The position numbers were made by a program, and so were the translations under genes. A stretch of 64,000 nucleotides of DNA from Tateyamaria sp. syn59 (lineage in GTDB: Bacteria; Pseudomonadota; Alphaproteobacteria; Rhodobacterales; Rhodobacteraceae). Positions 1-64,000 of this stretch are shown here, piece by piece. How positions within the stretch are numbered: position 1 is the first letter of the stretch; every line of letters begins with the position of its first letter. The stretch lies in contig NZ_VCBA01000008.1 in assembly GCF_007995245.1 (NCBI RefSeq), positions 63,940 through 127,939 on the forward strand, given 5' to 3'. The notes beneath the pieces were generated by a model. It was not told where the DNA came from. It worked only from the letters and a program-made list of their open reading frames with translations, and did no database searches.

Positions 1-858
1 TCCGGGCGCCTGACAGGCCGAGTGCGCGCCACAGCAGGCGCACTGGCCGCTGCTTTCGTCCTCGCGACCTTTACCGCCCCGGGCGCACAAGCGCAGGAGG
101 AGCCGATAGATGAGGTTGCTGCCGCAGCCGAGGTTGTGCTGGCCCACGTCATCACCGGCAATGACGACGTCGACGAGGTCGCAGAGGCGGGTTTGCGCGG
201 TCTATCGGACACCTTGTTTTTCCGCACCTCGGTCGAGCCTGCCGCACCCTTTGCGGTAGACCTTGAAATGGACGAGTTGGCGTTCTTTCCCGTCCTTTAC
301 TGGCCCATCACCCCCGACCAACCGACGCCGAGCCAGGAAGCCTATGCCAAACTGAACGACTACTTGCGGTCGGGTGGCTTGATCCTGTTCGACACGCGCG
401 ACGGCGACATCGCGGGCTTTGGCGCTGCCACCCCCAATGGCCGCAAGCTGCGTGACCTGGCCGCACCGCTCGACATTCCGGCCCTCGAACCCGTGCCGCG
501 TGATCACGTCCTGACCAGAACCTTTTATCTTTTACAGGACTTTCCCGGCCGCCATCAGGGCGGTGAGATCTGGGTCGAGGCCGCCCCGCCCGGAGCAGAG
601 CAGGTTGAGGGGATGCCCTTCCGCAACCTTAACGATGGCGTGACGCCCGTGGTGATCGGGGGCAATGACTGGGCCGCGGCTTGGGCTGTCACCTCGGCCG
701 GCCAAGCCATGCTGCCTGTCGGGCGCGGCTTTGGCGGTGAACGCCAGCGCGAATTGGCCTACCGCTTTGGCGTGAACCTTGTGATGCATGTGCTGACCGG
801 CAACTACAAAAGCGACCAGGTCCACGTGCCTGCCTTGCTGGATCGGTTGGGCCAATGA
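1..858 (+). CDS. DUF4159 domain protein, C-terminal part (5' end outside window)
   Basis: The reading frame is open from base 1, so this is the 3' part of a gene that begins upstream; the first in-frame GTG (22) is probably not the true start. A hydrophobic stretch near the beginning is followed by about 240 residues that resemble the DUF4159 domain (ThuA/glutamine-amidotransferase-like fold), with the segments 'ELAFFPVLYWPI' and 'GGLILFDTRDGD'. In Alphaproteobacteria this domain usually forms the C-terminus of a long membrane protein that also has a BatA-like N-terminus, in an operon with MoxR and DUF58 genes. The stop codon overlaps the next gene by four bases (ATGA), so the two are probably translated together. 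The function is unknown; an aerotolerance or envelope role is inferred from the family. Confidence 0.75.
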   Translation, partial: SGRLTGRVRATAGALAAAFVLATFTAPGAQAQEEPIDEVAAAAEVVLAHVITGNDDVDEVAEAGLRGLSDTLFFRTSVEPAAPFAVDLEMDELAFFPVLYWPITPDQPTPSQEAYAKLNDYLRSGGLILFDTRDGDIAGFGAATPNGRKLRDLAAPLDIPALEPVPRDHVLTRTFYLLQDFPGRHQGGEIWVEAAPPGAEQVEGMPFRNLNDGVTPVVIGGNDWAAAWAVTSAGQAMLPVGRGFGGERQRELAYRFGVNLVMHVLTGNYKSDQVHVPALLDRLGQ

Positions 859-2897
859 CCGGCACTGTCCTGTTCGACCCCCTGTTGCCGTGGCCGATAC
901 TGGCCGTTGTGGCCGCATTCGCTGTGGCCGGTGTTGCCCTGGCCCTGATCCGCGGCCTCAACGGATGGGCGTTGCGGGGCATGGCTGCGCTCGTGGTCCT
1001 GGCTGCGCTGGCGGGCCCGTCGCTGCAGCAGGAAGACCGGGCACCCCTGACAGACATCGTGATCCTGGCGGAGGATCAAAGCGCGAGCCAGCGTCTGAAC
1101 GACAGGCCTGACCAAACTACAAGCGCTGCCGACACGATTGAGACGGCGCTGACAGCCCGCGAGAACACCGAGGTTCGCCGGATCACTGTTCCGGATGGCG
1201 AAGAGGACGCGGGCACGCGGCTGATGAGCGCTCTGTCCGACGCGCTGGCCGAAGAGCCACGCGCGCGCATCGCCGGTCTGATCGCGCTCAGCGACGGGCG
1301 CGTGCACGACGCCGATCTGCCGCTGGACCTGCCCGCACCGCTTCATCTGCTGCTCAGCGGGCGCGACACGGATTGGGACCGCCGTCTCCTGGTCAAGAAT
1401 GCCCCCGCCTTCGCCATCATCGGCGAGCCGGTGACGCTGACGCTGCGGATCGAAGATATGGGCGCTGTCTCCGCAGGGACAGGTCTTGCCCCGCTCGACA
1501 TTTCGGTCGACGGTGCTGCGCCGCAGCGCTTTAACGTGGAGATCGGCGAGGACATCGAACTGCCCATCAGCCTGCCCCATGGTGGACGCAACGTGATCCA
1601 GTTCACCGTGCCCGAAGCGGACGGAGAGTTGACCGACCGCAACAACACAGCCCTCATCCAGATCAACGGCGTGCGTGACCGGCTCCGTGTGTTGCTGGTG
1701 TCGGGCGAGCCGCATGCCGGGGGCCGCACCTGGCGCAATCTGCTCAAGTCCGACAGTTCGGTTGACCTTGTCCACTTCACCATCCTGCGCCCGCCGGAAA
1801 AGCAGGACGGTGTGCCGGTGGGCGAGCTGTCCCTGATCGCCTTTCCTACCCGCGAACTGTTTCTGGAAAAGATCGACGATTTCGATCTGATCATCTTCGA
1901 CCGGTACAAGCGGCGCGGCATCTTGCCTGCGCTCTACCTCGACAACGTAGCGCGGTACATCCGTGATGGTGGCGCTGTGCTGGTTGCAGCCGGGCCGGAT
2001 TTTGCCAGTGCTGACAGCCTTTATCGTTCGCCCCTTGGCTCTGTGATGCCTGCGCAACCCTCGGCCCGGGTGCTTGAGGAATCCTATCGTCCCACTGTAT
2101 CCGAAGTTGGCCAGAAACACCCGGTCACCACCGGGCTGCCGAACGCGGGCGACTGGGGCCGCTGGTTGCGTCAGATCGAGGTGGACGCTCAGGCAGGACA
2201 TGTCGTGATGGAGGGCGTGGATGGCCGTCCGCTCCTGATCCTGGACCGCGTGGAAGAGGGGCGCGTGGCACTCCTTGCCTCGGACCATGCATGGTTGTGG
2301 AACCGCGGCTATGAAGGGGGTGGCCCGCAGCTTGAACTGCTCCGGCGTCTCGCCCACTGGATGATGAAGGAACCCGAGCTTGAAGAGGAGGCGCTGACCG
2401 CCACCGCCACAGGCCAATCCATGCGGATCGAGCGGCGCACACTGTCAGACACCGTACCGCCCGTCACCATCACCGATCCGTCCGGCAACGTGGTCGAGTT
2501 GGAGATGACAGACGCTGGACCGGGCCGCTTCGAGGCTATGTTCGAAGGCCCTGAAATCGGGCTCTATCGTTTGCAGAACGGCGATGTAGAATCCGTCATC
2601 GGCCTTGGACCCGCTGCGCCCAAGGAATTCGAGGCAACCATCGCGACAGGCGACGTACTGGCCCAAAGGGTCGAAAGCACCCGCGGCGGTGTGCTGCGCC
2701 TGGAAGAGGGCACGCCGCGCATCCGCACCGTCCGTGAAGGGCGACCTGCCGCCGGTCGTGGTTGGATCGGTATCACACCACGCGGCGCCTACGAGACGCA
2801 GGACGTGCGTCAGATGGGGCTTCTGCCACCTTGGCTTGTCCTGCTGCTGGCGTCTGGTTTCATCATCGGCGCTTGGTTGCGCGAGGGGCGGCGGTAA
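855..2897 (+). CDS. Conserved membrane protein of the moxR/DUF58/DUF4159 operon (VWA/glutamine-amidotransferase-like)
   Basis: A 680-residue protein with two predicted membrane helices at about residues 12-30 and 36-55, a large soluble region and one C-terminal helix (about 655-674) followed by a short basic tail. This is the usual plan of the last gene in alphaproteobacterial BatA-like operons: a degenerate von Willebrand-like part (about 70-170), a beta-sandwich part (about 180-270) and a Rossmann-like glutamine-amidotransferase-like part (about 275-500). I see no catalytic triad, so it is more likely a binding or scaffold protein than an enzyme. It overlaps the DUF4159 gene by ATGA. Its exact function is unknown. 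Confidence 0.7.
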   Translation: MTGTVLFDPLLPWPILAVVAAFAVAGVALALIRGLNGWALRGMAALVVLAALAGPSLQQEDRAPLTDIVILAEDQSASQRLNDRPDQTTSAADTIETALTARENTEVRRITVPDGEEDAGTRLMSALSDALAEEPRARIAGLIALSDGRVHDADLPLDLPAPLHLLLSGRDTDWDRRLLVKNAPAFAIIGEPVTLTLRIEDMGAVSAGTGLAPLDISVDGAAPQRFNVEIGEDIELPISLPHGGRNVIQFTVPEADGELTDRNNTALIQINGVRDRLRVLLVSGEPHAGGRTWRNLLKSDSSVDLVHFTILRPPEKQDGVPVGELSLIAFPTRELFLEKIDDFDLIIFDRYKRRGILPALYLDNVARYIRDGGAVLVAAGPDFASADSLYRSPLGSVMPAQPSARVLEESYRPTVSEVGQKHPVTTGLPNAGDWGRWLRQIEVDAQAGHVVMEGVDGRPLLILDRVEEGRVALLASDHAWLWNRGYEGGGPQLELLRRLAHWMMKEPELEEEALTATATGQSMRIERRTLSDTVPPVTITDPSGNVVELEMTDAGPGRFEAMFEGPEIGLYRLQNGDVESVIGLGPAAPKEFEATIATGDVLAQRVESTRGGVLRLEEGTPRIRTVREGRPAAGRGWIGITPRGAYETQDVRQMGLLPPWLVLLLASGFIIGAWLREGRR

Positions 2898-2902
2898 TCC
2901 GG

Positions 2903-4852
2903 CTAGGGCTGAACCCGGATGGCTGAGCGGGTCGCATGACCCATCGCGTCGATCACTGCAATATCGGAAAAACCCGGCGCCAATGTGCCGATGTCCACTT
3001 CGCGCCGCGCGGCACCTGTCGTGACCACGGCACCATTGACCAGAACCGTCAGCGGCAAGGTGCCGCCCGCCACCTTTACCACCGTTTCCGCCTGCGCCAG
3101 CACGGCGCCATCCGGGGGGAAGACCATTTTTGGGTGGGAAGCATCGTCAACATCACCGAACCGGCGCAGATTGGGCGGTAAATCAGCCGTGCTCAGAAGC
3201 AGGGTGTCAGGAGGTGGCGGCGATGCAGGGGTGAGTTGATGTTTGAGCCTGCCAAACGCCTCGAACAAGACGGGAGCGGCATCCGCACCCCCGAAGGCGC
3301 CCGGCACCGGCGTGCCATCAGGTCGCCCCATCCAAACGCCGATCACATGTTGCCCATCATAACCGATGGCCCAGGCATCACGGTGTCCATAAGATGTCCC
3401 CGTCTTGTAGGCGAGACCGGCTGGCGCCCCCGGTGGCGGTGCGATCCCACGTAAGATGTCGCCGACCTGCCAAGCTGCGCGCGGCGCGATCAAAGGCGTG
3501 TCAGGCGCAGCGAGGTGGCCGTAGACTTGCACCAAATCTTCGAGGCTGAGACCGACGCCGCCAAGGGCCACAGCCAGCCCCGCCTGTCCACCCGGCAGCT
3601 TCGGATCAGCACCAAACGCGCGCAAGGCTGCCATCAACCGCTCAGGACCAAGCGCGTCCGTCAGGGCCACCGGCGGAATGTTCAGCGATAGCCTGAGCGC
3701 CTGTCGCGCCGTGACGTCGCCGCGAAACATGCCGTCGAAGTTCTGCGGAGCATAGGATCCGAAACGCGTGGGCCGGTCGGAAAAGACCGTTTCCGGATGC
3801 GCCAAGCCGCGATCAAAAGCCAGCGCATAGATGATCGGTTTCAAAGTTGATCCTGGGCTGCGCTTTGCCCGCGTCATGTCAATGAAACCGGGACTACCAT
3901 TGGCATCCGTATATTCAGGCGAGCCAACGCGCGCGATGATCTGTCCGCTTTGGTGATCCAACACCATGATCGCCAGCGAAGTACCCCGCGCCATATGCAG
4001 GCTGTGAAGCGTCGCAAGCCGCGCCATGCTGCGCTGCACCTTCGCCGAAAGGGGTGTTTCGAAGCGCGGCACATCAGGTTGCGCCACGCGCAGCGCGTCC
4101 GCTTCATGCGGTGCCAGCCTGGGCAGTGGGCGTGCCTTGGTGGGGACCGGCGTACGCGACGGCTTAGCACCGACGCGGGCAAGGACCCGGTCTCGTGCAG
4201 CACGCGCGGCGTGCGCGTGCCGGTCAGGACGCCGCGCTTCGGGCGACTGCGGCAGTGCTACCAGAAGGGCTGCTTCGGCTTCGGTCAGGCGGTGGGGCTC
4301 CTTACCGAGCCAGGTGAAGGTCGCACTGCGCACCCCCTCGATCCGACCACCATAGGGGGCATGCTGCAGATATAGATGCAGGATGTCGTCCTTGCTCATC
4401 TGCCGTTCCAGCGCCCAGGCCACCCGCATTTGCCGCAGCTTGCCACGCACAGAGCCTGTGCCGGAGTTCTCCAGAATCCGCGCCACCTGCATCGTGAGTG
4501 TCGAGCCGCCAGACACGACCCGCCCTGCCCGCACGGCCTGCGCCACGGCCCGCAGCATCGCGCGGCCATCGACACCATTGTGCCGGTAGAACCGCTTATC
4601 CTCGTACGCGATCAGCATCTGGGTGAGCAGCGGATCAACCCCGCCATGTGGCACGGCCAAACGAATGCGCCCGTCTTCGACAGCAAAGGCGCGCATAAGC
4701 TGGCCATCGCGGTCGAGCATCTCCACCGATGTCTCTGCCAAGGTTGCCGGGATAACGGTGCGGTCAACCCAGTCGTCCCAAGCCTCATGCAGGCTGGCCG
4801 CAGCGAGCATCAGGATCGCTAAGGCAAAAAGCAGGCGGTGCGGCCGTTTCAT
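2903..4852 (-). CDS. pbpC: Penicillin-binding protein 1C (bifunctional glycosyltransferase/transpeptidase)
   Basis: A 649-residue class A penicillin-binding protein. An N-terminal membrane anchor (about 7-24) precedes a glycosyltransferase family 51 domain with the catalytic-Glu motif 'EDKRFYRH' (Glu84). The transpeptidase domain follows, with the SxxK motif at Ser335-Lys338, SxN at Ser389-Asn391 and KTGTS at 483-487. The C-terminal 85 residues or so look like the BiPBP_C domain typical of PBP1C. It polymerises and possibly cross-links peptidoglycan in the periplasm. Its start overlaps the stop of the upstream alpha-2-macroglobulin gene (ATGA). This pairing of pbpC with a bacterial alpha-2-macroglobulin is well known (yfhM-pbpC). 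It converges with the membrane-protein gene ending at 2897, only 5 bp away. Confidence 0.95.
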   Translation of the reverse strand: MKRPHRLLFALAILMLAAASLHEAWDDWVDRTVIPATLAETSVEMLDRDGQLMRAFAVEDGRIRLAVPHGGVDPLLTQMLIAYEDKRFYRHNGVDGRAMLRAVAQAVRAGRVVSGGSTLTMQVARILENSGTGSVRGKLRQMRVAWALERQMSKDDILHLYLQHAPYGGRIEGVRSATFTWLGKEPHRLTEAEAALLVALPQSPEARRPDRHAHAARAARDRVLARVGAKPSRTPVPTKARPLPRLAPHEADALRVAQPDVPRFETPLSAKVQRSMARLATLHSLHMARGTSLAIMVLDHQSGQIIARVGSPEYTDANGSPGFIDMTRAKRSPGSTLKPIIYALAFDRGLAHPETVFSDRPTRFGSYAPQNFDGMFRGDVTARQALRLSLNIPPVALTDALGPERLMAALRAFGADPKLPGGQAGLAVALGGVGLSLEDLVQVYGHLAAPDTPLIAPRAAWQVGDILRGIAPPPGAPAGLAYKTGTSYGHRDAWAIGYDGQHVIGVWMGRPDGTPVPGAFGGADAAPVLFEAFGRLKHQLTPASPPPPDTLLLSTADLPPNLRRFGDVDDASHPKMVFPPDGAVLAQAETVVKVAGGTLPLTVLVNGAVVTTGAARREVDIGTLAPGFSDIAVIDAMGHATRSAIRVQP

Positions 4853-7800
4853 TCTATGACCATGGTACGACCGGTCTCGGTAACCGCCCGGTATTCGGCG
4901 CGGTACATATCCTCAACCAGCGCTGCCGGGTGATGGAATTCACCCGGGCTCACGGCACGGGCAATATAGGCAAGACGGAACGCAGACGACCCCGTATGGT
5001 TAACTGCCGCAAGGAAGCGATCCGACCGGAACTCCGCATGTTCTGTATTGGCCGTGTTCAGCCAATCAAGGCCTGACACATCGCCCGAGCGGATGAGGTT
5101 CGGGTTGTCGATCTCAATCCCGGCGGGCAGCGGGTCGTCCACCATCAGGCGCGCGCCAACCTCTTCGAATGGCGTGACGGTCAACACGATCACCCGGCGT
5201 TCGCCGATGCTCCAGGGCCCTTGCACCGGGACGCCCTCAAGGCTGTAAGCGGCGCGTGCGATGCTGTAGCCGTAACCGCCCGCTTCGGGCGGCGTGATCG
5301 GAACACCGTAGGTTGTCAGTGTTACATCTTGCGCCACGTCCGAAATGTTGCGAATGGTCGAGGCTGCATCGCCAGCCACCTGGCTTTGCACCACGGGCCC
5401 TGACGCAGGCACTTCGTCAACAGACAACACTGGCGCGCCCACACCGCTGCGCAGCGCTTGCGCCGCCATCAAGACCTGTGCCGCCTCTTGTGTGGAAAAG
5501 GTGCCGCCGCTTGCTGTGATTGAGCCGGCCAGTCGGGACTGGTCGATACGCGTGCTGCCTGCCTCGACAGCGAGGTGCAAAAGCCCTGCGGCATCACGCA
5601 AAGGCGTGCCATAGTCCGCGCGCATGGTCGATGCCTCCCCACCGGAGCGTATGGTCATCGCTTCGGCCAGACCAAACAAGCGGTCTGCGCGCGTCTGCTC
5701 ACCATAGCTGGCCAGTGCTGCGCCCAATTGGGCGCGGGCGAGAGGCGTGGACAGCGCTTCGGCCTTCGTGTCGGCATAATAGCGCAGGTCACCGATGGCC
5801 GCAGACCCCGCGCGCGCCAGCACCATCAGGGCATAGGCGATGTCCTGCCCCCCGTCGTCGAAGTCCGGCGCGTAGTTGATCCGGTTGCGCAGGTTGTCCA
5901 GCGCTAGGCGCAGGGCGCGCTCGGGCACGTCATGCCCCTGCTCTCGCGCGCGCAACAGGAAGTCTGTAACATAAGCGTCCAGCCAGAAATCCCCCGACTG
6001 CGCCCGCCACAAACCAAAGGCGCCATTGCTGGCCTGCCGCGTCAGGACGCGCGCAATTGCCCCGTCGATCCGGCTGTCGATGTCCGTCAGTCCCGCCGCC
6101 TGCGCTGTCTGTGGGACGTAAAGCAGCGGAAGGGCCGCCGAGGTGATCTGCTCCGTACAGCCATAGGGATAGCGGTCAAGCTGCCGCAGCAGGCCCGGCA
6201 TGTCGAACCGGGCAAGCGGCCCTGCTGCCAATGAGGCGCGCGCGCTGCCGGGGCGGAGGTTGGCAAAAACATTGTCGTCAAAGGTCAGAGCCTCGCCCGT
6301 CGCCAGCGACAGGCGTCGCGTGGTGGCGATGACGGGATCGTTGGACCGGACGCCAAGTGTCAGGCTCTTCTTCAGTACGGTTCCGTCCGGTGTCGTGAGT
6401 GCGACGTCGATCTTGTGATCGCCCAGCTGCTCCGCCGTGAGCGGCAAGGCGACGCGCACGGTGCCACCTTCCCCAATTGTTATCGTTTCTGGCGCGTCGC
6501 CAAGGGCAAGACCCGTGGCCGTGACCGAAAGGGGCATGTCACCTGACGCACCGGCGGCATGCACAAACTCAAGCCGCAGGCGGCTGTTGTCCCCCGGCGC
6601 GAGGAAGCGCGGGAGGGCCGCGCTGATCACCACCGGATCGCGCGCAACGAGGTCCGTTTTAGCCTGCCCAACGGCCTGATCGGACCACGCAACAGCCATC
6701 AATCTGATCGTGCCGTTGAAAGCGGGACGTGGGACGGTCACACGAGCCACTCCGTTTTCATCGACGGCAACAGGACCGAAAAATGCAGCCATCACAGCCT
6801 CGGTTGGCGGTGGCCCCTGGCGCTGCATGGCGTTGCCCGCATCACCGCCAGAACGCACCGATCCCAGCGCGCCGCTTTGCCCATCAATCAGGCGGCCATA
6901 GACGTCGCGCAGATCGACACCAAGGCGCCGCTGACCGAAATAGTGATCTTGGGGATTGGGTGGCTCGAACCCCGTCAGGTTGAGGATACCGACATCCACG
7001 GCGGCCAGCGTGACATGACCTGCGGCACCGTCCAGACCATCCACAAGGACGACGACTTCGGTCTCACCTGGCTGACCATCCGTTTCACGTGGCGCGTCGA
7101 TGGACACCGACAGCGCCTTTTCCGCCGGGTCGATGGCCGCATGCGCAAGGCCCAGAACACGGGCGGGCTCTGGCCCGCTGGCCATGCTGCCGCGCAAGAC
7201 AGAAGCGGTGACATAGGCACCCGTCCCCCAGGCATCCGTCACCTGCAACGGGATCACCGTTTCGCCTGCTGTCACCGGCAGCGCCTGACGCGAGATCACG
7301 TGGCCCGATAAGACAGAGATCAGCGCGACGCCGTCATAGGGCGGCGTGATGCGCAGTTGCGCCGTGTCACCCACCGCATAGCGTGCGGCGTCCAGCGACA
7401 GGCCCAGACGGTCAGGGGTATCAATGCTGTCCGATGCACCGTACCAACCGGCCGCAAAGCTGACAGAGCTTGCGGTATACGCGCCGTCGGTGCTTTCGAT
7501 GACCAGTTCGTAATCGCCCCACTCCGTTGGGCTGCTGAGAGCAATGGGGTCGGTGCCGAGCACGGCAGTGCCCTGTCCGACGCGGATGCGGCGTGTGACG
7601 GGTTCCCACTTCCAGTTGCCATAAAGCTGATACCACTGATACCGCGTCTCGATCCGATTGACGGTCCATGTGACAGGCAGGTCGCCGGGGGCGCCGACAG
7701 CGATGGCCTCGAACTCTGCCGTAGTGCCTTCGGGCAGGACGTCGTCAAAGGCCGGTTTGATGCCGATCACGGGCCCCTGTGGCGCGATAGGCCGCGTTAG

Positions 7801-10236
7801 GCTGCGTTCAACCGGACGCCCGCCGCTGTCAGAGACGCGGACGGTTGCGACGGCTTCCAACAGCACATCTCCGGCCACAACCTCGGGCCAGGGCAGCGAC
7901 AGGCGGAACTGGCCTGCCGCATCGGTACGCCCACCCTGGACATAGCGGCGCTTTGGAGAGAAGGCCGCGTCGTGGCGCCCGAATTGATAGCCTCGATGAT
8001 CCGCAATCGCAGTGCGGCGCAGCAGTTGAATGTCCCCTTCAACAGCGAGGTTCGCGCCCGGCGCACCAAAAAGGTACTGGGCATCCACGTCCACAACGGC
8101 AGGCGCGCGTAAAGTGAGGGGCTCGTCTGCTGCGTTCAGGGTCACGTCGATGCGGTCGGGGATGAAATCTTCGACCAGCACGGTCCGGGTGGCAAGCGGC
8201 GGCGCGTCCACATCACCCTTGACCTCGATCCGCCATGTCCCGCGCGGGACCGCTTGGCCCAGCGGCAAGGCCAGCACATGCCCGCCGCTTTGGCCCTGAG
8301 CACTGACGGTGCGGCTGTATTCAACCCCATCCGGGCGGCTGAGGATAACGGTCAGAGGCAGCCCTGTAATCGCCTGCGCCCGCGCATGGCGTGCCAACGC
8401 GGTCAGGTGGATCGTGGCACCGGGCCGATAGGCCCCGCGATCGGTCGTCACAAACAGGTCGATGGGCGGCGCGGGCGGGCGCCCTTCCACCCCGCGGTCA
8501 GACAGGTCAAAAGCGGCGTCCGTCAGCGGCAGGAAAACGAAATCATCCTCCATTTCGACCTGGATCATGGCCGGGCGGGCCGAACCGCGTCCGCGGGTCA
8601 GGCCGGCATCGAACTGAACAAACCCCTCGGCATCGGTCTGCGCCGTGCCCAAGATAGCATTCGTCTGAGAGACAAGATGCACAGTGGCCCCTTCAACCGC
8701 GCCCGCATCGCCGAGCGCACGGACAGAGGCGGTCAACCCATCATTGCCCTGCCAGGTGGACAGACCCAGGTCCGACAGCACGAACCATTGGGTGGCCGCA
8801 GCCACATCAAACGAATCTCGCCCCGGCTCGCGCGCCGACAAGACGTAAACACCTGGCGGTTGATCGGCCAAAGCCTCCTCCAGCGGCAGCCGCGTGCGCA
8901 TTTCAGTATTCAGTTCGTTCTGAACCTCGCCCGTGCCGCGCCAGATCTCCTCTGCGATGTCGCCCGTGAACTCGGCCATCTGCCACTGCGACAGCGGACG
9001 GGCGAAGAAGTTGCGCCGCATCGACTGGACGAGATTGCGGTCGCTCACGCGGCTCAGGACCAACTCAACCTCGGTCACATTGACCGTCTCAATGGGAATG
9101 CTGGGCCCGGAGCCGCGCGGCAGAACATATCCACGGCCGGGAAAGCGTACTACGGGCGCGCGGTCGCGGACATACAGGTCGAGCGTCACATCCTTGGCCA
9201 GCACTTCACCGCTTTCAGCGGGCAGGCCCGAACGGAAGGTCACCGCATACCGCGCGCCATGCGCAACGCCATCAATGCACAGATCACGCCCGTCCGCCGC
9301 AACGACAAGACCCGGCGTCGCGGTCCGCACGAAGGGTTCATAGTCGATCCCCGCTTGCACCAGCGGCTCAGAAAAGGTGGCACAGATCCGAGGCGCGGCG
9401 CTGTCATTGTCGACCTGATGCTCAACAATGCGGAAGCCGTATTTGCCGATGGCCTCATCCAACGCCCTGTTAATGTCATCGCGCCGCTGAATGGACTGGG
9501 CAAGGCGCAGCGCGTCAATCATGTCCCGGCCACGGTTGTTGCGTTCCAGCGCTTGCGCCAGGGTTTGCAGAGCGCTGACTTGCCCGCCCGCCGTGTCGGC
9601 CCGCAAATAGCCGTTCAGGGCGGCGGGCACCGCCTCTCGCAGAGCGCGGCGCCGTTCGGACGCAGATGCGTTTTCGTCCAAGGTCATCGCGATATCGGCA
9701 TAGCGTACCCACAGATCCGGGGCATCCGTCAGCGCCACGGCAGAACCTGCCCAACGCAGGGCAGCGGCACGATCCCCCCTGTCCATCGCGCGCTGGGACG
9801 CCGCCAGCAGCGCATCCACCGAATTCCCGGCCAAAGCAAATCGAAGGCCGATATCCGTCGCAAGGTCGCGCGCCGCAGCGACATCGCCATCCTGCGAATC
9901 CAGCGCCTCGGCCCGCTGCTGTGCCGCTGAGCGTAGCCCAGCTGCAATTGGAATGCGGGTGGCCGAACGTGCGCCGACATATGGTTGCCGATCCGTTATC
10001 TCGGATTTGGGAAAGCATGCGTTCGACCGATCGTTGAAGGTAAAGGCCACGCAGGCATCGTCGGCACTGCACGCTCGGACGCAGGCCTCGAACGTTGTGT
10101 CGAACAGCGCGGTGCGGTCCGCGCCAAAGAAATCCACATCGCGTGTCACAACATAGCGGTGGTCGGGGACCGCGCCCTGCCCCCAGGCCGCAAAGGCCCA
10201 CAGCACAGTACAGAGGGCAAAGATCATGTGGCGCAT
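4849..10236 (-). CDS. Alpha-2-macroglobulin family protein with N-terminal PAN/apple domain
   Basis: A 1795-residue exported protein. Residues 1-19 form a signal peptide. About residues 25-95 look like a PAN/apple module with regularly spaced cysteines ('CVRACSADDACVAF'). The rest matches the bacterial alpha-2-macroglobulin (YfhM-type) layout of repeated MG domains, bait-like region and thioester domain. The thioester motif CxEQ is intact as CTEQ, with Cys1360 inside 'YPYGCTEQ'. Such proteins are thought to trap attacking proteases covalently in the periplasm, while the PBP1C partner repairs the wall. The start at 10236 is supported by GGGAGG six bases upstream. No lipobox Cys follows the signal peptide, so it looks secreted or periplasmic rather than lipid-anchored, unlike E. 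coli YfhM. Confidence 0.92.
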   Translation of the reverse strand: MRHMIFALCTVLWAFAAWGQGAVPDHRYVVTRDVDFFGADRTALFDTTFEACVRACSADDACVAFTFNDRSNACFPKSEITDRQPYVGARSATRIPIAAGLRSAAQQRAEALDSQDGDVAAARDLATDIGLRFALAGNSVDALLAASQRAMDRGDRAAALRWAGSAVALTDAPDLWVRYADIAMTLDENASASERRRALREAVPAALNGYLRADTAGGQVSALQTLAQALERNNRGRDMIDALRLAQSIQRRDDINRALDEAIGKYGFRIVEHQVDNDSAAPRICATFSEPLVQAGIDYEPFVRTATPGLVVAADGRDLCIDGVAHGARYAVTFRSGLPAESGEVLAKDVTLDLYVRDRAPVVRFPGRGYVLPRGSGPSIPIETVNVTEVELVLSRVSDRNLVQSMRRNFFARPLSQWQMAEFTGDIAEEIWRGTGEVQNELNTEMRTRLPLEEALADQPPGVYVLSAREPGRDSFDVAAATQWFVLSDLGLSTWQGNDGLTASVRALGDAGAVEGATVHLVSQTNAILGTAQTDAEGFVQFDAGLTRGRGSARPAMIQVEMEDDFVFLPLTDAAFDLSDRGVEGRPPAPPIDLFVTTDRGAYRPGATIHLTALARHARAQAITGLPLTVILSRPDGVEYSRTVSAQGQSGGHVLALPLGQAVPRGTWRIEVKGDVDAPPLATRTVLVEDFIPDRIDVTLNAADEPLTLRAPAVVDVDAQYLFGAPGANLAVEGDIQLLRRTAIADHRGYQFGRHDAAFSPKRRYVQGGRTDAAGQFRLSLPWPEVVAGDVLLEAVATVRVSDSGGRPVERSLTRPIAPQGPVIGIKPAFDDVLPEGTTAEFEAIAVGAPGDLPVTWTVNRIETRYQWYQLYGNWKWEPVTRRIRVGQGTAVLGTDPIALSSPTEWGDYELVIESTDGAYTASSVSFAAGWYGASDSIDTPDRLGLSLDAARYAVGDTAQLRITPPYDGVALISVLSGHVISRQALPVTAGETVIPLQVTDAWGTGAYVTASVLRGSMASGPEPARVLGLAHAAIDPAEKALSVSIDAPRETDGQPGETEVVVLVDGLDGAAGHVTLAAVDVGILNLTGFEPPNPQDHYFGQRRLGVDLRDVYGRLIDGQSGALGSVRSGGDAGNAMQRQGPPPTEAVMAAFFGPVAVDENGVARVTVPRPAFNGTIRLMAVAWSDQAVGQAKTDLVARDPVVISAALPRFLAPGDNSRLRLEFVHAAGASGDMPLSVTATGLALGDAPETITIGEGGTVRVALPLTAEQLGDHKIDVALTTPDGTVLKKSLTLGVRSNDPVIATTRRLSLATGEALTFDDNVFANLRPGSARASLAAGPLARFDMPGLLRQLDRYPYGCTEQITSAALPLLYVPQTAQAAGLTDIDSRIDGAIARVLTRQASNGAFGLWRAQSGDFWLDAYVTDFLLRAREQGHDVPERALRLALDNLRNRINYAPDFDDGGQDIAYALMVLARAGSAAIGDLRYYADTKAEALSTPLARAQLGAALASYGEQTRADRLFGLAEAMTIRSGGEASTMRADYGTPLRDAAGLLHLAVEAGSTRIDQSRLAGSITASGGTFSTQEAAQVLMAAQALRSGVGAPVLSVDEVPASGPVVQSQVAGDAASTIRNISDVAQDVTLTTYGVPITPPEAGGYGYSIARAAYSLEGVPVQGPWSIGERRVIVLTVTPFEEVGARLMVDDPLPAGIEIDNPNLIRSGDVSGLDWLNTANTEHAEFRSDRFLAAVNHTGSSAFRLAYIARAVSPGEFHHPAALVEDMYRAEYRAVTETGRTMVIE

Positions 10237-10383
10237 GGCGCACCTCCCGCAAACAACTTGGGTCCTGTAAGGCTAGCCTGCCACGCGCGCGACGGCACGC
10301 GCAACGCTTTCGCCACGGGGTTAAGGCGTTCTTCATTGTCGCTGTGAAATACCAAGACGGCGTAGTCGAGGCGGAGGGCAGGC

Positions 10384-12567
10384 ATGAGCCTTGCAAACAA
10401 ACTGGCAGAAGAGCGGCGCGGTCGCCTGGCCGCAGAGCGTCTGCTTGAGTTGAAAGAGGCCGAACTGTCGGCGGCAAACCGCAAGCTCGGCAAACATGCC
10501 GCCGCCCTGCAGGGTGAGATTGTCGAAACCCGCGCCCAGGTCGCCACCGTCAAAACTGAAAACGAGCGGGTGAAGACAGAGCTCGGGCAGGCCAATCAAA
10601 AGGTACAGATCGCCGAACGCCGCCTATGGCATTCGGTGCAAACCATCACCGACGGCTTTGCCTTCTTCAACTCCGACAACCAGATGATCGCGGCCAACGA
10701 AAGCTACTTGGCCATTTTCGACAAGATCGACGTGATCCGCCCCGGTGTGAATTACATGACGATCCTACAGGTCCTCACGGACGAGGGGATCGTCGACACC
10801 GAAGGGATGCCAGATGATGACTGGCGCCAGATGATGCTGGATCGCTGGATGAAGCCACAACCCGATCCGGTAACAGTCCGTCTGTGGAACGACCAATACA
10901 TTAAGCTGGTGGACCGGCGCAGCCCGGCTGGGGACATCGTGTCGCTTGGCCTCAACATCACTGAATCAGTGCGGTATCAGCAGGAGCTCAAAGCCGCACG
11001 CAGCGAAGCCGAAGCCGCCAGCCGCGCAAAATCGGCATTCCTCGCCAATATGAGCCACGAGATCAGGACGCCGATGAACGGTGTTGTGGGCATGGCCGAA
11101 TTGCTGGGCGATACCGGGCTGAGCGAAGAACAGCAGCTTTACGTCGATACGATCAAGAATTCGGGCGAGGCGTTGCTGGTCATCATCAACGACGTGCTCG
11201 ATTATTCCAAGATCGAAGCGCAAAAACTGCAACTCCACCTCGAACCCTTTGACCTTGAGCGCAGCATTCACGAGATCATCATGCTGCTCCAGCCCTCGGC
11301 CCGCGACAAGGGCCTGACCCTGCTGCTCGACTACGATCTGTTCCTGCCAACGACCTATGTGGGTGATCCCGGGCGGATCCGGCAGGTGCTGACCAACCTG
11401 ATGGGCAACGCGGTCAAGTTCACGAATGAAGGGCACGTTTTGGTCCGTGTCACCGGTGTACCGGACCTGGATGCCGGCCACGCCGAGGTCACCATCGTGA
11501 TCGAAGACACCGGAATCGGCATTCCCGAAAGCAAGATCGAGCACATATTCGGCGAGTTCAATCAGGTCGAGAATGAGCGCAACCGCCAGTTTGACGGCAC
11601 AGGACTGGGCCTTGCGATCTCGCAACGTCTGGTGAATCTGATGGAGGGCGAGGTCTGGGTCAGCAGCGAAGAGGGGATCGGCTCTGTCTTTGGTTTCCGC
11701 ATTCCTCTGAAGTTGAGCGAGGCCAAGTTGCCCGAGCATCCGCCGGTGCCGGATGGATTGCGCCGGGTCATGGTCGTCGACGATATCGAGGCGAACCGGA
11801 CGATCCTGCAACGCCAGCTGGAGCAATTGGGCCTTGGGGTCGTCAGTTGCGCTTCGGGTGCCGAAGCGCTGGACCAGTTGCGCGACATCGACCTGATCCT
11901 CACGGATCACAACATGCCTGACATGGACGGTTTGGAGTTGGCCGAAACGATCCGCACACGGGGCGTCGAAACGCCCATTCTCCTGCTCAGCTCGAACCCC
12001 AGCTTTGCAACGAACGACCCCGGCGCACGCTATCTTCATGCCATCATGCAAAAACCGGTGCCGCGCGCCGACCTCTTTGCGCGACTGGAAAGCGTCGGAC
12101 CCGTGATCGGGGCAAATGGCGCGCCACCTCCCGCACCCGAAAAAAGGCGGATGGTCGTCTTGGCCGCAGAAGACAACAAGACCAACCAGCTGGTCTTTGG
12201 CAAGATGGTCAAATCAGCCGACATCGACCTGCATTTCGCCAACAACGGGATCGAAGCGGTTGAGTTCTTCCAACAAGTGTCGCCGGACCTGATCTTCATG
12301 GACATCTCGATGCCGAAGATGGACGGCAAGGAAGCAACGCAGAAAATCCGGGCGTTAGAGCAGGACACCGGCGGACATGTCCCCATCGTTGCATTGACGG
12401 CCCATGCGATGGACGGGGATGACAAGGGCATTCTCGAAGCCGGGCTTGACCACTACCTGACCAAGCCACTGCGCAAGCCCGAGATCCATGGCATGTTGCA
12501 TGAGATGTGTCCGGACGGCGTGAAGAACCCGTTCGAGGATGCAATGCCGGACGAGGGCGCCGCCTAG
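10384..12567 (+). CDS. Hybrid sensor histidine kinase with two receiver domains
   Basis: A 727-residue cytoplasmic sensor with no membrane helix. A long coiled coil (about 5-80) is followed by a PAS-like domain (about 82-195), a HisKA domain with phospho-acceptor His225 in 'SHEIRTPMNG', and an HATPase_c domain with the N, G1 ('DTGIGI') and G2 ('GTGLGL') boxes. Two receiver domains follow, with phospho-acceptor Asp508 ('LTDHNMP') and Asp640 ('FMDISMP'). There is no Hpt domain, so a separate phosphotransfer protein would be needed. No cognate regulator lies nearby. The start has GGAGGG upstream. It ends tail to tail with yaaA, sharing CTAG. The signal and target cannot be read from the sequence. 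Confidence 0.93.
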   Translation: MSLANKLAEERRGRLAAERLLELKEAELSAANRKLGKHAAALQGEIVETRAQVATVKTENERVKTELGQANQKVQIAERRLWHSVQTITDGFAFFNSDNQMIAANESYLAIFDKIDVIRPGVNYMTILQVLTDEGIVDTEGMPDDDWRQMMLDRWMKPQPDPVTVRLWNDQYIKLVDRRSPAGDIVSLGLNITESVRYQQELKAARSEAEAASRAKSAFLANMSHEIRTPMNGVVGMAELLGDTGLSEEQQLYVDTIKNSGEALLVIINDVLDYSKIEAQKLQLHLEPFDLERSIHEIIMLLQPSARDKGLTLLLDYDLFLPTTYVGDPGRIRQVLTNLMGNAVKFTNEGHVLVRVTGVPDLDAGHAEVTIVIEDTGIGIPESKIEHIFGEFNQVENERNRQFDGTGLGLAISQRLVNLMEGEVWVSSEEGIGSVFGFRIPLKLSEAKLPEHPPVPDGLRRVMVVDDIEANRTILQRQLEQLGLGVVSCASGAEALDQLRDIDLILTDHNMPDMDGLELAETIRTRGVETPILLLSSNPSFATNDPGARYLHAIMQKPVPRADLFARLESVGPVIGANGAPPPAPEKRRMVVLAAEDNKTNQLVFGKMVKSADIDLHFANNGIEAVEFFQQVSPDLIFMDISMPKMDGKEATQKIRALEQDTGGHVPIVALTAHAMDGDDKGILEAGLDHYLTKPLRKPEIHGMLHEMCPDGVKNPFEDAMPDEGAA

Positions 12568-13337
12568 TTTGTCGGGTAAGGCCGGACAAACACGGGTTTT
12601 ACATCGCTCGACAGGTCAGGCTGGTACACATAGCCATCGCTGCTGAAACTGCGCACCCCCTCCAGGTCCGTTACCCGGTTCTGGATAATATGCCGCGCCA
12701 TGGCGCCACGCGCGCGCTTTGCAAAGAAGCTGACGATCTTTGGACCCTGCCCTTTGTCTTCCATGAAGGCAGGCGTGATCAGTTCGGGCTGTAGTGCTTT
12801 TTCCGGCACCGCACCGAAGTATTCCTGGCTCGCACAATTGACGAGGATGTCGCTGCCGGTTTCCTCGGCCTGCGCGTTCAGCGCCTTGGCCAGATCCGTG
12901 CGCCAATAGTCATAGAGCGACGCGCCGCGCCGCGTTTTCAGGCGGCTGCCCATCTCCAGCCGATAGGGCTGGATGGCATCCAGTGGCCGCAACAAGCCAT
13001 AAAGCCCGGAAAGAATACGCAGATGATCTTGGGCATAAGCGGTCTCATCATCCGAAAGTGTTTCTGCATCCAAGCCCTGATAGGTATCGCCGGCAAAGGC
13101 CAGCATTGCCGGGCGCGTAGTATTCTCGGCGGGCGCATCTTCGAATGCTTGGAAACGATCCCGGTTCAACCGGGCCAGATCGTCGCTCAGATCCATCAGT
13201 GATTTCAACTTGCCCAGCGTCAGGTTCCGCGCTGTGCGCACCAATCGGACCGCGTCATCCTGCATGGCGGGGGCGGTCATCGTGACATCCCGCTCTGCCC
13301 AATCCAGCCGCTTGGCCGGGGAAATCACCACCAACAT
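12564..13337 (-). CDS. yaaA: Peroxide stress protein YaaA (UPF0246/DUF328)
   Basis: A 257-residue protein that begins with the family's typical 'MLVVISPAKRLDW' and keeps the long conserved body of YaaA, close to the 258 residues of the E. coli protein. YaaA limits intracellular free iron during hydrogen peroxide stress and binds DNA. The frame is open further upstream, but the ATG at 13337 is favoured because a GGGGG tract lies about eight bases before it. The ATG at 13343 is the alternative. It lies 31 bp downstream of recQ on the same strand, so the two may be co-transcribed as a DNA and oxidative damage unit. Confidence 0.93.
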   Translation of the reverse strand: MLVVISPAKRLDWAERDVTMTAPAMQDDAVRLVRTARNLTLGKLKSLMDLSDDLARLNRDRFQAFEDAPAENTTRPAMLAFAGDTYQGLDAETLSDDETAYAQDHLRILSGLYGLLRPLDAIQPYRLEMGSRLKTRRGASLYDYWRTDLAKALNAQAEETGSDILVNCASQEYFGAVPEKALQPELITPAFMEDKGQGPKIVSFFAKRARGAMARHIIQNRVTDLEGVRSFSSDGYVYQPDLSSDVKPVFVRPYPTN

Positions 13338-13368
13338 CTGCATACCCCCAAGATGTGTTTGGCCATAT

Positions 13369-15411
13369 CTAGGATGCCGCCCGCAGCACGTCCAGAAAGG
13401 CGGGGCCAAATCGCTCCGCCTTGCGATCACCCAGCAGCCGTTCCAGCCCCGCGCCATCATCTGGGCGCAACTGTGCGACCTTGGCCAATTGCGAGGCCGA
13501 ACAACTCAGCGGCTTGTCCGTCCCGTCCTCACCCCGCGCCAATTCCGCCTGAACCGCCAAAAGTTGGTCATAGATCGTGCCCGCCGTATGCCCCGCCAGC
13601 TTGCGGCGCGAGGGATGCAGCGCCTCTGCCTCTCCGTTGATCACCTCAAGGAACGCGCGCCCGAATTTTTCGAGCTTCTTCGCTCCCACACCGCTGACCT
13701 GCGCCATCTGGTCAAGGTTGGCAGGCCGCCGCTCTGCCATCTCGATAAGCGTCCGGTCGGGAAAGATAACATAGGCCGGGACCTTTGCCGCTTCGGCCAA
13801 CCCCCGGCGCTTTGCCTTGAGGGCCGACAACAGCGGCGCGTCCTCCTCCGACACCATCGCCTTGACCGCCGGGCGACGGGCCGCCGCAGCCTTGATCGTA
13901 TCGCGGCGCAGAGTGATCTTGGCCTCGTCTCGCAGGATCGGCAGCGCCGCCTCCGTCATTCGCAACGCGCCGTATCGGTCGGGATCGGGCCGCACCAAAT
14001 CGTGACCCATCATCTGCCGAAACACCGCCTGCCATTGCGGTTTGGAATACTCTTTGCCCACACCGTAGGTCGGCAGGCTGTCATGCCCGCGCTGCCGGAT
14101 CTTGTCGGTTTCAATGCCCAGCAGGATGTCGATCAGATGCCCGGCGCCAAACCATTCGTCGGTGCGCAGCATGGCCGACAGCGCCTTGCGGACAGCGGTG
14201 GTACCATCAAAAACCTCGGCCGGTTGGTCGCACAGATCGCATTTTCCACACGCGACCGCTGTCTCTCCAAAATAGCCAAGCAGCGTCTTGCGCCGACATT
14301 CCAACGCTTCGGCCAGACCCAGCAAAGCATTCAAGCGTGCGTGATCCGCCATCCGCCGCTCGGGCGGCGCCAGTCCCTCGTCGATCTGAGACCGCCGCAG
14401 TTTGATGTCGTCGGGGCCAAACAGCGTTAGCGTTTCCGCGGGTGCCCCATCACGCCCGGCGCGCCCGATCTCCTGGTAATAGGCTTCAATAGATTTCGGC
14501 AAATCGGCATGCGCCACCCAGCGGATATCCGGCTTGTCGACGCCCATGCCGAACGCCACCGTGGCCGCCACGATCAAGCCGTCTTCCTGCTGAAACCGTC
14601 GTTCAGCGATGCGCCGATCCTCCGCCTCCATCCCGCCATGGTAGTGGATCGCGGCATGGCCTGCCTCGCGCAGCGCCTGCGCCAGCGTTTCCGTCTTAGC
14701 CCGCGTGCCGCAGTAGACGATACCCGACTGTCCCTTGCGCGCGGCGGCAAAGTTCAGGATCTGTGCGCGCGGCCCGTTCTTGGCGGCAAAGGTGAGGTGA
14801 ATGTTAGGCCGGTCAAACCCGCGCAGAAAGGTGCGCGGTTGCACGCCGTCAAACAGCTTCTGGACAATTTCGACCTGCGTTTCCGCATCTGCCGTGGCGG
14901 TGAAGGCAGCCAGAGGCACGTCCAAGGCACGCTTCAGCTCGCCAATCCGCAGGTAATCGGGGCGGAAATCATGCCCCCACTGACTGACGCAATGCGCCTC
15001 GTCCACAGCGATCAGGCTGACACCGATGCGGCGAAGCATTCCAATGGCCGATCCGGCAGCAAGCCGTTCGGGCGCAATGTAAAGCAGCTTCAACTCCCGC
15101 CGCTCCAGCGCCTCCCACACGGCATCCGTTTCCTCGGGCGTGTTGCCGGACGTCAGCGCGCCCGCCTGCACGCCCGCCTCTTGCAGCGCACGCACCTGAT
15201 CCCGCATCAGCGCAATCAGCGGAGAGATGACCACCGTCACCCCGTCGCGCATTAGCGCAGGTAATTGAAAACAAAGGGATTTACCGCCGCCCGTCGGCAT
15301 GATGGCCAGCGCGTTTTCGCCCGCAGCTACGGCATCAACGATCTCTTCCTGTCCGGGGCGGAAGCCGTCGAACCCGAATACATCCCTCAACAGCGTGGCA
15401 GCGCCGCTCAT
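13369..15411 (-). CDS. recQ: ATP-dependent DNA helicase RecQ
   Basis: A 680-residue 3'-5' DNA helicase. The Walker A motif 'TGGGKS' has Lys44. The DEAH box is present as 'DEAHC'. The superfamily 2 helicase motifs run to about residue 340. A RecQ-C-terminal zinc-binding region carries four cysteines ('CRRK' and 'CGKCDLC'). It is followed by a winged-helix part, an HRDC domain (about 515-580) and a second HRDC-like half at the very C-terminus. The ATG at 15411 has AGGG nine bases upstream; an earlier TTG at 15429 is possible but weaker. RecQ acts in recombination and replication-fork repair. Confidence 0.95.
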   Translation of the reverse strand: MSGAATLLRDVFGFDGFRPGQEEIVDAVAAGENALAIMPTGGGKSLCFQLPALMRDGVTVVISPLIALMRDQVRALQEAGVQAGALTSGNTPEETDAVWEALERRELKLLYIAPERLAAGSAIGMLRRIGVSLIAVDEAHCVSQWGHDFRPDYLRIGELKRALDVPLAAFTATADAETQVEIVQKLFDGVQPRTFLRGFDRPNIHLTFAAKNGPRAQILNFAAARKGQSGIVYCGTRAKTETLAQALREAGHAAIHYHGGMEAEDRRIAERRFQQEDGLIVAATVAFGMGVDKPDIRWVAHADLPKSIEAYYQEIGRAGRDGAPAETLTLFGPDDIKLRRSQIDEGLAPPERRMADHARLNALLGLAEALECRRKTLLGYFGETAVACGKCDLCDQPAEVFDGTTAVRKALSAMLRTDEWFGAGHLIDILLGIETDKIRQRGHDSLPTYGVGKEYSKPQWQAVFRQMMGHDLVRPDPDRYGALRMTEAALPILRDEAKITLRRDTIKAAAARRPAVKAMVSEEDAPLLSALKAKRRGLAEAAKVPAYVIFPDRTLIEMAERRPANLDQMAQVSGVGAKKLEKFGRAFLEVINGEAEALHPSRRKLAGHTAGTIYDQLLAVQAELARGEDGTDKPLSCSASQLAKVAQLRPDDGAGLERLLGDRKAERFGPAFLDVLRAAS

Positions 15412-15503
15412 GTCCGAAAACCCTGTCAAATTTTATGTAGTCTGCTCGTTGGATACAGACTCACATTTTAACAGGCCGTGAACAAGGGGCTAGCCCGCCG
15501 CTC

Positions 15504-15785
15504 TCAAAAGAAGATGGCCGGCAGGATGATGCTGCGCAACGCGATCACGATCACAAAGGCCACCAGTGGCGCGAGGTCAAGCGGGTGCGTGTCGGGCATG
15601 TAACGCCGGATCGGCCGATAAATCGGCTCCAAAAGTTTGTTCAGCCCGGTCCAGATCGACCCCACCAGCGGCTGGTGCATGTTCAGCACGTTGAAGTTAA
15701 TGAGCCAGCTCATGATGATGTGGACGATCATGATCACGTAAACGACGCTCAGGATCAGATCGAGCAATTGATAGATCACCAGCAT
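15504..15785 (-). CDS. YggT family membrane protein
   Basis: A 93-residue protein with two membrane helices (about 3-27 and 68-90) separated by a conserved loop with 'LEPIYRPIRRYMP', the hallmark of the YggT family. The start at 15785 is chosen because AGGA lies eight bases upstream; a longer frame from 15812 has no clear ribosome-binding site. YggT proteins are widespread and have been linked to cell division and osmotic stress, but their biochemical role is unknown. Confidence 0.88.
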   Translation of the reverse strand: MLVIYQLLDLILSVVYVIMIVHIIMSWLINFNVLNMHQPLVGSIWTGLNKLLEPIYRPIRRYMPDTHPLDLAPLVAFVIVIALRSIILPAIFF

Positions 15786-15911
15786 GGGCGGGGTCCTTTG
15801 TTGTTCCGGCAACAGACCTAGGGCGAAGGCGCATGTGGCGCAAGGTCACGTTGGTTGAGCCATTGAAGTTTCGCTGCGCCGCCGCATTTTAGAACGCAAG
15901 GAGTCAAACCA

Positions 15912-16478
15912 ATGTTTCCATTCGTCCGCCTTGCCAAGGAAATGATCAAAGCCCGCCGCCAGGCGACACTAGGGCTGACCGATCTGCACGTCACACAGCA
16001 CCGCGTATGGCCCTGGGATTTGGACGGGTTCATGGAGTTGAACAACGGGCGCGCCCTGACGCTGTACGATCTGGGCCGCTTGGGTCTGGGCCAGCGCGCG
16101 GGCCTGATCGAAACGCTCAAGGCGAACCGCTGGGGCCTGACCATGGCGGGGTCGTCCGTGCGCTATCGCCGCCGCCTACACGCTTTTCAAAAGTTCGAGA
16201 TGCGCAGCCGCGCGGTGTGCTGGGACGACAAGTTCACTTACCTAGAACAGTCCATGTGGAAGCCCGATGGCGAATGCGCCAGCCATGTGCTCTACCGTTC
16301 TGCCGTGACGGACAAGAACGGGATCGTGCCACCCCACAAGGTGCTCGCCGCGATGGGGCAGGACGCAGTTTCACCGCCCACGCCTGACTGGATCGCCGCC
16401 TGGATCAAGGCGGAGACGCAGCGCCCTTGGCCACCGATGCAAGACGCGGACGCCCCCAAGCTGAAATCGGTGGCGTAA
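15912..16478 (+). CDS. Acyl-CoA thioesterase-like hot-dog protein
   Basis: A 188-residue protein resembling the 4HBT_2 (YbgC/FcbC-like) hot-dog fold: 'WPWDLDGFMELNNGR' is the usual N-terminal active-site segment (D and N in the DxxxHxNN-type position), followed by 'MAGSSVRYRRRL'. Such enzymes hydrolyse acyl-CoA or acyl-ACP thioesters. The canonical His of the DxDxxxHxNN motif is replaced (MELNN), so the substrate or even the activity is uncertain. AAGGAG precedes the ATG by eight bases. It is followed on the same strand by an MFS transporter 65 bp downstream. Confidence 0.8.
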   Translation: MFPFVRLAKEMIKARRQATLGLTDLHVTQHRVWPWDLDGFMELNNGRALTLYDLGRLGLGQRAGLIETLKANRWGLTMAGSSVRYRRRLHAFQKFEMRSRAVCWDDKFTYLEQSMWKPDGECASHVLYRSAVTDKNGIVPPHKVLAAMGQDAVSPPTPDWIAAWIKAETQRPWPPMQDADAPKLKSVA

Positions 16479-16543
16479 AACCTTACCTTGCCACAGCGTC
16501 TTAGGCCTGCTTTGGTCGCCCCAACAATAAAACGGGGACGGGC

Positions 16544-17941
16544 ATGGCAGAGATCAGCCTGAAGAAACGCATTCGGGGCTGGATGGCCTTCGATTGGGCG
16601 ACGCAGCCATTCTATACGCTCGGGCTGACCTTTATCTTTGGTCCCTATTTCGCTGGCGTGTCCTTTGAGTATTTCTCGACCGTCCACGCAGACGAGGAAA
16701 CAGCCAAGGCGGCGTCACAAGCGACGTGGTTCTGGGGACAGACCATCGCGGGTTTGCTGATCGCCTTCACCGCACCACTGATTGGCGCTTACGCCGACAG
16801 CACCGGGCGGCGGATGCCGTGGATCTGGTTCTTTGCAATCCTTTACCTACCGTTCACCTGGGCGCTTTGGTACACCGACCCTACGGGCAACAATATCTAT
16901 GTGATCCTGTTGTGCTTTAACCTCGCCTTCATCGCGGCCGAGTTCATGCTGATCTTTGTCAACGCGATCCTGCCCAGCCTCGGAACCACGGAAGAGGTCG
17001 GCAAAATCTCGGGTGATGGCGCGGCAATTGGCTATTGGGGCGGCGTGCTGGGCCTGTTCATCATGCTCATCTTCTTTGTGAACAAGGGCGATGGCACGAC
17101 GATTGCAAACCTGGCCCCGGTCTTAGGATTGGACCCCGAAACGGGCGAGGATTTTCGCGCCGTAGGACCTTTCATTGCCATCTGGTTCGCGCTTTTCATC
17201 ATTCCCTTCTTTGTCTGGGTGCGCGAGCCCAAAACAGCCAACCGGCAAGGCGGCGTGAGCGAGGCGATGACCGATCTGAAGCATTCTTTGCGGGGCGCAT
17301 GGGAACGCAAATCGCTCCTGAACTTCCTGATCGGCTCCATGCTGTACCGTGATGCGCTCAACGCGCTTTATGCTGCGGGCGGTGTTTATGCGCGCCTCGT
17401 CCTGGGATGGGAGATCATGCAGATCCTGGTATTTGGTATCGTCGGCGCAATTACCGCGGCGGTGGCCACCTATATTGGCGGCGTCTTTGACAAGCGCCTG
17501 GGGCCGCGTCCAGTAATCCGGGTCTGCTGCTATATCCTGATCCTTGTTTGCCTGATTATCGTCGGCATGAACCGGGAAAGTTTTTTCGGCATCATTGCCA
17601 TCGCCGAAGGGTCGGCCTTGCCCGACATCGTGTTCTATGTCTGCGGTGCCGCCATTGGCGGTGCGGGTGGTGCCATCTATGCCGCGTCGCGGTCCATGAT
17701 GGTCCGCCACACCCATCCCGAACGCCCGACCGAGGCCTTTGGCCTATTCGCCTTGTCCGGCAAAGCGACTGCCTTTCTGGCGCCAATGCTGATCGCGCTT
17801 TTCTCGACCATGACAGGCAGCACACAATTGGGGTATGTTCCGGTCATTGCCCTGTTCGTTCTCGGCCTCTGGCTGCTGCGCTACGTGAACCCCGAAGGAG
17901 ACCACGCAAAATGGTCAAAATCCGCCGTTCCTGTACCCTGA
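16544..17941 (+). CDS. MFS transporter, UMF1/Atg22-like family
   Basis: A 465-residue integral membrane protein with about 12 hydrophobic segments. The N-terminal segment 'GWMAFDWATQPFYTL' is typical of UMF1/Atg22-like MFS proteins. Homologues in fungi export amino acids from the vacuole; bacterial substrates are mostly unknown. The 3' end overlaps the mepA start by 31 bp in another frame, which suggests co-translation. A role in exporting cell-wall turnover products is possible from this context but is only inference. Confidence 0.88.
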   Translation: MAEISLKKRIRGWMAFDWATQPFYTLGLTFIFGPYFAGVSFEYFSTVHADEETAKAASQATWFWGQTIAGLLIAFTAPLIGAYADSTGRRMPWIWFFAILYLPFTWALWYTDPTGNNIYVILLCFNLAFIAAEFMLIFVNAILPSLGTTEEVGKISGDGAAIGYWGGVLGLFIMLIFFVNKGDGTTIANLAPVLGLDPETGEDFRAVGPFIAIWFALFIIPFFVWVREPKTANRQGGVSEAMTDLKHSLRGAWERKSLLNFLIGSMLYRDALNALYAAGGVYARLVLGWEIMQILVFGIVGAITAAVATYIGGVFDKRLGPRPVIRVCCYILILVCLIIVGMNRESFFGIIAIAEGSALPDIVFYVCGAAIGGAGGAIYAASRSMMVRHTHPERPTEAFGLFALSGKATAFLAPMLIALFSTMTGSTQLGYVPVIALFVLGLWLLRYVNPEGDHAKWSKSAVPVP

Positions 17942-18831
17942 TCGCCGCCCTTTTGCTTTGCGCCTGTACCAGCGGCGCGGGCACTGACATTTCCGGCGCG
18001 CCCACAGCTGACGTCGATCCGGCCACGCTGCAAAACATCGCCAAAGGCCAGTTTGGCGCCAAACGGCGCGCCTCCGCTCAGGAGGCCGCAGCTTTTGGCG
18101 GGTACTCGCGTGGCTGTCTGGCGGGCGGCGTGCAACTGGCCGAGACCGGGCCAACATGGCAGGCCATGCGGCTGAGCCGCAACCGCAACTGGGGTCACCC
18201 CGAGCTTGTCGACTATGTTCAGGACCTGAGCCGCGAGGCCGCCAAACAACCGGGTTGGTCTGGCCTTTATGTCGGTGACATGAGCCAGCCGCGTGGCGGG
18301 CCGATGCTGACCGGGCACCGCAGCCACCAGATCGGTCTGGATGTAGACGTCTGGATGCTGCCCGCCCGCAACCTGACCCTCAGTGCGGCAGAACGGGAAA
18401 ACATCTCCTCCATCTCGACCCGCCGGTCGTCTGGGGCCTATGTGAACAGCAACTGGACCCGCCAGCACCACGAGATCATCAAAGCCGCCGCCAGCGACAG
18501 CCGCACCGCGCGCATCTTTGTCTTCCCCGGCGCCAAGGTGCAGATGTGCAAGGACGAAACCGGCGACCGGTCGTGGCTGCGCAAAGTGCGCCCTTGGTGG
18601 GGACATCACTACCATTTCCACGTCCGCCTGAACTGCCCGCGCGGCACGCGCGGCTGCGTCGATCAGGCCGCCCCGCCCCCCGGTGACGGCTGCGCCGATG
18701 CGCAACAATGGGTGAACAACATCCTCAACCCACCGCCGCCAGATCCCAACGCACCCGCCCCCAGACCACGCCGCGAACTCAAGGTCGGAGACCTGCCGCA
18801 ACAATGCTCTGGCGTTCTGGCCTCGCGCTGA
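17911..18831 (+). CDS. mepA: Penicillin-insensitive murein endopeptidase MepA (probable lipoprotein)
   Basis: A 306-residue M74-type zinc peptidase. The predicted zinc ligands are His139 and Asp146 in 'SHQIGLDVDVW' and the second His of the HxH in 'WWGHHYHFHVRL'. Several cysteines (CLAGG, QMCKDE, NCPRG, GCVD, GCAD) match the disulfide pattern of MepA. The N-terminus has a hydrophobic stretch ending in 'LLLCAC', a possible lipobox (Cys19), unlike the soluble E. coli enzyme. It cleaves D-Ala-meso-DAP cross-links in peptidoglycan. The ATG at 17911 has GAAGGAG ten bases upstream. It lies inside the end of the MFS gene and overlaps the next gene by 28 bp. Confidence 0.93.
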   Translation: MVKIRRSCTLIAALLLCACTSGAGTDISGAPTADVDPATLQNIAKGQFGAKRRASAQEAAAFGGYSRGCLAGGVQLAETGPTWQAMRLSRNRNWGHPELVDYVQDLSREAAKQPGWSGLYVGDMSQPRGGPMLTGHRSHQIGLDVDVWMLPARNLTLSAAERENISSISTRRSSGAYVNSNWTRQHHEIIKAAASDSRTARIFVFPGAKVQMCKDETGDRSWLRKVRPWWGHHYHFHVRLNCPRGTRGCVDQAAPPPGDGCADAQQWVNNILNPPPPDPNAPAPRPRRELKVGDLPQQCSGVLASR

Positions 18832-19637
18832 TCCTGACCGCCGCCACGGCAACAGCCGATCCCCTGACCTTCGTCCGCAGCTGGACGCTGGTCTCGGATC
18901 GCGCGGAGTTCGGTGGACTGTCCGCGATCGAGATGGACAACGCGGACAGCGCCGTTGTCCTGTCGGATCGCGGCGCGCTGTTCACGCTAACCCTTGATCG
19001 CAGCACACGGACCGTCCTCATTGAAGCCGCAGAACAACCCTATCCCGACCGAGACAGCGAGGGCCTCGCCCGGACAATCGATACCCTGTTTTTCAGCTAC
19101 GAAGACCCCGGACGCATTGCGGCGGACGATGGCACTGAAGTGCCGTCGCATCCCGACTTTGCCACCTACAGCCGCAACGGATCACTCGAAGCCTTGGCGG
19201 CGGACGCAGACGGCATACTCTACACTCTGCCAGAACGCTCCGGCGACACCGCGCGCCCCTTTCCCATCTACAGACATGCGGACGGAACCTGGGACATCTT
19301 GGCCACGCTGCCACGCACGGGGCCATTCCTACCCACAGGCGCCGACATCGGACCGGACGGCCTTCTCTACATCCTCGAACGCGCGTTCACACCACTCGGC
19401 TTTCGCAGCCGCATCCGCCGAATGGACCCCAACGCGCCCGACGCCCCACCAGAAACCCTCCTCAAAACCTCCGCAGGGCGCCACGACAACCTCGAAGGGC
19501 TCGCCATCTGGCAGTCCGACAGCGGCGCGACCTGCCTGACCATGGTGTCAGACGACAACTTCCTGTCCGTGCAGCGCACTGAACTGGTCGAATACGCCCT
19601 GACGGAAACCCTTGCAGGCGGCGCCACCTGCGACTAG
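18804..19637 (+). CDS. Esterase-like activity of phytase family protein (exported)
   Basis: A 277-residue protein with a signal peptide (about 1-18, ending ATATA-DP) and a beta-propeller-like body. It matches the phytase-esterase-like family (PF13449), with 'FGGLSAIEM', 'DSEGLA' and 'DNLEGLAIW' repeats that recall calcium-binding propeller blades. The enzymatic substrate is unknown; phosphoester hydrolysis in the periplasm is inferred from the family name only. The ATG at 18804 lies inside the mepA 3' end. The gene ends just before the preQ1-like element of yhhQ. Confidence 0.82.
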   Translation: MLWRSGLALILTAATATADPLTFVRSWTLVSDRAEFGGLSAIEMDNADSAVVLSDRGALFTLTLDRSTRTVLIEAAEQPYPDRDSEGLARTIDTLFFSYEDPGRIAADDGTEVPSHPDFATYSRNGSLEALAADADGILYTLPERSGDTARPFPIYRHADGTWDILATLPRTGPFLPTGADIGPDGLLYILERAFTPLGFRSRIRRMDPNAPDAPPETLLKTSAGRHDNLEGLAIWQSDSGATCLTMVSDDNFLSVQRTELVEYALTETLAGGATCD

Positions 19638-19648
19638 GAGACGCGCGT

Positions 19649-19663
19649 CCGGCACGGTGCCGG
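19649..19663 (+). terminator. Short GC-rich hairpin after the esterase gene
   Basis: CCGGCA and TGCCGG form a perfect 6-bp stem with a three-base loop. It lies 12 bases after the stop codon of the phytase-like gene and directly before the preQ1-like aptamer. There is no U tract, so it may be a weak terminator, an mRNA 3' end or an outer stem of the downstream leader. Confidence 0.4.
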
Positions 19664-19664
19664 G

Positions 19665-19693
19665 CCAAGTCGCCGCAACCTTGCAAAAACGGG
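19665..19693 (+). promoter_or_regulatory. preQ1-I-like riboswitch in front of yhhQ
   Basis: A short stem CAAG/CTTG (19666-19669 with 19680-19683) closes the loop TCGCCGCAAC (19670-19679), followed by CAAAAACGGG. From memory, this matches the T. tengcongensis preQ1-I aptamer at nearly every loop base: the ligand-contacting U (19670), the C that pairs with preQ1 (19679), the A just before the pseudoknot (19689) and the G-C floor pair (19675 with 19690). A pseudoknot CCG (19673-19675) with CGG (19690-19692) can form. CGGG is also the only Shine-Dalgarno-like sequence of yhhQ (GGG eight bases before ATG), so ligand binding should hide it. The downstream gene encodes a queuosine-precursor transporter, which fits the ligand. 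P1 has only four pairs. Confidence 0.75.
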
Positions 19694-19701
19694 CACCAGA
19701 T

Positions 19702-20343
19702 ATGACACGCGCGCACCTTCCCGGCATCCTTGCCATGGCCATCATCGTTGTGGCCTCGAACATCCTTGTCCAGTTCCTGTTCGGCAACTGGCTAACCTGG
19801 GGGGCGTTCACCTACCCGCTGGCCTTCCTTGTCACCGACATCATGAACCGGGTCTACGGCGCGGGCCCTGCGCGCACGGTCGTCTTCGTCGGCTTCATCG
19901 TCGGCGTTTTCTGCTCGCTCGTCGGCACTCAGATCATGATCCAGGGCGACGGGTTCACCTACCCGGCGGTCACCTTCCGCATCGCTATCGGCTCCGGTTT
20001 GGCCTTCCTGACGGCGCAACTGCTCGACGTCGGCATATTCTCTGCCCTGCGCGAAGGGACATGGTGGAAGGCGCCGCTCGCCTCGACCATCATCGGCAGT
20101 TCGGTCGACACGGCCATCTTCTTCACCATCGCGTTTTCCGGCACGCTGGTCTGGCTTGAGCCGGGCAACGACGTGTCCTGGGCGGGCGAAGTGCTGCCGC
20201 TTCTTGGCATGGGGCCAGAGGTGCCGCTTTGGGTATCGCTCGCCATGGCCGACTGGATGGTCAAGCTGAGCCTCGCGCTCATTGCTTTGGCACCGTTCCG
20301 CTGGTTCACGGCTGGCGTAGCCCAGCCTGCGGAAATCCGTTGA
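19702..20343 (+). CDS. yhhQ: Queuosine precursor transporter YhhQ (VUT family)
   Basis: A 213-residue membrane protein with about six helices. 'FGNWLTWGAFTYPLAFLVTDIMNRVYG' resembles the conserved core of COG1738 (TM helices 1-2), and 'WWKAPLASTIIGSSVDTAIFF' the later signature. The family imports preQ0/preQ1 for tRNA queuosine synthesis. The ATG at 19702 fits the family's N-terminus; the open frame upstream is not coding. It is probably controlled by the preQ1-like element at 19665-19693. Confidence 0.92.
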   Translation: MTRAHLPGILAMAIIVVASNILVQFLFGNWLTWGAFTYPLAFLVTDIMNRVYGAGPARTVVFVGFIVGVFCSLVGTQIMIQGDGFTYPAVTFRIAIGSGLAFLTAQLLDVGIFSALREGTWWKAPLASTIIGSSVDTAIFFTIAFSGTLVWLEPGNDVSWAGEVLPLLGMGPEVPLWVSLAMADWMVKLSLALIALAPFRWFTAGVAQPAEIR

Positions 20344-20387
20344 CTTTCACGGACGCTGTGCCACCATCGGATGTGAGTTCAACATTT

Positions 20388-20404
20388 GAAAGGAGGTGAT
20401 CCAG
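20388..20404 (+). promoter_or_regulatory. Extended Shine-Dalgarno complementary to the 16S rRNA 3' end
   Basis: GAAAGGAGGTGATCCAG is the exact reverse complement of the conserved 3' terminus of bacterial 16S rRNA (CTGGATCACCTCCTTTC). Ordinary sites pair over 4-6 bases. AGGAGG ends seven bases before the GTG at 20404, an ideal spacing for the tiny ORF. The last base of the match is the first base of that GTG. Confidence 0.85.
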
Positions 20405-20460
20405 TGTCGAGAAAGGTATTGGAGAGAGGTGTCGGAACAGCTTGGGAGGTCGCCTGCTAG
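20404..20460 (+). CDS. Tiny ORF (18 aa) with a perfect ribosome-binding site
   Basis: GTG to TAG encodes MSRKVLERGVGTAWEVAC (18 residues). The ribosome-binding site is the strongest possible (17-nt match to the anti-Shine-Dalgarno region). The peptide is basic at the front, with one Trp and a C-terminal Cys, and has no run of identical codons as in classical attenuators. It starts 60 bp after yhhQ and is followed by a stem-loop, a possible anti-Shine-Dalgarno (20515-20520) and an intrinsic terminator, so the whole unit ends before the VOC gene. It may be a leader peptide, a small protein or a ribosome-titrating RNA. No family is recognised. Confidence 0.55.
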   Translation: MSRKVLERGVGTAWEVAC

Positions 20461-20492
20461 GGCAGCCCCGCGCGGCGCAGACCGCCAAGTTG

Positions 20493-20511
20493 GTCGGTTG
20501 ATCTAACCGGC
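20493..20511 (+). other. Stem-loop in the tiny-ORF transcript
   Basis: GTCGGTT (20493-20499) pairs with AACCGGC (20505-20511) around a GATCT loop: seven pairs including one G-U. It lies between the tiny ORF and the sequence ACCTCC (20515-20520), which can pair with GGAGGT of the extended Shine-Dalgarno (20392-20397) or with GGAGGT inside the tiny ORF (20445-20450). Confidence 0.5.
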
Positions 20512-20535
20512 ACAACCTCCGAAACATTTCGAGAA

Positions 20536-20561
20536 GGGCCGCCCACCGGGTGGCCCTTTTT
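20536..20561 (+). terminator. Rho-independent terminator
   Basis: GGGCCgCCC and GGGtGGCCC form a nine-pair stem (one G-U) around a three-base loop, followed directly by TTTTT. This is a textbook intrinsic terminator. It ends the yhhQ/tiny-ORF region 20 bp before the VOC gene, so that gene needs its own promoter or read-through. Confidence 0.85.
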
Positions 20562-20580
20562 CGCTCCAAGGGAAGATGTC

Positions 20581-20937
20581 ATGGCACCACCGCTCAGCAG
20601 CCTCGTGCTCTACACCTCGAAGATCGATGAGATGGTCCAATTCTACACAGACCATTTTGGCTACTCCGCGCATATCAAAGAAGGCGACCGCATCGTCGAG
20701 TTGCGCCCGCCCGGCGATGGCATCACCCTGCTGTTGCACCCGATGGGCAAGGGTCGCAAGCAGGGGCAAGTGCTGGTCAAGCTGGTGTTCGCCATCAACG
20801 ACGTCGCGGGGTTTTGCGACACCGCACGCGCCAAGGGGCTTGAGTTCGGCGCGCTGCACAAGGCCGACGGCTATGTTTTCGCCAACGCCAAAGATCCGGC
20901 AGGCAATTCAGTCAGCGTGTCCGGCAGGCTCGCCTAA
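20581..20937 (+). CDS. VOC family protein (glyoxalase/bleomycin-resistance fold)
   Basis: A 118-residue single VOC module made of two beta-alpha-beta-beta-beta units: 'LYTSKIDEMVQFYTDHFGY' at the start and 'FAINDVAGFCDTARAKGLEF ' in the second half, ending with 'DPAGNSVSV'. Proteins of this fold bind a metal and act as lyases, dioxygenases or antibiotic-binding proteins. The specific substrate cannot be told. The metal-ligand set (usually His/Glu) is incomplete by eye. AAGGGAAG precedes the ATG. arfB follows 20 bp downstream and may be co-transcribed. Confidence 0.85.
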   Translation: MAPPLSSLVLYTSKIDEMVQFYTDHFGYSAHIKEGDRIVELRPPGDGITLLLHPMGKGRKQGQVLVKLVFAINDVAGFCDTARAKGLEFGALHKADGYVFANAKDPAGNSVSVSGRLA

Positions 20938-20957
20938 AAGGCCCTACATACAAGACC

Positions 20958-21377
20958 ATGCGCATCAACGACGACATAACGATCCAGGATTGGGAACTGA
21001 GCGAGCAATTCGTGCGCGCCTCCGGTCCCGGCGGGCAGAACGTGAACAAGGTGGCCACAGCCGTCGAGCTACGCTTCGAGGCGGAGCGATCCCCGTCCCT
21101 GCCTGGTCCCGTCAAAACCCGGCTCAAACGGCTCGCCGGTCGGCGCTGGACCACCGAAGGTGCCCTGATCATTCAATGCGATGAAACCCGAAGCCAGGCC
21201 CGCAACCGCGACATTGCGCGTCAACGCCTGACCGACCTGATCCGCAAGGCGCTGGTCAAGCCCAAGCGCCGCATCGCGACAAAGCCCACGCTGGGATCGA
21301 AAAAACGCAGGCTGAAAGCCAAAAAAGAGCGCGGCGCGGTCAAAGCCCTGCGCGGTCGTGTCGAAACTGACGACTAG
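20958..21377 (+). CDS. arfB: Alternative ribosome-rescue peptidyl-tRNA hydrolase ArfB
   Basis: A 139-residue protein with the GGQ motif (Gly25-Gly26-Gln27 in 'ASGPGGQNVNK') and a basic C-terminal tail rich in Lys/Arg. These are the two features of ArfB (YaeJ): the GGQ hydrolyses peptidyl-tRNA and the tail enters the empty mRNA channel of a stalled ribosome. The length is typical. It follows the VOC gene by 20 bp. Confidence 0.95.
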   Translation: MRINDDITIQDWELSEQFVRASGPGGQNVNKVATAVELRFEAERSPSLPGPVKTRLKRLAGRRWTTEGALIIQCDETRSQARNRDIARQRLTDLIRKALVKPKRRIATKPTLGSKKRRLKAKKERGAVKALRGRVETDD

Positions 21378-21379
21378 GT

Positions 21380-21559
21380 TTAGTTGAACGACAGCAAATC
21401 GACAGCCGCGCGCTGCGATGTCGCGCCGTCGTAGTCGGCCGTCATCGGCATAAATCCAAACGGCACGCTGTGCCCGCGCGTCACATCCTGAGGTGCGCTG
21501 CCGCAAGCGGCAAGAAAAGCCGTGCCAGCCAAAGTCATTACAAAAACAAGTCGTGTCAT
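21380..21559 (-). CDS. Small predicted lipoprotein
   Basis: A 59-residue protein: a signal peptide with 'FLAAC' lipobox followed by a short polar tail with no known domain. The ATG at 21559 gives a correct lipoprotein signal; a longer frame (from 21670) lacks one. It ends 2 bp from the arfB stop, tail to tail. The role is unknown; similar tiny lipoproteins are common in Rhodobacteraceae. Confidence 0.65.
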   Translation of the reverse strand: MTRLVFVMTLAGTAFLAACGSAPQDVTRGHSVPFGFMPMTADYDGATSQRAAVDLLSFN

Positions 21560-21755
21560 GCGTCTGCCCGTTCCACTCGAAAGCTGATGATTGTTGACCG
21601 TATGGCGGGCAATCAAGGCAGATTTAGGGCCGTTGTTCGCCCAAATGATACAATCTGAGGCCCGCATCATGGACAGCCCAGCACGATAGGGCAGATCACC
21701 AGAACATGGTCGTCGCGCTGTATTTTGTCAGCACGCGCCAAGCTGCGTGGCGCTG

Positions 21756-23048
21756 TCAGACGACAACCTCCAAAGTCTCCTGCTCGCCCACACCAAACAC
21801 CCGCTTGTAGCGTTCAATTTCCGCCACAGGTCCCATCGCCTTGTTCGGATTGTCCGACAATTTGACAGTTGGCCGCCCATTGGCCGACACCGCCTTGCAC
21901 ACCAGCGAAAACGGCGCCAACCGGTCATCGCGGGTCAAACCCTTGAAGTCGTTGGTCAGCATCGTGCCCCACCCGAACGACACCTTGACCCGGCCCGCAA
22001 ACTGCTGGTGCAGCTCGACAATCTTGTCCGCGTCCAACCCGTCGGAGAAGATGACCAGCTTGTCGCGCGGGTCCTCGCCCCGGTCCTGCCACCACCTGAT
22101 CGCCACCTCGGCGCCCGAGGCCGGATCACCGCTGTCGATGCGGATGCCGGTCCAACCTGCCAGCCAATCCGGCGCGCGCTCCAGAAACCCTTCGGTACCG
22201 TATGTGTCAGGCAGGATGATGCGCAGATTCCCGTCATGCTCATCATGCCAATCGCTCAGCACGTCATAGGGGGCCTGCGCCAGCGCCTCGTCCGTCTGCG
22301 CCAGCGCCGAATACACCATCGGTAATTCATGGGCATTCGTCCCGATGGCTTCCAGGTCGCGGTTCTTGGCGATCAGGCAGTTCGACGTCCCGGCAAATTG
22401 CTCACCCAAGCCCTCCCCCATGGCCTGCACACACCAGTCCTGCCACAAAAACGAATGCCGCCGCCGCGTCCCAAAATCGGCAACGCGCAACCCATCATGA
22501 CCTTTCAGCCGCTCGATCTTTTCCCACAGTTTGGTCATCGCACGGGCGTAGAGCACCTGCAGCTCGAACCGCCCCATCTCGTTCAAAACGGCGCGCCCAC
22601 GCAATTCCATCAGCACGGCGAGGGCCGGGATCTCCCACAACATCACTTCGGGCCAAGACCCTTCAAAGGTCAGCTCATACTGATCCTCCCGCCGCTCCAG
22701 ATGATACGCAGGCAGGCGCAGCGCCTCGAACCAATCCATGAATTCCGGCGTGAACATCTGCCGCTTGCCATAGAACGTGTTGCCGCGCATCCACGTGCTT
22801 TCACCTCGGCGTAACGACAGCGACCGGATGTGATCCAGCTGCTCGCGCAGCTCGCCCTCATCAATCAGTTTTGCCAGCGGCACATGCTTGGACCGATTGA
22901 TCAGCGAAAACGTCACCTGCGTGTCCGGCTTGTTCCGAAACACCGACTGGCACATGAGCAGCTTGTAGAAATCCGTGTCGATGAGCGACCGCACGATCGG
23001 GTCGATCTTCCATTTGTGGTTCCAGACACGGGTTGCGATGTCGACCAT
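21756..23048 (-). CDS. pncB: Nicotinate phosphoribosyltransferase
   Basis: A 430-residue enzyme of NAD salvage that joins nicotinate and PRPP to give nicotinate mononucleotide. The N-terminal 'SLIDTDFYKLLMCQ' segment and 'GTNAHELPM' (with the His that is phosphorylated in the family) are visible, as well as 'RIDSGDPA' near residue 300 and 'FGWGTMLTND' in the phosphoribose-binding part. The length is normal. It is followed upstream by pncA on the same strand (59 bp), giving nicotinamide to nicotinate to nicotinate mononucleotide. Confidence 0.95.
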   Translation of the reverse strand: MVDIATRVWNHKWKIDPIVRSLIDTDFYKLLMCQSVFRNKPDTQVTFSLINRSKHVPLAKLIDEGELREQLDHIRSLSLRRGESTWMRGNTFYGKRQMFTPEFMDWFEALRLPAYHLERREDQYELTFEGSWPEVMLWEIPALAVLMELRGRAVLNEMGRFELQVLYARAMTKLWEKIERLKGHDGLRVADFGTRRRHSFLWQDWCVQAMGEGLGEQFAGTSNCLIAKNRDLEAIGTNAHELPMVYSALAQTDEALAQAPYDVLSDWHDEHDGNLRIILPDTYGTEGFLERAPDWLAGWTGIRIDSGDPASGAEVAIRWWQDRGEDPRDKLVIFSDGLDADKIVELHQQFAGRVKVSFGWGTMLTNDFKGLTRDDRLAPFSLVCKAVSANGRPTVKLSDNPNKAMGPVAEIERYKRVFGVGEQETLEVVV

Positions 23049-23107
23049 ATGCGGGCTTCCTTGAACGGCTGGGCCCGTTGTGCCCTACCTTTGCGGGTGG
23101 GGGCAAG

Positions 23108-23704
23108 TCAGGCCAGTTTGACGCCCGCCCCGCTCATCCCCTCGGTCGCAGCAGCCAGCGACCCATCCAGATCAATCGCGCGACACAAATCCATCCGCAC
23201 ATCGACCTTGAACCCCAGCTTCGCCGCATCCACGGCAGAGAAGTTCACGCAGAAATCCGTGGCGAGGCCCACCATCGTCAGGTCTGTGATCCCGCGCGTC
23301 CGCAAATACCCCTCCAGCCCCGTGGGCGTCTGCTGATCATTCTCAAAGAACGCCGAATAGCTGTCGATAGCGGGCCGATAGCCCTTGCGCACAATCATAT
23401 CGGCCCGGTCCGCATTCAGGTCCGCGTGGAAGTTAGCACCATCTGTTCCCTGCACACAGTGATCCGGCCACAGCACCTGCGGCCCATAGGGCATCTCGAC
23501 CATGTCATACGGGCCCTTGCCCTCATGCGACGACGCGAATGACGAATGCCCCGCCGGGTGCCAGTCCTGCGTCAGAACCACTGCCTCGAAATCCGCCATC
23601 AGCGCATTGATGCCAGCGACGATCTGATCCCCCTCCGGCACAGCCAGCGCGCCGCCGGGGCAAAAGTCGTTCTGGACGTCGATCACGATCAGGGCGCGGG
23701 TCAT
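23108..23704 (-). CDS. pncA: Nicotinamidase
   Basis: A 198-residue isochorismatase-fold amidase. The catalytic triad is readable: Asp in 'IDVQNDF', Lys in 'VRKGYRP' and Cys in 'GLATDFCVNFSA'. The metal-site segment 'TQDWHPAGHSSF' has both His. It deamidates nicotinamide to nicotinate, the substrate of the pncB product next door. The ATG at 23704 has AGGAGG six bases upstream; the open frame further upstream is not part of the gene. Confidence 0.95.
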   Translation of the reverse strand: MTRALIVIDVQNDFCPGGALAVPEGDQIVAGINALMADFEAVVLTQDWHPAGHSSFASSHEGKGPYDMVEMPYGPQVLWPDHCVQGTDGANFHADLNADRADMIVRKGYRPAIDSYSAFFENDQQTPTGLEGYLRTRGITDLTMVGLATDFCVNFSAVDAAKLGFKVDVRMDLCRAIDLDGSLAAATEGMSGAGVKLA

Positions 23705-23788
23705 GTAGGCCTCCTGCTTTGCATAGCTGCCTTGTGACACCCGCCCGCCCCCTTGCGCAAGGGCACGGCCTTCGCCTATCTCGCGCCC

Positions 23789-24712
23789 ATGTACACCATC
23801 GCCGCCCTTTACCACTTCACACGCTTCGACGATCCCGCCGCGATCAAGGGACCGCTGGCCAAGCTGTGCTGCAATGCAGGCGTAAAAGGCACGCTGTTGC
23901 TGGCCCCCGAGGGGATCAACGGCACCATCGCAGGCCCGCGTGCAGGCATCGACGCGGCCCTCGCCCATATCCGCGCCCTGCCCGGCTGCGCCGATCTAGA
24001 ATGGAAGGAAAGCACCAGCGACACGCCCCCCTTCGGCAAGATGAAGGTGCGGCTGAAGCGCGAGATCGTGACCATGGGCCAGCCCGATGTCGATCCGGCG
24101 GCGCGCGTCGGTCACTATGTGGATCCGGCCGACTGGAACGACCTGATCGGGCGCGAGGATGTCGCCGTGATCGACACCCGCAACGACTACGAGGTGGCCA
24201 TCGGCACCTTCGACGGTGCCATTGATCCGGCCACCCGCAGCTTTGGCGAATTCCCCGCATGGTGGGAAGAGAACAAGCACCGTTTTCACAATAAAAAGGT
24301 CGCCATGTTCTGCACGGGCGGCATCCGCTGCGAGAAGTCCACGAACTACCTGCTCGGTCAGGGGGTCGAGGATGTGTTCCACCTCAAGGGCGGCATCCTC
24401 AAATATCTCGAAGAGGTGCCAGCCGATCAGAGCACGTGGCAAGGCGAATGCTTTGTCTTTGACGGACGGGTCAGCGTAGGTCACGGCCTGCAAGTCGGCC
24501 CGCATCTGCTCTGCCACGCCTGCCGCCGCCCGATCCTGCCCGCGGATCAGCACCGACCGGAATACGAGGCGGGCGTCAGTTGTCACCATTGCGTTCATGA
24601 AACCAACGCAGAGGACAAAGCCCGCTTTCGCGAGCGCCAGAAGCAGATCGAACTGGCCCGCGCACGGGGTGAGGATCACCTGGGCGGTCCCATGATCCCC
24701 GACAAGGCCTGA
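23789..24712 (+). CDS. trhO: tRNA uridine(34) hydroxylase TrhO (rhodanese-like)
   Basis: A 307-residue protein with an N-terminal ferredoxin-like domain (about 1-95), a rhodanese domain (about 115-215) and a C-terminal cysteine-rich zinc-type segment ('CHACRRP' and 'CHHC'). The active-site loop is 'FCTGGIRCEKS' (Cys175 and Cys181), as in TrhO/YceA. TrhO makes 5-hydroxyuridine at tRNA position 34 using oxygen. The ATG at 23789 starts right at the conserved 'MYTIAALYHF'. It diverges from pncA (84 bp). Confidence 0.92.
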   Translation: MYTIAALYHFTRFDDPAAIKGPLAKLCCNAGVKGTLLLAPEGINGTIAGPRAGIDAALAHIRALPGCADLEWKESTSDTPPFGKMKVRLKREIVTMGQPDVDPAARVGHYVDPADWNDLIGREDVAVIDTRNDYEVAIGTFDGAIDPATRSFGEFPAWWEENKHRFHNKKVAMFCTGGIRCEKSTNYLLGQGVEDVFHLKGGILKYLEEVPADQSTWQGECFVFDGRVSVGHGLQVGPHLLCHACRRPILPADQHRPEYEAGVSCHHCVHETNAEDKARFRERQKQIELARARGEDHLGGPMIPDKA

Positions 24713-24716
24713 CACG

Positions 24717-24735
24717 GGCGGACGACACGTCCGCC
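24717..24735 (+). terminator. Stem-loop after trhO
   Basis: GGCGGACG (24717-24724) and CGTCCGCC (24728-24735) form an eight-bp perfect stem with a three-base loop, five bases after the trhO stop. Only TT follows, so termination may be weak or Rho-dependent. The rest of the trhO-MFS gap (24736-24959) shows no gene or clear signal. Confidence 0.5.
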
Positions 24736-24959
24736 TTACGATTGGCGCCGTTCAGCCGAGCTAACCTTTATCAATCTTTGGCACCGCACGCAGCACTGAC
24801 AATGGGTATCTGGGTCGTTTGGTGCATCATCGATGTGTAGGTTGTGCACGCGATGTGTACGCCTTGCGCATCGCCCATTTTCCTTGCTCGTAAGGCGTTA
24901 ACGCAGCGCGGAGAGACTACCCGGTATCCTCACCCGCAGCCGTTGCGCGTACGGTGCCC

Positions 24960-26174
24960 TCAGGCCGGTTGCAGGACCCGCCTTGGACGCGCCCGCATCA
25001 ACAGCCAGACCATGATCGCAATGTTCAGACCGTTCCACGCAATCCCGTTCCAGAACGCCATCTGGTAGCTGCCTGTCACGTCGTAAATCCACCCCGACAT
25101 CCACCCGCCCAGCGCCATGCCCATGATCGTGGCCATCATGACGAAACCCACCCGCGCCCCCGCCTCCCGCGCGGGCATGTATTCCCGCACAATGATGGCG
25201 TAGCTCGGCACGATACCGCCCTGGCTCAGCCCAAAGATCAGGCTGACCACATAAAGCGAAATCAGCGCTTCGGACGGCAGATACAAAACCAACGCAATGC
25301 ACTGCAGCACCGATCCCAACAGCAGCGTTCGCACGCCCCCCAACCGATCCGCAAGCACTCCCGACACAAGCCGCGAGCCCACGCCGCCCAAGAGCATCAG
25401 CGCCAGCATCTCCGCCCCCACGGCAGGGCCATACCCTAGATCCACGCAGTAGCTGACGATGTGAACCTGCGGCATAGACATCGCCACGCAGCAACCCACC
25501 CCGGCCAGGCCCAGAAGCCATGCAAGGGTACGAGGCGATAGCCCGACCGAAGCGGCGTTCGCACTCGATGATGCTTCGGCCAGTTCATGTGCTGTATCGG
25601 GCACTTGGCGGCGCAGCATCAGAGCCAGAGGCACCACCACAACCAGCGTGGCAATGGCCAAAACGGCGTAGGCCGCGCGCCAGCCCTGATCTTCGAGGAT
25701 GCCCGCCAGGAGGATCGGCCAAATCGCACCAGAGAGGTAGTTGCCGCTTGCCGCAATGGCGACTGCAATCCCACGCCGCTTCAGAAACCAGTGCGAGATG
25801 TCTGCAATCAGCGGCCCGAAGCCCACGGACGTGCCAAGCCCTATCAACAGCTGAGCCAACGACAGCGCGAGGATCGACCCGCTCAGCATCGCAAGGCCGT
25901 AGCCGGCGGCAATCGCCACCGCGCAGACGATCAAAACCCGCGTGACGCCCCAGATATCCACGGCCCGCCCCACGACAAAGTTGCCCACGGCAAACCCGAT
26001 CATGGTCAGCGTATAGGGCATGCTGGCCGCGGCGCGGCTGACTCCGAATTCGGCCTCGACCGCAGGCATGATCACAATGATCGCCCACATGCCCACATTG
26101 GCCACCATCGCGATCAAAAGGGTCACGCCCAGGCGCACCCAGGAATATCCGCTGTCATGGGGTGAAACGCTCAT
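24960..26174 (-). CDS. MFS transporter
   Basis: A 404-residue protein with 12 hydrophobic segments and typical MFS features: motif-A-like 'GRAVDIWGVTRV' after helix 2 and 'VLADRLGGVRT' after helix 8. The layout resembles oxalate/formate- and monocarboxylate-type MFS proteins, but the substrate is not determinable. The start is uncertain: 26174 (shown) gives a short cytoplasmic tail; 26213 would add 13 residues and neither has a good ribosome-binding site. It diverges from motB, with the CtrA-like box in the gap. Confidence 0.85.
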   Translation of the reverse strand: MSVSPHDSGYSWVRLGVTLLIAMVANVGMWAIIVIMPAVEAEFGVSRAAASMPYTLTMIGFAVGNFVVGRAVDIWGVTRVLIVCAVAIAAGYGLAMLSGSILALSLAQLLIGLGTSVGFGPLIADISHWFLKRRGIAVAIAASGNYLSGAIWPILLAGILEDQGWRAAYAVLAIATLVVVVPLALMLRRQVPDTAHELAEASSSANAASVGLSPRTLAWLLGLAGVGCCVAMSMPQVHIVSYCVDLGYGPAVGAEMLALMLLGGVGSRLVSGVLADRLGGVRTLLLGSVLQCIALVLYLPSEALISLYVVSLIFGLSQGGIVPSYAIIVREYMPAREAGARVGFVMMATIMGMALGGWMSGWIYDVTGSYQMAFWNGIAWNGLNIAIMVWLLMRARPRRVLQPA

Positions 26175-26241
26175 GCCCCATCTGCGCACCGCCTCGGCAA
26201 AGGCGCAAGGCATCGGCGCGAAATACCAACAATTCGAACCG

Positions 26242-26256
26242 TTAAGCGGGCCGTAA
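26242..26256 (+). promoter_or_regulatory. CtrA-like box upstream of motB
   Basis: TTAA-GCGGGCC-GTAA: two TTAA-type half-sites with the seven-base spacer of the CtrA consensus (one mismatch). It lies 49 bp before the motB start. The role is inferred from the known CtrA control of flagellar genes in Rhodobacteraceae. Confidence 0.5.
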
Positions 26257-26305
26257 CGGGCGCGGTGCTATTCCGTTCGCCGGGTGATAAATTGAGGTAT
26301 GGGAT

Positions 26306-27145
26306 ATGAACGTGCAAGCCAATGCGCGGCCAATCATCATCAAGAAGAAAAAGGTGTCGGGCGGCGATGGCCACCATGGCGGTGCCTGGAAAGTGGCCTA
26401 TGCGGACTTCGTGACCGCGATGATGGCCTTCTTCATGCTGATGTGGCTTTTGAATGCAACGACCGAGAAGCAGCGCAAGGGAATCGCCGACTACTTCTCG
26501 CCTACGATCCCGGTCAATCGTATCTCCGGAGGTGGCGACGGTGCCTTTGGCGGCGACAGCGTGTTTTCCGAAGTGACGTTGCCGCAAAATGGCACAGGGG
26601 CATCCTCGCAACGCCCGACGGAGTCCAAACAGGCCCGCGGTGAAACAGGCTCTCAGGACAACGGCGATCTAACTGCAGAGCAGGAGGAAGTGTTTGAATC
26701 GCTAGAAGCACGCCTTCTGGGCAAAGGTGGCGAAAGCAAGGTCATGGACAATGACCTCAAACACATCGTCACCCGGCTCACAGATGAAGGGCTGGTTATT
26801 GAAATCTTCGCTCTTGAGGACACGCCGCTGTTCGAAGAAGGCACTGATATTCCAACACAATTATTGCGCGACTTGTCACGGCTGATCACCGAAGCCGCGC
26901 GCACTGTAGAAAATGACATCGGCGTCGAAGGACATGTGCAGGCGCAACCCATTGTGGTCGCCGACCGCTCGACCTGGCGCATGTCGGTCGCGCGTGCGGA
27001 TGCTGTGCGCAAGCTGCTCAAGCAGACCGGTGTCGCGACAGAGCGCGTGACACGCGTAACCGGACATGCCGACCGCGAACCGGCGGTCAGAAACCCGATG
27101 GCGGTGCGCAACAATCGGATCGAAGTGATTTTCCTGCGGGACTGA
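26306..27145 (+). CDS. motB: Flagellar stator protein MotB
   Basis: A 279-residue stator subunit. The cytoplasmic N-terminus is basic, followed by one membrane helix (about 31-50) with the proton-accepting Asp34 in 'YADFVTAMMAFFM'. A linker follows, then a C-terminal OmpA-like peptidoglycan-binding domain (about 150-275) with 'VTGHADREP' and 'RNNRIEV'. It anchors the MotA ring to the wall. Unusually, it is not next to motA, which is 10 kb away in the same locus. A CtrA-like box lies upstream. Confidence 0.95.
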   Translation: MNVQANARPIIIKKKKVSGGDGHHGGAWKVAYADFVTAMMAFFMLMWLLNATTEKQRKGIADYFSPTIPVNRISGGGDGAFGGDSVFSEVTLPQNGTGASSQRPTESKQARGETGSQDNGDLTAEQEEVFESLEARLLGKGGESKVMDNDLKHIVTRLTDEGLVIEIFALEDTPLFEEGTDIPTQLLRDLSRLITEAARTVENDIGVEGHVQAQPIVVADRSTWRMSVARADAVRKLLKQTGVATERVTRVTGHADREPAVRNPMAVRNNRIEVIFLRD

Positions 27146-27170
27146 GGCAGAATAGCTTGGATTTTATCTG

Positions 27171-27185
27171 TTAGCCGCACGTTAA
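27171..27185 (+). promoter_or_regulatory. CtrA-like box upstream of flgE
   Basis: TTAG-CCGCACG-TTAA: two half-sites with the exact seven-base spacer of the CtrA motif. It lies 55 bp before the flgE start. Confidence 0.55.
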
Positions 27186-27240
27186 GGCGGCGCGCCTATC
27201 TGTTGCCTGAATTTAGTCGGTACAGCAGAAAGGCGTGTCC

Positions 27241-28542
27241 ATGACGATTTCTTCCTCGCTCAATGCAGGTGTTGCAGGGCTGCAGGCAAACGCAACGCGA
27301 CTTGCGTCCATCTCGGACAACATCGCGAACTCCTCAACCTTTGGCTACAAGCGGGTGCAAACCGACTTTCAGTCGATGGTCATTTCATCGAACGGTGGAA
27401 CCTATTCCGCAGGCGGCGTGCGTGCATCGACCGAACGCTTGATTGACCAACGCGGGTCGCTTGTATCCACGGCCAACGCAACAGACCTTGCCGTGCGGGG
27501 CCGGGGCATGTTGCCCGTGGCTCAATTGACGGACGTCAATCTGGCAAATGGCAGTAACCAGATGTTTCTGACGACAACGGGATCGTTCCGTACAGATGCG
27601 AACGGATACCTGCGGTCCGACTCGGGGCTCGTACTGATGGGATGGCCGGCACAACCGGACGGGTCGGTTCCGACCTTCCCACGCGACACATCCGATGGTC
27701 TGGAACCGGTGCAGATCAACGTGAACCAGTTCTCGGGCGAGCCGACAACGCAATTGTCTCTTGGCGTCAACCTGCCCGCAACCGATACCGACGCAGGCTC
27801 CGCCGGAGATGTGCAATATCTGTCAGTCGAGTATTTCGACAACCTGGGCACATCTGAAAACATTAATATCAGCTTCACACCGACCGTTCCCGCCACCGGC
27901 ACATCGAATGAATGGACAATGCAACTGACTGATTCCGCGCTTGGTGGCGCGGTTGTGGGTGAATATGTCCTGACCTTCGATGACAGCAGGTCCGCCGGTG
28001 GCACACTCGCCTCAGTCACAACGACGACTGGTGGCGCCTATGATGCTGCCACTGGGAACATCGTTATCAACGCTGAAGGCGGGCCGCTGGAAATCAACAT
28101 CGGCCAACTTGGCGCAAGCGACGGGCTGACTCAATTATCAGACAGCTTTGCCCCGGTGTCCATTTCCAAAGACGGCTCGCCCGTTGGCAACATGACCAAT
28201 GTCGAAGTTGACCCCAACGGCTTTGTGACCGCCTTTTTTGACACCGGGATCAACCGAACAATCTACCAGATTCCCCTGGTGGATTTGCCAAATCCCAACG
28301 GAATGGTTGCTCTGGACCAGCAGACATATCTGCCATCGCCAGAAAGCGGCAGCTTCTTTCTGTGGGATGCCGGTGATGGGCCAACGGGTGATATCGTTTC
28401 CTACGCCCGAGAGGAATCTGCCGTGGATGTGGCCGGCGAATTGACGGCCATGATCCAAACCCAGCGCGCCTATTCGTCCAACGCCAAGGTGATCCAGACC
28501 GTGGACGAAATGCTGCAGGAAACGACCAATATCAAACGTTGA
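27241..28542 (+). CDS. flgE: Flagellar hook protein FlgE
   Basis: A 433-residue hook subunit. The N-terminal D0 part 'SISDNIANSSTFGYKR' is the flagellar rod/hook signature, and the C-terminal 'ELTAMIQTQRAYSSNAKVIQTVDEML' is the matching coiled-coil end. AAAGG lies seven bases before the ATG at 27241; a GTG two codons earlier is too close to it. It heads the hook-filament junction operon flgE-flgK-flgL-flgI and has a CtrA-like box upstream. Confidence 0.95.
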   Translation: MTISSSLNAGVAGLQANATRLASISDNIANSSTFGYKRVQTDFQSMVISSNGGTYSAGGVRASTERLIDQRGSLVSTANATDLAVRGRGMLPVAQLTDVNLANGSNQMFLTTTGSFRTDANGYLRSDSGLVLMGWPAQPDGSVPTFPRDTSDGLEPVQINVNQFSGEPTTQLSLGVNLPATDTDAGSAGDVQYLSVEYFDNLGTSENINISFTPTVPATGTSNEWTMQLTDSALGGAVVGEYVLTFDDSRSAGGTLASVTTTTGGAYDAATGNIVINAEGGPLEINIGQLGASDGLTQLSDSFAPVSISKDGSPVGNMTNVEVDPNGFVTAFFDTGINRTIYQIPLVDLPNPNGMVALDQQTYLPSPESGSFFLWDAGDGPTGDIVSYAREESAVDVAGELTAMIQTQRAYSSNAKVIQTVDEMLQETTNIKR

Positions 28543-28581
28543 TAAGGGCGTTCGGCGCCACTGAATGCGGGAGTTCGCACC

Positions 28582-30036
28582 ATGTCACTGTCCAGCGCAC
28601 TATACTCGGCCATGTCCGGAATCCGAGCCGCAAGTCGCGGATCGGAGATTGTGTCCAGCAACATCGCGAACGCCAACACGCCTGGCTATGCACGTCGCAC
28701 GCTATCAATCTCGTCGGACAGCGGCGGTGCGGCCGTTGGCGTCCGGATCAACGGCGTCGTACGACATGTTGACCAACAGGTCATCAACGATCGTCGCCTG
28801 GCTGATGCAGAGGTCGGGTACCGGACGGAAACGACGTCTGCACTGACCAAGATCGAGGACCTAGTCGGCACCCCGGACCAAGGGGGATCGCTTGCTGCGC
28901 GCGTCGCAGATTTCGAAAAAAGCCTGATCACTGCAACAAGCAGACCGGATGCCACGGAACGCCTGACATCCGTCGCTTTCGCCGCCAAGGATCTGGCAAA
29001 GTCCATCAACGCAGCTGCACAGGGCATTCAGGACACACGAACGCAAGCGGATCGCAGCATTGATGCGCAAGTCACCCGACTGAACGACGCGCTTAAAGGT
29101 GTCGAAACGCTGAATGCGCGTATCGTCGCCAGCGACAAGGTCGGAACCGAACTTTCGGCGCTGGAAGATCAACGCCAACAACTGATAGATGAGATCAGCG
29201 AAATGGTACCTGTACGCGCCGTGCCGCGGGACCACGGAGCTGTCGCACTTTACTCAACAGGTGGGGCGATCCTCCTGGAAGGGCGCGCCGTTGTAGTTGG
29301 GTTTGAGCCTGCAAATGTCGTCACACCTTATGCGTCGTTGCATGACGGCACGTTGTCGGGCTTGACGCTCAATGGCGTTACGGTGAACACCAGCTCCGCA
29401 AGTGGCCGCCTGCACGGTGGCACGCTCGGCGCACAGTTCGAGATCCGGGACGAAATTGCCCCCGATGCGCAGCAGCAGATTGATGCGCTTGCACGCGATC
29501 TGATCGCACGCTTTGAAGACAGCAGCGTTGATCCGACCATAGCCGCGGGAGACGCGGGGTTGTTTACAGATGCTGGCATCGCCCTGGATCCGGCAGACGA
29601 AGTTGGGCTGGCCAATCGCATCTCGCTAAATGTGCTGGTCGATCCGGACAATGGCGGCGAAACCTGGCGGATCCGGGACGGGCTGGGGGCGACGGCGCCA
29701 GGCGATCCTGGAAATGGCGCATTGCTTATCGCGTTAACCGATACGTTGGTTGCGCAGAGACCCCAAGCATCTGGCGACTTTGGTGCCGTTGACCTTGGTA
29801 TTGACGGGATCGTGGCCAGCATCTCTTCCCAACTGGGATCGGACCGGTTGCGCGCCGATCAGCAAATGTCGTTCGCATCCGCACAGGCCGTCGAATTGGC
29901 GCAAATCGAGCGAGCAAACGGTGTCGATACTGACGCGGAGCTACAAACACTCATGATCCTTGAACAGGCTTACGCAGCAAATGCGCGCGTCATTTCGACC
30001 GTTGATGAAATGTTCGACACTCTGATGAGGATCTGA
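28582..30036 (+). CDS. flgK: Flagellar hook-associated protein FlgK
   Basis: A 484-residue junction protein between hook and filament. The N-terminus contains 'GSEIVSSNIANANTPGYARR' and the C-terminus 'LMILEQAYAANARVISTVDEMFDTLM', both typical of FlgK. GGGAG lies eight bases before the ATG. It lies between flgE (39 bp) and flgL (2 bp). Confidence 0.95.
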   Translation: MSLSSALYSAMSGIRAASRGSEIVSSNIANANTPGYARRTLSISSDSGGAAVGVRINGVVRHVDQQVINDRRLADAEVGYRTETTSALTKIEDLVGTPDQGGSLAARVADFEKSLITATSRPDATERLTSVAFAAKDLAKSINAAAQGIQDTRTQADRSIDAQVTRLNDALKGVETLNARIVASDKVGTELSALEDQRQQLIDEISEMVPVRAVPRDHGAVALYSTGGAILLEGRAVVVGFEPANVVTPYASLHDGTLSGLTLNGVTVNTSSASGRLHGGTLGAQFEIRDEIAPDAQQQIDALARDLIARFEDSSVDPTIAAGDAGLFTDAGIALDPADEVGLANRISLNVLVDPDNGGETWRIRDGLGATAPGDPGNGALLIALTDTLVAQRPQASGDFGAVDLGIDGIVASISSQLGSDRLRADQQMSFASAQAVELAQIERANGVDTDAELQTLMILEQAYAANARVISTVDEMFDTLMRI

Positions 30037-30038
30037 AG

Positions 30039-31046
30039 ATGAACACCTATGGTTTTGGCGATCTCGCCCAGACATTTCTGCTCCAGCGCCGCGGCGCGGC
30101 GCTCAAGACCGAGATGGCGCGCCTGAACGAAGAACTGGCAAGCGGCCAGGTCAGCGATGTCAAATCCGTGCTCGCAGGCAATGTCAGCTACCTGTCAGAT
30201 ATCGAAGGTGATCTCCGCACACTGTCGGCCTACAAAGTCGCAACATCGGAAGCCGCGCAATTTGCTGATAGCGCGCAAAGCGCGCTGGACCGTATGGACG
30301 CCAGCGCGGGCACACTCAGTAGTACGCTCCTCACCGTCTCGTCTAACGCCGTCGGCCCGGTTCTGGATCAGCTTTCGGTCGATGCGGCAAATGAATTTCG
30401 GGCACTCGTTTCGACCTTGAACACATCGAGCGCGGGCCGTTCGATTTTTGCTGGCGCCGCGACAAATACGCCAGCGTTGGCCGAAGCAGACACAATACTC
30501 TCGGACCTGCGCGCGGCAATCGCCGGAACCACAGGCGTCACAAACATCGCTGACGCGGTCACGCAGTGGTTCGACGACCCCACCGGCTTTCGTTCGTCGG
30601 CATACATCGGATCAGACAATTCGATCGCAGCTTTTCAGGTGGGCGAAGAGCAAAACGTGACGGTCGATCTGAAAGCAGATCAGGCGGTCTTTCGGGATCT
30701 TTTGAAAGGAACGGCGCTGGCCGCAATTGCTGCAGACAACACGCTGGGTCTGTCTAGCAACGGTCAACAAGAGCTTTTGCAGCTGGCAGGAAACGAATTG
30801 ATCCTGGCCAAGGACCAACTCACTGCAACACAAAGCAATTTAGGCTCTGCACAGTCGCGCATTGATACGATTGCGACGCAAAACGCAGCGCGTGAAACGA
30901 CACTTCAGTTCGCCAAGGGCGCGCTTCTTCAAGCCGATCCGTACGACACCGCAACTCAATTGGAGGCAGTCCAATTCCAGCTTCAATCCCTTTACACCGT
31001 GACCGCGCGTATGTCGGACCTTTCATTGGTGAATTTCGTCAGATGA
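30039..31046 (+). CDS. flgL: Flagellar hook-associated protein FlgL
   Basis: A 335-residue flagellin-like junction protein (HAP3). The N-terminal helix 'RGAALKTEMARLNEELASGQ' and the C-terminal 'QLQSLYTVTARMSDLSLVNF' correspond to the D0/D1 coiled coil of FlgL/flagellin. The ribosome-binding site AGGA is inside the end of flgK. It overlaps flgI by ATGA. Confidence 0.92.
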   Translation: MNTYGFGDLAQTFLLQRRGAALKTEMARLNEELASGQVSDVKSVLAGNVSYLSDIEGDLRTLSAYKVATSEAAQFADSAQSALDRMDASAGTLSSTLLTVSSNAVGPVLDQLSVDAANEFRALVSTLNTSSAGRSIFAGAATNTPALAEADTILSDLRAAIAGTTGVTNIADAVTQWFDDPTGFRSSAYIGSDNSIAAFQVGEEQNVTVDLKADQAVFRDLLKGTALAAIAADNTLGLSSNGQQELLQLAGNELILAKDQLTATQSNLGSAQSRIDTIATQNAARETTLQFAKGALLQADPYDTATQLEAVQFQLQSLYTVTARMSDLSLVNFVR

Positions 31047-32143
31047 TCCGCACTCTGATTTGCATGGTCGCCATCACATTCGGATCACTTGCAGAGGCCA
31101 ATCCGGTCCGCATCAAGGATCTCGTGGACTTTGACGGCGTGCGGGGCAACGACCTGGTTGGGTATGGATTGGTTGTCGGGCTTGACGGCACGGGCGACGG
31201 GTTGCGGAACGCGCCGTTTACCGAAGACATTATGACCAACATTCTGGAACGGCTCGGCGTCAACGTCACCGGTGAACAGTTTCGCCCCAAAAACGTGGCT
31301 GCCGTGATCGTTACTGCAACGCTTCCCCCTTTCGCGCGCAGCGGCAGTCAGATCGACATAACCGTGTCCGCAATCGGGGATGCCAAAAGTCTCTTGGGCG
31401 GTACGCTTGTTATGACGCCCATGAACGCTGCAGATGGCGAGATCTATGCGGTTGCGCAGGGGACGATCATTGCAGGTGGTGCCGTTGCTGAAGGTGATGG
31501 TGCACGCGTGACCCAAGGCGTCCCTACATCCGGCGTGATCCCGTCCGGTGCTCGGATCGAACGGGAGATTGACTTCGAGCTCAGCAGCCTCACCAACATG
31601 CGCCTCGCCTTGCGCGATCCAGACTTCACTACGGCAGCTCGGATCGAAGAAGCAATCAACGGCGTATTTGGGAGATCCGTTGCGACGATGCTCGATTCTG
31701 GAACAGTTTCGCTCAACATCTCGCAAACCCGGGCGCGTTCGGCGGCGCACGCTCTAGGTCGCATCGAAAACATAGCCGTCGAGCCCGAGCGCAAAGCGCG
31801 AGTTGTGGTAGATCAGCGGTCCGGGACCATCGTGATGGGTGACGACGTGCGCATCTCTCGTGTTGCAGTGTCACAGGGCAACCTGACGCTCCGCATTCAG
31901 GAACAACCCTTGGCTGTTCAACCGAACCCCTTTGCCGACGGTCAGACGGTGATCGTGCCGCGTACGACGGTGGATTTGCAAGAGGACGACGGCCCAGGAC
32001 TGGCAGAGGTGCCGGACGGCGCATCGTTGTCTGAAGTCATTGCTGGCCTGAATGCACTCGGCGTCGCGCCCAGGGATATGATCGACATCCTCAAAAGCAT
32101 AAAGGCGGCGGGCGCATTGCATGCAGAATTTGTTGTCCGGTAA
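31043..32143 (+). CDS. flgI: Flagellar P-ring protein FlgI
   Basis: A 366-residue periplasmic protein with a signal peptide (about 1-19, ending AEA-NP). It shows the family's strongly conserved 'RIKDLVDFDGVRGNDLVGYG' segment and 'GLDGTGDG'. It builds the P ring around the rod at the peptidoglycan. It is translationally coupled to flgL (ATGA). The 173 bp after it, up to the fliP end, is a convergent gap without a visible gene or clear terminator. Confidence 0.96.
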   Translation: MIRTLICMVAITFGSLAEANPVRIKDLVDFDGVRGNDLVGYGLVVGLDGTGDGLRNAPFTEDIMTNILERLGVNVTGEQFRPKNVAAVIVTATLPPFARSGSQIDITVSAIGDAKSLLGGTLVMTPMNAADGEIYAVAQGTIIAGGAVAEGDGARVTQGVPTSGVIPSGARIEREIDFELSSLTNMRLALRDPDFTTAARIEEAINGVFGRSVATMLDSGTVSLNISQTRARSAAHALGRIENIAVEPERKARVVVDQRSGTIVMGDDVRISRVAVSQGNLTLRIQEQPLAVQPNPFADGQTVIVPRTTVDLQEDDGPGLAEVPDGASLSEVIAGLNALGVAPRDMIDILKSIKAAGALHAEFVVR

Positions 32144-32316
32144 AGCGGTAGCTGGTCAGGTAAACTGACGAGCCGTTGCGCTTACATTAGCTCTCACCGA
32201 GTCTGGCGTAACACGGACATTGGGTTAAGCGGAAATGGGCGCTGTTCCGTGGGTTCAGAGCGACTGTGGTGTCAAGTCTTGGTGCCTGGCGCTGCATGAG
32301 GCAATTATGGGCAATA

Positions 32317-33039
32317 TCAAAAGTAGCTGCGCACCAAGCTGCCCGCAATGAGGCTCCAGCCGTCAGCGATAACGAAAAATGCCAGCTTGAAGGGCAGCGA
32401 CACAATAGCCGGCGGGACCATCATCATACCCATGCTCATCAGAATGGCTGCAACAACCAAATCAATGATGAGAAACGGAAGGAAAATGAGAAAACCGACT
32501 TGGAATGCGCGCGAGATTTCAGACAACAAAAAGCTGGGCACCAAAACCGAAAGGGGTGCGTCCGGTTCAAGCGTTGCGCCCCGCGTGTCCGGTCGAAGAT
32601 CCGCCATTGCAGCAAATGTATCCGCGTCCAAACGACCCGCCATAAACACCCGGAATGGCTCCAAGGTGCTAGAAAAGGCGGCATCCGGCTCTATCTGCTC
32701 GTTGATTAAGGGGCGCAAACCATTTTCCCAGGCGTCGACAAAGACCGGCTCCATGATGAAGTACGTCAAGAAGAGCGCGAGGCTGACGATCAGCATGTTG
32801 GGGGGCGATTGCTGCAAGCCGATCGCTTGACGCAAAATCGACAGCACCGTCACCAGAAATGGAAAGCATGTCACCATGATCGCCAGCCCAGGTGCGAGGC
32901 TTAGGACTGTAATCAAGGCGATAAGCTGCAGTGTTCGCGCGCTTAGCGAACCATCGTCTCCGAGCGAGATGGCCACATCCTGAGCGCCAGCCATTGCAGG
33001 CCAAAACAACAGGATGCACAGTACAACTGCATATCTCAT
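32317..33039 (-). CDS. fliP: Flagellar export gate protein FliP
   Basis: A 240-residue inner-membrane protein with a cleavable signal peptide and four helices. 'QQSPPNMLIVSLALFLT' and 'GMMMVPPAIVSLPFKLAFFVIADGW' are family hallmarks. It is part of the FliP5-FliQ4-FliR1 gate. The ATG at 33039 lies 7 bp after the fliN stop; the longer frame begins with TTG inside fliN. Last gene of the fliF-H-N-P unit. Confidence 0.95.
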   Translation of the reverse strand: MRYAVVLCILLFWPAMAGAQDVAISLGDDGSLSARTLQLIALITVLSLAPGLAIMVTCFPFLVTVLSILRQAIGLQQSPPNMLIVSLALFLTYFIMEPVFVDAWENGLRPLINEQIEPDAAFSSTLEPFRVFMAGRLDADTFAAMADLRPDTRGATLEPDAPLSVLVPSFLLSEISRAFQVGFLIFLPFLIIDLVVAAILMSMGMMMVPPAIVSLPFKLAFFVIADGWSLIAGSLVRSYF

Positions 33040-33046
33040 GGCAAGC

Positions 33047-33343
33047 TCAGAGGCCCGCGCCCAAATCAAGGATTTCGGTCAAGCGGACAACCAACTGGCC
33101 TTCTTCCTCACCATCGGCCTCTTCCAATGTGCCGCGCGCGATCAATTTGTCCCCCACGAACAGATCGACCGGGTCATCGACGCGCTTATCCAGCGTCAAC
33201 ACGGCATTCGATCCGAGCATGACCAGATCGCGGACAAGCGGCCGGGCGCGTCCAACGGAAACGGTAATCTCAATTGGGACAGCGGTAAAAGGGTTATGCG
33301 TGTCGGACGCAAGCGCCTTGGGAGAAGGAGTTTCAGCCATCAT
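33047..33343 (-). CDS. fliN: Flagellar motor switch protein FliN
   Basis: A 98-residue SpoA/FliN-type protein: 'VPIEITVSVGRARPLVRDLVML' and 'DLFVGDKLIARGTL' match the C-terminal FliN core. Its short length is normal for alphaproteobacteria. In the switch complex it would sit at the base of the C ring with FliM. The start overlaps the end of fliH by 11 bp. No fliM or fliG lies in the window. Confidence 0.92.
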   Translation of the reverse strand: MMAETPSPKALASDTHNPFTAVPIEITVSVGRARPLVRDLVMLGSNAVLTLDKRVDDPVDLFVGDKLIARGTLEEADGEEEGQLVVRLTEILDLGAGL

Positions 33344-33932
33344 TTACCTCAAAGGTTTGGGCTTCGAAAAAGGATGTGACAGCGGCCGAGATGTCCGCGA
33401 CTGTCCGGTCGAGATCTATTTCTGCTTCCGTCTGTTCAGTACGCAAAACCACCTGCGATGGTGCCAGAAGGTTGTCACTGACCAGAAGAAACGGGTCGGG
33501 GATGTCATCGTTGAGCACGCTGCGAACGGCCGCTTCGTTTTCGGGAGCCACAGCGATCTCAACGCGTTTGTCGAGGCTGACGCGCGCCATATCCTGTGCT
33601 TTCTCTCGCACATGAGCGCCAAGACTGGCGCGCGCGGCTTTGGGCAGGACAATGTCCGTGACACTTTTGATGACCGTTTCCACGGTTGCGGTCATAGTGG
33701 CACGCAACTCGTGATACTCGAAGGACGCGTCTTGCAAACTTGACGCCAGTCCGCTCGAAACGAAGCCTTGCGTCTCAGACTGAGCTGCTACAGCATCTTC
33801 CCAGCCTGCCTGATACCCCTTTTCGAAAGCCTCAAGCTTCTGATCTTCCACCATTTCTATGGGCATGGCGACGGCATCCGCGGGCTTGGATTTCTGTTCG
33901 CCGAAGTCTTCAAAGAGATGAGCTGCTGACAT
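33333..33932 (-). CDS. fliH: Flagellar assembly protein FliH (ATPase regulator)
   Basis: A 199-residue protein with an N-terminal acidic/helical region, 'AFEKGYQAGWEDA' (a FliH-type segment) and a helical C-terminal half. FliH holds the FliI ATPase at the export gate. Sequence similarity to the family is low, as is usual for FliH; the position between fliF and fliN supports the call. It overlaps fliF by one base. Confidence 0.8.
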   Translation of the reverse strand: MSAAHLFEDFGEQKSKPADAVAMPIEMVEDQKLEAFEKGYQAGWEDAVAAQSETQGFVSSGLASSLQDASFEYHELRATMTATVETVIKSVTDIVLPKAARASLGAHVREKAQDMARVSLDKRVEIAVAPENEAAVRSVLNDDIPDPFLLVSDNLLAPSQVVLRTEQTEAEIDLDRTVADISAAVTSFFEAQTFEVNDG

Positions 33933-35566
33933 CAGGCCCGCTCCTCTTCAAGCCAGCTGCGCAATATCTCAACCGTTTCATCCTGCCGCTCACCGATCAT
34001 GGAACGGAGCCGATCAACCGGATCTTCCGATAGCTGCGCGGGCATAGTGCTGTCTGGACCGGACGTGAGTGCCGAAAGATCCGGGAGCATTTCGGGAGCG
34101 GCCGCAATGTCGATGTCTGGCAGATCACCGTGTTCCATCGCAAGCTGGGGCGTTTCTCCAAAACCGCCACTTGGCAAAGCCGGCGGTAAATCGGCACCTT
34201 CGCCGGTTGTGGAGCCAGAGCGAGCCAGAACAGGTTTGACCACGAACAGGCCCAAGATAAGCGTGACAATCGCGAGGATTGCCATCTGGATAGCGGACAT
34301 CACGTCAAGGTGAACGCCATCAAGCAAGGAGGTTTCGGCTATTGTCCCTTGCGGCAATACCGGCTGGAGCGCCATCGCCTTGATCGTAATGACATCTCCC
34401 CGGCTTTCATCATATCCCACAGCGGAAGCAACAAGTTCGCGCAGCGCTTCAAGCTCTTCAGGCGAGCGGGCAATTGGATCGACGTCACCGCTGTCAGGTG
34501 CGACAACCTCATTGACCAGAACCGCCACCGTGATCCGACGGATCGCACCCGCCGACTTAACGATAGCGCGCTCCGTCTCCGACACTTCGTAATTGATCCT
34601 TTCGCGGGTTTCCGAGTTTTGGGACGACGAGTTGTCACCGCCCGCCCCTTCGCCATCCGGAAGGTTTGATGCGACAGTGACATCGCCATTGCCCGCCTCG
34701 TTCGACGTGCTCGTCCTCTCTTCGGTGTCCGTGCTGATGACAACACGTTCCTCGGGATCGAAACGGCGCTCGCGAATTTCTTCGGTTTCGGTGACGGTAT
34801 CGACGCTGACCTCAACAACGGCATTGCCAGGCCCAACGCGCGCTTCTAGCAGTCGTTCGACACGCTCTCGAAGCATCTGCGACTTGTCCTCTGACCCTGT
34901 CGCAGGAGCGGCGTCATCGCCCATACCCAGAACCGCACCATTTGCGTCAATCACCGCAACATCATCAGCTGACAAACCGGCAACAGCCGATGCCACGAGA
35001 AAACGGATTGCTTTGGCTTGCTTGGCTGAAAGCTCGCCGCCATTCGCTGCGATTGCAACGGATGCAGTCGGCGTGATGCTGCGCTGAAATGGGTTTGAGC
35101 CCGTGGACGCAATATGAACGCGCGCCATCGCGACATGAGGGCTGGACACGATTGTACGTGCCAATTCGCCTTCTTTGGCGCGCCAATATGCAGCGTCAAA
35201 CATCTGTGATGTCGTGCCAAAACCCGAAAGGCTGTCCAACAGCTCATAGCCTTGGCTGCTATTTGCCGGCAGTCCCTCACTTGCAAGGGTCAAGCGCAAT
35301 TCGTCTCGCTGCTGAGATGCAACGAAGATCGAGCCGCCGCGCACCTCAAACGGAACGCCGCGCTGTTCGAGCGCCCGCACGACATCCCCTGCAGCGCCGT
35401 TTTCCAGCCCTGCGTAAAGCAACGTCATTGTTGGCGCAGTCACGATGCGCGACATCGCCAGAATCGCCAGAAACATCGCCACGGTCGCGACGACCACGGT
35501 TATCTGACGTTTGATATCGAGTGCCATCCAGACATTCAGTAATTGCTGCACAATTGCCTCCGTCAT
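33932..35566 (-). CDS. fliF: Flagellar MS-ring protein FliF
   Basis: A 544-residue protein with two membrane helices (about 24-44 and 432-452) and ring-building motifs between them, including 'RVHIAS' and 'PTASVAIAANGGELSAKQAKAIRFLVASAVAGLSADDVAVIDANG' domains typical of FliF. The C-terminus reaches into the cytoplasm, where it binds FliG. First gene of the minus-strand fliF-fliH-fliN-fliP operon, sharing a CtrA-like box with fliL. Confidence 0.95.
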   Translation of the reverse strand: MTEAIVQQLLNVWMALDIKRQITVVVATVAMFLAILAMSRIVTAPTMTLLYAGLENGAAGDVVRALEQRGVPFEVRGGSIFVASQQRDELRLTLASEGLPANSSQGYELLDSLSGFGTTSQMFDAAYWRAKEGELARTIVSSPHVAMARVHIASTGSNPFQRSITPTASVAIAANGGELSAKQAKAIRFLVASAVAGLSADDVAVIDANGAVLGMGDDAAPATGSEDKSQMLRERVERLLEARVGPGNAVVEVSVDTVTETEEIRERRFDPEERVVISTDTEERTSTSNEAGNGDVTVASNLPDGEGAGGDNSSSQNSETRERINYEVSETERAIVKSAGAIRRITVAVLVNEVVAPDSGDVDPIARSPEELEALRELVASAVGYDESRGDVITIKAMALQPVLPQGTIAETSLLDGVHLDVMSAIQMAILAIVTLILGLFVVKPVLARSGSTTGEGADLPPALPSGGFGETPQLAMEHGDLPDIDIAAAPEMLPDLSALTSGPDSTMPAQLSEDPVDRLRSMIGERQDETVEILRSWLEEERA

Positions 35567-35611
35567 GCCAGACGTTCTGTCCGGCGTTGTGCCAGCAATG
35601 ACTGAACAGCC

Positions 35612-35626
35612 TTAACAATCGGTTAG
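35612..35626 (-). promoter_or_regulatory. CtrA-like box between fliF and fliL
   Basis: On the plus strand: TTAA-CAATCGG-TTAG, two half-sites with the seven-base CtrA spacer. It lies 46 bp from the fliF start and 48 bp from the fliL start, so it may serve both divergent operons. Confidence 0.55.
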
Positions 35627-35673
35627 TTGATCTGTGAGAAATCTGCTTCCGACACATTCTGAGCAGGACCCAG

Positions 35674-36162
35674 ATGACGGACGCAGCTATAGAAGCACCT
35701 GAAGAGGTGCAGAAATCCTCGAAAGTGCCCTTGATACTGGGGCTTGTCGCGCTTTTGCTTGGCGCAGGAGGCGGTTTTTTTGCAACTTTCTCCGGCTTGA
35801 TCCTCGCCCCCGAATCGCCAGTGAGCAGCACTCAGAAAGACACGACACCCGATGCGCTTCCCGACGTGTCCTTTGTCGCACTGGAACCGATGGTGATTTC
35901 TTTGACACCGAGTTCCCAAGGTCGACACTTGCGCTTCCGCGCCCAATTGGAAGTGCCATCCCAGTATGTGTCAGATGTCGAATCCATCCTGCCGCGGGTT
36001 ATCGACGTGTTGAACGGATACCTGCGCGCCCTGGAAATAAAAGACATCGAAAGCCCCGCAGCGCTCACCCGGTTGCGCGCGCAAATGCTGCGACGGGTAG
36101 AAATTGTGGCGGGCGCAGGTCGCGTAAACGACCTGCTCATCATGGAATTTGTCTTAAGCTGA
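35674..36162 (+). CDS. fliL: Flagellar basal body-associated protein FliL
   Basis: A 162-residue protein with one N-terminal membrane helix (about 19-40) and a periplasmic stomatin-like FliL domain ending in 'VNDLLIMEFVLS'. FliL surrounds and supports the stator. It heads the fliL-orf123-motE-motA-orf768 group. A second FliL-like gene lies at 45039-45521. Confidence 0.9.
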   Translation: MTDAAIEAPEEVQKSSKVPLILGLVALLLGAGGGFFATFSGLILAPESPVSSTQKDTTPDALPDVSFVALEPMVISLTPSSQGRHLRFRAQLEVPSQYVSDVESILPRVIDVLNGYLRALEIKDIESPAALTRLRAQMLRRVEIVAGAGRVNDLLIMEFVLS

Positions 36163-36172
36163 TGGTGGAAAA

Positions 36173-36544
36173 ATGGACTTGATTGCTGACATCTTGCTGG
36201 CAGCCGGCGCGCTTGGCGCGGGCTTTTATTGTTTCGTTCTCGGCCGACGGTTGAACCGCTTCAACAACCTGGAAAAAGGTGTCGGTGGAGCAGTCGCCGT
36301 CTTGTCCTCACAGGTCGACGACTTGACCAAAACGTTGGAGGCTGCACAGAAAACGGCCGCAGAATCCGCAGAGACGCTGAACGATACCACGCAACGGGCG
36401 ACAGAAATGGCGCGGCGTCTCGAGCTACAGATGGCTTCTTTGCACGATGTTCCCGACACGCCAGTTGCTGAGACTGCGACGCCCGCTCCTCAAGAGGTTG
36501 GAGAGCCAATCTTTACCCGCCGTAGTGTCGGAGCCAGGCAATGA
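36173..36544 (+). CDS. Small membrane-anchored coiled-coil protein of the stator operon
   Basis: A 123-residue protein: one N-terminal membrane helix (about 4-23) ending in a basic patch ('GRRLNRFNN'), then a heptad-rich coiled coil (about 35-90) and a short proline-rich tail. No family is recognised with certainty; small proteins of this kind accompany fliL in many alphaproteobacterial flagellar clusters. It lies between fliL (10 bp) and the motE-like gene (ATGA overlap), so a role in stator or basal-body assembly is inferred. Confidence 0.7.
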   Translation: MDLIADILLAAGALGAGFYCFVLGRRLNRFNNLEKGVGGAVAVLSSQVDDLTKTLEAAQKTAAESAETLNDTTQRATEMARRLELQMASLHDVPDTPVAETATPAPQEVGEPIFTRRSVGARQ

Positions 36545-37143
36545 AAACACGTCGCCCAAAGAGGATCACCAGCCGTGGATCAATCGCGTTTCTGGTGGCT
36601 TTGCTTCTGTCATCTGCAGCGGTGCGTGTCGGGACAAGCGCGACATCCGCACTGGCCGACGTGGACCTAGCAAACGGTTTTTCTCTGCCCCTAAGCGCTC
36701 AACCGGCGCAGGTTCAGCCCAAGAGGCTCGAAAGCGGTGACATTCAGCCGCTGCTTGATGCAATCCAAGCACGGGAAGCAAAGGTGACGAAACGCGAAAA
36801 CGCCATTGCCGCTCGAAGTAAGGCACTGGACGTCGCCCAAACCGAAGTGGAGCGACGATTGGTGGCGCTTGAAGCAGCAGAGCGGCAGCTTCGAGACACA
36901 TTGGCAATCGCCCAAACGGCTGCAGAAGACGATCTGGCGCGCCTTACCACCGTTTATGAAAACATGAAGCCCAAAGAAGCGTCCGCATTGTTTGAAGCGA
37001 TGGAACCGGCTTTTGCGGCTGGCTTTTTAGGCCGTATGGATCCGACGGTGGCCGCGAAAATCCTCGCCGGGCTTGATCCGCAAGTGGCTTATTCCATCAG
37101 CGCAATTGTGGCGGGAAGGAATGCGCAAGCGCCCAAAAACTGA
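36541..37143 (+). CDS. MotE-like protein (MgtE-N-type, chaperone of stator)
   Basis: A 200-residue exported protein with an N-terminal signal/anchor (about 12-40), a long coiled coil (about 65-120) and a C-terminal 'MKPKEASALFEAM...GRMDPTVAAKILAGLDP' unit that resembles the MgtE N-terminal repeat seen in MotE/FliG-like proteins. In rhizobia, MotE is a periplasmic chaperone of MotC. The position directly before motA supports a motor role. Overlaps the upstream gene by ATGA. Confidence 0.75.
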   Translation: MKTRRPKRITSRGSIAFLVALLLSSAAVRVGTSATSALADVDLANGFSLPLSAQPAQVQPKRLESGDIQPLLDAIQAREAKVTKRENAIAARSKALDVAQTEVERRLVALEAAERQLRDTLAIAQTAAEDDLARLTTVYENMKPKEASALFEAMEPAFAAGFLGRMDPTVAAKILAGLDPQVAYSISAIVAGRNAQAPKN

Positions 37144-37211
37144 GTGGTCGTGAGGCTTTGTTAACGGGTGTCTGCAATGGTTTGAGCAGATCGTAATGAG
37201 GGAATCGTCAC

Positions 37212-38081
37212 GTGATCGGAATTATTGGCATTGTAACCATTTTCGTAATGGTGTTCGGCGGTTACTTGGCCGCCGGTGGCAAAATGGGGATCATTCTCAA
37301 GTCCCTGCCTTTCGAGATGACGATGATCATGGGCGCAGCTGTTGGCGCTTTTTTGATCAGCAATTCAATGGCCGAGATCAAGCACACGATGAAGGACCTC
37401 GGTAAGGTCTTCAAAGGCCCCAAATGGGCGCATGAGGACTACAAGGACTTGCTATGTTTGCTGTTTGAGCTGATCCGATTGGCCCGTCAAAATCCGGTCG
37501 CAATTGAAGAACACATCGAAGACCCGGAAAACTCCGAGATTTTTTCGCGCTATTCCAAGATTGTTGCAGACAAAGAGGCGACCGCTCTGATCTGCGACAC
37601 CATGCGTTCTGCATCGATGAACTATGATGATCCCCATCAGGTCGAAGAGGTCCTCGAAAAGCGGATGGAGGCAAATATGCATCACGCCATGCACTCCAGC
37701 CATGCTTTGCAAACCGTTGCAGATGGTCTGCCGGCGCTTGGTATTGTCGCTGCGGTCTTGGGCGTGATTAAGACCATGGCATCCATTGATCAACCGCCGG
37801 AAGTCCTCGGCAAGCTGATTGGCGGCGCGCTGGTCGGGACGTTCTTGGGCGTCTTTTTGGCTTACGGGCTCGTCGGTCCATTTGCGGCCAAGGTGAAAGC
37901 CGTCGTGGAGCAAGACGCCCACTTCTACCAACTCATCCGCGAAGTCCTCGTGGCTAACCTGCACAACCATGCAACGAACATTTGTATCGAAGTTGGCCGT
38001 CAAAACACGCCGTCACATTGCCGCCCCTCGTTTTCGGATTTGGAGGAAGCACTGAAGTCGGTAAAGCAAAACGCAGCATGA
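37212..38081 (+). CDS. motA: Flagellar stator protein MotA
   Basis: A 289-residue membrane protein with four helices (about 2-20, 32-50, 170-190 and 203-223). 'ALGIVAAVLGVIKTMASID' and 'GTFLGVFLAYGLVGPFA' are the conserved MotA helices 3 and 4 with the Pro in 'GP'. The GTG start at 37212 has GAGGGA eight bases upstream. It forms the proton channel ring with MotB. The stop overlaps the next gene (ATGA). motB is 10 kb away. Confidence 0.95.
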   Translation: MIGIIGIVTIFVMVFGGYLAAGGKMGIILKSLPFEMTMIMGAAVGAFLISNSMAEIKHTMKDLGKVFKGPKWAHEDYKDLLCLLFELIRLARQNPVAIEEHIEDPENSEIFSRYSKIVADKEATALICDTMRSASMNYDDPHQVEEVLEKRMEANMHHAMHSSHALQTVADGLPALGIVAAVLGVIKTMASIDQPPEVLGKLIGGALVGTFLGVFLAYGLVGPFAAKVKAVVEQDAHFYQLIREVLVANLHNHATNICIEVGRQNTPSHCRPSFSDLEEALKSVKQNAA

Positions 38082-40384
38082 CCCGCGCTTTAGGTCTTTG
38101 TAGTCTTTGGTTTGCGTCGTGCGTCGCAGCAGTTGCTGCTGAAGTGCCTGTGCGGTCGGGCGCGCATGAGCGGTTCTCCCGAATTGTATTGGATGTCGCA
38201 CAGGGCACGGAATGGTCCTTTAAACAAAATGAGGCGGGCGCAGTTGTTAGTCTGACCGACCATACCGAAGGATTTGACATATCGCGCATTTTCGAGCGGA
38301 TTGATCGCCGTCACATCGAAGGCGTCACCGCATCCGAAAGCGCGCTGTCGCTTGTATTCAACTGCGACTGTGCGGCCGAAGTCTACACCGCCGGTGACCG
38401 CATGATAGTCGTCGACATTGCTAAAACCACGACGCCCGTCACCGACGATGAGGAACCGGGAGATTCTTCGCCACTAAACTTCACCGGCTCCACACAACTA
38501 CAATTCCCGAGCTTCCGCGAACAGGCGAATGTCCTTGTCGACACGCCGGAAGTAACCAAAAGCGCAGAACAGCGAAACTCCGTTTTCACGCCCACTCCCG
38601 TGACACCGCCGCTTGCAACACGGCCCGATCAGGCGCAAGGTGACCCAACATCTCTACGCCAAGCCCGGGAAAAGCTTGCTGAAAGGATCGGGCAAGCGGC
38701 GACAACGGGTGTACTCAATCCAAGCCGAGAACTTCCCACCCGTTTCGACCGGCAAGTGCGTCCACAAATCGACGTCAGAATTTTTGACTCCTCGGCACCG
38801 GACAACAATTCACTAGTCCGCCAGCCCCCCGCCGGTGGCAATTTAAGAGTCACATCAAGCACTGATGTTCCCAGCCAGGTGGGGCGTCAACTTCAGGCCT
38901 CAACCACCTCTGGCGTAAGGTGTATTGAACCGTCGGTTGTGCAGATACAGGAATGGGGCGCAGACACAAATTTTGCAAAGCGCACATCTGCACTTCGCCG
39001 CAACCTATATTCAGAATTCGACCGTTTGAACGCTAATGTCGCAATAGACTTAGTTCAGCTCTATTTGCATTACGGCTTTGGAGCAGAAGCAATTCAGATA
39101 CTCAAAATGGATGCAGATTTGCAGTCCTCGAATCCAGCCTTGATGGATATCGCGCTTATTATGGAATATGGTGGCGCACGAACCGATGGCTACCTTTCTA
39201 ACTTTATGGACTGCGACTCTGACGTTGCTCTTTGGGCGATTTTGTCGAAAAAGGATTTGAACGCCTCTGAGCGCGTTGATGCCAAAGCTGCCATTCGAAC
39301 CTTGAGCAGTCTGCCTCCTCATTTGCGTGAGCACATAGCACCAGCGCTCAGCAAAAAACTTCTCGCATATGGAGATGAAGCTGGAGCAGCAGCAGCTCTA
39401 AGGGGGCTGGAGCGTACCGCGCAACCTCTCCCGCCGGCTGCTGAACTCGCCAAAGCCGACATAGAGTTGAGCATGGGGGACGTCGTCTCGGCTCAAAATA
39501 GGTTGCAAACTGTGGTTGCATCCAATGATGAACAATCCGCCGAGGCGCTCGTTCGCTATGTCGATACACATTTTGACACCGGCGTTGATATTGACGAAGA
39601 TATTGCAACACTTGTCGAAGCTTATGCGATTGAGTTCCGGAATGATCCGCTCGGCGACGAATTACGCAGTACACACGTGCTTGCGTTGGCCAAATCCGGA
39701 CAATTTGATGCTGCCTTTTCCGCTCTGGACCGAATCCGCTCCAGCAAGATGAAAGACACCACAGATCAATTGCGCTCGTCTGTACTTGAAGTACTTTCGC
39801 GCGATGCCGATGATGCGACGTTTGTTCGACACACATTCACGAGTATTTCTGATCTCTCGATGAACATTTCGCAAAGTGCTGCGCTTTTGGTTGTTGCGAG
39901 ACTAGTTGAACTCGGTTTCTTCATTGAAGCTGAACAGCTGCTTTTTGTACAAAGCGACCTCCCACAAACCCGTCAGAACAGGACCATGCGGGCGGAGGTC
40001 TCGCTTGGGTTGTCCAGACCACTTGAGGCGCTGTCTTTCCTGCGCGGGTTAGACGGGGAACAGGCTGCGCGGCTGCGCGCAGAAGCTCACATGTTGATCG
40101 GAGATCACGACCTTGCCCATGAGATACTAACCGATCTCGGCGCTGAAACAGACAGCGTGCAAGCGGCTTGGCTGTCAGACGACTGGCAAAAACTGCTGGA
40201 ACCGGATGTTCCAGTCTTGGGGCCAACACTGCAAATCGCCGCCTCACAAATGGACACCTCAGCTGACCTTGATGGCATGCTCGGACGGATAGAAAACGCA
40301 CTGGAAGACAGCGCCGATGCGCGCGAGGTCATCGAACAACTGATCACAGCAAATACAGACAGCGTTTTACCGTCCGAAAACTGA
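38078..40384 (+). CDS. Large exported protein coupled to motA: AMIN-like N-terminus plus helical repeats
   Basis: A 768-residue protein of unknown function. A signal peptide (about 1-21) is followed by an AMIN-like beta domain (about 24-117) with 'RIVLDVAQGTEWSF' and a Cys-x-Cys pair at about 96-98, a disordered Pro/Thr/Gln-rich linker (about 118-300), and a long alpha-helical region (about 315-768) that looks like TPR or other helical repeats ('YLHYGFGAEAIQILKMD', 'LALAKSGQFDAAFSALDRI'). The start is translationally coupled to the motA stop (ATGA). AMIN domains often bind peptidoglycan or place proteins in the envelope. A periplasmic stator factor, comparable in role to rhizobial MotC, is the most likely job, but this is inference. 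Confidence 0.8.
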   Translation: MTRALGLCSLWFASCVAAVAAEVPVRSGAHERFSRIVLDVAQGTEWSFKQNEAGAVVSLTDHTEGFDISRIFERIDRRHIEGVTASESALSLVFNCDCAAEVYTAGDRMIVVDIAKTTTPVTDDEEPGDSSPLNFTGSTQLQFPSFREQANVLVDTPEVTKSAEQRNSVFTPTPVTPPLATRPDQAQGDPTSLRQAREKLAERIGQAATTGVLNPSRELPTRFDRQVRPQIDVRIFDSSAPDNNSLVRQPPAGGNLRVTSSTDVPSQVGRQLQASTTSGVRCIEPSVVQIQEWGADTNFAKRTSALRRNLYSEFDRLNANVAIDLVQLYLHYGFGAEAIQILKMDADLQSSNPALMDIALIMEYGGARTDGYLSNFMDCDSDVALWAILSKKDLNASERVDAKAAIRTLSSLPPHLREHIAPALSKKLLAYGDEAGAAAALRGLERTAQPLPPAAELAKADIELSMGDVVSAQNRLQTVVASNDEQSAEALVRYVDTHFDTGVDIDEDIATLVEAYAIEFRNDPLGDELRSTHVLALAKSGQFDAAFSALDRIRSSKMKDTTDQLRSSVLEVLSRDADDATFVRHTFTSISDLSMNISQSAALLVVARLVELGFFIEAEQLLFVQSDLPQTRQNRTMRAEVSLGLSRPLEALSFLRGLDGEQAARLRAEAHMLIGDHDLAHEILTDLGAETDSVQAAWLSDDWQKLLEPDVPVLGPTLQIAASQMDTSADLDGMLGRIENALEDSADAREVIEQLITANTDSVLPSEN

Positions 40385-40468
40385 CGATGCGCCAAGACTT
40401 GGTTACCAAATGTAAACGCGCCTGGGCATAGCTTGCCGTTGTCACAGAAGTGATGAGGACAACCGGCT

Positions 40469-40696
40469 ATGCGAATACTCCCGATCTTCGTGACCACGAT
40501 GAAGTGGTTGCAACGCCTTCTAATTGCGCCCAGTCCATCACCTGCACACCACAACATGATTGTTGTTTGCGTTCGGTGGCAGTCAAGCAAAACGCCATCA
40601 AGCGGTGGACCGGAGCAGTATTCCCGTCCGGTCAATCGTTCCAGCCCGGTGTTTCGGATTAATCGCGGCGACATGCATTGCGGGTTCAACATATGA
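40469..40696 (+). CDS. Possible small protein upstream of flhA
   Basis: An ORF of 75 residues with GAGGA nine bases before the ATG, whose stop overlaps the flhA start as ATGA, like most gene junctions here. The first 20 residues are hydrophobic/basic; the rest is polar and shows no known domain. It fills the only sizeable gap (40385-40692) in the right half of the locus. Residue composition is not clearly protein-like, so it could instead be leader sequence of flhA. Confidence 0.3.
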   Translation: MRILPIFVTTMKWLQRLLIAPSPSPAHHNMIVVCVRWQSSKTPSSGGPEQYSRPVNRSSPVFRINRGDMHCGFNI

Positions 40697-42774
40697 CACT
40701 GACCAAGTCAGCCCTTTTCAGCCCTACTGTCCTGTTGGCAATCGCGCTTATGGCGATCATCGTGATGATGATCTTGCCAATGCCGTCCTGGGTGCTCGAT
40801 ATCGGGCTCGCCGCCTCATTTGCCCTGGCGATTCTGATATTCACCATCACCCTGTTTATCGAGCGCCCCCTCGATTTTTCGGCATTTCCAACAATCCTTC
40901 TTGCGTCGTTGATGCTGCGGCTTTCCTTGAACGTATCTTCGACCAAGCTGATTATCGGGCAGGGTCACACCGGGACTGGCGCAGCCGGGGATGTGATCGA
41001 AGGCTTTGCACAATTCATTATGGGAGGCAGTGTCTTCCTCGGATTGGTTGTCTTTTGTGTGCTCTTGATTGTGAACTTTATGGTCATCACCAAGGGTGCC
41101 ACACGCATGGCCGAGGTCGGTGCGCGGTTCGCGTTGGACGGCATGCCAGGAAAGCAACTGGCCATCGACAGCGACATGTCTGCCGGTGCAATCGACCACA
41201 ACGAGGCCAAAGCGCGGCGCGAATTGGAACAGGCCGAAACGACCTTCTTCGGTTCGCTCGATGGCGCGTCAAAATTCGTCAAAGGGGACGCGATCGCCGG
41301 GTTATTGATCACGCTCCTCAATCTGGTTGCTGGGCTGGTGATGGGCGTTGCGATCCACGGAATGGCCTTGGGCAACGCGTTTGAGACGTACGCGATTCTG
41401 ACAGTCGGAGACGGGTTGGTCTCGCAAATTCCCGCTGTCGTCATATCAATTGCGTCCGCTTTACTACTTGCCCGCGGTGGTGCCCAAGGTGCAACCGATC
41501 TGGCCGTTTTTGGACAGCTTGGGCGGCACCCGGCGGCGCTTGCAACCGTTGCCGTTTTGATGGCGCTCCTAGGCCTCGTTCCCGGCCTGCCGGTGATGCC
41601 GTTTATGGCAGGCGCGATCGGCCTCGGGATTGCCGCATATGCCGTTAACAAAAGAGCGGGTAGCAATGAAACGGCACAAATTGACCTTGATGACATAACC
41701 GAGGCCGCGCCGGAAAAATCACTGGGCGATGTGCTCGAACTTGATGACATTCATGTTGAATTCGCGCCGGATCTCGTCACCATGGTACTGGACCCGGGTA
41801 CGGGCCTCGACGCGCGTATTGCGAATATGCGGGTCCATGTGGCAACGGTCTTTGGCGTCATTCTCCCCGAGATCAGGCTGACGGATAATGCCAGTCTGCC
41901 CACCGGCGGCTATCTCTTGCGGGTTCAAGGTGTCGAGCAGGCACGCGGAACCATTCGGCCCAATGATATCCTCGCCCTCGCGCCTGACACGGTCGATAAC
42001 CTGCCTGGCGGAGAAGACACGACCGAACCGGTCTATGGTGCTCCGGCACGCTGGATTGCCACGCAAGATCAGGAAATGGCAGCGCTGGCCGGCGTTACCT
42101 TGGTCACTCCGACGGAAATATTGGCAACTCACCTTCTGGAAGTTGTGAAACGCAACTTCAGTCGGCTCCTGACGCTCAAGTCGTTACGGCGCCTGCTCGA
42201 GGAAATGAAATCCGTGTCGGATCCGGTCAGAGCAGAGGCCAATCGCAAGATGCTCGACGCGCTTATTCCGGACAAAGTCCCGATGGATGTGCTCCATTCG
42301 GTCCTACGACTGCTGTTGGAAGAACAGGTGTCGATCCGAAATCTCCCGCTCATCCTTGAAGCCGTTTCCGAAGCGCGCGCCGTGAATGCGCAACCCGAGG
42401 CAATTTGCGAACATGTTCGCCAGCGCCTTGGGTTTCAGATCATTTCCGGCATCAGGCGTGAGGACGGAACACTTCCACTCATTCAACTCGCTCCTGAGTG
42501 GGAAGACACGTTTGCAAGCTATCAAGTCGATGCGGATCGCGGTCTCGACATTGCGCTGCCCCCAGACCTGTTCAATCGACTGGCGGACAACGTGTCGGAA
42601 AAGCTCCAGGATGCGAGCGGTCAGGGTATTTTTCCCGCCGTGGTGACCAACACACGCCGACGCCGCTTTCTGAAAACCATGATGCGGGCCAAAGGCCTGA
42701 ACAACCCTGTTCTTTCCTTTGAAGAGATTGGGGTAGACGCCCGTCCGTCTTTGGTCGGTGTCGTGGCCGCATGA
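40693..42774 (+). CDS. flhA: Flagellar export gate protein FlhA
   Basis: A 693-residue protein: eight membrane helices in the first 320 residues and a large cytoplasmic domain that receives substrates and chaperones. The FHIPEP-type region is recognised by 'LDFSAFPTILLASLMLRLSLNVSSTKLI' and 'DGMPGKQLAIDSDMSAG'. The ATG at 40693 is preferred to the in-frame TTG 15 bases earlier. First of the coupled set flhA-fliR-flhB. Confidence 0.96.
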   Translation: MTLTKSALFSPTVLLAIALMAIIVMMILPMPSWVLDIGLAASFALAILIFTITLFIERPLDFSAFPTILLASLMLRLSLNVSSTKLIIGQGHTGTGAAGDVIEGFAQFIMGGSVFLGLVVFCVLLIVNFMVITKGATRMAEVGARFALDGMPGKQLAIDSDMSAGAIDHNEAKARRELEQAETTFFGSLDGASKFVKGDAIAGLLITLLNLVAGLVMGVAIHGMALGNAFETYAILTVGDGLVSQIPAVVISIASALLLARGGAQGATDLAVFGQLGRHPAALATVAVLMALLGLVPGLPVMPFMAGAIGLGIAAYAVNKRAGSNETAQIDLDDITEAAPEKSLGDVLELDDIHVEFAPDLVTMVLDPGTGLDARIANMRVHVATVFGVILPEIRLTDNASLPTGGYLLRVQGVEQARGTIRPNDILALAPDTVDNLPGGEDTTEPVYGAPARWIATQDQEMAALAGVTLVTPTEILATHLLEVVKRNFSRLLTLKSLRRLLEEMKSVSDPVRAEANRKMLDALIPDKVPMDVLHSVLRLLLEEQVSIRNLPLILEAVSEARAVNAQPEAICEHVRQRLGFQIISGIRREDGTLPLIQLAPEWEDTFASYQVDADRGLDIALPPDLFNRLADNVSEKLQDASGQGIFPAVVTNTRRRRFLKTMMRAKGLNNPVLSFEEIGVDARPSLVGVVAA

Positions 42775-43541
42775 ACGCTGCTGCCGAACTGATTGAAGTT
42801 TTGCAGTCTCAGCTATGGTTGGGTTTCGTGGTTTTCCTGCGTGTCGGCGCAACGGTCGCTCTCCTTCCCGGCTTCGGAGAGCAGTCTGTGCCGATGCGGA
42901 TCAAACTGGTGATTGCGCTGGCATTCACCTTGATTGTCGCACCAGCGATCGCGGTCGACTTGCCAGAGTTTTCGATGGACGCGCTCGCCGTTCTGTCATT
43001 CACCGAAACCCTGGCTGGCATTTTGCTTGGCCTTGGAATTCGCCTGTTCATACTCGCGTTGCAAACAGCTGGCGCGATTGCCGCGCAGTCCACGTCTTTG
43101 TCACAGATTTTGGGCGGTGCCGGGATCGAACCGTTGCCTGCCATGGGCTACGTGCTCACCGTCGGTGCAATCGCCCTCGCCGTTATGGCAGGACTGCACG
43201 TGAAGGCGGCCGAATTGCTGATCCACTCGTATGTGTTGCTCCCCATGGGTTTGTTCGCCGCAGGTCGCGACGTTGCCGATTGGGGCCTTGGTCAGATCGC
43301 ATATGCGTTTGAACTTGCCTTCCTTTTGTCTGCACCGTTTTTGCTGATGTCGGTTCTGTACAACCTCGCACTCGGCGTCATCAACAAGGCGATGCCGCAG
43401 CTGATGGTGGCGTTCGTGGGCGCGCCGGTCATCACCTTGGGCGGTCTGTTTCTTTTGTTCCTGGCGGCCCCGGTGATGCTCTCTGTCTGGTTGTCGGCGC
43501 TCGACCAGTTCATGGCCGCGCCTTTCGAGGCACCAAGATGA
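42771..43541 (+). CDS. fliR: Flagellar export gate protein FliR
   Basis: A 256-residue membrane protein with about six helices and 'FLRVGATVALLPGFGEQSVPMRIKL' near the N-terminus, typical of FliR. It completes the FliP-FliQ-FliR gate. ATGA overlaps link it to flhA before and flhB after. Confidence 0.95.
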   Translation: MNAAAELIEVLQSQLWLGFVVFLRVGATVALLPGFGEQSVPMRIKLVIALAFTLIVAPAIAVDLPEFSMDALAVLSFTETLAGILLGLGIRLFILALQTAGAIAAQSTSLSQILGGAGIEPLPAMGYVLTVGAIALAVMAGLHVKAAELLIHSYVLLPMGLFAAGRDVADWGLGQIAYAFELAFLLSAPFLLMSVLYNLALGVINKAMPQLMVAFVGAPVITLGGLFLLFLAAPVMLSVWLSALDQFMAAPFEAPR

Positions 43542-44623
43542 GCGGGCAAGATGAAGACACCGACAAGTCATTTGATCCAACGCCGCACAAGCTGCAGGAA
43601 GCGCGCAAGAAAGGCGAAATAGCAAAATCTGCGGATCTGCACACAGCCTCCGCTTATGCCGGCTTGACGCTGGCCCTTGTCGCGATTGGAACGTTCAGCC
43701 TGACGTCATTCGGCACGGCGATGCAGGTATTGCTGGACCAGGCCTTGCCGCTTGCTGACGATCTGTTCGCTGGCGATCCCGCTGCGGCGATGGGCGCAAT
43801 CCTTTGGTCCGCATCTGTCGCTGTTGCACCCATCTTTCTCGTTCCGGCGGTCGCCGTAATGTGTGCGGTGCTGGCGCAACGCGCCTTTGTCGTGGCTCCA
43901 AGCAAGGTCGCACCAAAGCTCTCCAGAATTTCACTGATACAAAACGCAAAACAAAAGTTCGGTCGCGGCGGATTTTTTGAGTTTGCCAAAAGCTTCGTCA
44001 AGCTTGTGCTGTACTCGTGCTGCCTGGCGCTTTTTCTCACAGCGCGACTGCCGGAAATGATCAACGTCATGCACGGTTCGCCGGGCCTTGTTGTTTCGCT
44101 TTTGGCAGAACTTGTGATCGCATTCCTATTCGTTGTCGTGTTGATATCTGTTGTACTCGGCGGAATTGACGCCGTCTGGCAGCATCAGGAGCACATTCGC
44201 AAAAACCGCATGTCCCGCAAGGAGATCATGGAAGAAACCAAGAACTCCGAAGGCGATCCGCATCTAAAGCAGGAACGGCGGGCGCGCGGCCAAGCCATCG
44301 CGACACAGAAAATGATGAGCGACGTGCCAACCGCCGATGTCGTTGTCGTCAATCCAACCCATTATGCCGTCGCGCTACAGTGGTCGCGGGCGAGCGGCAC
44401 CGCGCCGGTGTGTGTGGCGAAGGGGGTTGATGAGGTTGCACTGCGTATCCGCAAAATTGCTCAGGAAAACGCAGTTCCAATCCATAGCGATCCACCGACA
44501 GCGCGAACGCTTTATTCAGTTACACAGATTGGCGATGAGATTCTGCCAGAGCAATATGCCGCGGTTGCTGCGGCCATCCGGTTCGCTGATCAGTTGCGCG
44601 AACAAGCCAAGGGTCGCGTTTGA
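43538..44623 (+). CDS. flhB: Flagellar export switch protein FlhB
   Basis: A 361-residue protein with four membrane helices and a cytoplasmic domain containing the self-cleavage site NPTH (Asn272). 'DPTPHKLQEARKKGEIAKS' is the family's N-terminal signature. It switches export from rod/hook to filament substrates together with FliK. The stop overlaps the next gene start (TGATG). Confidence 0.96.
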   Translation: MSGQDEDTDKSFDPTPHKLQEARKKGEIAKSADLHTASAYAGLTLALVAIGTFSLTSFGTAMQVLLDQALPLADDLFAGDPAAAMGAILWSASVAVAPIFLVPAVAVMCAVLAQRAFVVAPSKVAPKLSRISLIQNAKQKFGRGGFFEFAKSFVKLVLYSCCLALFLTARLPEMINVMHGSPGLVVSLLAELVIAFLFVVVLISVVLGGIDAVWQHQEHIRKNRMSRKEIMEETKNSEGDPHLKQERRARGQAIATQKMMSDVPTADVVVVNPTHYAVALQWSRASGTAPVCVAKGVDEVALRIRKIAQENAVPIHSDPPTARTLYSVTQIGDEILPEQYAAVAAAIRFADQLREQAKGRV

Positions 44624-45045
44624 TGCATGAGCTTGGACAATTGAAACAGCTCGCCGATTTGAAGTACCGGCGTAGTGAACAAGCCCTTGCTTCACTGCAG
44701 GATCGTGAAAACACGCTTCGCGCCGAGCTTAAACGCCTTCAGGACCTCACTCGCGACACGCATTGCCAGCATGAATCGGATGCGAGCCTGCGCGCGATCG
44801 GAGGGGACATCATTTGGTTGAAATGGTTGGCTCAGAACCAACGACGGTTAAGCATCGAATTGGCGCAGGTTCTGGCGCAAAAGGAAAATCTGCTGGCATC
44901 CTTCCGAAAGGAAGCCGGCAAAAAGGCTGTCACCGAAGAGCTGATCTCCCAACACGCGGCGCGGACCAAGGCGGAGAACAGGAAAAAGCGTCTGGAACAG
45001 GCAATAGAGATATCGCAGTTGCAGCAATCGCAGCGTGATCAGTAG
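44623..45045 (+). CDS. FliJ-like coiled-coil protein
   Basis: A 140-residue, almost fully helical and charged protein ('RSEQALASLQDRENTLRAEL', 'AKAENRKKRLEQAIEIS'-type heptads). FliJ is a coiled-coil stalk of the FliI ATPase of similar size, but sequence similarity in this group is too low to prove it. The start overlaps the flhB stop by one base. The 3' end overlaps the convergent fliL2 end by 7 bp. Confidence 0.6.
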   Translation: MHELGQLKQLADLKYRRSEQALASLQDRENTLRAELKRLQDLTRDTHCQHESDASLRAIGGDIIWLKWLAQNQRRLSIELAQVLAQKENLLASFRKEAGKKAVTEELISQHAARTKAENRKKRLEQAIEISQLQQSQRDQ

Positions 45046-45521
45046 TCTTGGCGCGCAATCTCAACGATCAAGACGTCGGTGATCTGCTCGCCCATATCCT
45101 TCTGAGCAACCTCGCGCAGCGCACCGCGCAGAACCGCGAGATTGTTGGCGTTGGTGAAAGCACCGTCAAAACCACCGACATTGGCATGATCGAAGAGAAC
45201 CTGCAGAAAAGAGTCCCGCAACTTCGGCTCCTTTGAATAGATCGCATCCTTCTGACCTGCCAGAACTTCAAGACTGAGCGACATCACAACCAATGCCTCG
45301 ACAGAATCTCCACTGACGACAGGAACAACGAACTGATTGTTCATTTTCATGTATTCACGGTCGGAGATGTCAGTGGCATCATCCGATTTTTCGACGGTTT
45401 CAGCCGCCATTTCCGCATCCATTTCGGCGATTGGCTCCGGCTCAGGACGTAGAAAGATACCTGCGCCAACACCGGCGCCTGTACCCACCAGCAAAAAGAT
45501 CAGGGGAAGCAGCTTCTTCAT
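45039..45521 (-). CDS. Second FliL-like protein
   Basis: A 160-residue protein: one N-terminal membrane helix (about 5-25), an acidic linker (about 30-60) and a periplasmic domain whose end ('LRGALREVAQKDMGEQITDVLIVEIARQDY') resembles the FliL C-terminus. AGGAGGG lies seven bases before the ATG. It is the last gene of the flgB-...-flgH operon. It may be a paralogue that acts with the rod or stator; assignment is by similarity of shape more than of sequence. Confidence 0.65.
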   Translation of the reverse strand: MKKLLPLIFLLVGTGAGVGAGIFLRPEPEPIAEMDAEMAAETVEKSDDATDISDREYMKMNNQFVVPVVSGDSVEALVVMSLSLEVLAGQKDAIYSKEPKLRDSFLQVLFDHANVGGFDGAFTNANNLAVLRGALREVAQKDMGEQITDVLIVEIARQDY

Positions 45522-45532
45522 GTCATGCCCTC

Positions 45533-46285
45533 CTAGAAAGGCAGAATTGCATCAAGGACCTGCTGACCAATCCGGGGTTGTTGCACATCGGTAATCTGGC
45601 CGCGACCCCCGTAAGACACACGTGCTTGGGCAATCTTGTCATACGTAATCTCATTTTGCCGCGAAATGTCCGCCGGTCGGACGTAGCCGGAGACCAGCAA
45701 CTCCCGCATCTCGAAATTGACACGCAACTCCTGCGATCCGGAAATCGACAGGATGCCGTTCGGAAGAACATCAATCACCGTGGCCGCAACGCGCAGTGTC
45801 AACTTCTCTTCACGTTTCACCGATCCGTCCCCGCTCGATCCCGAGCTGGATGTAATCGACACCAGGTCTGAAGAGGATGCGCCAGCAGGAAGTTTTTCAT
45901 CCAACCGCTGCGGTAGACCGCCCAGTTGTGGAACTTGCAAGCTTTCCGTGCCGCTCCGGGATCGGTCGGTTTCATTTGAGATTTCTGCGCTTTCATCAAT
46001 TTCAATGACGACGGTCATGATGTCACCGCGCTGCATCGCGCGACGATCGCCCAGCAGCGACGATCGTTGCCCGCTCCACAGCGACGCACTGTCGGTCGGC
46101 CCCGCATCTTCAACCGCAAGGGGCAGCGTCGCGCCGACCATTGCCGAATGTTCTCGCGTCTCAAGCGGGTTCGAAAAACTCGGCGCTTTGCCAAGGTGAT
46201 CGCCGCGACCGCACGCTGCGATCAGGCCCAGCGCCAGAAAAGCCGTCGCTTTAAGAGCGGGAAACTTTGGATTTAAATTGGTCAT
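45533..46285 (-). CDS. flgH: Flagellar L-ring protein FlgH
   Basis: A 250-residue outer-membrane lipoprotein: signal peptide with lipobox 'LIAAC' (Cys25) and FlgH body with 'SLWSGQRSSLLGDRRAMQRGDIMTV' and 'ISGSQELRVNFEMRELLVSGYVRPADIS'. It forms the L ring. It overlaps flgA (ATGA). Confidence 0.96.
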   Translation of the reverse strand: MTNLNPKFPALKATAFLALGLIAACGRGDHLGKAPSFSNPLETREHSAMVGATLPLAVEDAGPTDSASLWSGQRSSLLGDRRAMQRGDIMTVVIEIDESAEISNETDRSRSGTESLQVPQLGGLPQRLDEKLPAGASSSDLVSITSSSGSSGDGSVKREEKLTLRVAATVIDVLPNGILSISGSQELRVNFEMRELLVSGYVRPADISRQNEITYDKIAQARVSYGGRGQITDVQQPRIGQQVLDAILPF

Positions 46286-46698
46286 CTGGTCACCTTGATA
46301 GAGCCGTCTTCCTGAACAAAACCGAAGAGTGTGGCGCGCGAACTCAAGTTCATCACCCGGATCCGGTCGCCGATCCCACCACGTTCCAACGCACGCCCAT
46401 CCGTCGTGATGGAAAGTCCGCCGACGTTAAAAAAGAGCGGCACGATTTGATTGCGATTGATGATCGCGGGTGGGCCAATCGCCTCGAAAGGGATCGGGCG
46501 CCCGGCATAAAGCGCGACCCGCGCCTCCTGCCCGACCACATCCAACACCCGATCAAAGGTGCCGGGATGCGCCGCATCACGCAAAACAAGGTCGGCCGCT
46601 GTGATCACAGTACCCGGACGCAACGTACGCGTCGGAGTGACCATATCGGCGGACGCAATACCGGCGGTCAAAAGCAATATGCCAATCCAGCGCATCAC
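46282..46698 (-). CDS. flgA: P-ring assembly chaperone FlgA
   Basis: A 138-residue periplasmic protein with signal peptide (about 1-17) and an SAF-type domain ('RTLRPGTVITAADLVLRD') plus the C-terminal beta part 'GGLSITTDGRALERGGIGDRIRVMNL' typical of FlgA. It helps FlgI polymerise. Overlaps both flgG and flgH by ATGA. Confidence 0.93.
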   Translation of the reverse strand: MMRWIGILLLTAGIASADMVTPTRTLRPGTVITAADLVLRDAAHPGTFDRVLDVVGQEARVALYAGRPIPFEAIGPPAIINRNQIVPLFFNVGGLSITTDGRALERGGIGDRIRVMNLSSRATLFGFVQEDGSIKVTR

Positions 46699-47480
46699 CG
46701 AACCTGCGTCATCGCCCCCATCATCTGATCGGCCGCGGAAATCACCTTGGAGTTCATCTCGTAACCGCGCTGTGCGGCAATCAGGTCAGTGATTTCCCGG
46801 ACAGCATCGACCGAGCTTTCTTCGAGGTAGCCTTGGCGCAGCGTTCCCAAACCATCGAGACCGGGCGTGGTCACAATCGGCGGACCAGACGCATCCGTTT
46901 CCGCAAAGAGATTGCTGCCAAGCGCTTCCAAACCCTTGGGATTTGAGAACCCGGTCAGGTTGAACTGGCCGATCAGCTGCCCGGCCGCAGCATCCGCGAA
47001 GTAGGCGTAAACCTCACCGTCGCCATTGATCGAAATGCTGCGTGCATCCTCGGGAATGACGATTTCCGGTGCAACCGGATACCCATCCGACGTCACGATC
47101 AAGCCTTCGCCAGTTCGCTTGAGCGCGCCATCGCGGGTGTATCCGGTCTGACCCGACGGCAAGGTGACTTCGAGATACCCATTGCCGTCAATCGCCACAT
47201 CCAGATCGCCATTTGTTGCGGCCAGCGAACCTTGCGCAAGATGAACAGACACCGCCGCAGGACGCACGCCCAGTCCAAGCTGCACACCGGTGGGCAGAAC
47301 CGTGCCATCGGACGCATTGATGGCGCCCGGTCGCGTCATCTGCTGGTAATGCAGATCCGCAAACTCGGCACGGCGCGCATTGTAGCCTGTCGTGCTCATA
47401 TTCGCGAGGTTATTCGAGATCGTTTCAACCCGCATTTGCTGGGCCAACATCCCCGTGGCCGCGATTTTCAGGGCGCGCAT
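46695..47480 (-). CDS. flgG: Distal rod protein FlgG
   Basis: A 261-residue rod protein with 'TISNNLANMSTTGYNARRAEF' at the N-terminus and 'EITDLIAAQRGYEMNSKVISAADQMM' at the C-terminus. Its length matches FlgG, and it follows flgF by 10 bp. Confidence 0.96.
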   Translation of the reverse strand: MRALKIAATGMLAQQMRVETISNNLANMSTTGYNARRAEFADLHYQQMTRPGAINASDGTVLPTGVQLGLGVRPAAVSVHLAQGSLAATNGDLDVAIDGNGYLEVTLPSGQTGYTRDGALKRTGEGLIVTSDGYPVAPEIVIPEDARSISINGDGEVYAYFADAAAGQLIGQFNLTGFSNPKGLEALGSNLFAETDASGPPIVTTPGLDGLGTLRQGYLEESSVDAVREITDLIAAQRGYEMNSKVISAADQMMGAMTQVR

Positions 47481-47490
47481 GTGCGTCTCC

Positions 47491-48210
47491 TCAACTTGAT
47501 TTCAACATCGCATCCATCGCACGGCGGACGCGTTCATCTTCGGAATTCAAAAAATTCTGACCCATCTCATAGGCGCGCTGAATCTCGATCATGCGAGCGA
47601 GCTGACCGATCGGGTCCACGTTTGAGTCTTCCACGAAACCGTGCAGCATCCGCGCGGTTTCGGACGGCTCAAATCCATCGTCGGAACGAAAGAGCACCCC
47701 GCCTTCGCGTGTGAGCGTTGTCGGGTCAGCGGGCTGCACCAGCCCAATTTGTCCGACGAATGCACCATCAGCACTGATCGAGCCATCCGGCGACACAGAC
47801 AGGGACTTTGCACCGGGCGGAATGAACACGGGCGCGCCGCCTGCATCGAGGACGGCATGACCATCCGGCGTCACCAGATCGCCTTCTGCATTGGGAGAAA
47901 AGTTACCCGCACGGGTCACACGTTCACCCTCCGGCGTCTGGATCAAAAAGAAACCATCGCCTTCAATTGCAAAATCGAACGTCCCGCCCGTTTGTGTCAG
48001 AGTGCCTTGCACAAAAGACGTATGGCGCACGTTGCCGTGGCCCATCGACAAGGATGCACCACCTTCAATGCCTTGAACATACTCCGAAAAAACAAGGCCT
48101 TCCTGCCGGTATCCGGTGGTCGCGCTGTTGGCGATGTTATTTGCGACGATTTGCATTTCGCGCATGAGACCTGATTGACGGCTCAGCGCGATGTAACCGG
48201 TACTGTCCAT
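47491..48210 (-). CDS. flgF: Proximal rod protein FlgF
   Basis: A 239-residue rod protein with 'IVANNIANSATTGYRQEGLVF' and the C-terminal 'LARMIEIQRAYEMGQNF'. The position before flgG is conserved. The fliQ stop lies one base upstream. Confidence 0.94.
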   Translation of the reverse strand: MDSTGYIALSRQSGLMREMQIVANNIANSATTGYRQEGLVFSEYVQGIEGGASLSMGHGNVRHTSFVQGTLTQTGGTFDFAIEGDGFFLIQTPEGERVTRAGNFSPNAEGDLVTPDGHAVLDAGGAPVFIPPGAKSLSVSPDGSISADGAFVGQIGLVQPADPTTLTREGGVLFRSDDGFEPSETARMLHGFVEDSNVDPIGQLARMIEIQRAYEMGQNFLNSEDERVRRAMDAMLKSS

Positions 48211-48211
48211 C

Positions 48212-48481
48212 TTATCCTCCGATCACCAGTGGGATGATCCTGCTCTGAAAGAACGACACGAGCGTCTGTGTCATGAAGCCCATGGTCAGCCAAAACACGA
48301 GCACGATGGCCGCGAGTTTCGGAACGAATGTCAGTGTCATTTCCTGGATAGAGGTCAGCGCTTGGACCAACCCGATGGACACACCAGCGACAAGCGCGAT
48401 GATCAGAATGGGCGCTGATACGAGGACCGCAATCCACAATCCTTGTCGCATCGTATCGAAAAACAGGACCTCATTCAGCAT
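48212..48481 (-). CDS. fliQ: Flagellar export gate protein FliQ
   Basis: An 89-residue protein with two membrane helices; 'AGVSIGLVQALTSIQEMTLTFVPKL' is the conserved FliQ loop. The frame is open upstream, but the ATG at 48481 lies exactly after the fliE stop (48483) and starts the family's N-terminus. Confidence 0.95.
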   Translation of the reverse strand: MLNEVLFFDTMRQGLWIAVLVSAPILIIALVAGVSIGLVQALTSIQEMTLTFVPKLAAIVLVFWLTMGFMTQTLVSFFQSRIIPLVIGG

Positions 48482-48482
48482 A

Positions 48483-48767
48483 TCACACAGGCATCCGAAG
48501 GATTTCCTGATACGCTTCCACAACCTTGTTGCGGACCGTGACCGCAGTTTCCACCGCCAACTCTGTCTGGGCGAGCGCCTGAACAAGGGAGTGCGGGTCA
48601 GCTTTGCCGACCATGGCATCCTTCGCCACTTGTTCACCGTGCGCGAGCGTCTGCGCAAAGTCCATGGCCACCTTGCCGAAAACGCTGGCCCCTTCCCCAT
48701 CACCGGGTCGTGTCGCCGGACGCAAAGCCGCATAATTCTGAGCGGCTGAGAGTGTACCGATTTCCAT
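48483..48767 (-). CDS. fliE: Flagellar hook-basal body protein FliE
   Basis: A 94-residue rod-base protein. 'FAQTLAHGEQVAKDAMVGKADPHSLVQALAQTELAVETAVTVRNKVVEAYQEILRMPV' contains the typical C-terminal FliE helix pattern. It joins the MS ring to the rod. Ends one base before fliQ begins. Confidence 0.93.
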   Translation of the reverse strand: MEIGTLSAAQNYAALRPATRPGDGEGASVFGKVAMDFAQTLAHGEQVAKDAMVGKADPHSLVQALAQTELAVETAVTVRNKVVEAYQEILRMPV

Positions 48768-48790
48768 TCTGGATCTCCTTCAATGCGCGA

Positions 48791-49183
48791 TCAACGGCGC
48801 AACAATTGCATCAGGCTCGACGACATCTGTCTCGCCTGTTCGAACATCTTCAAATTGGCCTCATAGCTGCGTTGCGCTTCGCGGGCGTCAGCCAGCTCAA
48901 TCATCAGATCAACATTTGACCCGTCATAATGCCCGCTTGTATCGGCCATCGGATGCGAGGGGTCGTAGACACGCACCAGGGGGCGATCATCCAGTGACAT
49001 GCGCCCGACCTCAACGCTCGCGACCCCGCGCCCTGCATCAAACTCCGTGCGGAACGCTATGGTTTTGCGTCGGTAGCCCGGCGTGTCAGCGTTCGAGATA
49101 TTTTCTGAAAGGTGCCGCAGCCGGGACGCCTGCGCTTTCAATCCGCTTGCCGACACGGACAACGATTTTGCAAATTCATTCAT
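48791..49183 (-). CDS. flgC: Proximal rod protein FlgC
   Basis: A 130-residue rod protein with 'RLRHLSENISNADTPGYRRKTIAF' and C-terminal 'DAREAQRSYEANLKMFEQAR', the FlgC pattern. It follows flgB by 9 bp. Confidence 0.95.
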   Translation of the reverse strand: MNEFAKSLSVSASGLKAQASRLRHLSENISNADTPGYRRKTIAFRTEFDAGRGVASVEVGRMSLDDRPLVRVYDPSHPMADTSGHYDGSNVDLMIELADAREAQRSYEANLKMFEQARQMSSSLMQLLRR

Positions 49184-49192
49184 CGCAGCCTC

Positions 49193-49585
49193 CTACTGAC
49201 GACCAAGGCTGGCGCGCAGAATGGTCAGCGTGCTTTTGTAGATAGCCAAAGACCGGTCGTGTTGGCGTTTGGCATCCGTTGCGCGCAACATCTCTGTCTC
49301 AATCGAAACGCTGTTGCCGTCAGGTGCAGCAAATGAACGATCTTCCTGAAGCATGGCGCGGACGTCGCCGATCGGGCTGCCGTGCATGTGCTCTGACCGT
49401 GTTGCGCGTTGTGACACCGCACCTGACGATGCAGGGGCGTAGGTTTCGGCAAAGTTCGGAATGTCACGGGCCACATATCCAGGCGTATCCGCGTTCGCGA
49501 TGTTCTGCGCGATCACAGCCTGCTTCTGGCCTGCATGCACTGCCATAGCGTGCGCAGTTTCGAAGATTGTCAGGTTCTGAAACAT
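49193..49585 (-). CDS. flgB: Proximal rod protein FlgB
   Basis: A 130-residue rod protein with 'VIAQNIANADTPGYVARDI'. The start at 49585 has GAGGGAG about eight bases upstream; a longer frame (49615) is less likely. It is the first gene of the flgB-flgC-fliE-fliQ-flgF-flgG-flgA-flgH-fliL2 operon and diverges from fliI (81 bp gap). Confidence 0.94.
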   Translation of the reverse strand: MFQNLTIFETAHAMAVHAGQKQAVIAQNIANADTPGYVARDIPNFAETYAPASSGAVSQRATRSEHMHGSPIGDVRAMLQEDRSFAAPDGNSVSIETEMLRATDAKRQHDRSLAIYKSTLTILRASLGRQ

Positions 49586-49666
49586 CGGGGCTTCTCCCTC
49601 GTGAATTTCAATCAACGCTTAACTGTGATTCCCTAAGAAACTGTTTGCAGATGTCAGGAGACTCCA

Positions 49667-51025
49667 ATGCGCCACGCCATGAGATTGCAAATGCTTCAAG
49701 CCCAGCTTTCCGAGGTTCGGGTCGCCCAACCAATTGGTCGAATAAGTGGAACGCATGGCAACGTGCTGACAGTGTCCGGCCTGAATGGCGTGGGTCGGAT
49801 CGGCGATCGTGTGTCGATCTCCCGGCAATCCGGCGGCCCGCTGTCGGCGGAAATTGTGCAATTGTCTCAGCATGATGCAACCGTCATTCCCGATGGCGCA
49901 TTTGACGGTGTTGCCCTGAATGACCGTGTGAAGATTGATACGCAAAACAGGATTGCGCCGAATGAGACCTGGCTGGGCCGTATCGTGGATCCGAACGGTG
50001 AGCCGCTGGATGGACGTCCGCTTGCGCGTGGCCTGACATCGCGGCCGTTGAAAAACAGCCCGCCTCCGGCAGCGTCTCGGCGGCCATTGGGCGCGCGGAT
50101 GGACACCGGCCATCTCGTGTTTGACACGATGTTGCCCATCGTCCGCGGGCAAAGAATTGGCTTGTTCGCAGGGTCAGGAGTCGGAAAGTCCAGCCTGATG
50201 GGACAATTGGCAAAGCACATGTCGGCGGATGTGGTTGTCATCGCAATGATCGGTGAGCGTGGGCGCGAGGTACGGCACTTCGTCGATGAGGTTCTCGGCG
50301 CGACCGGAATGGCCAAAGCCGTTGTCGTTGCGGCGACATCTGATCAATCTCCGCTCGTACGGCGTCGATGCGCCTGGACGGCCATGGCGGTGGCGGAACA
50401 CTTCAGAGACGAGGGGCAATCCGTTCTGTTTCTCGCCGACTCGGTGACACGTTTTGCAGAAGCACATCGTGAAGTGGCCAGCGCCGCAGGTGAGGCGCCC
50501 GTTCTGCGGGGCTTTCCGGCGTCGACGTCGCATTTGATCATGTCACTTTGCGAACGCGCTGGGCCCGGTGGTCCGGACCAGGGCGACATCACCGCGGTCT
50601 TCAGTGTTCTGGTTGCCGGTTCTGACATGGAAGAACCCATTGCAGATGTCTTGCGCGGTGTGCTGGATGGGCATGTTGTTTTGGATCGGGACATTGCAGA
50701 ACGCGGTCGCTTTCCGGCGATCGATGTCCTGCGTTCCGTTTCAAGAAGCCTGCCGAGCGCTGCAACGCAGGCAGAAAATGAAACAATCGCTCAGGTCAGG
50801 AAACTGATGAGCGTGTTCACGCAGAACCAGATGATGATCAATGCGGGCCTGTACAGCCAAGGCACGGATCAGGACATTGATATGGCAATCCAGGCATGGC
50901 CGCATTTGGACAAGACCATGTCCCTGGTCCACGAACATGGCTGTGCGCACAGCTTTGATCAGCTGGGCCTTGCACTGCGACGAGCAGGGGTAAAAAGCAC
51001 GAATGGGCGCAACATGCGCGCATAG
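49667..51025 (+). CDS. fliI: Flagellar export ATPase FliI
   Basis: A 452-residue F1-type hexameric ATPase. Walker A 'GSGVGKSS' has Lys174. 'GERGREVRHFVDE' and 'SVLFLADSVTRFAEAHREVASAAGE' are conserved catalytic-domain segments. CAGGAG precedes the ATG. It powers early steps of export and is held by FliH. It stands alone on the plus strand between two minus-strand operons. Confidence 0.96.
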   Translation: MRHAMRLQMLQAQLSEVRVAQPIGRISGTHGNVLTVSGLNGVGRIGDRVSISRQSGGPLSAEIVQLSQHDATVIPDGAFDGVALNDRVKIDTQNRIAPNETWLGRIVDPNGEPLDGRPLARGLTSRPLKNSPPPAASRRPLGARMDTGHLVFDTMLPIVRGQRIGLFAGSGVGKSSLMGQLAKHMSADVVVIAMIGERGREVRHFVDEVLGATGMAKAVVVAATSDQSPLVRRRCAWTAMAVAEHFRDEGQSVLFLADSVTRFAEAHREVASAAGEAPVLRGFPASTSHLIMSLCERAGPGGPDQGDITAVFSVLVAGSDMEEPIADVLRGVLDGHVVLDRDIAERGRFPAIDVLRSVSRSLPSAATQAENETIAQVRKLMSVFTQNQMMINAGLYSQGTDQDIDMAIQAWPHLDKTMSLVHEHGCAHSFDQLGLALRRAGVKSTNGRNMRA

Positions 51026-51088
51026 TGTCGGGACAGAGACGCTGGTTTAGGAAGGGTCGAGGACGTCAGGCGGCGAATGGAAACCGGC

Positions 51089-51877
51089 TCACGAACTTAG
51101 AAGTGTCAGCGCAATCGAAGCGCCCGAAGCGCCGCCGCCAATCTCCGCTATTTGAGCACGTGCGAAGTACGTGGTGATCAATCGCTCCAGCGTCTCATCA
51201 TTTGCAAACTCGGCGGGATCCGACACGCCCAGAATGCGTTCCGCACGGTCCTGAAACACTTCAAGCTGTTGATCAATGTCGACCTGACCGAACGCCTCCG
51301 GCAAACCAAGTGCGGTTTCAAAAAGACTGCGCAGAGGCGGTTGGCCCATTATGTTGAACCACTTTGATGCATCGCTGCCGTCGCCTTGAACGACATCGGG
51401 CACCGTGCGTTCGGCATAAAGCGCAATACGCATGCTTTCATCCTGGTTGCCGGCGGCGACTTCGAAACTGTTCGCTTCGAACTTGCGAACTATATCCGGG
51501 CCAAATTCGGAAAACAGGCTGCCTCGGACTTCATTCGGTCCCAGACCGAACGCCTCAGAAAAGTCGCGGTAGCGACTGTCCGAAAACCGGTTTGCAAGCG
51601 AATCGCTCGCCGTTGTGCCTTCATCAAGCATCTTCTGGATGAAGAACGTATTATTGATGTCATCGGACAGACCAAATGCGCCCAAAGCAACCGTCAGAAC
51701 CTGACGGTCAGAGACGAGTTCTTCCGCCGTCGTGATGGACCCGATTTTCTCCAGAAAATGATCCGTGTCCCGTTTCACCTGGGCCGATTGGCTGAAGGTG
51801 GCGAGCTGCTGGTCATACGTGCGCTGCAGGAACTGCCAACCGACAAGTCCGGATGAAATGAGAACTGGCTGATACAT
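51089..51877 (-). CDS. DUF1217 flagellar-cluster protein
   Basis: A 262-residue mostly helical protein of the DUF1217 family, typical for alphaproteobacterial flagellar clusters ('GLVGWQFLQRTYDQQLATFSQS', 'DPAEFANDETLERLITTYFARAQI'). The C-terminal end is small and hydrophobic ('GASGASIALTLLSS'). It follows flbT by 2 bp. A structural role in the filament or rod has been suggested for the family, but is not proven. Confidence 0.85.
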   Translation of the reverse strand: MYQPVLISSGLVGWQFLQRTYDQQLATFSQSAQVKRDTDHFLEKIGSITTAEELVSDRQVLTVALGAFGLSDDINNTFFIQKMLDEGTTASDSLANRFSDSRYRDFSEAFGLGPNEVRGSLFSEFGPDIVRKFEANSFEVAAGNQDESMRIALYAERTVPDVVQGDGSDASKWFNIMGQPPLRSLFETALGLPEAFGQVDIDQQLEVFQDRAERILGVSDPAEFANDETLERLITTYFARAQIAEIGGGASGASIALTLLSS

Positions 51878-51879
51878 TG

Positions 51880-52281
51880 CTAGTGACCTGCAGCCAGCAA
51901 CCGCTCTTCCCGCGGCATCAACGCGCGAAGCGCCTTGAGACAGCGGTAATGATCACCCGTGACGAGGGCATGCGATGCGATATCCAAGTGCTTGCGACTA
52001 TCGGCATCGACAAACACCTGGCTCAATTCCTCGATGCTGCGCAAAAGCGGATGCCGCGCCTCGTCCTGATCGCTGTCACCGGACAAAACCAGTTGAACCG
52101 CATAGCAGACGCGTTTTACCGGGGTTTTCGCATCCTCTGGATGCACTGCATCGCGCAAACGCAGGATGTGTGCGTTTGGTGTCATGATGGCCAAGCGGCT
52201 TCTTCGCTCGCCATTCTCTATGACAGCCCCGTTGATAAGGACACGTTCCTTCGGGCTCAGTTTCAGGATAAGCCCGCTCAT
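51880..52281 (-). CDS. flbT: Flagellin mRNA regulator FlbT
   Basis: A 133-residue protein with 'LKLSPKERVLINGAVIENG' at the start, the FlbT family signature. In Caulobacter, FlbT binds the 5' leader of flagellin mRNA and promotes its decay when hook-basal body assembly is incomplete. It overlaps flaF by ATGA. Confidence 0.94.
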   Translation of the reverse strand: MSGLILKLSPKERVLINGAVIENGERRSRLAIMTPNAHILRLRDAVHPEDAKTPVKRVCYAVQLVLSGDSDQDEARHPLLRSIEELSQVFVDADSRKHLDIASHALVTGDHYRCLKALRALMPREERLLAAGH

Positions 52282-52655
52282 TGGGTGCCACCTTCTGCTT
52301 TCAGGCCGCGCAGAACGGCCATGTTGATCTCCAGCAATGGCAAAACGGATGCGTTTTCACGCAAGACGCGCTTTGTGTGGTGGCGGGTGAAATCAGCAAG
52401 GTACATGATACGCGCTTTCAACTCGTCTGGCAGTGGATTGGCCTCATCTGCCACGTCAACGACCAGAGCTGTCCAAAGCCGTTGATTCATGTGCAGCGCG
52501 TTTGCGAACGCCGCGAAGTTTGTCTTGGCCTCAACCGCGCTGTCGCGCAGCTGCTTGGTGACTTTTGCAACCACCTCGTATTCTGACCTGCGCCCACTTT
52601 TTGTCGACGTAGCGTGTTCTGCATAGCCCTTCAGGGCTTGGGACATCGCGTTCAA
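52278..52655 (-). CDS. flaF: Flagellin synthesis regulator FlaF
   Basis: A 125-residue FlaF protein ('ALHMNQRLWTALVVDVADEANPLPDELKARIMYLADFTRHHTKRVL' is the conserved core). FlaF is needed for flagellin secretion and works against FlbT. The start at 52655 is TTG with GCAGGTG upstream at good spacing; the ATG at 52646 is the alternative. It lies downstream of flagellin with a stem-loop in between. Confidence 0.94.
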   Translation of the reverse strand: MNAMSQALKGYAEHATSTKSGRRSEYEVVAKVTKQLRDSAVEAKTNFAAFANALHMNQRLWTALVVDVADEANPLPDELKARIMYLADFTRHHTKRVLRENASVLPLLEINMAVLRGLKAEGGTQ

Positions 52656-52682
52656 GGTTTCACCTGCTCAATTGGAATGGGC

Positions 52683-52713
52683 GAAGAAGGCGCGGTCTGT
52701 GCGCGCCTTCTTC
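52683..52713 (-). terminator. 12-bp stem-loop between flagellin and flaF
   Basis: GAAGAAGGCGCG (52683-52694) pairs perfectly with CGCGCCTTCTTC (52702-52713) around a seven-base loop. It lies just after the flagellin stop. There is no U tract on the minus strand, so it is more likely a processing, stabilising or partial termination structure that lets flagellin mRNA exceed flaF-flbT mRNA. Confidence 0.6.
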
Positions 52714-52720
52714 ATTGACT

Positions 52721-54073
52721 TTAACGGAACAGCGACAGGATGGTCTGCGGCGCTTGGTTGGCGATCGACAGCGACTGAACACCCAACTGCTGCTGCGTCT
52801 GCAGCGCCTGCAAGCGGGCCGATACCTCTTCCATATCCGCGTCGACCAGTGAACCGATCCCGGATTTCAGCGAGTCGGACAATTTGCCAATGAAATCCGA
52901 CTGCGTTTCGATCTGGGTTTGAGCGGAGCCAAACGATGCAGCTGCGTCGATGGATGTCTGGATCAGCTCGTCAATGGCACCCAAAGCGTTTGTCGCACCA
53001 GTGTCTGTGGTCACATCAATAGTTTGCACAGCGGCCAGGCCGTTGGCACCGTTGGCGCCTGGCGTGCCGTCTTCAGACACCTCGGTGAAGACGAGGATAT
53101 CATCAGTACCGCCGCCGGTTGCGTTGGTGATCCGGAACGTATTGTCGTCACCAGCCGCAAGCGGATCGAAGGTCACAGAGTAGCCCTCACCCGAAGCAGT
53201 AGCAGCATCAAAGAACGATTGAATCTGATTGCCCAGTTGGCGCGCGACATCGTTTACAGAGTCGTCGGCAGTGGCCACATATTCAAACGTCCGGATACCA
53301 AGTGTGCTGCTGCCATCGGCAGTATTGATGTTCAGATCATCGATGGTGATCGAGTAGCTGATGCCTTCTGCAACTTGGGTGAACGTGAAGTCCAGGTTGC
53401 CACCATCTGAAATGGTCGAAGTGGCGGTTGCAGGATCATCACGATCGTAGTCGGTCCCGAGGGCGAAGTTGGTGTCATCGGTGCCGGCCTGGATATAATC
53501 GTTGGCCGTCGCCTGATCAGCCGCCGCGGTTATCCCGAGCGACTGGGAGCTGACATTACCAGTCACGGCGAGGTTTTGACGATCCACTTCGATCTGACGC
53601 GCAGAGACGGAGCCATCGGACGAGCGGTCCAGCGACGACAGAATGTTCAGAGCGTCTGTGCTTGACCCATCAAGCAGGTTGAGGCCGTTGAACTGCGCGG
53701 CACCCACGACGGACGTGATCTGGTCACGCAGCGCAACGATGTCTTCCTGAATCGCATCGCGATCCACGTTTTCTTCTTGTGCAGCAACGATGCGACCTTT
53801 CATTTCGGTCAGCAGATCCGTCACCGTTTCCGAGGCGTTTCGCGCAACAGCAACGGTGCTTTCACCCAGCGACAGGCTTTCGGACACGGCCTTGAAGCCT
53901 TTGACATCCGATTCCATCACCTTGGAAATCGCCCAGATGGCCGAATTGTCCTTGGCATTCGCCACGGATTTACCAGTGGAAATCTCGCTCTGGGTCATCG
54001 CGAGGTTTTTGTTGATCGACTTCAGCGTCTGCAGCGCAACCATGGCGCTGTTGTTGGTCAGAATGCTCGACAT
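52721..54073 (-). CDS. fliC: Flagellin
   Basis: A 450-residue filament protein. The D0/D1 N-terminal 'ILTNNSAMVALQTLKSINKNL' and 'SEISTGKSVANAKDNSA' and the C-terminal 'VDADMEEVSARLQALQTQQQLGVQSLSIANQAPQTILSLFR' are the conserved flagellin ends; the middle (about 170-370) is variable and rich in Asp/Thr. The ATG at 54073 has AAGGA seven bases upstream and is preferred to the one six bases earlier. It is the only flagellin in the window. Confidence 0.96.
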   Translation of the reverse strand: MSSILTNNSAMVALQTLKSINKNLAMTQSEISTGKSVANAKDNSAIWAISKVMESDVKGFKAVSESLSLGESTVAVARNASETVTDLLTEMKGRIVAAQEENVDRDAIQEDIVALRDQITSVVGAAQFNGLNLLDGSSTDALNILSSLDRSSDGSVSARQIEVDRQNLAVTGNVSSQSLGITAAADQATANDYIQAGTDDTNFALGTDYDRDDPATATSTISDGGNLDFTFTQVAEGISYSITIDDLNINTADGSSTLGIRTFEYVATADDSVNDVARQLGNQIQSFFDAATASGEGYSVTFDPLAAGDDNTFRITNATGGGTDDILVFTEVSEDGTPGANGANGLAAVQTIDVTTDTGATNALGAIDELIQTSIDAAASFGSAQTQIETQSDFIGKLSDSLKSGIGSLVDADMEEVSARLQALQTQQQLGVQSLSIANQAPQTILSLFR

Positions 54074-54092
54074 GTGCATTTCCTTTTGTCAC

Positions 54093-54105
54093 GGCGCTTT
54101 GCGCC
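54093..54105 (-). promoter_or_regulatory. Hairpin near the start codon in the flagellin leader
   Basis: GGCGC and GCGCC form a five-bp stem with a three-base loop, 20 bases before the flagellin ATG. It is close to the ribosome-binding site and could modulate translation. Confidence 0.45.
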
Positions 54106-54113
54106 CTGGTTAA

Positions 54114-54134
54114 CGTCCCGCCCCTTGCGGGACG
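54114..54134 (-). promoter_or_regulatory. 8-bp hairpin in the flagellin leader, possible FlbT target
   Basis: CGTCCCGC and GCGGGACG form a perfect eight-bp stem with a five-base loop, about 40 bases upstream of the flagellin start and inside the expected 5' leader. FlbT of Caulobacter acts on a flagellin-leader structure; flbT lies in the same operon here. The link is inference. Confidence 0.5.
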
Positions 54135-54223
54135 ACAAAACTGCCGTTCTGACAAATGCACACCCCTTCTCAGGACATGCGCCACCTGTTTTCAAGTGCA
54201 CGCTTACCTTTGAAGGGAACTGC

Positions 54224-54238
54224 CTAACGCTTTGCTAA
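54224..54238 (-). promoter_or_regulatory. CtrA-like box upstream of flagellin
   Basis: On the minus strand: TTAG-CAAAGCG-TTAG, two half-sites with exactly seven bases between. It lies 150 bp before the flagellin start, leaving room for a promoter and a leader of about 100 bases. Confidence 0.5.
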
Positions 54239-54279
54239 AAACCCCCAACCTGAAAACCGCAGATTTGAATCAATCTGTG

Positions 54280-54639
54280 TCACGCTCTTTTTTCGAGTGT
54301 TGTCGTTGTTTTCACGTCGACCTTTTTTCGCCGCCCGCGCGCATCATAAGTTTCAAGGGATTCGCGGACCCTGCGAATTGCAGACAACCGGCGTGCGACG
54401 GATTTCACACCTTCTGTCGCCGACTGAAGCAGATCCTGGTTTCTTTCCACCTTGTGCCGCAACTCTGCGAAACCTGCCGTTTCTGCACTTTCCAATCGAC
54501 TCAGGGTTTCGACGAGATTGGTCTTCCGCTCGAACAATCGCTTCACCTCATCAAGGTTGCCAGCCAGCAACGCGGTGCGTTCGGCATCAAGCAGGTCATC
54601 GAGTTCGTCTATGACGGTCGCTATATATTCATGCGCCAT
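54280..54639 (-). CDS. FlgN-like chaperone
   Basis: A 119-residue helical protein of the size and charge pattern of FlgN, the export chaperone of FlgK/FlgL ('IDELDDLLDAERTALLAGNLDEVKRLFERKTNLV'). AAGGAG lies seven bases before the ATG at 54639. It overlaps flgJ by 11 bp. Sequence similarity is limited, so the assignment is by helical pattern and context. Confidence 0.65.
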   Translation of the reverse strand: MAHEYIATVIDELDDLLDAERTALLAGNLDEVKRLFERKTNLVETLSRLESAETAGFAELRHKVERNQDLLQSATEGVKSVARRLSAIRRVRESLETYDARGRRKKVDVKTTTTLEKRA

Positions 54640-54910
54640 TTTCACGCTCCTTAAGTGACTCAAACAGCGATTCGGCCAACCCGATGCCACCGGCCTCGAC
54701 CATTTTCTCGGCCTGGGCCTGCACCAGGAATGACGAAAACTGATCTTCCCCTGCACCGCCTCCAAACGCGTCCCGACTTTCACCAAGTCCCGCTGATTTC
54801 AGCATTTCCGCCAGAAAAGCGGCTTCAAGTTTTTGCGCGGCATGACGTAACGCGGCATCGTTTGCATCCGGTTTGGTCACGATCTGAGGCTGTATCGAAT
54901 GAGCTATCAT
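54629..54910 (-). CDS. flgJ: Rod-binding protein (FlgJ N-terminal type)
   Basis: A 93-residue protein with the rod-binding core 'KLEAAFLAEMLKSAGLG' and 'FSSFLVQAQAEKMVEAGGIGLAESLFESL'. The muramidase half of enterobacterial FlgJ is missing, which is normal in Alphaproteobacteria. It caps the growing rod. Divergent to fliK. Confidence 0.9.
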   Translation of the reverse strand: MIAHSIQPQIVTKPDANDAALRHAAQKLEAAFLAEMLKSAGLGESRDAFGGGAGEDQFSSFLVQAQAEKMVEAGGIGLAESLFESLKERENGA

Positions 54911-54959
54911 CTGTGTTCCTTAGAATTCGACGGACTTTTCGCGACATTGCGGAACAGCG

Positions 54960-54974
54960 GTAAAGAACCGGTAA
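54960..54974 (+). promoter_or_regulatory. CtrA-like box between flgJ and fliK
   Basis: GTAA-AGAACCG-GTAA: two imperfect half-sites with a seven-base spacer, in the gap between flgJ (minus) and fliK (plus). It lies 51 bp before the fliK start chosen here and 50 bp from the flgJ start. Confidence 0.45.
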
Positions 54975-55024
54975 CTATACGCGGGCCATTTTGTACCAAA
55001 CGCGGAAGAATCCCGGAGAAATGC

Positions 55025-56614
55025 GTGCAACTTTTTGAAAATGGCGCCCCCAACCTGCCGACTCCCCATCACGGAGAGCGGGTCGAACGCGCAAATGGCC
55101 AGCTTGCAGATGTCTCGTTCTCGCGACATTTCGGGTCGGTCATCTCCGACATACAGCTGTCCGAAACCGTTGTGCCAACAGTCCAGACTGATCAGCAGGA
55201 CGTTCTGTCAAACGAAGCGTCACCTGCCGAAGCGAAAACGGACGAGCACATCCAGCAAGTCCCCGCAATGGCCGAGCAAGAAAAGAAGACCACCACAGCG
55301 CCGCACACCGCGGCCGATCACAGTGCAGCAGAGAAGGACGGCACATTGCCTCTGGACGCGCCTGCAAACGCGTCACTTGCGACTTCGGCGCGTGACGCAG
55401 ACAAACAGAATGTCGGGTATAAACCGTCACCAATTTCTGCAGTCGTTCAGGGTTTATCGACGACACAGGTCAGCAAAACCGACGACAGAGGCGCGCAGAT
55501 CACTGCGCACAACACGTCGCCACGCATAACAGATGTACCGGTTGAAGGGCCGAAAACCCGGCACACCTACGTTGCCGATGTTGAGCACGTGACGAACAAA
55601 ATGAACGTCGCGGTCACAGATCAAGCGGCGTCACAACAGCGGTCAGGCGCTAACCTACCGGTCAAGCAAGCCATGGCCGCCGGTAGGCTCAAGCTCCAAT
55701 TGCAGCCGTCACCTGCAAACGCGTCGGGTCAAGCACAAGGCCAACCGTCCGCACAGCATCATCCCGTCGGCGCACACTGGCAGAACGGCACATATCCGGC
55801 CAAAGCGCCAACGGGCGCAACGAGTCTGCAAACAGCAGATCCCGAAAACACAAAGACCCAGCTGCAAGCACCTGGCGTCCTTGCCCGTGAAAAACACAGA
55901 CTGGCAGAGGCCACGCCTCAAACCCGGACGGTCGATCGCCATTTCGCCGAATTCCAACCAGCACGCGGATCGCAGGTCATCGAGATGGTGCAGGCCAGAA
56001 ATACTGCTCCGATGACCGCGGTGACACCGGATGTACTGACGGCGAACATGAAGTCTCCAACACGGGTCATGATGGCAGGCGATGCGCTGCACCGCCCCAC
56101 CGTTCAAACGGACGTTGCCCAGATCGCGGATGATGTGGTGTGGGATTTACGCCCCGGCACCACCCATCCGACCACAACTATGACCGCGCAATTGCAGCGG
56201 GCCGAGTTGCCGCCGCCGATCTTGCATGCCATCGCCGAAGCCTTTCGAAAGGCGCCGGACAAACCGATTGAAATCGCACTCAACCCCACGGAGCTTGGCC
56301 GCGTGCGCCTGGTGATGACGACGCTGGAAACCGGGATGACCGTCACCATTACGGCAGACCGCGCTGATACCCTCGATCTGATGCGCAGGACAATCGACGA
56401 CCTTGGCAAGTCACTGAACGCGCTGGGATACGAGGACGTCTCATTCTCGTTTCAAGGTGGGCAGAACCGGTCTGATGGTGCCGATAAGCAGCTGGAAGAT
56501 GGTGCTCAGGCACGTAGCGTACCCCTGGATGACGTCGCCGACCCACAGCATGCAACTCCCAAACATACGCCCGCGCGTCTGAACGCGCCCGCTGGCATAG
56601 ACATGAGGTTCTGA
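55025..56614 (+). CDS. fliK: Flagellar hook-length control protein FliK
   Basis: A 529-residue exported ruler. The middle (about 60-370) is disordered and rich in Ala/Thr/Gln/Pro; the C-terminal domain (about 400-480) has 'IEIALNPTELGRVRLVMTT', the Flg_hook signature, and ends 'EDVSFSFQGGQ'. The GTG at 55025 is chosen because GGAGA lies five bases upstream; the longer frame from 54899 would run over the flgJ start and lacks a ribosome-binding site. It lies 3 bp from flgD. Confidence 0.88.
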   Translation: MQLFENGAPNLPTPHHGERVERANGQLADVSFSRHFGSVISDIQLSETVVPTVQTDQQDVLSNEASPAEAKTDEHIQQVPAMAEQEKKTTTAPHTAADHSAAEKDGTLPLDAPANASLATSARDADKQNVGYKPSPISAVVQGLSTTQVSKTDDRGAQITAHNTSPRITDVPVEGPKTRHTYVADVEHVTNKMNVAVTDQAASQQRSGANLPVKQAMAAGRLKLQLQPSPANASGQAQGQPSAQHHPVGAHWQNGTYPAKAPTGATSLQTADPENTKTQLQAPGVLAREKHRLAEATPQTRTVDRHFAEFQPARGSQVIEMVQARNTAPMTAVTPDVLTANMKSPTRVMMAGDALHRPTVQTDVAQIADDVVWDLRPGTTHPTTTMTAQLQRAELPPPILHAIAEAFRKAPDKPIEIALNPTELGRVRLVMTTLETGMTVTITADRADTLDLMRRTIDDLGKSLNALGYEDVSFSFQGGQNRSDGADKQLEDGAQARSVPLDDVADPQHATPKHTPARLNAPAGIDMRF

Positions 56615-56617
56615 ACC

Positions 56618-57283
56618 ATGGACATCAATCAAGTATCTTCAAGCGCCGCGGCGCAAAACAACAGCTTGGGCACGGCAGCCACGTCGAGCGTCCTGAGTTC
56701 GGATTTCGAAGTGTTCCTGCAAATGCTCACCGCACAAGCCGAGTACCAGGATCCTCTGGAACCCATCGATTCCTCGGAATACGCGGCGCAGCTTGCACAG
56801 TTTTCGATGGTCGAGCAGCAGGTCATGACAAATGACCTGATGCAAGAGATGCTCTCCGCCCTTGGCGCGAATGACATGGCCAGCGCGGCAAACTGGATCG
56901 GCATGGAGGCGTTGGTGCAAGGGCCCGTCAAATATGAGGGAGCGCCCGTAACCATCGCACCCAATCCGCCGGTCGCCGCCGATGAAGTCACTTTGATCGT
57001 CACCAATGCGCAAGGAACCGAGGTTGCGCGTCACAGCATGCCACTCAGCGCAGAACCCTATGTCTGGGATGGCAAAACTCCGGCAGGTACGACCTTGCCG
57101 CACGGGGAATACACATTGCAGATTGAAAGCGCCGCGAACGGCGAGACCTTATTGACGGAACCCGCCCTCGCCTACAACCGCGTCACCGAAGCACGCATCG
57201 ACAACGGATCGACCCTGCTGGTGCTGAACAGCGGCTATATGGTGCTGGCACAGAACGTGACCGGGCTACGCGAACCGACCTAG
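56618..57283 (+). CDS. flgD: Hook assembly cap protein FlgD
   Basis: A 221-residue protein. 'FLQMLTAQAEYQDPLEPIDSSEYAAQLAQFSMVEQQ' is the conserved FlgD N-terminus and residues about 100-190 form the FlgD immunoglobulin-like/tudor part ('VWDGKTPAGTTLPHGEYTL'). It caps the hook during growth. Last gene of the flagellar locus; the end overlaps the FAD oxidase end by 4 bp, tail to tail. Confidence 0.95.
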   Translation: MDINQVSSSAAAQNNSLGTAATSSVLSSDFEVFLQMLTAQAEYQDPLEPIDSSEYAAQLAQFSMVEQQVMTNDLMQEMLSALGANDMASAANWIGMEALVQGPVKYEGAPVTIAPNPPVAADEVTLIVTNAQGTEVARHSMPLSAEPYVWDGKTPAGTTLPHGEYTLQIESAANGETLLTEPALAYNRVTEARIDNGSTLLVLNSGYMVLAQNVTGLREPT

Positions 57284-58599
57284 GGCAAGGCGTCCGCTGC
57301 TTTCAGCGCCATATATACGCCGGGCATTAGAACCCTGCGGAAGCCACCAAGCGGAAACCTCTTTGCGGGACGCGCAACGACGGCTGGAATACGGACTGGC
57401 TGTGAACCGTGCACAAGGCGCGCAAGCATCCCGCCGCAATGAAGACCCATCGCGACGCCGTTGCCGTGATAGGCGAACCCCGCAAACACACCAGACATAC
57501 CCGGAACGGCACCCACAAATGGAACCCTGTCTCGTGCCAGGCACACGAGGCCGGACCAGCCATGCGTCACCTCTACATCGGACCACGCCCTAAACATCCG
57601 CCTGAAATCACGCAAAACAGCGGTGTGTGCTGCGCGCTCAGCCACTGGTGACGCACGCAACCCCCCGCGCATCCCAAACAGAAACCTGCGATCCGGCATG
57701 AGGCGGAAGTAATGCAGCAGATTGCGGGTGTCATACGCCATCTGATCACTGGTCCAGCCCTGCGCTTCCAATTCCTCCGACGTTAGGGGACGCGTCACGA
57801 TCACCGACGATTGCGCCGGCATGTAACGCCCCGCCATCCAATCCGGCACATCCTCACTCGAATACCCGTTGGTCGCGATCACGATCTGTGGTGCATGCAA
57901 GGTGCCTTGCGTGCCGATGACGCGTCCGGGCGCAATGTCCATTGCTGCCGTATCTTCGTAAATCGCAACCCCATGCGCCACGCAGGCTTGCACCAAACCG
58001 GCCAAAAGCTTGCGCGGGTTGAGGCCAAAGCCAATCGGAACTGTCAGGCCACCGTGAAACGGCCCGGACATTCCTTCCACCGCCAGATCGGTGGCGGACA
58101 GAAACTCAGGCTCAACGCCATAGTTCTCCCGGACCGCCTGCATATGACCGCGCAACGCGGCGACATCCCGTGGCCGATGCGCGAGACAGGTCTCACCGGC
58201 AGAATGGCGATCCACATCCAGACCAAGCTCGGACACAAGCCGGTCAGCACCCTCCACCGCTTCGCGTTCCGTCTGCCGCCATTCCCGCCGCGCCGCCACA
58301 CCGTAATGGAGGTCCAGGCCCGCGTCACTGCGCATGCTGCCGCCCAAACAGGAAAATCCACCGTTGCGTCCAGACGCCCCCCAACCGACGGTCGATGCCT
58401 CCAGCACCGCCACTTGCGCGCCTTGTTGGGCAAGGGCCAGTGCAGCGGCCAGGCCGGTAAATCCTGCGCCCACAATCGCGACATCGCATCTCGCCTCGCC
58501 CGTCAGCTTGGGAAAGCCCGGCAGTTCGGCTGTCTCATCCCACCAGCATCCGGCACGCGGACCGTCCCCATACGCAAAGCTGGAAAAGATGCGTTTCAC
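57280..58599 (-). CDS. FAD-dependent amine oxidase, gamma-glutamylputrescine oxidase (PuuB)-like
   Basis: A 439-residue oxidase of the DadA/PuuB family. The FAD-binding GxGxxG motif is 'VAIVGAGFTGLAAALAL' (about 40-56); 'GWGASGRNGGFSC' is the next family hallmark. The C-terminal 'FAGFAYHGNGVAMGLHCGGMLA' closes the FAD site. Such enzymes oxidise primary or secondary amines with release of hydrogen peroxide. The last place in the potFGHI operon (ATGA overlap with potI) makes a polyamine derivative the most likely substrate. Confidence 0.8.
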   Translation of the reverse strand: MKRIFSSFAYGDGPRAGCWWDETAELPGFPKLTGEARCDVAIVGAGFTGLAAALALAQQGAQVAVLEASTVGWGASGRNGGFSCLGGSMRSDAGLDLHYGVAARREWRQTEREAVEGADRLVSELGLDVDRHSAGETCLAHRPRDVAALRGHMQAVRENYGVEPEFLSATDLAVEGMSGPFHGGLTVPIGFGLNPRKLLAGLVQACVAHGVAIYEDTAAMDIAPGRVIGTQGTLHAPQIVIATNGYSSEDVPDWMAGRYMPAQSSVIVTRPLTSEELEAQGWTSDQMAYDTRNLLHYFRLMPDRRFLFGMRGGLRASPVAERAAHTAVLRDFRRMFRAWSDVEVTHGWSGLVCLARDRVPFVGAVPGMSGVFAGFAYHGNGVAMGLHCGGMLARLVHGSQPVRIPAVVARPAKRFPLGGFRRVLMPGVYMALKAADALP

Positions 58600-59414
58600 G
58601 CCGCGCGCGCGGCGGCTTGCTCGTCCCGCTTGGCGCGCAATGCGGCATGTTTCGAGGCGAGCGACGCCGCAATGACACCGACCGTCACCAGACCGATCAG
58701 AATGGTGCTCAGTGCATTGATCTCGGGGCTAACGCCAAGGCGGACGGACGACCAGATCTTCATCGGCAGGGTCGTCGCCGACGGCCCCGAGGTGAAGGAG
58801 GCAATCACCAGATCATCCAGGCTGAGCGTAAAGGCCAGAAGCCACCCCGAGATCACCGCAGGCGCGATGATCGGCAGTGTCACAAGGCGAAACGCATCCC
58901 ACGGCGACGCGCCCAGATCAAGGGCAGCCTCCTCAAGCGACCGATCAAAACTGACCAGACGTGACGACACCACGACCGACACAAAGCACATGGAAAATGT
59001 CGTATGCGCCAGCACGATGGTCAGCACACCACGGTCCAGGCCCAGACCGATAAACAGCAACAACAGCGACAGCCCGGTGATCACCTCGGGCATCACCAGA
59101 GGGGCATAAATCATCCCCGAAAACAGCGTGCGCCCCATGAACCGACCGCCCCGGACCAGGACATATGCGGCCATCGTTCCAAGGACGGTCGCGATGGTCG
59201 ATGAAATCACGGCCACCCGCAGCGTCACCCAAGCAGCATCCAGAAAGGCATCGTTCGACAGCAACTCGCCATACCATCTGGTGGAAAATCCGGCCCAGAC
59301 CGTGACCAGCTGCGACGCGTTGAAGCTGTAGATCACGAGGATCAGCATCGGCACATACAGGAACACAAAGCCCAGCGTCAGCGATACGACATTGAACGGG
59401 GACAAGCGGGTCAT
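58596..59414 (-). CDS. potI: Polyamine ABC transporter permease PotI
   Basis: A 272-residue permease with six membrane helices and the EAA loop 'EEAALDLGASPWDAFRLVTLPIIAP', which contacts the ATPase. The layout of the spermidine/putrescine ABC family (PotC/PotI) fits. Overlaps potH and the oxidase gene by ATGA. Confidence 0.9.
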   Translation of the reverse strand: MTRLSPFNVVSLTLGFVFLYVPMLILVIYSFNASQLVTVWAGFSTRWYGELLSNDAFLDAAWVTLRVAVISSTIATVLGTMAAYVLVRGGRFMGRTLFSGMIYAPLVMPEVITGLSLLLLFIGLGLDRGVLTIVLAHTTFSMCFVSVVVSSRLVSFDRSLEEAALDLGASPWDAFRLVTLPIIAPAVISGWLLAFTLSLDDLVIASFTSGPSATTLPMKIWSSVRLGVSPEINALSTILIGLVTVGVIAASLASKHAALRAKRDEQAAARAA

Positions 59415-60286
59415 GAGCCGTCCTCAACCTGCTTCTGCTCATTGCGCTGGAACAGCACAATCGGGATAATCAGGATCAATAGCAGGATCACGGCCACCGC
59501 CGACGCCACCGGCCAGTCGCGGTTGGAGAAGAACTCCTCGAACAGCACCTTGCCGATCATCAGCGTGCCAGACCCGCCCAGCAGGGACGGGATCACGAAC
59601 TCGCCCAGCGCGGGGATGAACACCAGGAAACAGCCCGCAATGATCCCGTTGCGCGACAGCGGAATGGTGACAAGCCAGAACGCCCTGATCCGCGAACATC
59701 CCAGATCCTCCGCCGCCTCGATCAATGACCCATCAAGCCGATCCAGAGCCGAATAGATCGGCAGGATCATGAAGGGCAGGTAGGTGTAGACGATGCCGAT
59801 ATAGACCGCGATGTTCGTATTCAGGATGGTCAGCGGCGCATCAATGATCCCGATCCACAGCAGGAACTGGTTCAGAAACCCCTCGCCCGACAGGATGCCC
59901 ACCCACGCGTAGACGCGGATCAGGAACGACGTCCAGAACGGCAAGATCACCAGCATCAGAAGCGTCGGCCGCCACTGCTCCGGCGCGCGGGCCATGGCAT
60001 AGGCCATCGGGTACCCCACCAGCAGTGTCAGAACGGTCGAAATCAGCGCGATCTGCAGCGAACTGACATAGGCTTTCCAATAGAGATCGTCTTGGGTCAG
60101 AAAGACGAAGTTCTCGAAATCCAGTTGCGACAGCATGGTCCAGATGCCGTCCTTGGCCGTGGGCGTATAGGGCGGTATGGCCAGCGCGATGTCCGACAAC
60201 GAGATTTTGAAGACCACCGCGAACGGGATCAGGAACAGCGCCAGCAGCCAGAAATAAGGCACCGCTATGAGGACCGCGCGCCTCAT
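59411..60286 (-). CDS. potH: Polyamine ABC transporter permease PotH
   Basis: A 291-residue permease with six membrane helices and the EAA loop 'IEAAEDLGCSRIRAFWLVTIPLSRNG'. The ATG at 60286 overlaps the potG stop (ATGA); the longer frame starting in potG is not coding. Forms the membrane pore with PotI. Confidence 0.9.
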   Translation of the reverse strand: MRRAVLIAVPYFWLLALFLIPFAVVFKISLSDIALAIPPYTPTAKDGIWTMLSQLDFENFVFLTQDDLYWKAYVSSLQIALISTVLTLLVGYPMAYAMARAPEQWRPTLLMLVILPFWTSFLIRVYAWVGILSGEGFLNQFLLWIGIIDAPLTILNTNIAVYIGIVYTYLPFMILPIYSALDRLDGSLIEAAEDLGCSRIRAFWLVTIPLSRNGIIAGCFLVFIPALGEFVIPSLLGGSGTLMIGKVLFEEFFSNRDWPVASAVAVILLLILIIPIVLFQRNEQKQVEDGS

Positions 60287-61407
60287 TCCGCGAGCAAGAC
60301 CCCTGCGGTCTTGGACCAGCTGACCCAGACCGGGTCTTCCCAAGTGAAATCCCGGCGCGAGATGCGGCGCGTGTTGGCGACCTGCGCCTTGATGATGTCA
60401 CCCGTGGGAAGTTCCACGTGATAGGTCGACAGGTTGCCCAGATAGGCGATGTCCAGCACCTTGCCCTGCACGGCATTATCGGCCTCGGGCTTGTCCTTGT
60501 AGATCGCCACCTTCTCTGGCCGGATGGCCAAGTGACAGGTCTGGCCGGTCGAAAACGACCGTGTGCTTGCCGCTTGCACAGGCGCCTCATTGGCCGACCA
60601 TGTCACGGCATAGGTCTCGTCGCCCGACGGCGTCGCCGTCCCGTGCAGCAGGTTCACGTCCCCAATGAAATCCGCGACGTAGACACTGTCGGGCGCTTCA
60701 TAGATCCGCTCGGGGGTAGAGACCTGCATCACACGCCCCTCGTCCATCACCGCGACACGGCTGGCAACGGTCATCGCCTCTTCCTGATCATGGGTGACGA
60801 TGACAAAGGTCGTGCCGGTCTTTTCCTGAATATCCATCAGCTCGAACTGCGTCGCCTCGCGCAGTTTCGCATCGAGCGCGCCCAACGGCTCATCCAGCAA
60901 CAACAGCTTTGGCGCCTTCGCCAGCGACCGGGCCAGCGCAACACGCTGCCGCTGGCCGCCGGAAATCTGGTGCGGTTTGCGGCGGGCGAACTTTTCCAGC
61001 CGCGTCAGCTTCAGCATCTCTTCGACACGCGCGGCAATGGCCGCCTTGTCCTTGCTCTCGCGCCGCAGGCCAAAGGCAATGTTGTCCCAGACGGTCAGGT
61101 GCGGAAACAGCGCATAGGACTGGAACATCATGTTCACCGCCCGCTTGTTCGCCGGCACCCCGGCGATGTCCTGACCCGCCAGCTCAATCGCCCCTTCGGT
61201 CGGGTTCTCGAACCCCGCCAGCATCCGCATCATCGTCGTCTTGCCGCAGCCCGACGGGCCCAGCAGGGCAAAGAACTCGCGCTCAAAGATGTCGAGGGTC
61301 AGGTCGTCGATGGCGGTGAAGTCGCCAAACCGCTTGGTCACGTTGCGAAACCGGATCAGCGGTTTTTCAGTCGGGTCGTCCCAGGGGGCGAAAACAGTCT
61401 CTGCCAA
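60283..61407 (-). CDS. potG: Polyamine ABC transporter ATP-binding protein PotG
   Basis: A 374-residue ABC ATPase. Walker A 'GPSGCGKTT' (Lys56), signature 'ISGGQRQRVALARSL', Walker B 'LLLLDEPLGALD', and the H-loop 'VTHDQEEA' are present. The C-terminal 120 residues form a TOBE-type regulatory domain ('HLAIRPEKVAIY'). The start codon is TTG with a weak GGA upstream. Transcribed from the potF promoter. Confidence 0.92.
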   Translation of the reverse strand: MAETVFAPWDDPTEKPLIRFRNVTKRFGDFTAIDDLTLDIFEREFFALLGPSGCGKTTMMRMLAGFENPTEGAIELAGQDIAGVPANKRAVNMMFQSYALFPHLTVWDNIAFGLRRESKDKAAIAARVEEMLKLTRLEKFARRKPHQISGGQRQRVALARSLAKAPKLLLLDEPLGALDAKLREATQFELMDIQEKTGTTFVIVTHDQEEAMTVASRVAVMDEGRVMQVSTPERIYEAPDSVYVADFIGDVNLLHGTATPSGDETYAVTWSANEAPVQAASTRSFSTGQTCHLAIRPEKVAIYKDKPEADNAVQGKVLDIAYLGNLSTYHVELPTGDIIKAQVANTRRISRRDFTWEDPVWVSWSKTAGVLLAE

Positions 61408-61466
61408 AGGGGAATCCGTTCAAAAGAAGTAGAGCGCGAAGGGAACCTCCGCGCCCGAAATCAGGC

Positions 61467-62549
61467 TCAGGTGCCTGACTTGATCTTGGTCCAGGTGCGC
61501 GTCAGGTTGCGCTGATCGCGCGCGCCCCAGGGTGTCACCGTGTACAGGTTTTCAAGCGCCGCTTCGTCCGGGTAGATCGCGGTGTCGCCGATCACATCCT
61601 CAAGCAGAAACTCTTTGGATGCCGCGTTGCCGTTGGCGTAGTAAACATAGTTCGACGCCTGCGCCATGTTCTGCGCATCCATGATGAAGTTCAGGAATGC
61701 ATGGGCACCTTCAGGGTTCGGCGCATCCGCCGGGATCGCCATCTGGTCAAACCACATCAGCGCGCCTTCTGTGGGCGCGGTGTAGGCAATGTCGACACCG
61801 TTTTCCGCTTCGGCCGCGCGGTCGCGGGCCTGCAGAATGTCGCCCGACCAGCCAAAGGCCACGCAGATGTCACCGTTGGCCAACGCGTTGATGTATTCAG
61901 ACGAATGGAATTTCTGAATGTAGGGACGGACGGCCATGATCACTTCTTCGGCCTTGGCCAGATCGTCCTGGTCCTTGGAATCCGATGGCAGACCGGCATA
62001 GGTCAGGGCCGCCGGGATCATCTCTGTCGGGGCGTCCAGGAAATGCACACCGCAAGCGGCCAGCTTTTCCATATTGGCCGGATCAAAGATCAGCGAAAGC
62101 GATCCGATTGGTGCATCCTCACCCAGAATTTCCGTGACTTTGCCGGTATTCACGCCAAGGCCAGTGGTGCCCCACATGTAGTTGATCGAATAGGCATTGT
62201 CGGGGTCGTAGGTCGCAGTCCGTTCTTCGATCACGTCCCACATGTTTTCGAGGTTCGGCAGCTGCGATGTATCGAGCGGTTGAAAGACGCCCGCCGCGAT
62301 CTGGCGTTGCAGGAACGTGCCGGTTGGCACCACGACGTCATAGCCGGACGACCCGGCCAGCATCTTGGTTTCCAGCACCTCGTTGCTGTCGAATACATCG
62401 TAGATCAGATTGATGCCCGTCTCTTCCTCAAACTTGGTCAGCAACTCTTCATCGATGTAGTCGGACCAGTTGTAGACGCGCACATCTTCCGCAGCGGCAG
62501 CACCCGCGAGGGCAATGGCTGCGACCGTGCTCAGCATAGTCGGTTTCAT
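61467..62549 (-). CDS. potF: Polyamine-binding periplasmic protein PotF
   Basis: A 360-residue periplasmic binding protein with signal peptide (about 1-20, ending AAAAEDV). 'VYNWSDYIDEELLTKFEEETGINLIYDVFDSNE' is the typical PotD/PotF N-terminus. GGGGAG lies six bases before the ATG. First gene of the minus-strand operon. Aromatic/acidic ligand residues suggest putrescine, but the specificity is not provable here. Confidence 0.92.
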   Translation of the reverse strand: MKPTMLSTVAAIALAGAAAAEDVRVYNWSDYIDEELLTKFEEETGINLIYDVFDSNEVLETKMLAGSSGYDVVVPTGTFLQRQIAAGVFQPLDTSQLPNLENMWDVIEERTATYDPDNAYSINYMWGTTGLGVNTGKVTEILGEDAPIGSLSLIFDPANMEKLAACGVHFLDAPTEMIPAALTYAGLPSDSKDQDDLAKAEEVIMAVRPYIQKFHSSEYINALANGDICVAFGWSGDILQARDRAAEAENGVDIAYTAPTEGALMWFDQMAIPADAPNPEGAHAFLNFIMDAQNMAQASNYVYYANGNAASKEFLLEDVIGDTAIYPDEAALENLYTVTPWGARDQRNLTRTWTKIKSGT

Positions 62550-62596
62550 GATAAACTCCCCGTATCACGCCCGGTAACCCCGGGTCAGCATGTATG

Positions 62597-62608
62597 AAAA
62601 CAAGTTTT
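62597..62608. promoter_or_regulatory. Inverted repeat in the potF/aminotransferase promoter region
   Basis: AAAAC-AA-GTTTT, five-base arms with a two-base spacer, between the divergent potF and aminotransferase genes. It could be an operator of a regulator of both. The repeat is short and its chance occurrence cannot be excluded. Confidence 0.3.
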
Positions 62609-62699
62609 GTCTCACGCGTCCAGCGGGATTGCACATGCCGCATTGACGGCGCAGGCGTTGCCCATATTCTCGGCACGTTGCTCTAGCCCCGAGGTGCCC

Positions 62700-64000
62700 A
62701 TGCCCGCCATCACCAACCACCTGCCCACGTCAGAATTGCAAGCGCTGGACGCGGCCCACCACATGCACCCGTTCACGGCAGGCGGGGAACTGGCGGCCAA
62801 AGGCGCGCGGGTGATCACGCGGGCCAAGGACGTGTTCCTGTACGACAGCGATGGGAACGAGATCCTCGACGGCATGGCGGGTCTGTGGTGCGTGAACATT
62901 GGCTACGGGCGCAGTGAGTTGGCCGACGTGGCCGCACGGCAGATGCGCGAACTGCCCTACTACAACACCTTCTTTCAGACGACCCACGTGCCTGCCATTG
63001 CGCTGGCCCAAAAGATCGCGGAACTGGCGCCCGGTGATCTGAACCACGTCTTCTTTGCCGGGTCCGGGTCCGAAGCGAACGACACCAACCTGCGCATGGT
63101 CCGGACCTATTGGGCGCTCAAGGGCAAGCCGGACAAGCAGATCGTGATCAGCCGGAAGAACGCCTATCACGGCTCGTCCGTCGGATCGGGCAGCCTGGGC
63201 GGCATGACGGCCATGCACGCGCAAGGTGGTATGCCGATTCCGGGCATCGTCCATATCGACCAGCCGAACTGGTGGGCTGAAGGTGGCGATATGACGCCAG
63301 AGGAGTTTGGTGTTTCGCGCGCGAAACAACTGGAGGTTGCGATCCTGGAGCATGGTGAGGACAACATCGCTGCGTTCATCGCCGAACCGATCCAAGGTGC
63401 GGGCGGCGTAATCATCCCGCCCGAGACCTACTGGCCCGAAATCCAGCGCATCTGCGACAAATACGAGATCCTGCTGATTGCGGACGAGGTGATCTGTGGC
63501 TTTGGCCGAACCGGCAACTGGTTCGGCTCGCAAACCCTTGGAATCAAGCCGCACATCATGACCATCGCCAAGGGTCTGTCGTCCGGCTACCAGCCCATCG
63601 GCGGCTCCATCATCTGCGACGAAGTGGCAGAGGTCATCGGCTCAGGCGAGTTTAACCACGGCTACACGTACTCTGGCCATCCGGTCGCCGCGGCCGTCGC
63701 GCTGGAAAATCTGCGCATCCTCGAAGAAGAGAACGTGCTGGACCACGTTCGAAACGTTGCCATGCCCGCCCTGCACGAGATGTGGCATGGCCTCGCTGAC
63801 CACCCGCTTGTCGGCGAAACGACGATCACCGGCATGATGGGATCGCTCGCGCTCACCCCGCACAAAGACAACCGCGCCAAGTTCGCGATGGAGGCAGGAA
63901 CCGCCGGCTTCATGTGCCGCGAGCGTTGCTTTGCCAACAACTTGGTGATGCGGCACGTCTATGACCGCATGGTGATCTCGCCGCCTCTGATCATCACCCC
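62700..64000 (+). CDS. Class-III aminotransferase, putrescine-pyruvate (SpuC)-like, 3' end outside window
   Basis: The gene begins at the ATG at 62700 and runs off the window after about 433 codons; a typical family member has about 455-465 residues. It is a PLP-dependent aminotransferase: 'FFAGSGSEANDTNLRMVR' binds the cofactor phosphate and Lys291 in 'IAKGLSSGYQPIGG' forms the Schiff base. 'LLIADEVICGFGRTG' is the class-III aspartate signature. The divergent potFGHI operon suggests putrescine or another polyamine as substrate, with pyruvate as acceptor. The stop codon is not seen. Confidence 0.85.
   Translation, partial: MPAITNHLPTSELQALDAAHHMHPFTAGGELAAKGARVITRAKDVFLYDSDGNEILDGMAGLWCVNIGYGRSELADVAARQMRELPYYNTFFQTTHVPAIALAQKIAELAPGDLNHVFFAGSGSEANDTNLRMVRTYWALKGKPDKQIVISRKNAYHGSSVGSGSLGGMTAMHAQGGMPIPGIVHIDQPNWWAEGGDMTPEEFGVSRAKQLEVAILEHGEDNIAAFIAEPIQGAGGVIIPPETYWPEIQRICDKYEILLIADEVICGFGRTGNWFGSQTLGIKPHIMTIAKGLSSGYQPIGGSIICDEVAEVIGSGEFNHGYTYSGHPVAAAVALENLRILEEENVLDHVRNVAMPALHEMWHGLADHPLVGETTITGMMGSLALTPHKDNRAKFAMEAGTAGFMCRERCFANNLVMRHVYDRMVISPPLIIT

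Follow-up and report, generated by a model that had tools for sequence, protein, structure and literature searches.

The element and its position in the window

The window, i.e., the whole stretch of 64,000 nucleotides of Tateyamaria sp. syn59 that was analyzed, carries on its forward strand the genes yhhQ (Pfam Vut_1, 19702-20343) and arfB (Pfam RF-1, 20958-21377), the product of which we take to be a ribosome-rescue hydrolase, with a short putative transcription unit (hereafter rreR) and a glyoxalase/VOC gene (20581-20937) between them. A previous sequence-only reading had placed the unit between yhhQ and the VOC gene, in agreement with the Pfam matches; the next gene, arfB, completes the picture, and the link to it had gone unnoticed.

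The unit lies on the forward strand and begins with a probable promoter, whose -35 box TTGACT (20340-20345) is kept in aligned upstream regions: a TTGAC-like box (≥ 4 of 5 letters) was present in 114 of the 122 upstream regions of the Rhodobacterales-type set (defined below), at -50 to -47 from the Shine-Dalgarno sequence (SD) in 97 of these 114, with the aligned consensus TTTGACAaAcaCaAAATCTGTGgCA. The stretch from 20340 to 20375 (TTGACA..AAATCTGTGGCA) is unusually conserved in the Rhodobacterales-type loci, beyond the needs of a bare promoter, and may hold a regulator site. The extended SD GAAAGGAGGTGATCCAG (20388-20404), the final G of which is base 1 of the start codon, is the exact reverse complement of the 3′ end of the genome's own 16S rRNA over 17/17 positions. 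The 17-nt match had thus been read correctly, while its description as complementarity to the whole 16S tail has to be narrowed to about 14 nt of free tail, as the final three letters of the match (CAG) lie opposite helix 45. With up to one mismatch, the 17-mer has a single other site in the 4.57 Mb genome, as reverse complement at the 3′ end of a 16S gene on contig C3 (identity backed by an Rfam SSU_rRNA_bacteria match on L249); at up to three mismatches, 0.15 chance matches are expected in the window, and the sole second match there has three mismatches.

The SD is followed by an ORF of 18 codons (VSRKVLERGVGTAWEVAC) that starts with GTG at 20404 and ends with TAG at 20460, and the unit is closed by an intrinsic terminator (20531-20561) with a core of nine pairs, one of them G-U, or 14 pairs when the A/U flanks are included; both had been described as such from the sequence. 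A terminator-like hairpin above the score used by the script was found in 121 of the 124 Rhodobacterales-type loci. For the RNA that extends from the SD through the terminator, the computed folding energy is -83 kcal/mol (z -4.1), a stability reached by 1/200 dinucleotide shuffles. In this predicted fold, GGAGGT of the SD (20392-20397) forms the 5′ arm of a six-pair lock helix (P1) with an internal anti-SD, ACCTCC (20515-20520), located 5′ of the terminator; hairpin P2 (20400-20423, TCCAGTGTC with GGTATTGGA) encloses the start codon; and helix P3 connects a segment within codons 12-14 (20438-20445) with one past the stop codon (20485-20492). A local hairpin in the interval between P3 and the anti-SD (20493-20511) comes from the fold alone. 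Directly 3′ of the stop codon, many Rhodobacterales-type loci share GGGCAGCCC (20458-20470 in the window), a near palindrome that lies within a predicted stop-codon hairpin and could conceivably also pair between two RNA molecules.

Conservation and spread

Among 289 genomes of the same class as the window, judged from the genome names to be Alphaproteobacteria, 33 contained the pattern GAAAGGAGGTGATCCAGTG (SD plus start, ≤ 1 mismatch) and none its reversed control. Within the window's family, 207 of 246 genomes matched with up to two mismatches, a count that includes antisense 16S matches and at which the reversed control matched six genomes (G356, G469, G487, G494, G502, and G518). Of 299 genomes sampled across the phylum, 26 carried an exact shorter pattern; all of these belong to the same class, and the approximately 213 rows labelled 'same phylum' were without it. 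The matches listed (at least 120 stretches) belong to Rhodobacterales, Hyphomicrobiales, Caulobacterales, Rhodospirillales, and Sphingomonadales, plus unplaced MAGs. One listed match lies outside Alphaproteobacteria, in a MAG labelled Gemmatimonadota (L089, 21-codon ORF), and may be due to chance, mis-binning or transfer. In Azospirillum (L126, L161, L177), the same extended SD precedes an ORF of 57-59 codons, in contrast to the short ORFs of the other loci, and the beginning of its product (MSHGAxPV..LFGLA.LLTAG.A.A) resembles a signal peptide. A recurrent extra match in the family, GCGAGGAGGTGATCCAGTG (L312-L315; four genomes examined), was discarded as a coincidental SD-like stretch inside a long coding frame, presumably of a DnaE-type polymerase.

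For most comparisons we used a Rhodobacterales-type set of 124 loci, selected for a peptide pattern and for an ORF length of 15-22 codons; it takes in L187 (a MAG labelled Pararhizobium) and some MAGs without family name. A search of related genomes for the block had been proposed by the sequence-only reading, and the block is conserved: the ORF has exactly 18 codons in 118/124 loci, a proportion conditioned by the way in which the set was chosen. When eight excluded relatives were added, i.e., five near relatives (L194, L198, L207, L226, L228) and three in-family loci of another type (L061, L066, L227), 18 codons were counted in 121/132.

Divergent orthologues

A covariance model, seeded with 38 of 42 loci selected for diversity, was run on 46 genomes of the family without a clean SD match, picked by eye among the matches listed, and matched 25/46 genomes at E ≤ 1 and 19/46 at E ≤ 0.01. 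Of 26 returned loci, 22 were counted; among the four set aside, L270 and L276 do not resemble the element, L272 is uncertain, and L275 proved to be a genuine divergent copy. The 11-nt sequence GAAAGGAGGTG is exact in 21 of these 22 divergent members, which are without the 17-nt match: the start-proximal half of the complement (GATCCA) is gone, and was probably lost rather than gained, because other orders carry it. The ORF has exactly 18 codons in 16/22, and yhhQ lies upstream in 21/22. A 7-nt complement to the SD follows the stop codon in 18/22 (in one of them mostly via wobbles) and is absent from the other four. Because the divergent members keep the 11-mer without it, the 17-nt match appears to be dispensable; by this comparison, the 11-mer, the length of the ORF and the synteny are more stable.

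Gene neighbourhood and the association with arfB

The usual order is yhhQ - rreR - arfB. In the Rhodobacterales-type set, yhhQ is located upstream on the same strand in 112/124 loci and arfB within 1.7 kb downstream in 97/124, on the same strand in all 97; among the other 27 loci, 19 had less than 1.7 kb of downstream sequence to search and four less than 1 kb. The VOC gene that separates rreR from arfB in the window has a similar gene near 1/124 loci, presumably the window itself, and its insertion looks local. In 49 of the 97 loci, at most 60 nt (minimum 14 nt) separate the terminator stem from the projected start of arfB, and in these arfB is probably reached by read-through, because such a gap leaves little room for a separate promoter.

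The two genes also co-occur. Of 80 rreR-bearing genomes, 79 had arfB, compared with 6 of 18 genomes without detected rreR (Fisher p 2.8e-10, with genomes taken as independent). The 80 are part of the genomes with loci and include two with elements outside the 18-codon set (G337, G355); in another group of 35 genomes, most of them pattern-positive, arfB was found in 33 and was missing from G439, whose element is of another type, and from G428, an assembly of 460 contigs. 'Without rreR' means no match by the pattern, the model or a looser pattern: of 21 genomes without a pattern or model match, nine had arfB, and three of these nine (G396, G467, and G518) carry a divergent rreR missed by the model, leaving the 6/18. 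Up to eight of the 12 arfB-lacking genomes could have a hidden rreR with p still < 0.05 (computed with 7/19 in place of 6/18). The shared absence could reflect one linked deletion or one clade. In three of the six arfB-bearing genomes without detected rreR (L278, L279, L280), yhhQ is still separated from arfB by a terminator-like hairpin, as would be expected if a deletion had taken the ORF part and spared the terminator.

These data bear on the possibility that rreR is a cis-acting leader of arfB, in which translation of the ORF decides on terminator read-through into the ribosome-rescue gene. The constant strand of arfB in the 97 loci and in 20/22 divergent members, where it also lies downstream, the short gaps, and the absence of arfB from 12 of the 18 genomes without detected rreR speak for it. 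Against it, the element is kept where arfB is remote: arfB lies on another contig or > 200 kb off in 7 of the 79 arfB-bearing rreR genomes, five of which, in the 18-codon set, retain the ORF and the anti-SD, and the divergent element of G518 also has arfB on another contig. Linkage to yhhQ is at least as frequent as that to arfB. No downstream arfB was found at loci of other types; there, no neighbour family was common to more than four loci, and the next downstream gene was on the opposite strand in 61/99 (heuristic gene calls). A trpL-type attenuator of arfB is not supported, as no antiterminator pairing with the terminator arm emerged in the two segments tested, own and swapped partners scoring 5.30 vs. 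5.38 for the stop-codon segments and 7.02 vs. 6.98 for the 5′ block. Titles and abstract beginnings retrieved for ArfB attenuation yielded nothing relevant. On balance, we regard a cis-acting leader as unlikely. In two Hyphomonadaceae MAGs with elements of another type (L105, L164), arfB lies 175 and 1030 nt upstream, on the opposite strand, which does not fit a leader and is possibly a trace of the same association.

The open reading frame

The ORF has features of a translated sequence. In the class-wide matches, base 1 of the start codon, where altered, changes to A (9) or T (2) and never to C, a pattern expected of a true start; the Rhodobacterales-type loci start with GTG (122) or ATG (2), and all three stop codons occur at the fixed position (TGA 51, TAG 48, TAA 25). 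The ratio of non-synonymous to synonymous change was 0.73 in the true frame vs. 0.95 and 1.12 in the other frames, indicating weak purifying selection, and LERGVGT is well preserved across the set. As for the proposed check of whether variation follows codon rules, this bias and the three stops point that way, though weakly: codons 4, 5, and 13-18 show mostly non-synonymous change, with the third base held in some (entropy table with 115 unique of the 118 loci). Given the weak synonymous excess and the freely changing codons, frame and length therefore appear, at the sequence level, to be better kept than the peptide.

A functional micropeptide whose translation is secured by the extended SD would account for the start and stop patterns, for the modest synonymous excess confined to the true frame and for the preserved LERGVGT. 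Its case is weakened by the non-synonymous codons listed above, by the location of codons 12-15 within P3, by the divergent orthologues, which hold the length and hardly the peptide (e.g., MIIGKQEQLVKVTGERTI), and by the unrelated peptides, mostly of 14-35 codons, encoded at loci of other types. Moreover, translation of the related rreB is reportedly weak, being impeded by its extended SD, and its peptide is said to be unstructured, which agrees with the earlier doubt that such strong pairing raises output. We consider a functional micropeptide unlikely.

Predicted RNA structure

A full 7-nt partner of GGAGGTG was located ≤ 95 nt past the stop codon in 117/123 loci, compared with a shuffled mean of 42.4 and maximum of 51. 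Folding and energetics were computed for 115/124 loci, those with a findable CTCC anchor, and the mean probability of pairing between SD positions 4-10 and the anti-SD was 0.86-0.94 per position; the first four P1 pairs are partly given by construction, because the anchor chose the loci, while the 117/123 count is unaffected. In 40 sampled real loci (out of 129 in the Rhodo18 group), the SD was paired at 0.92 vs. 0.71 when the downstream part was shuffled, a real excess, even though the purine-rich SD is sticky in any case. Covariation cannot prove P1, which shows one-sided G-U changes only, because the 16S tail constrains the SD. At SD position 11, the facing bases were A-C 57, G-C 39, A-U 10, C-G 3, and other 6 (n = 115), a pairing signal that is suggestive at most.

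All eight pairs tested in P2 were standard in 89/124 loci, seven in 29, and six in 6. For P3, swapping the partners among 112 loci lowered the mean stem from 8.10 (own) to 6.14 (swapped). Over the whole structure, 142 cells were changed on both sides vs. 39.5 after shuffling in a model-fitted alignment, and 42 vs. 18.3 in a plain MAFFT alignment; many of these two-sided, compensatory changes fall in P3, where codons 12-15 are linked with the segment past the stop. Alignment A2 comprised 78 matches, including the seed loci and six of other types (L066, L081, L087, L101, L105, L164). Taken together, the start site is predicted to be closed in the finished RNA of Rhodobacterales-type loci, weakly so in the window.

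A class-wide SD/anti-SD lock was rejected, as the 7-nt complement was not enriched at loci of other types (53/106 vs. 44.2 shuffled). SD pairing in real vs. downstream-shuffled RNAs was 0.67 vs. 0.74 in the VSHC group (40 of 48 sampled), 0.63 vs. 0.70 in MSSE, 0.74 vs. 0.82 in Ancylobacter, 0.71 vs. 0.72 in the long group, 0.74 vs. 0.70 in the rest, and 0.87 vs. 0.77 in Brady14. The VSHC group has a different pairing, in which TCATTGTC, located past the start codon, joins with GACAATGG, located 5′ of the terminator; the mean stem was 7.79, as against 6.59 in shuffles (maximum 6.94). In the MSSE, misc, long, and Brady groups, pairing of this type was no better than in shuffles.

Energetics and proposed mechanism

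Energies were computed for bare RNA, not ribosomes. On average, 10.4 kcal/mol is needed to open the 16-nt site and pairing with the 16S tail returns 28.9, with a net value below zero in 115/115 loci; opening the 7-nt SD costs a mean of 6.8 kcal/mol and nets only -4.5, below zero in 113 of the 115. The lock of the window is weak by comparison, its 7-nt SD opening for 2.2 kcal/mol and its 16-nt site for 4.9. The computed unpaired fraction of the SD was 0.50 before the anti-SD is transcribed and 0.04 after.

Conservation, ORF frame and length, pairing partners, P3 covariation, synteny and co-occurrence were established by sequence comparison, and they suggest the following scheme. The unit would consist of a promoter, a small mRNA of about 175 nt with the 18-codon ORF, and a terminator. 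Once the RNA is complete, the SD would be paired to the internal anti-SD, which mimics the 16S 3′ end, and the start codon would be held in a hairpin, making the closed state the default. A free 30S subunit would open the site by strand displacement: its 16S tail could nucleate on the mostly unpaired GAAA next to the lock and zip up 11-17 pairs, displacing the internal helix of 6-7 pairs. Translation could take place as long as the anti-SD has yet to be transcribed, or at a high abundance of free 30S subunits, and the tight pairing between SD and 16S rRNA would slow the escape of the ribosome, so that little peptide is formed. From the patterns above, we infer the strand displacement, the sensing of 30S subunits and any effect on arfB or on ribosome rescue.

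Two further explanations have to be set against this scheme. As a purely non-coding decoy with an incidental ORF, the RNA would serve to titrate 30S subunits or the 16S tail. The extended complement is indeed preserved across Alphaproteobacteria together with unrelated ORFs, and rreB RNA reportedly co-sediments with 30S; yet a fixed 18-codon frame that ends in any of three stops is hard to explain without translation, and the titration of ribosomes from a single locus would require a very high abundance of the RNA, so we consider a decoy very unlikely. Chance or artefact is contradicted by the conservation and by the controls, and its probability is negligible.

The RNA is likely autonomous, to judge by the lack of common neighbours at loci of other types, and regulated by ribosomes, with a conserved function in initiation or 30S binding and not in the peptide. 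As a whole, we give even chances to an autonomous small mRNA with a self-locked initiation site that is opened by free 30S subunits and possibly tied to ribosome rescue. A more specific version, which we consider doubtful, is that rreR acts as a sensor of the ribosome state, its copy of the 16S anti-SD shutting the start and the 30S subunit opening it by toehold exchange over 11-17 nt, coupled to ArfB-dependent rescue in Rhodobacterales. The coupling would act in cis where arfB closely trails the terminator and otherwise in trans.

Comparison with known systems

By all sequence features tested, the window element fits rreR, a known kind of small mRNA. This type is reportedly represented by rreB in Bradyrhizobiaceae and by rreR, with 18 codons, in the Rhodobacter/Roseobacter lineage, and rreB RNA is said to be stabilised upon loss of the start codon; we take a GTG and an 18-codon ORF right after the SD in Rhodobacter/Roseobacter relatives to be the definition of rreR. 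As in rreR/rreB, the SD of the window element is complementary to the 16S 3′ end over ≥ 16 nt (17/17) and is followed by the 18-codon GTG ORF; the conserved promoter-like and terminator sequences are compatible with a transcript of its own. The same ORF pattern was seen in named relatives, including Dinoroseobacter, Roseovarius, Paracoccus, and Gemmobacter. The 17-nt SD, the GTG start and the 18-codon ORF are therefore common to rreR/rreB and the window, with 14 codons in Bradyrhizobium, where the loci (e.g., L101, L168) encode VSxxKRCHLAGIAR. Among the features tested, none distinguishes the window element from rreR.

The sequence-only reading was right in that the unit is conserved, its ORF looks translated and its SD is extreme, but it overlooked the internal anti-SD and regarded the unit as matching no annotated class, a view that must be given up: rreB/rreR were already described, to judge by the title of Hahn et al. 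2017 (RNA Biol 14:1353, doi 10.1080/15476286.2016.1256534) in the reference list of PMC7298713, and CC2171, of the same kind, is in Rfam. That citing paper was the only rreB/rreR literature found by our searches, and the passages available from PMC5082802, PMC10117765, and PMC10783764 contain no description of rreB.

At the Rfam gathering threshold, no match was obtained in the window. Membership in CC2171 (RF01867), a Caulobacter sRNA, was rejected, as the window scored 39.4 bits (E 3.6e-7), below the gathering score of 75, while L121 from Brevundimonas clears it with 86.1 bits. The 5′ part of CC2171 is nearly that of the window (CAACAxxxGAAAGGAGGUGAUCCAGUGUC), and both have a terminator, whereas the ORF and the closing helix differ (CAUUGUCA/UGACAAUG); from the sequence, the Caulobacter RNA looks like a relative. 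A literature search for CC2171 together with Caulobacter and sRNA gave no match, and CC2171 is absent from the main text, as far as available, of a Caulobacter ribosome profiling study (PMC4117421). An extended SD also takes part in control at the ribosome in rpsU of Flavobacteriales, according to the parts of PMC9976891 available; this gene of Bacteroidia encodes the ribosomal protein bS21 and is likened to rreR by the extended SD alone.

The rreR/rreB type gains a testable anatomy from this comparison, namely an anti-SD predicted to lock the site, a frame fixed at 18 codons while the peptide drifts, and the association with a gene for ribosome rescue, which raises the question of whether bacteria sense free 30S subunits by an RNA copy of the 16S tail. 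The element of the window is not a new class, and what is added here to the known type is its comparative structure, its variant forms and its association with arfB.
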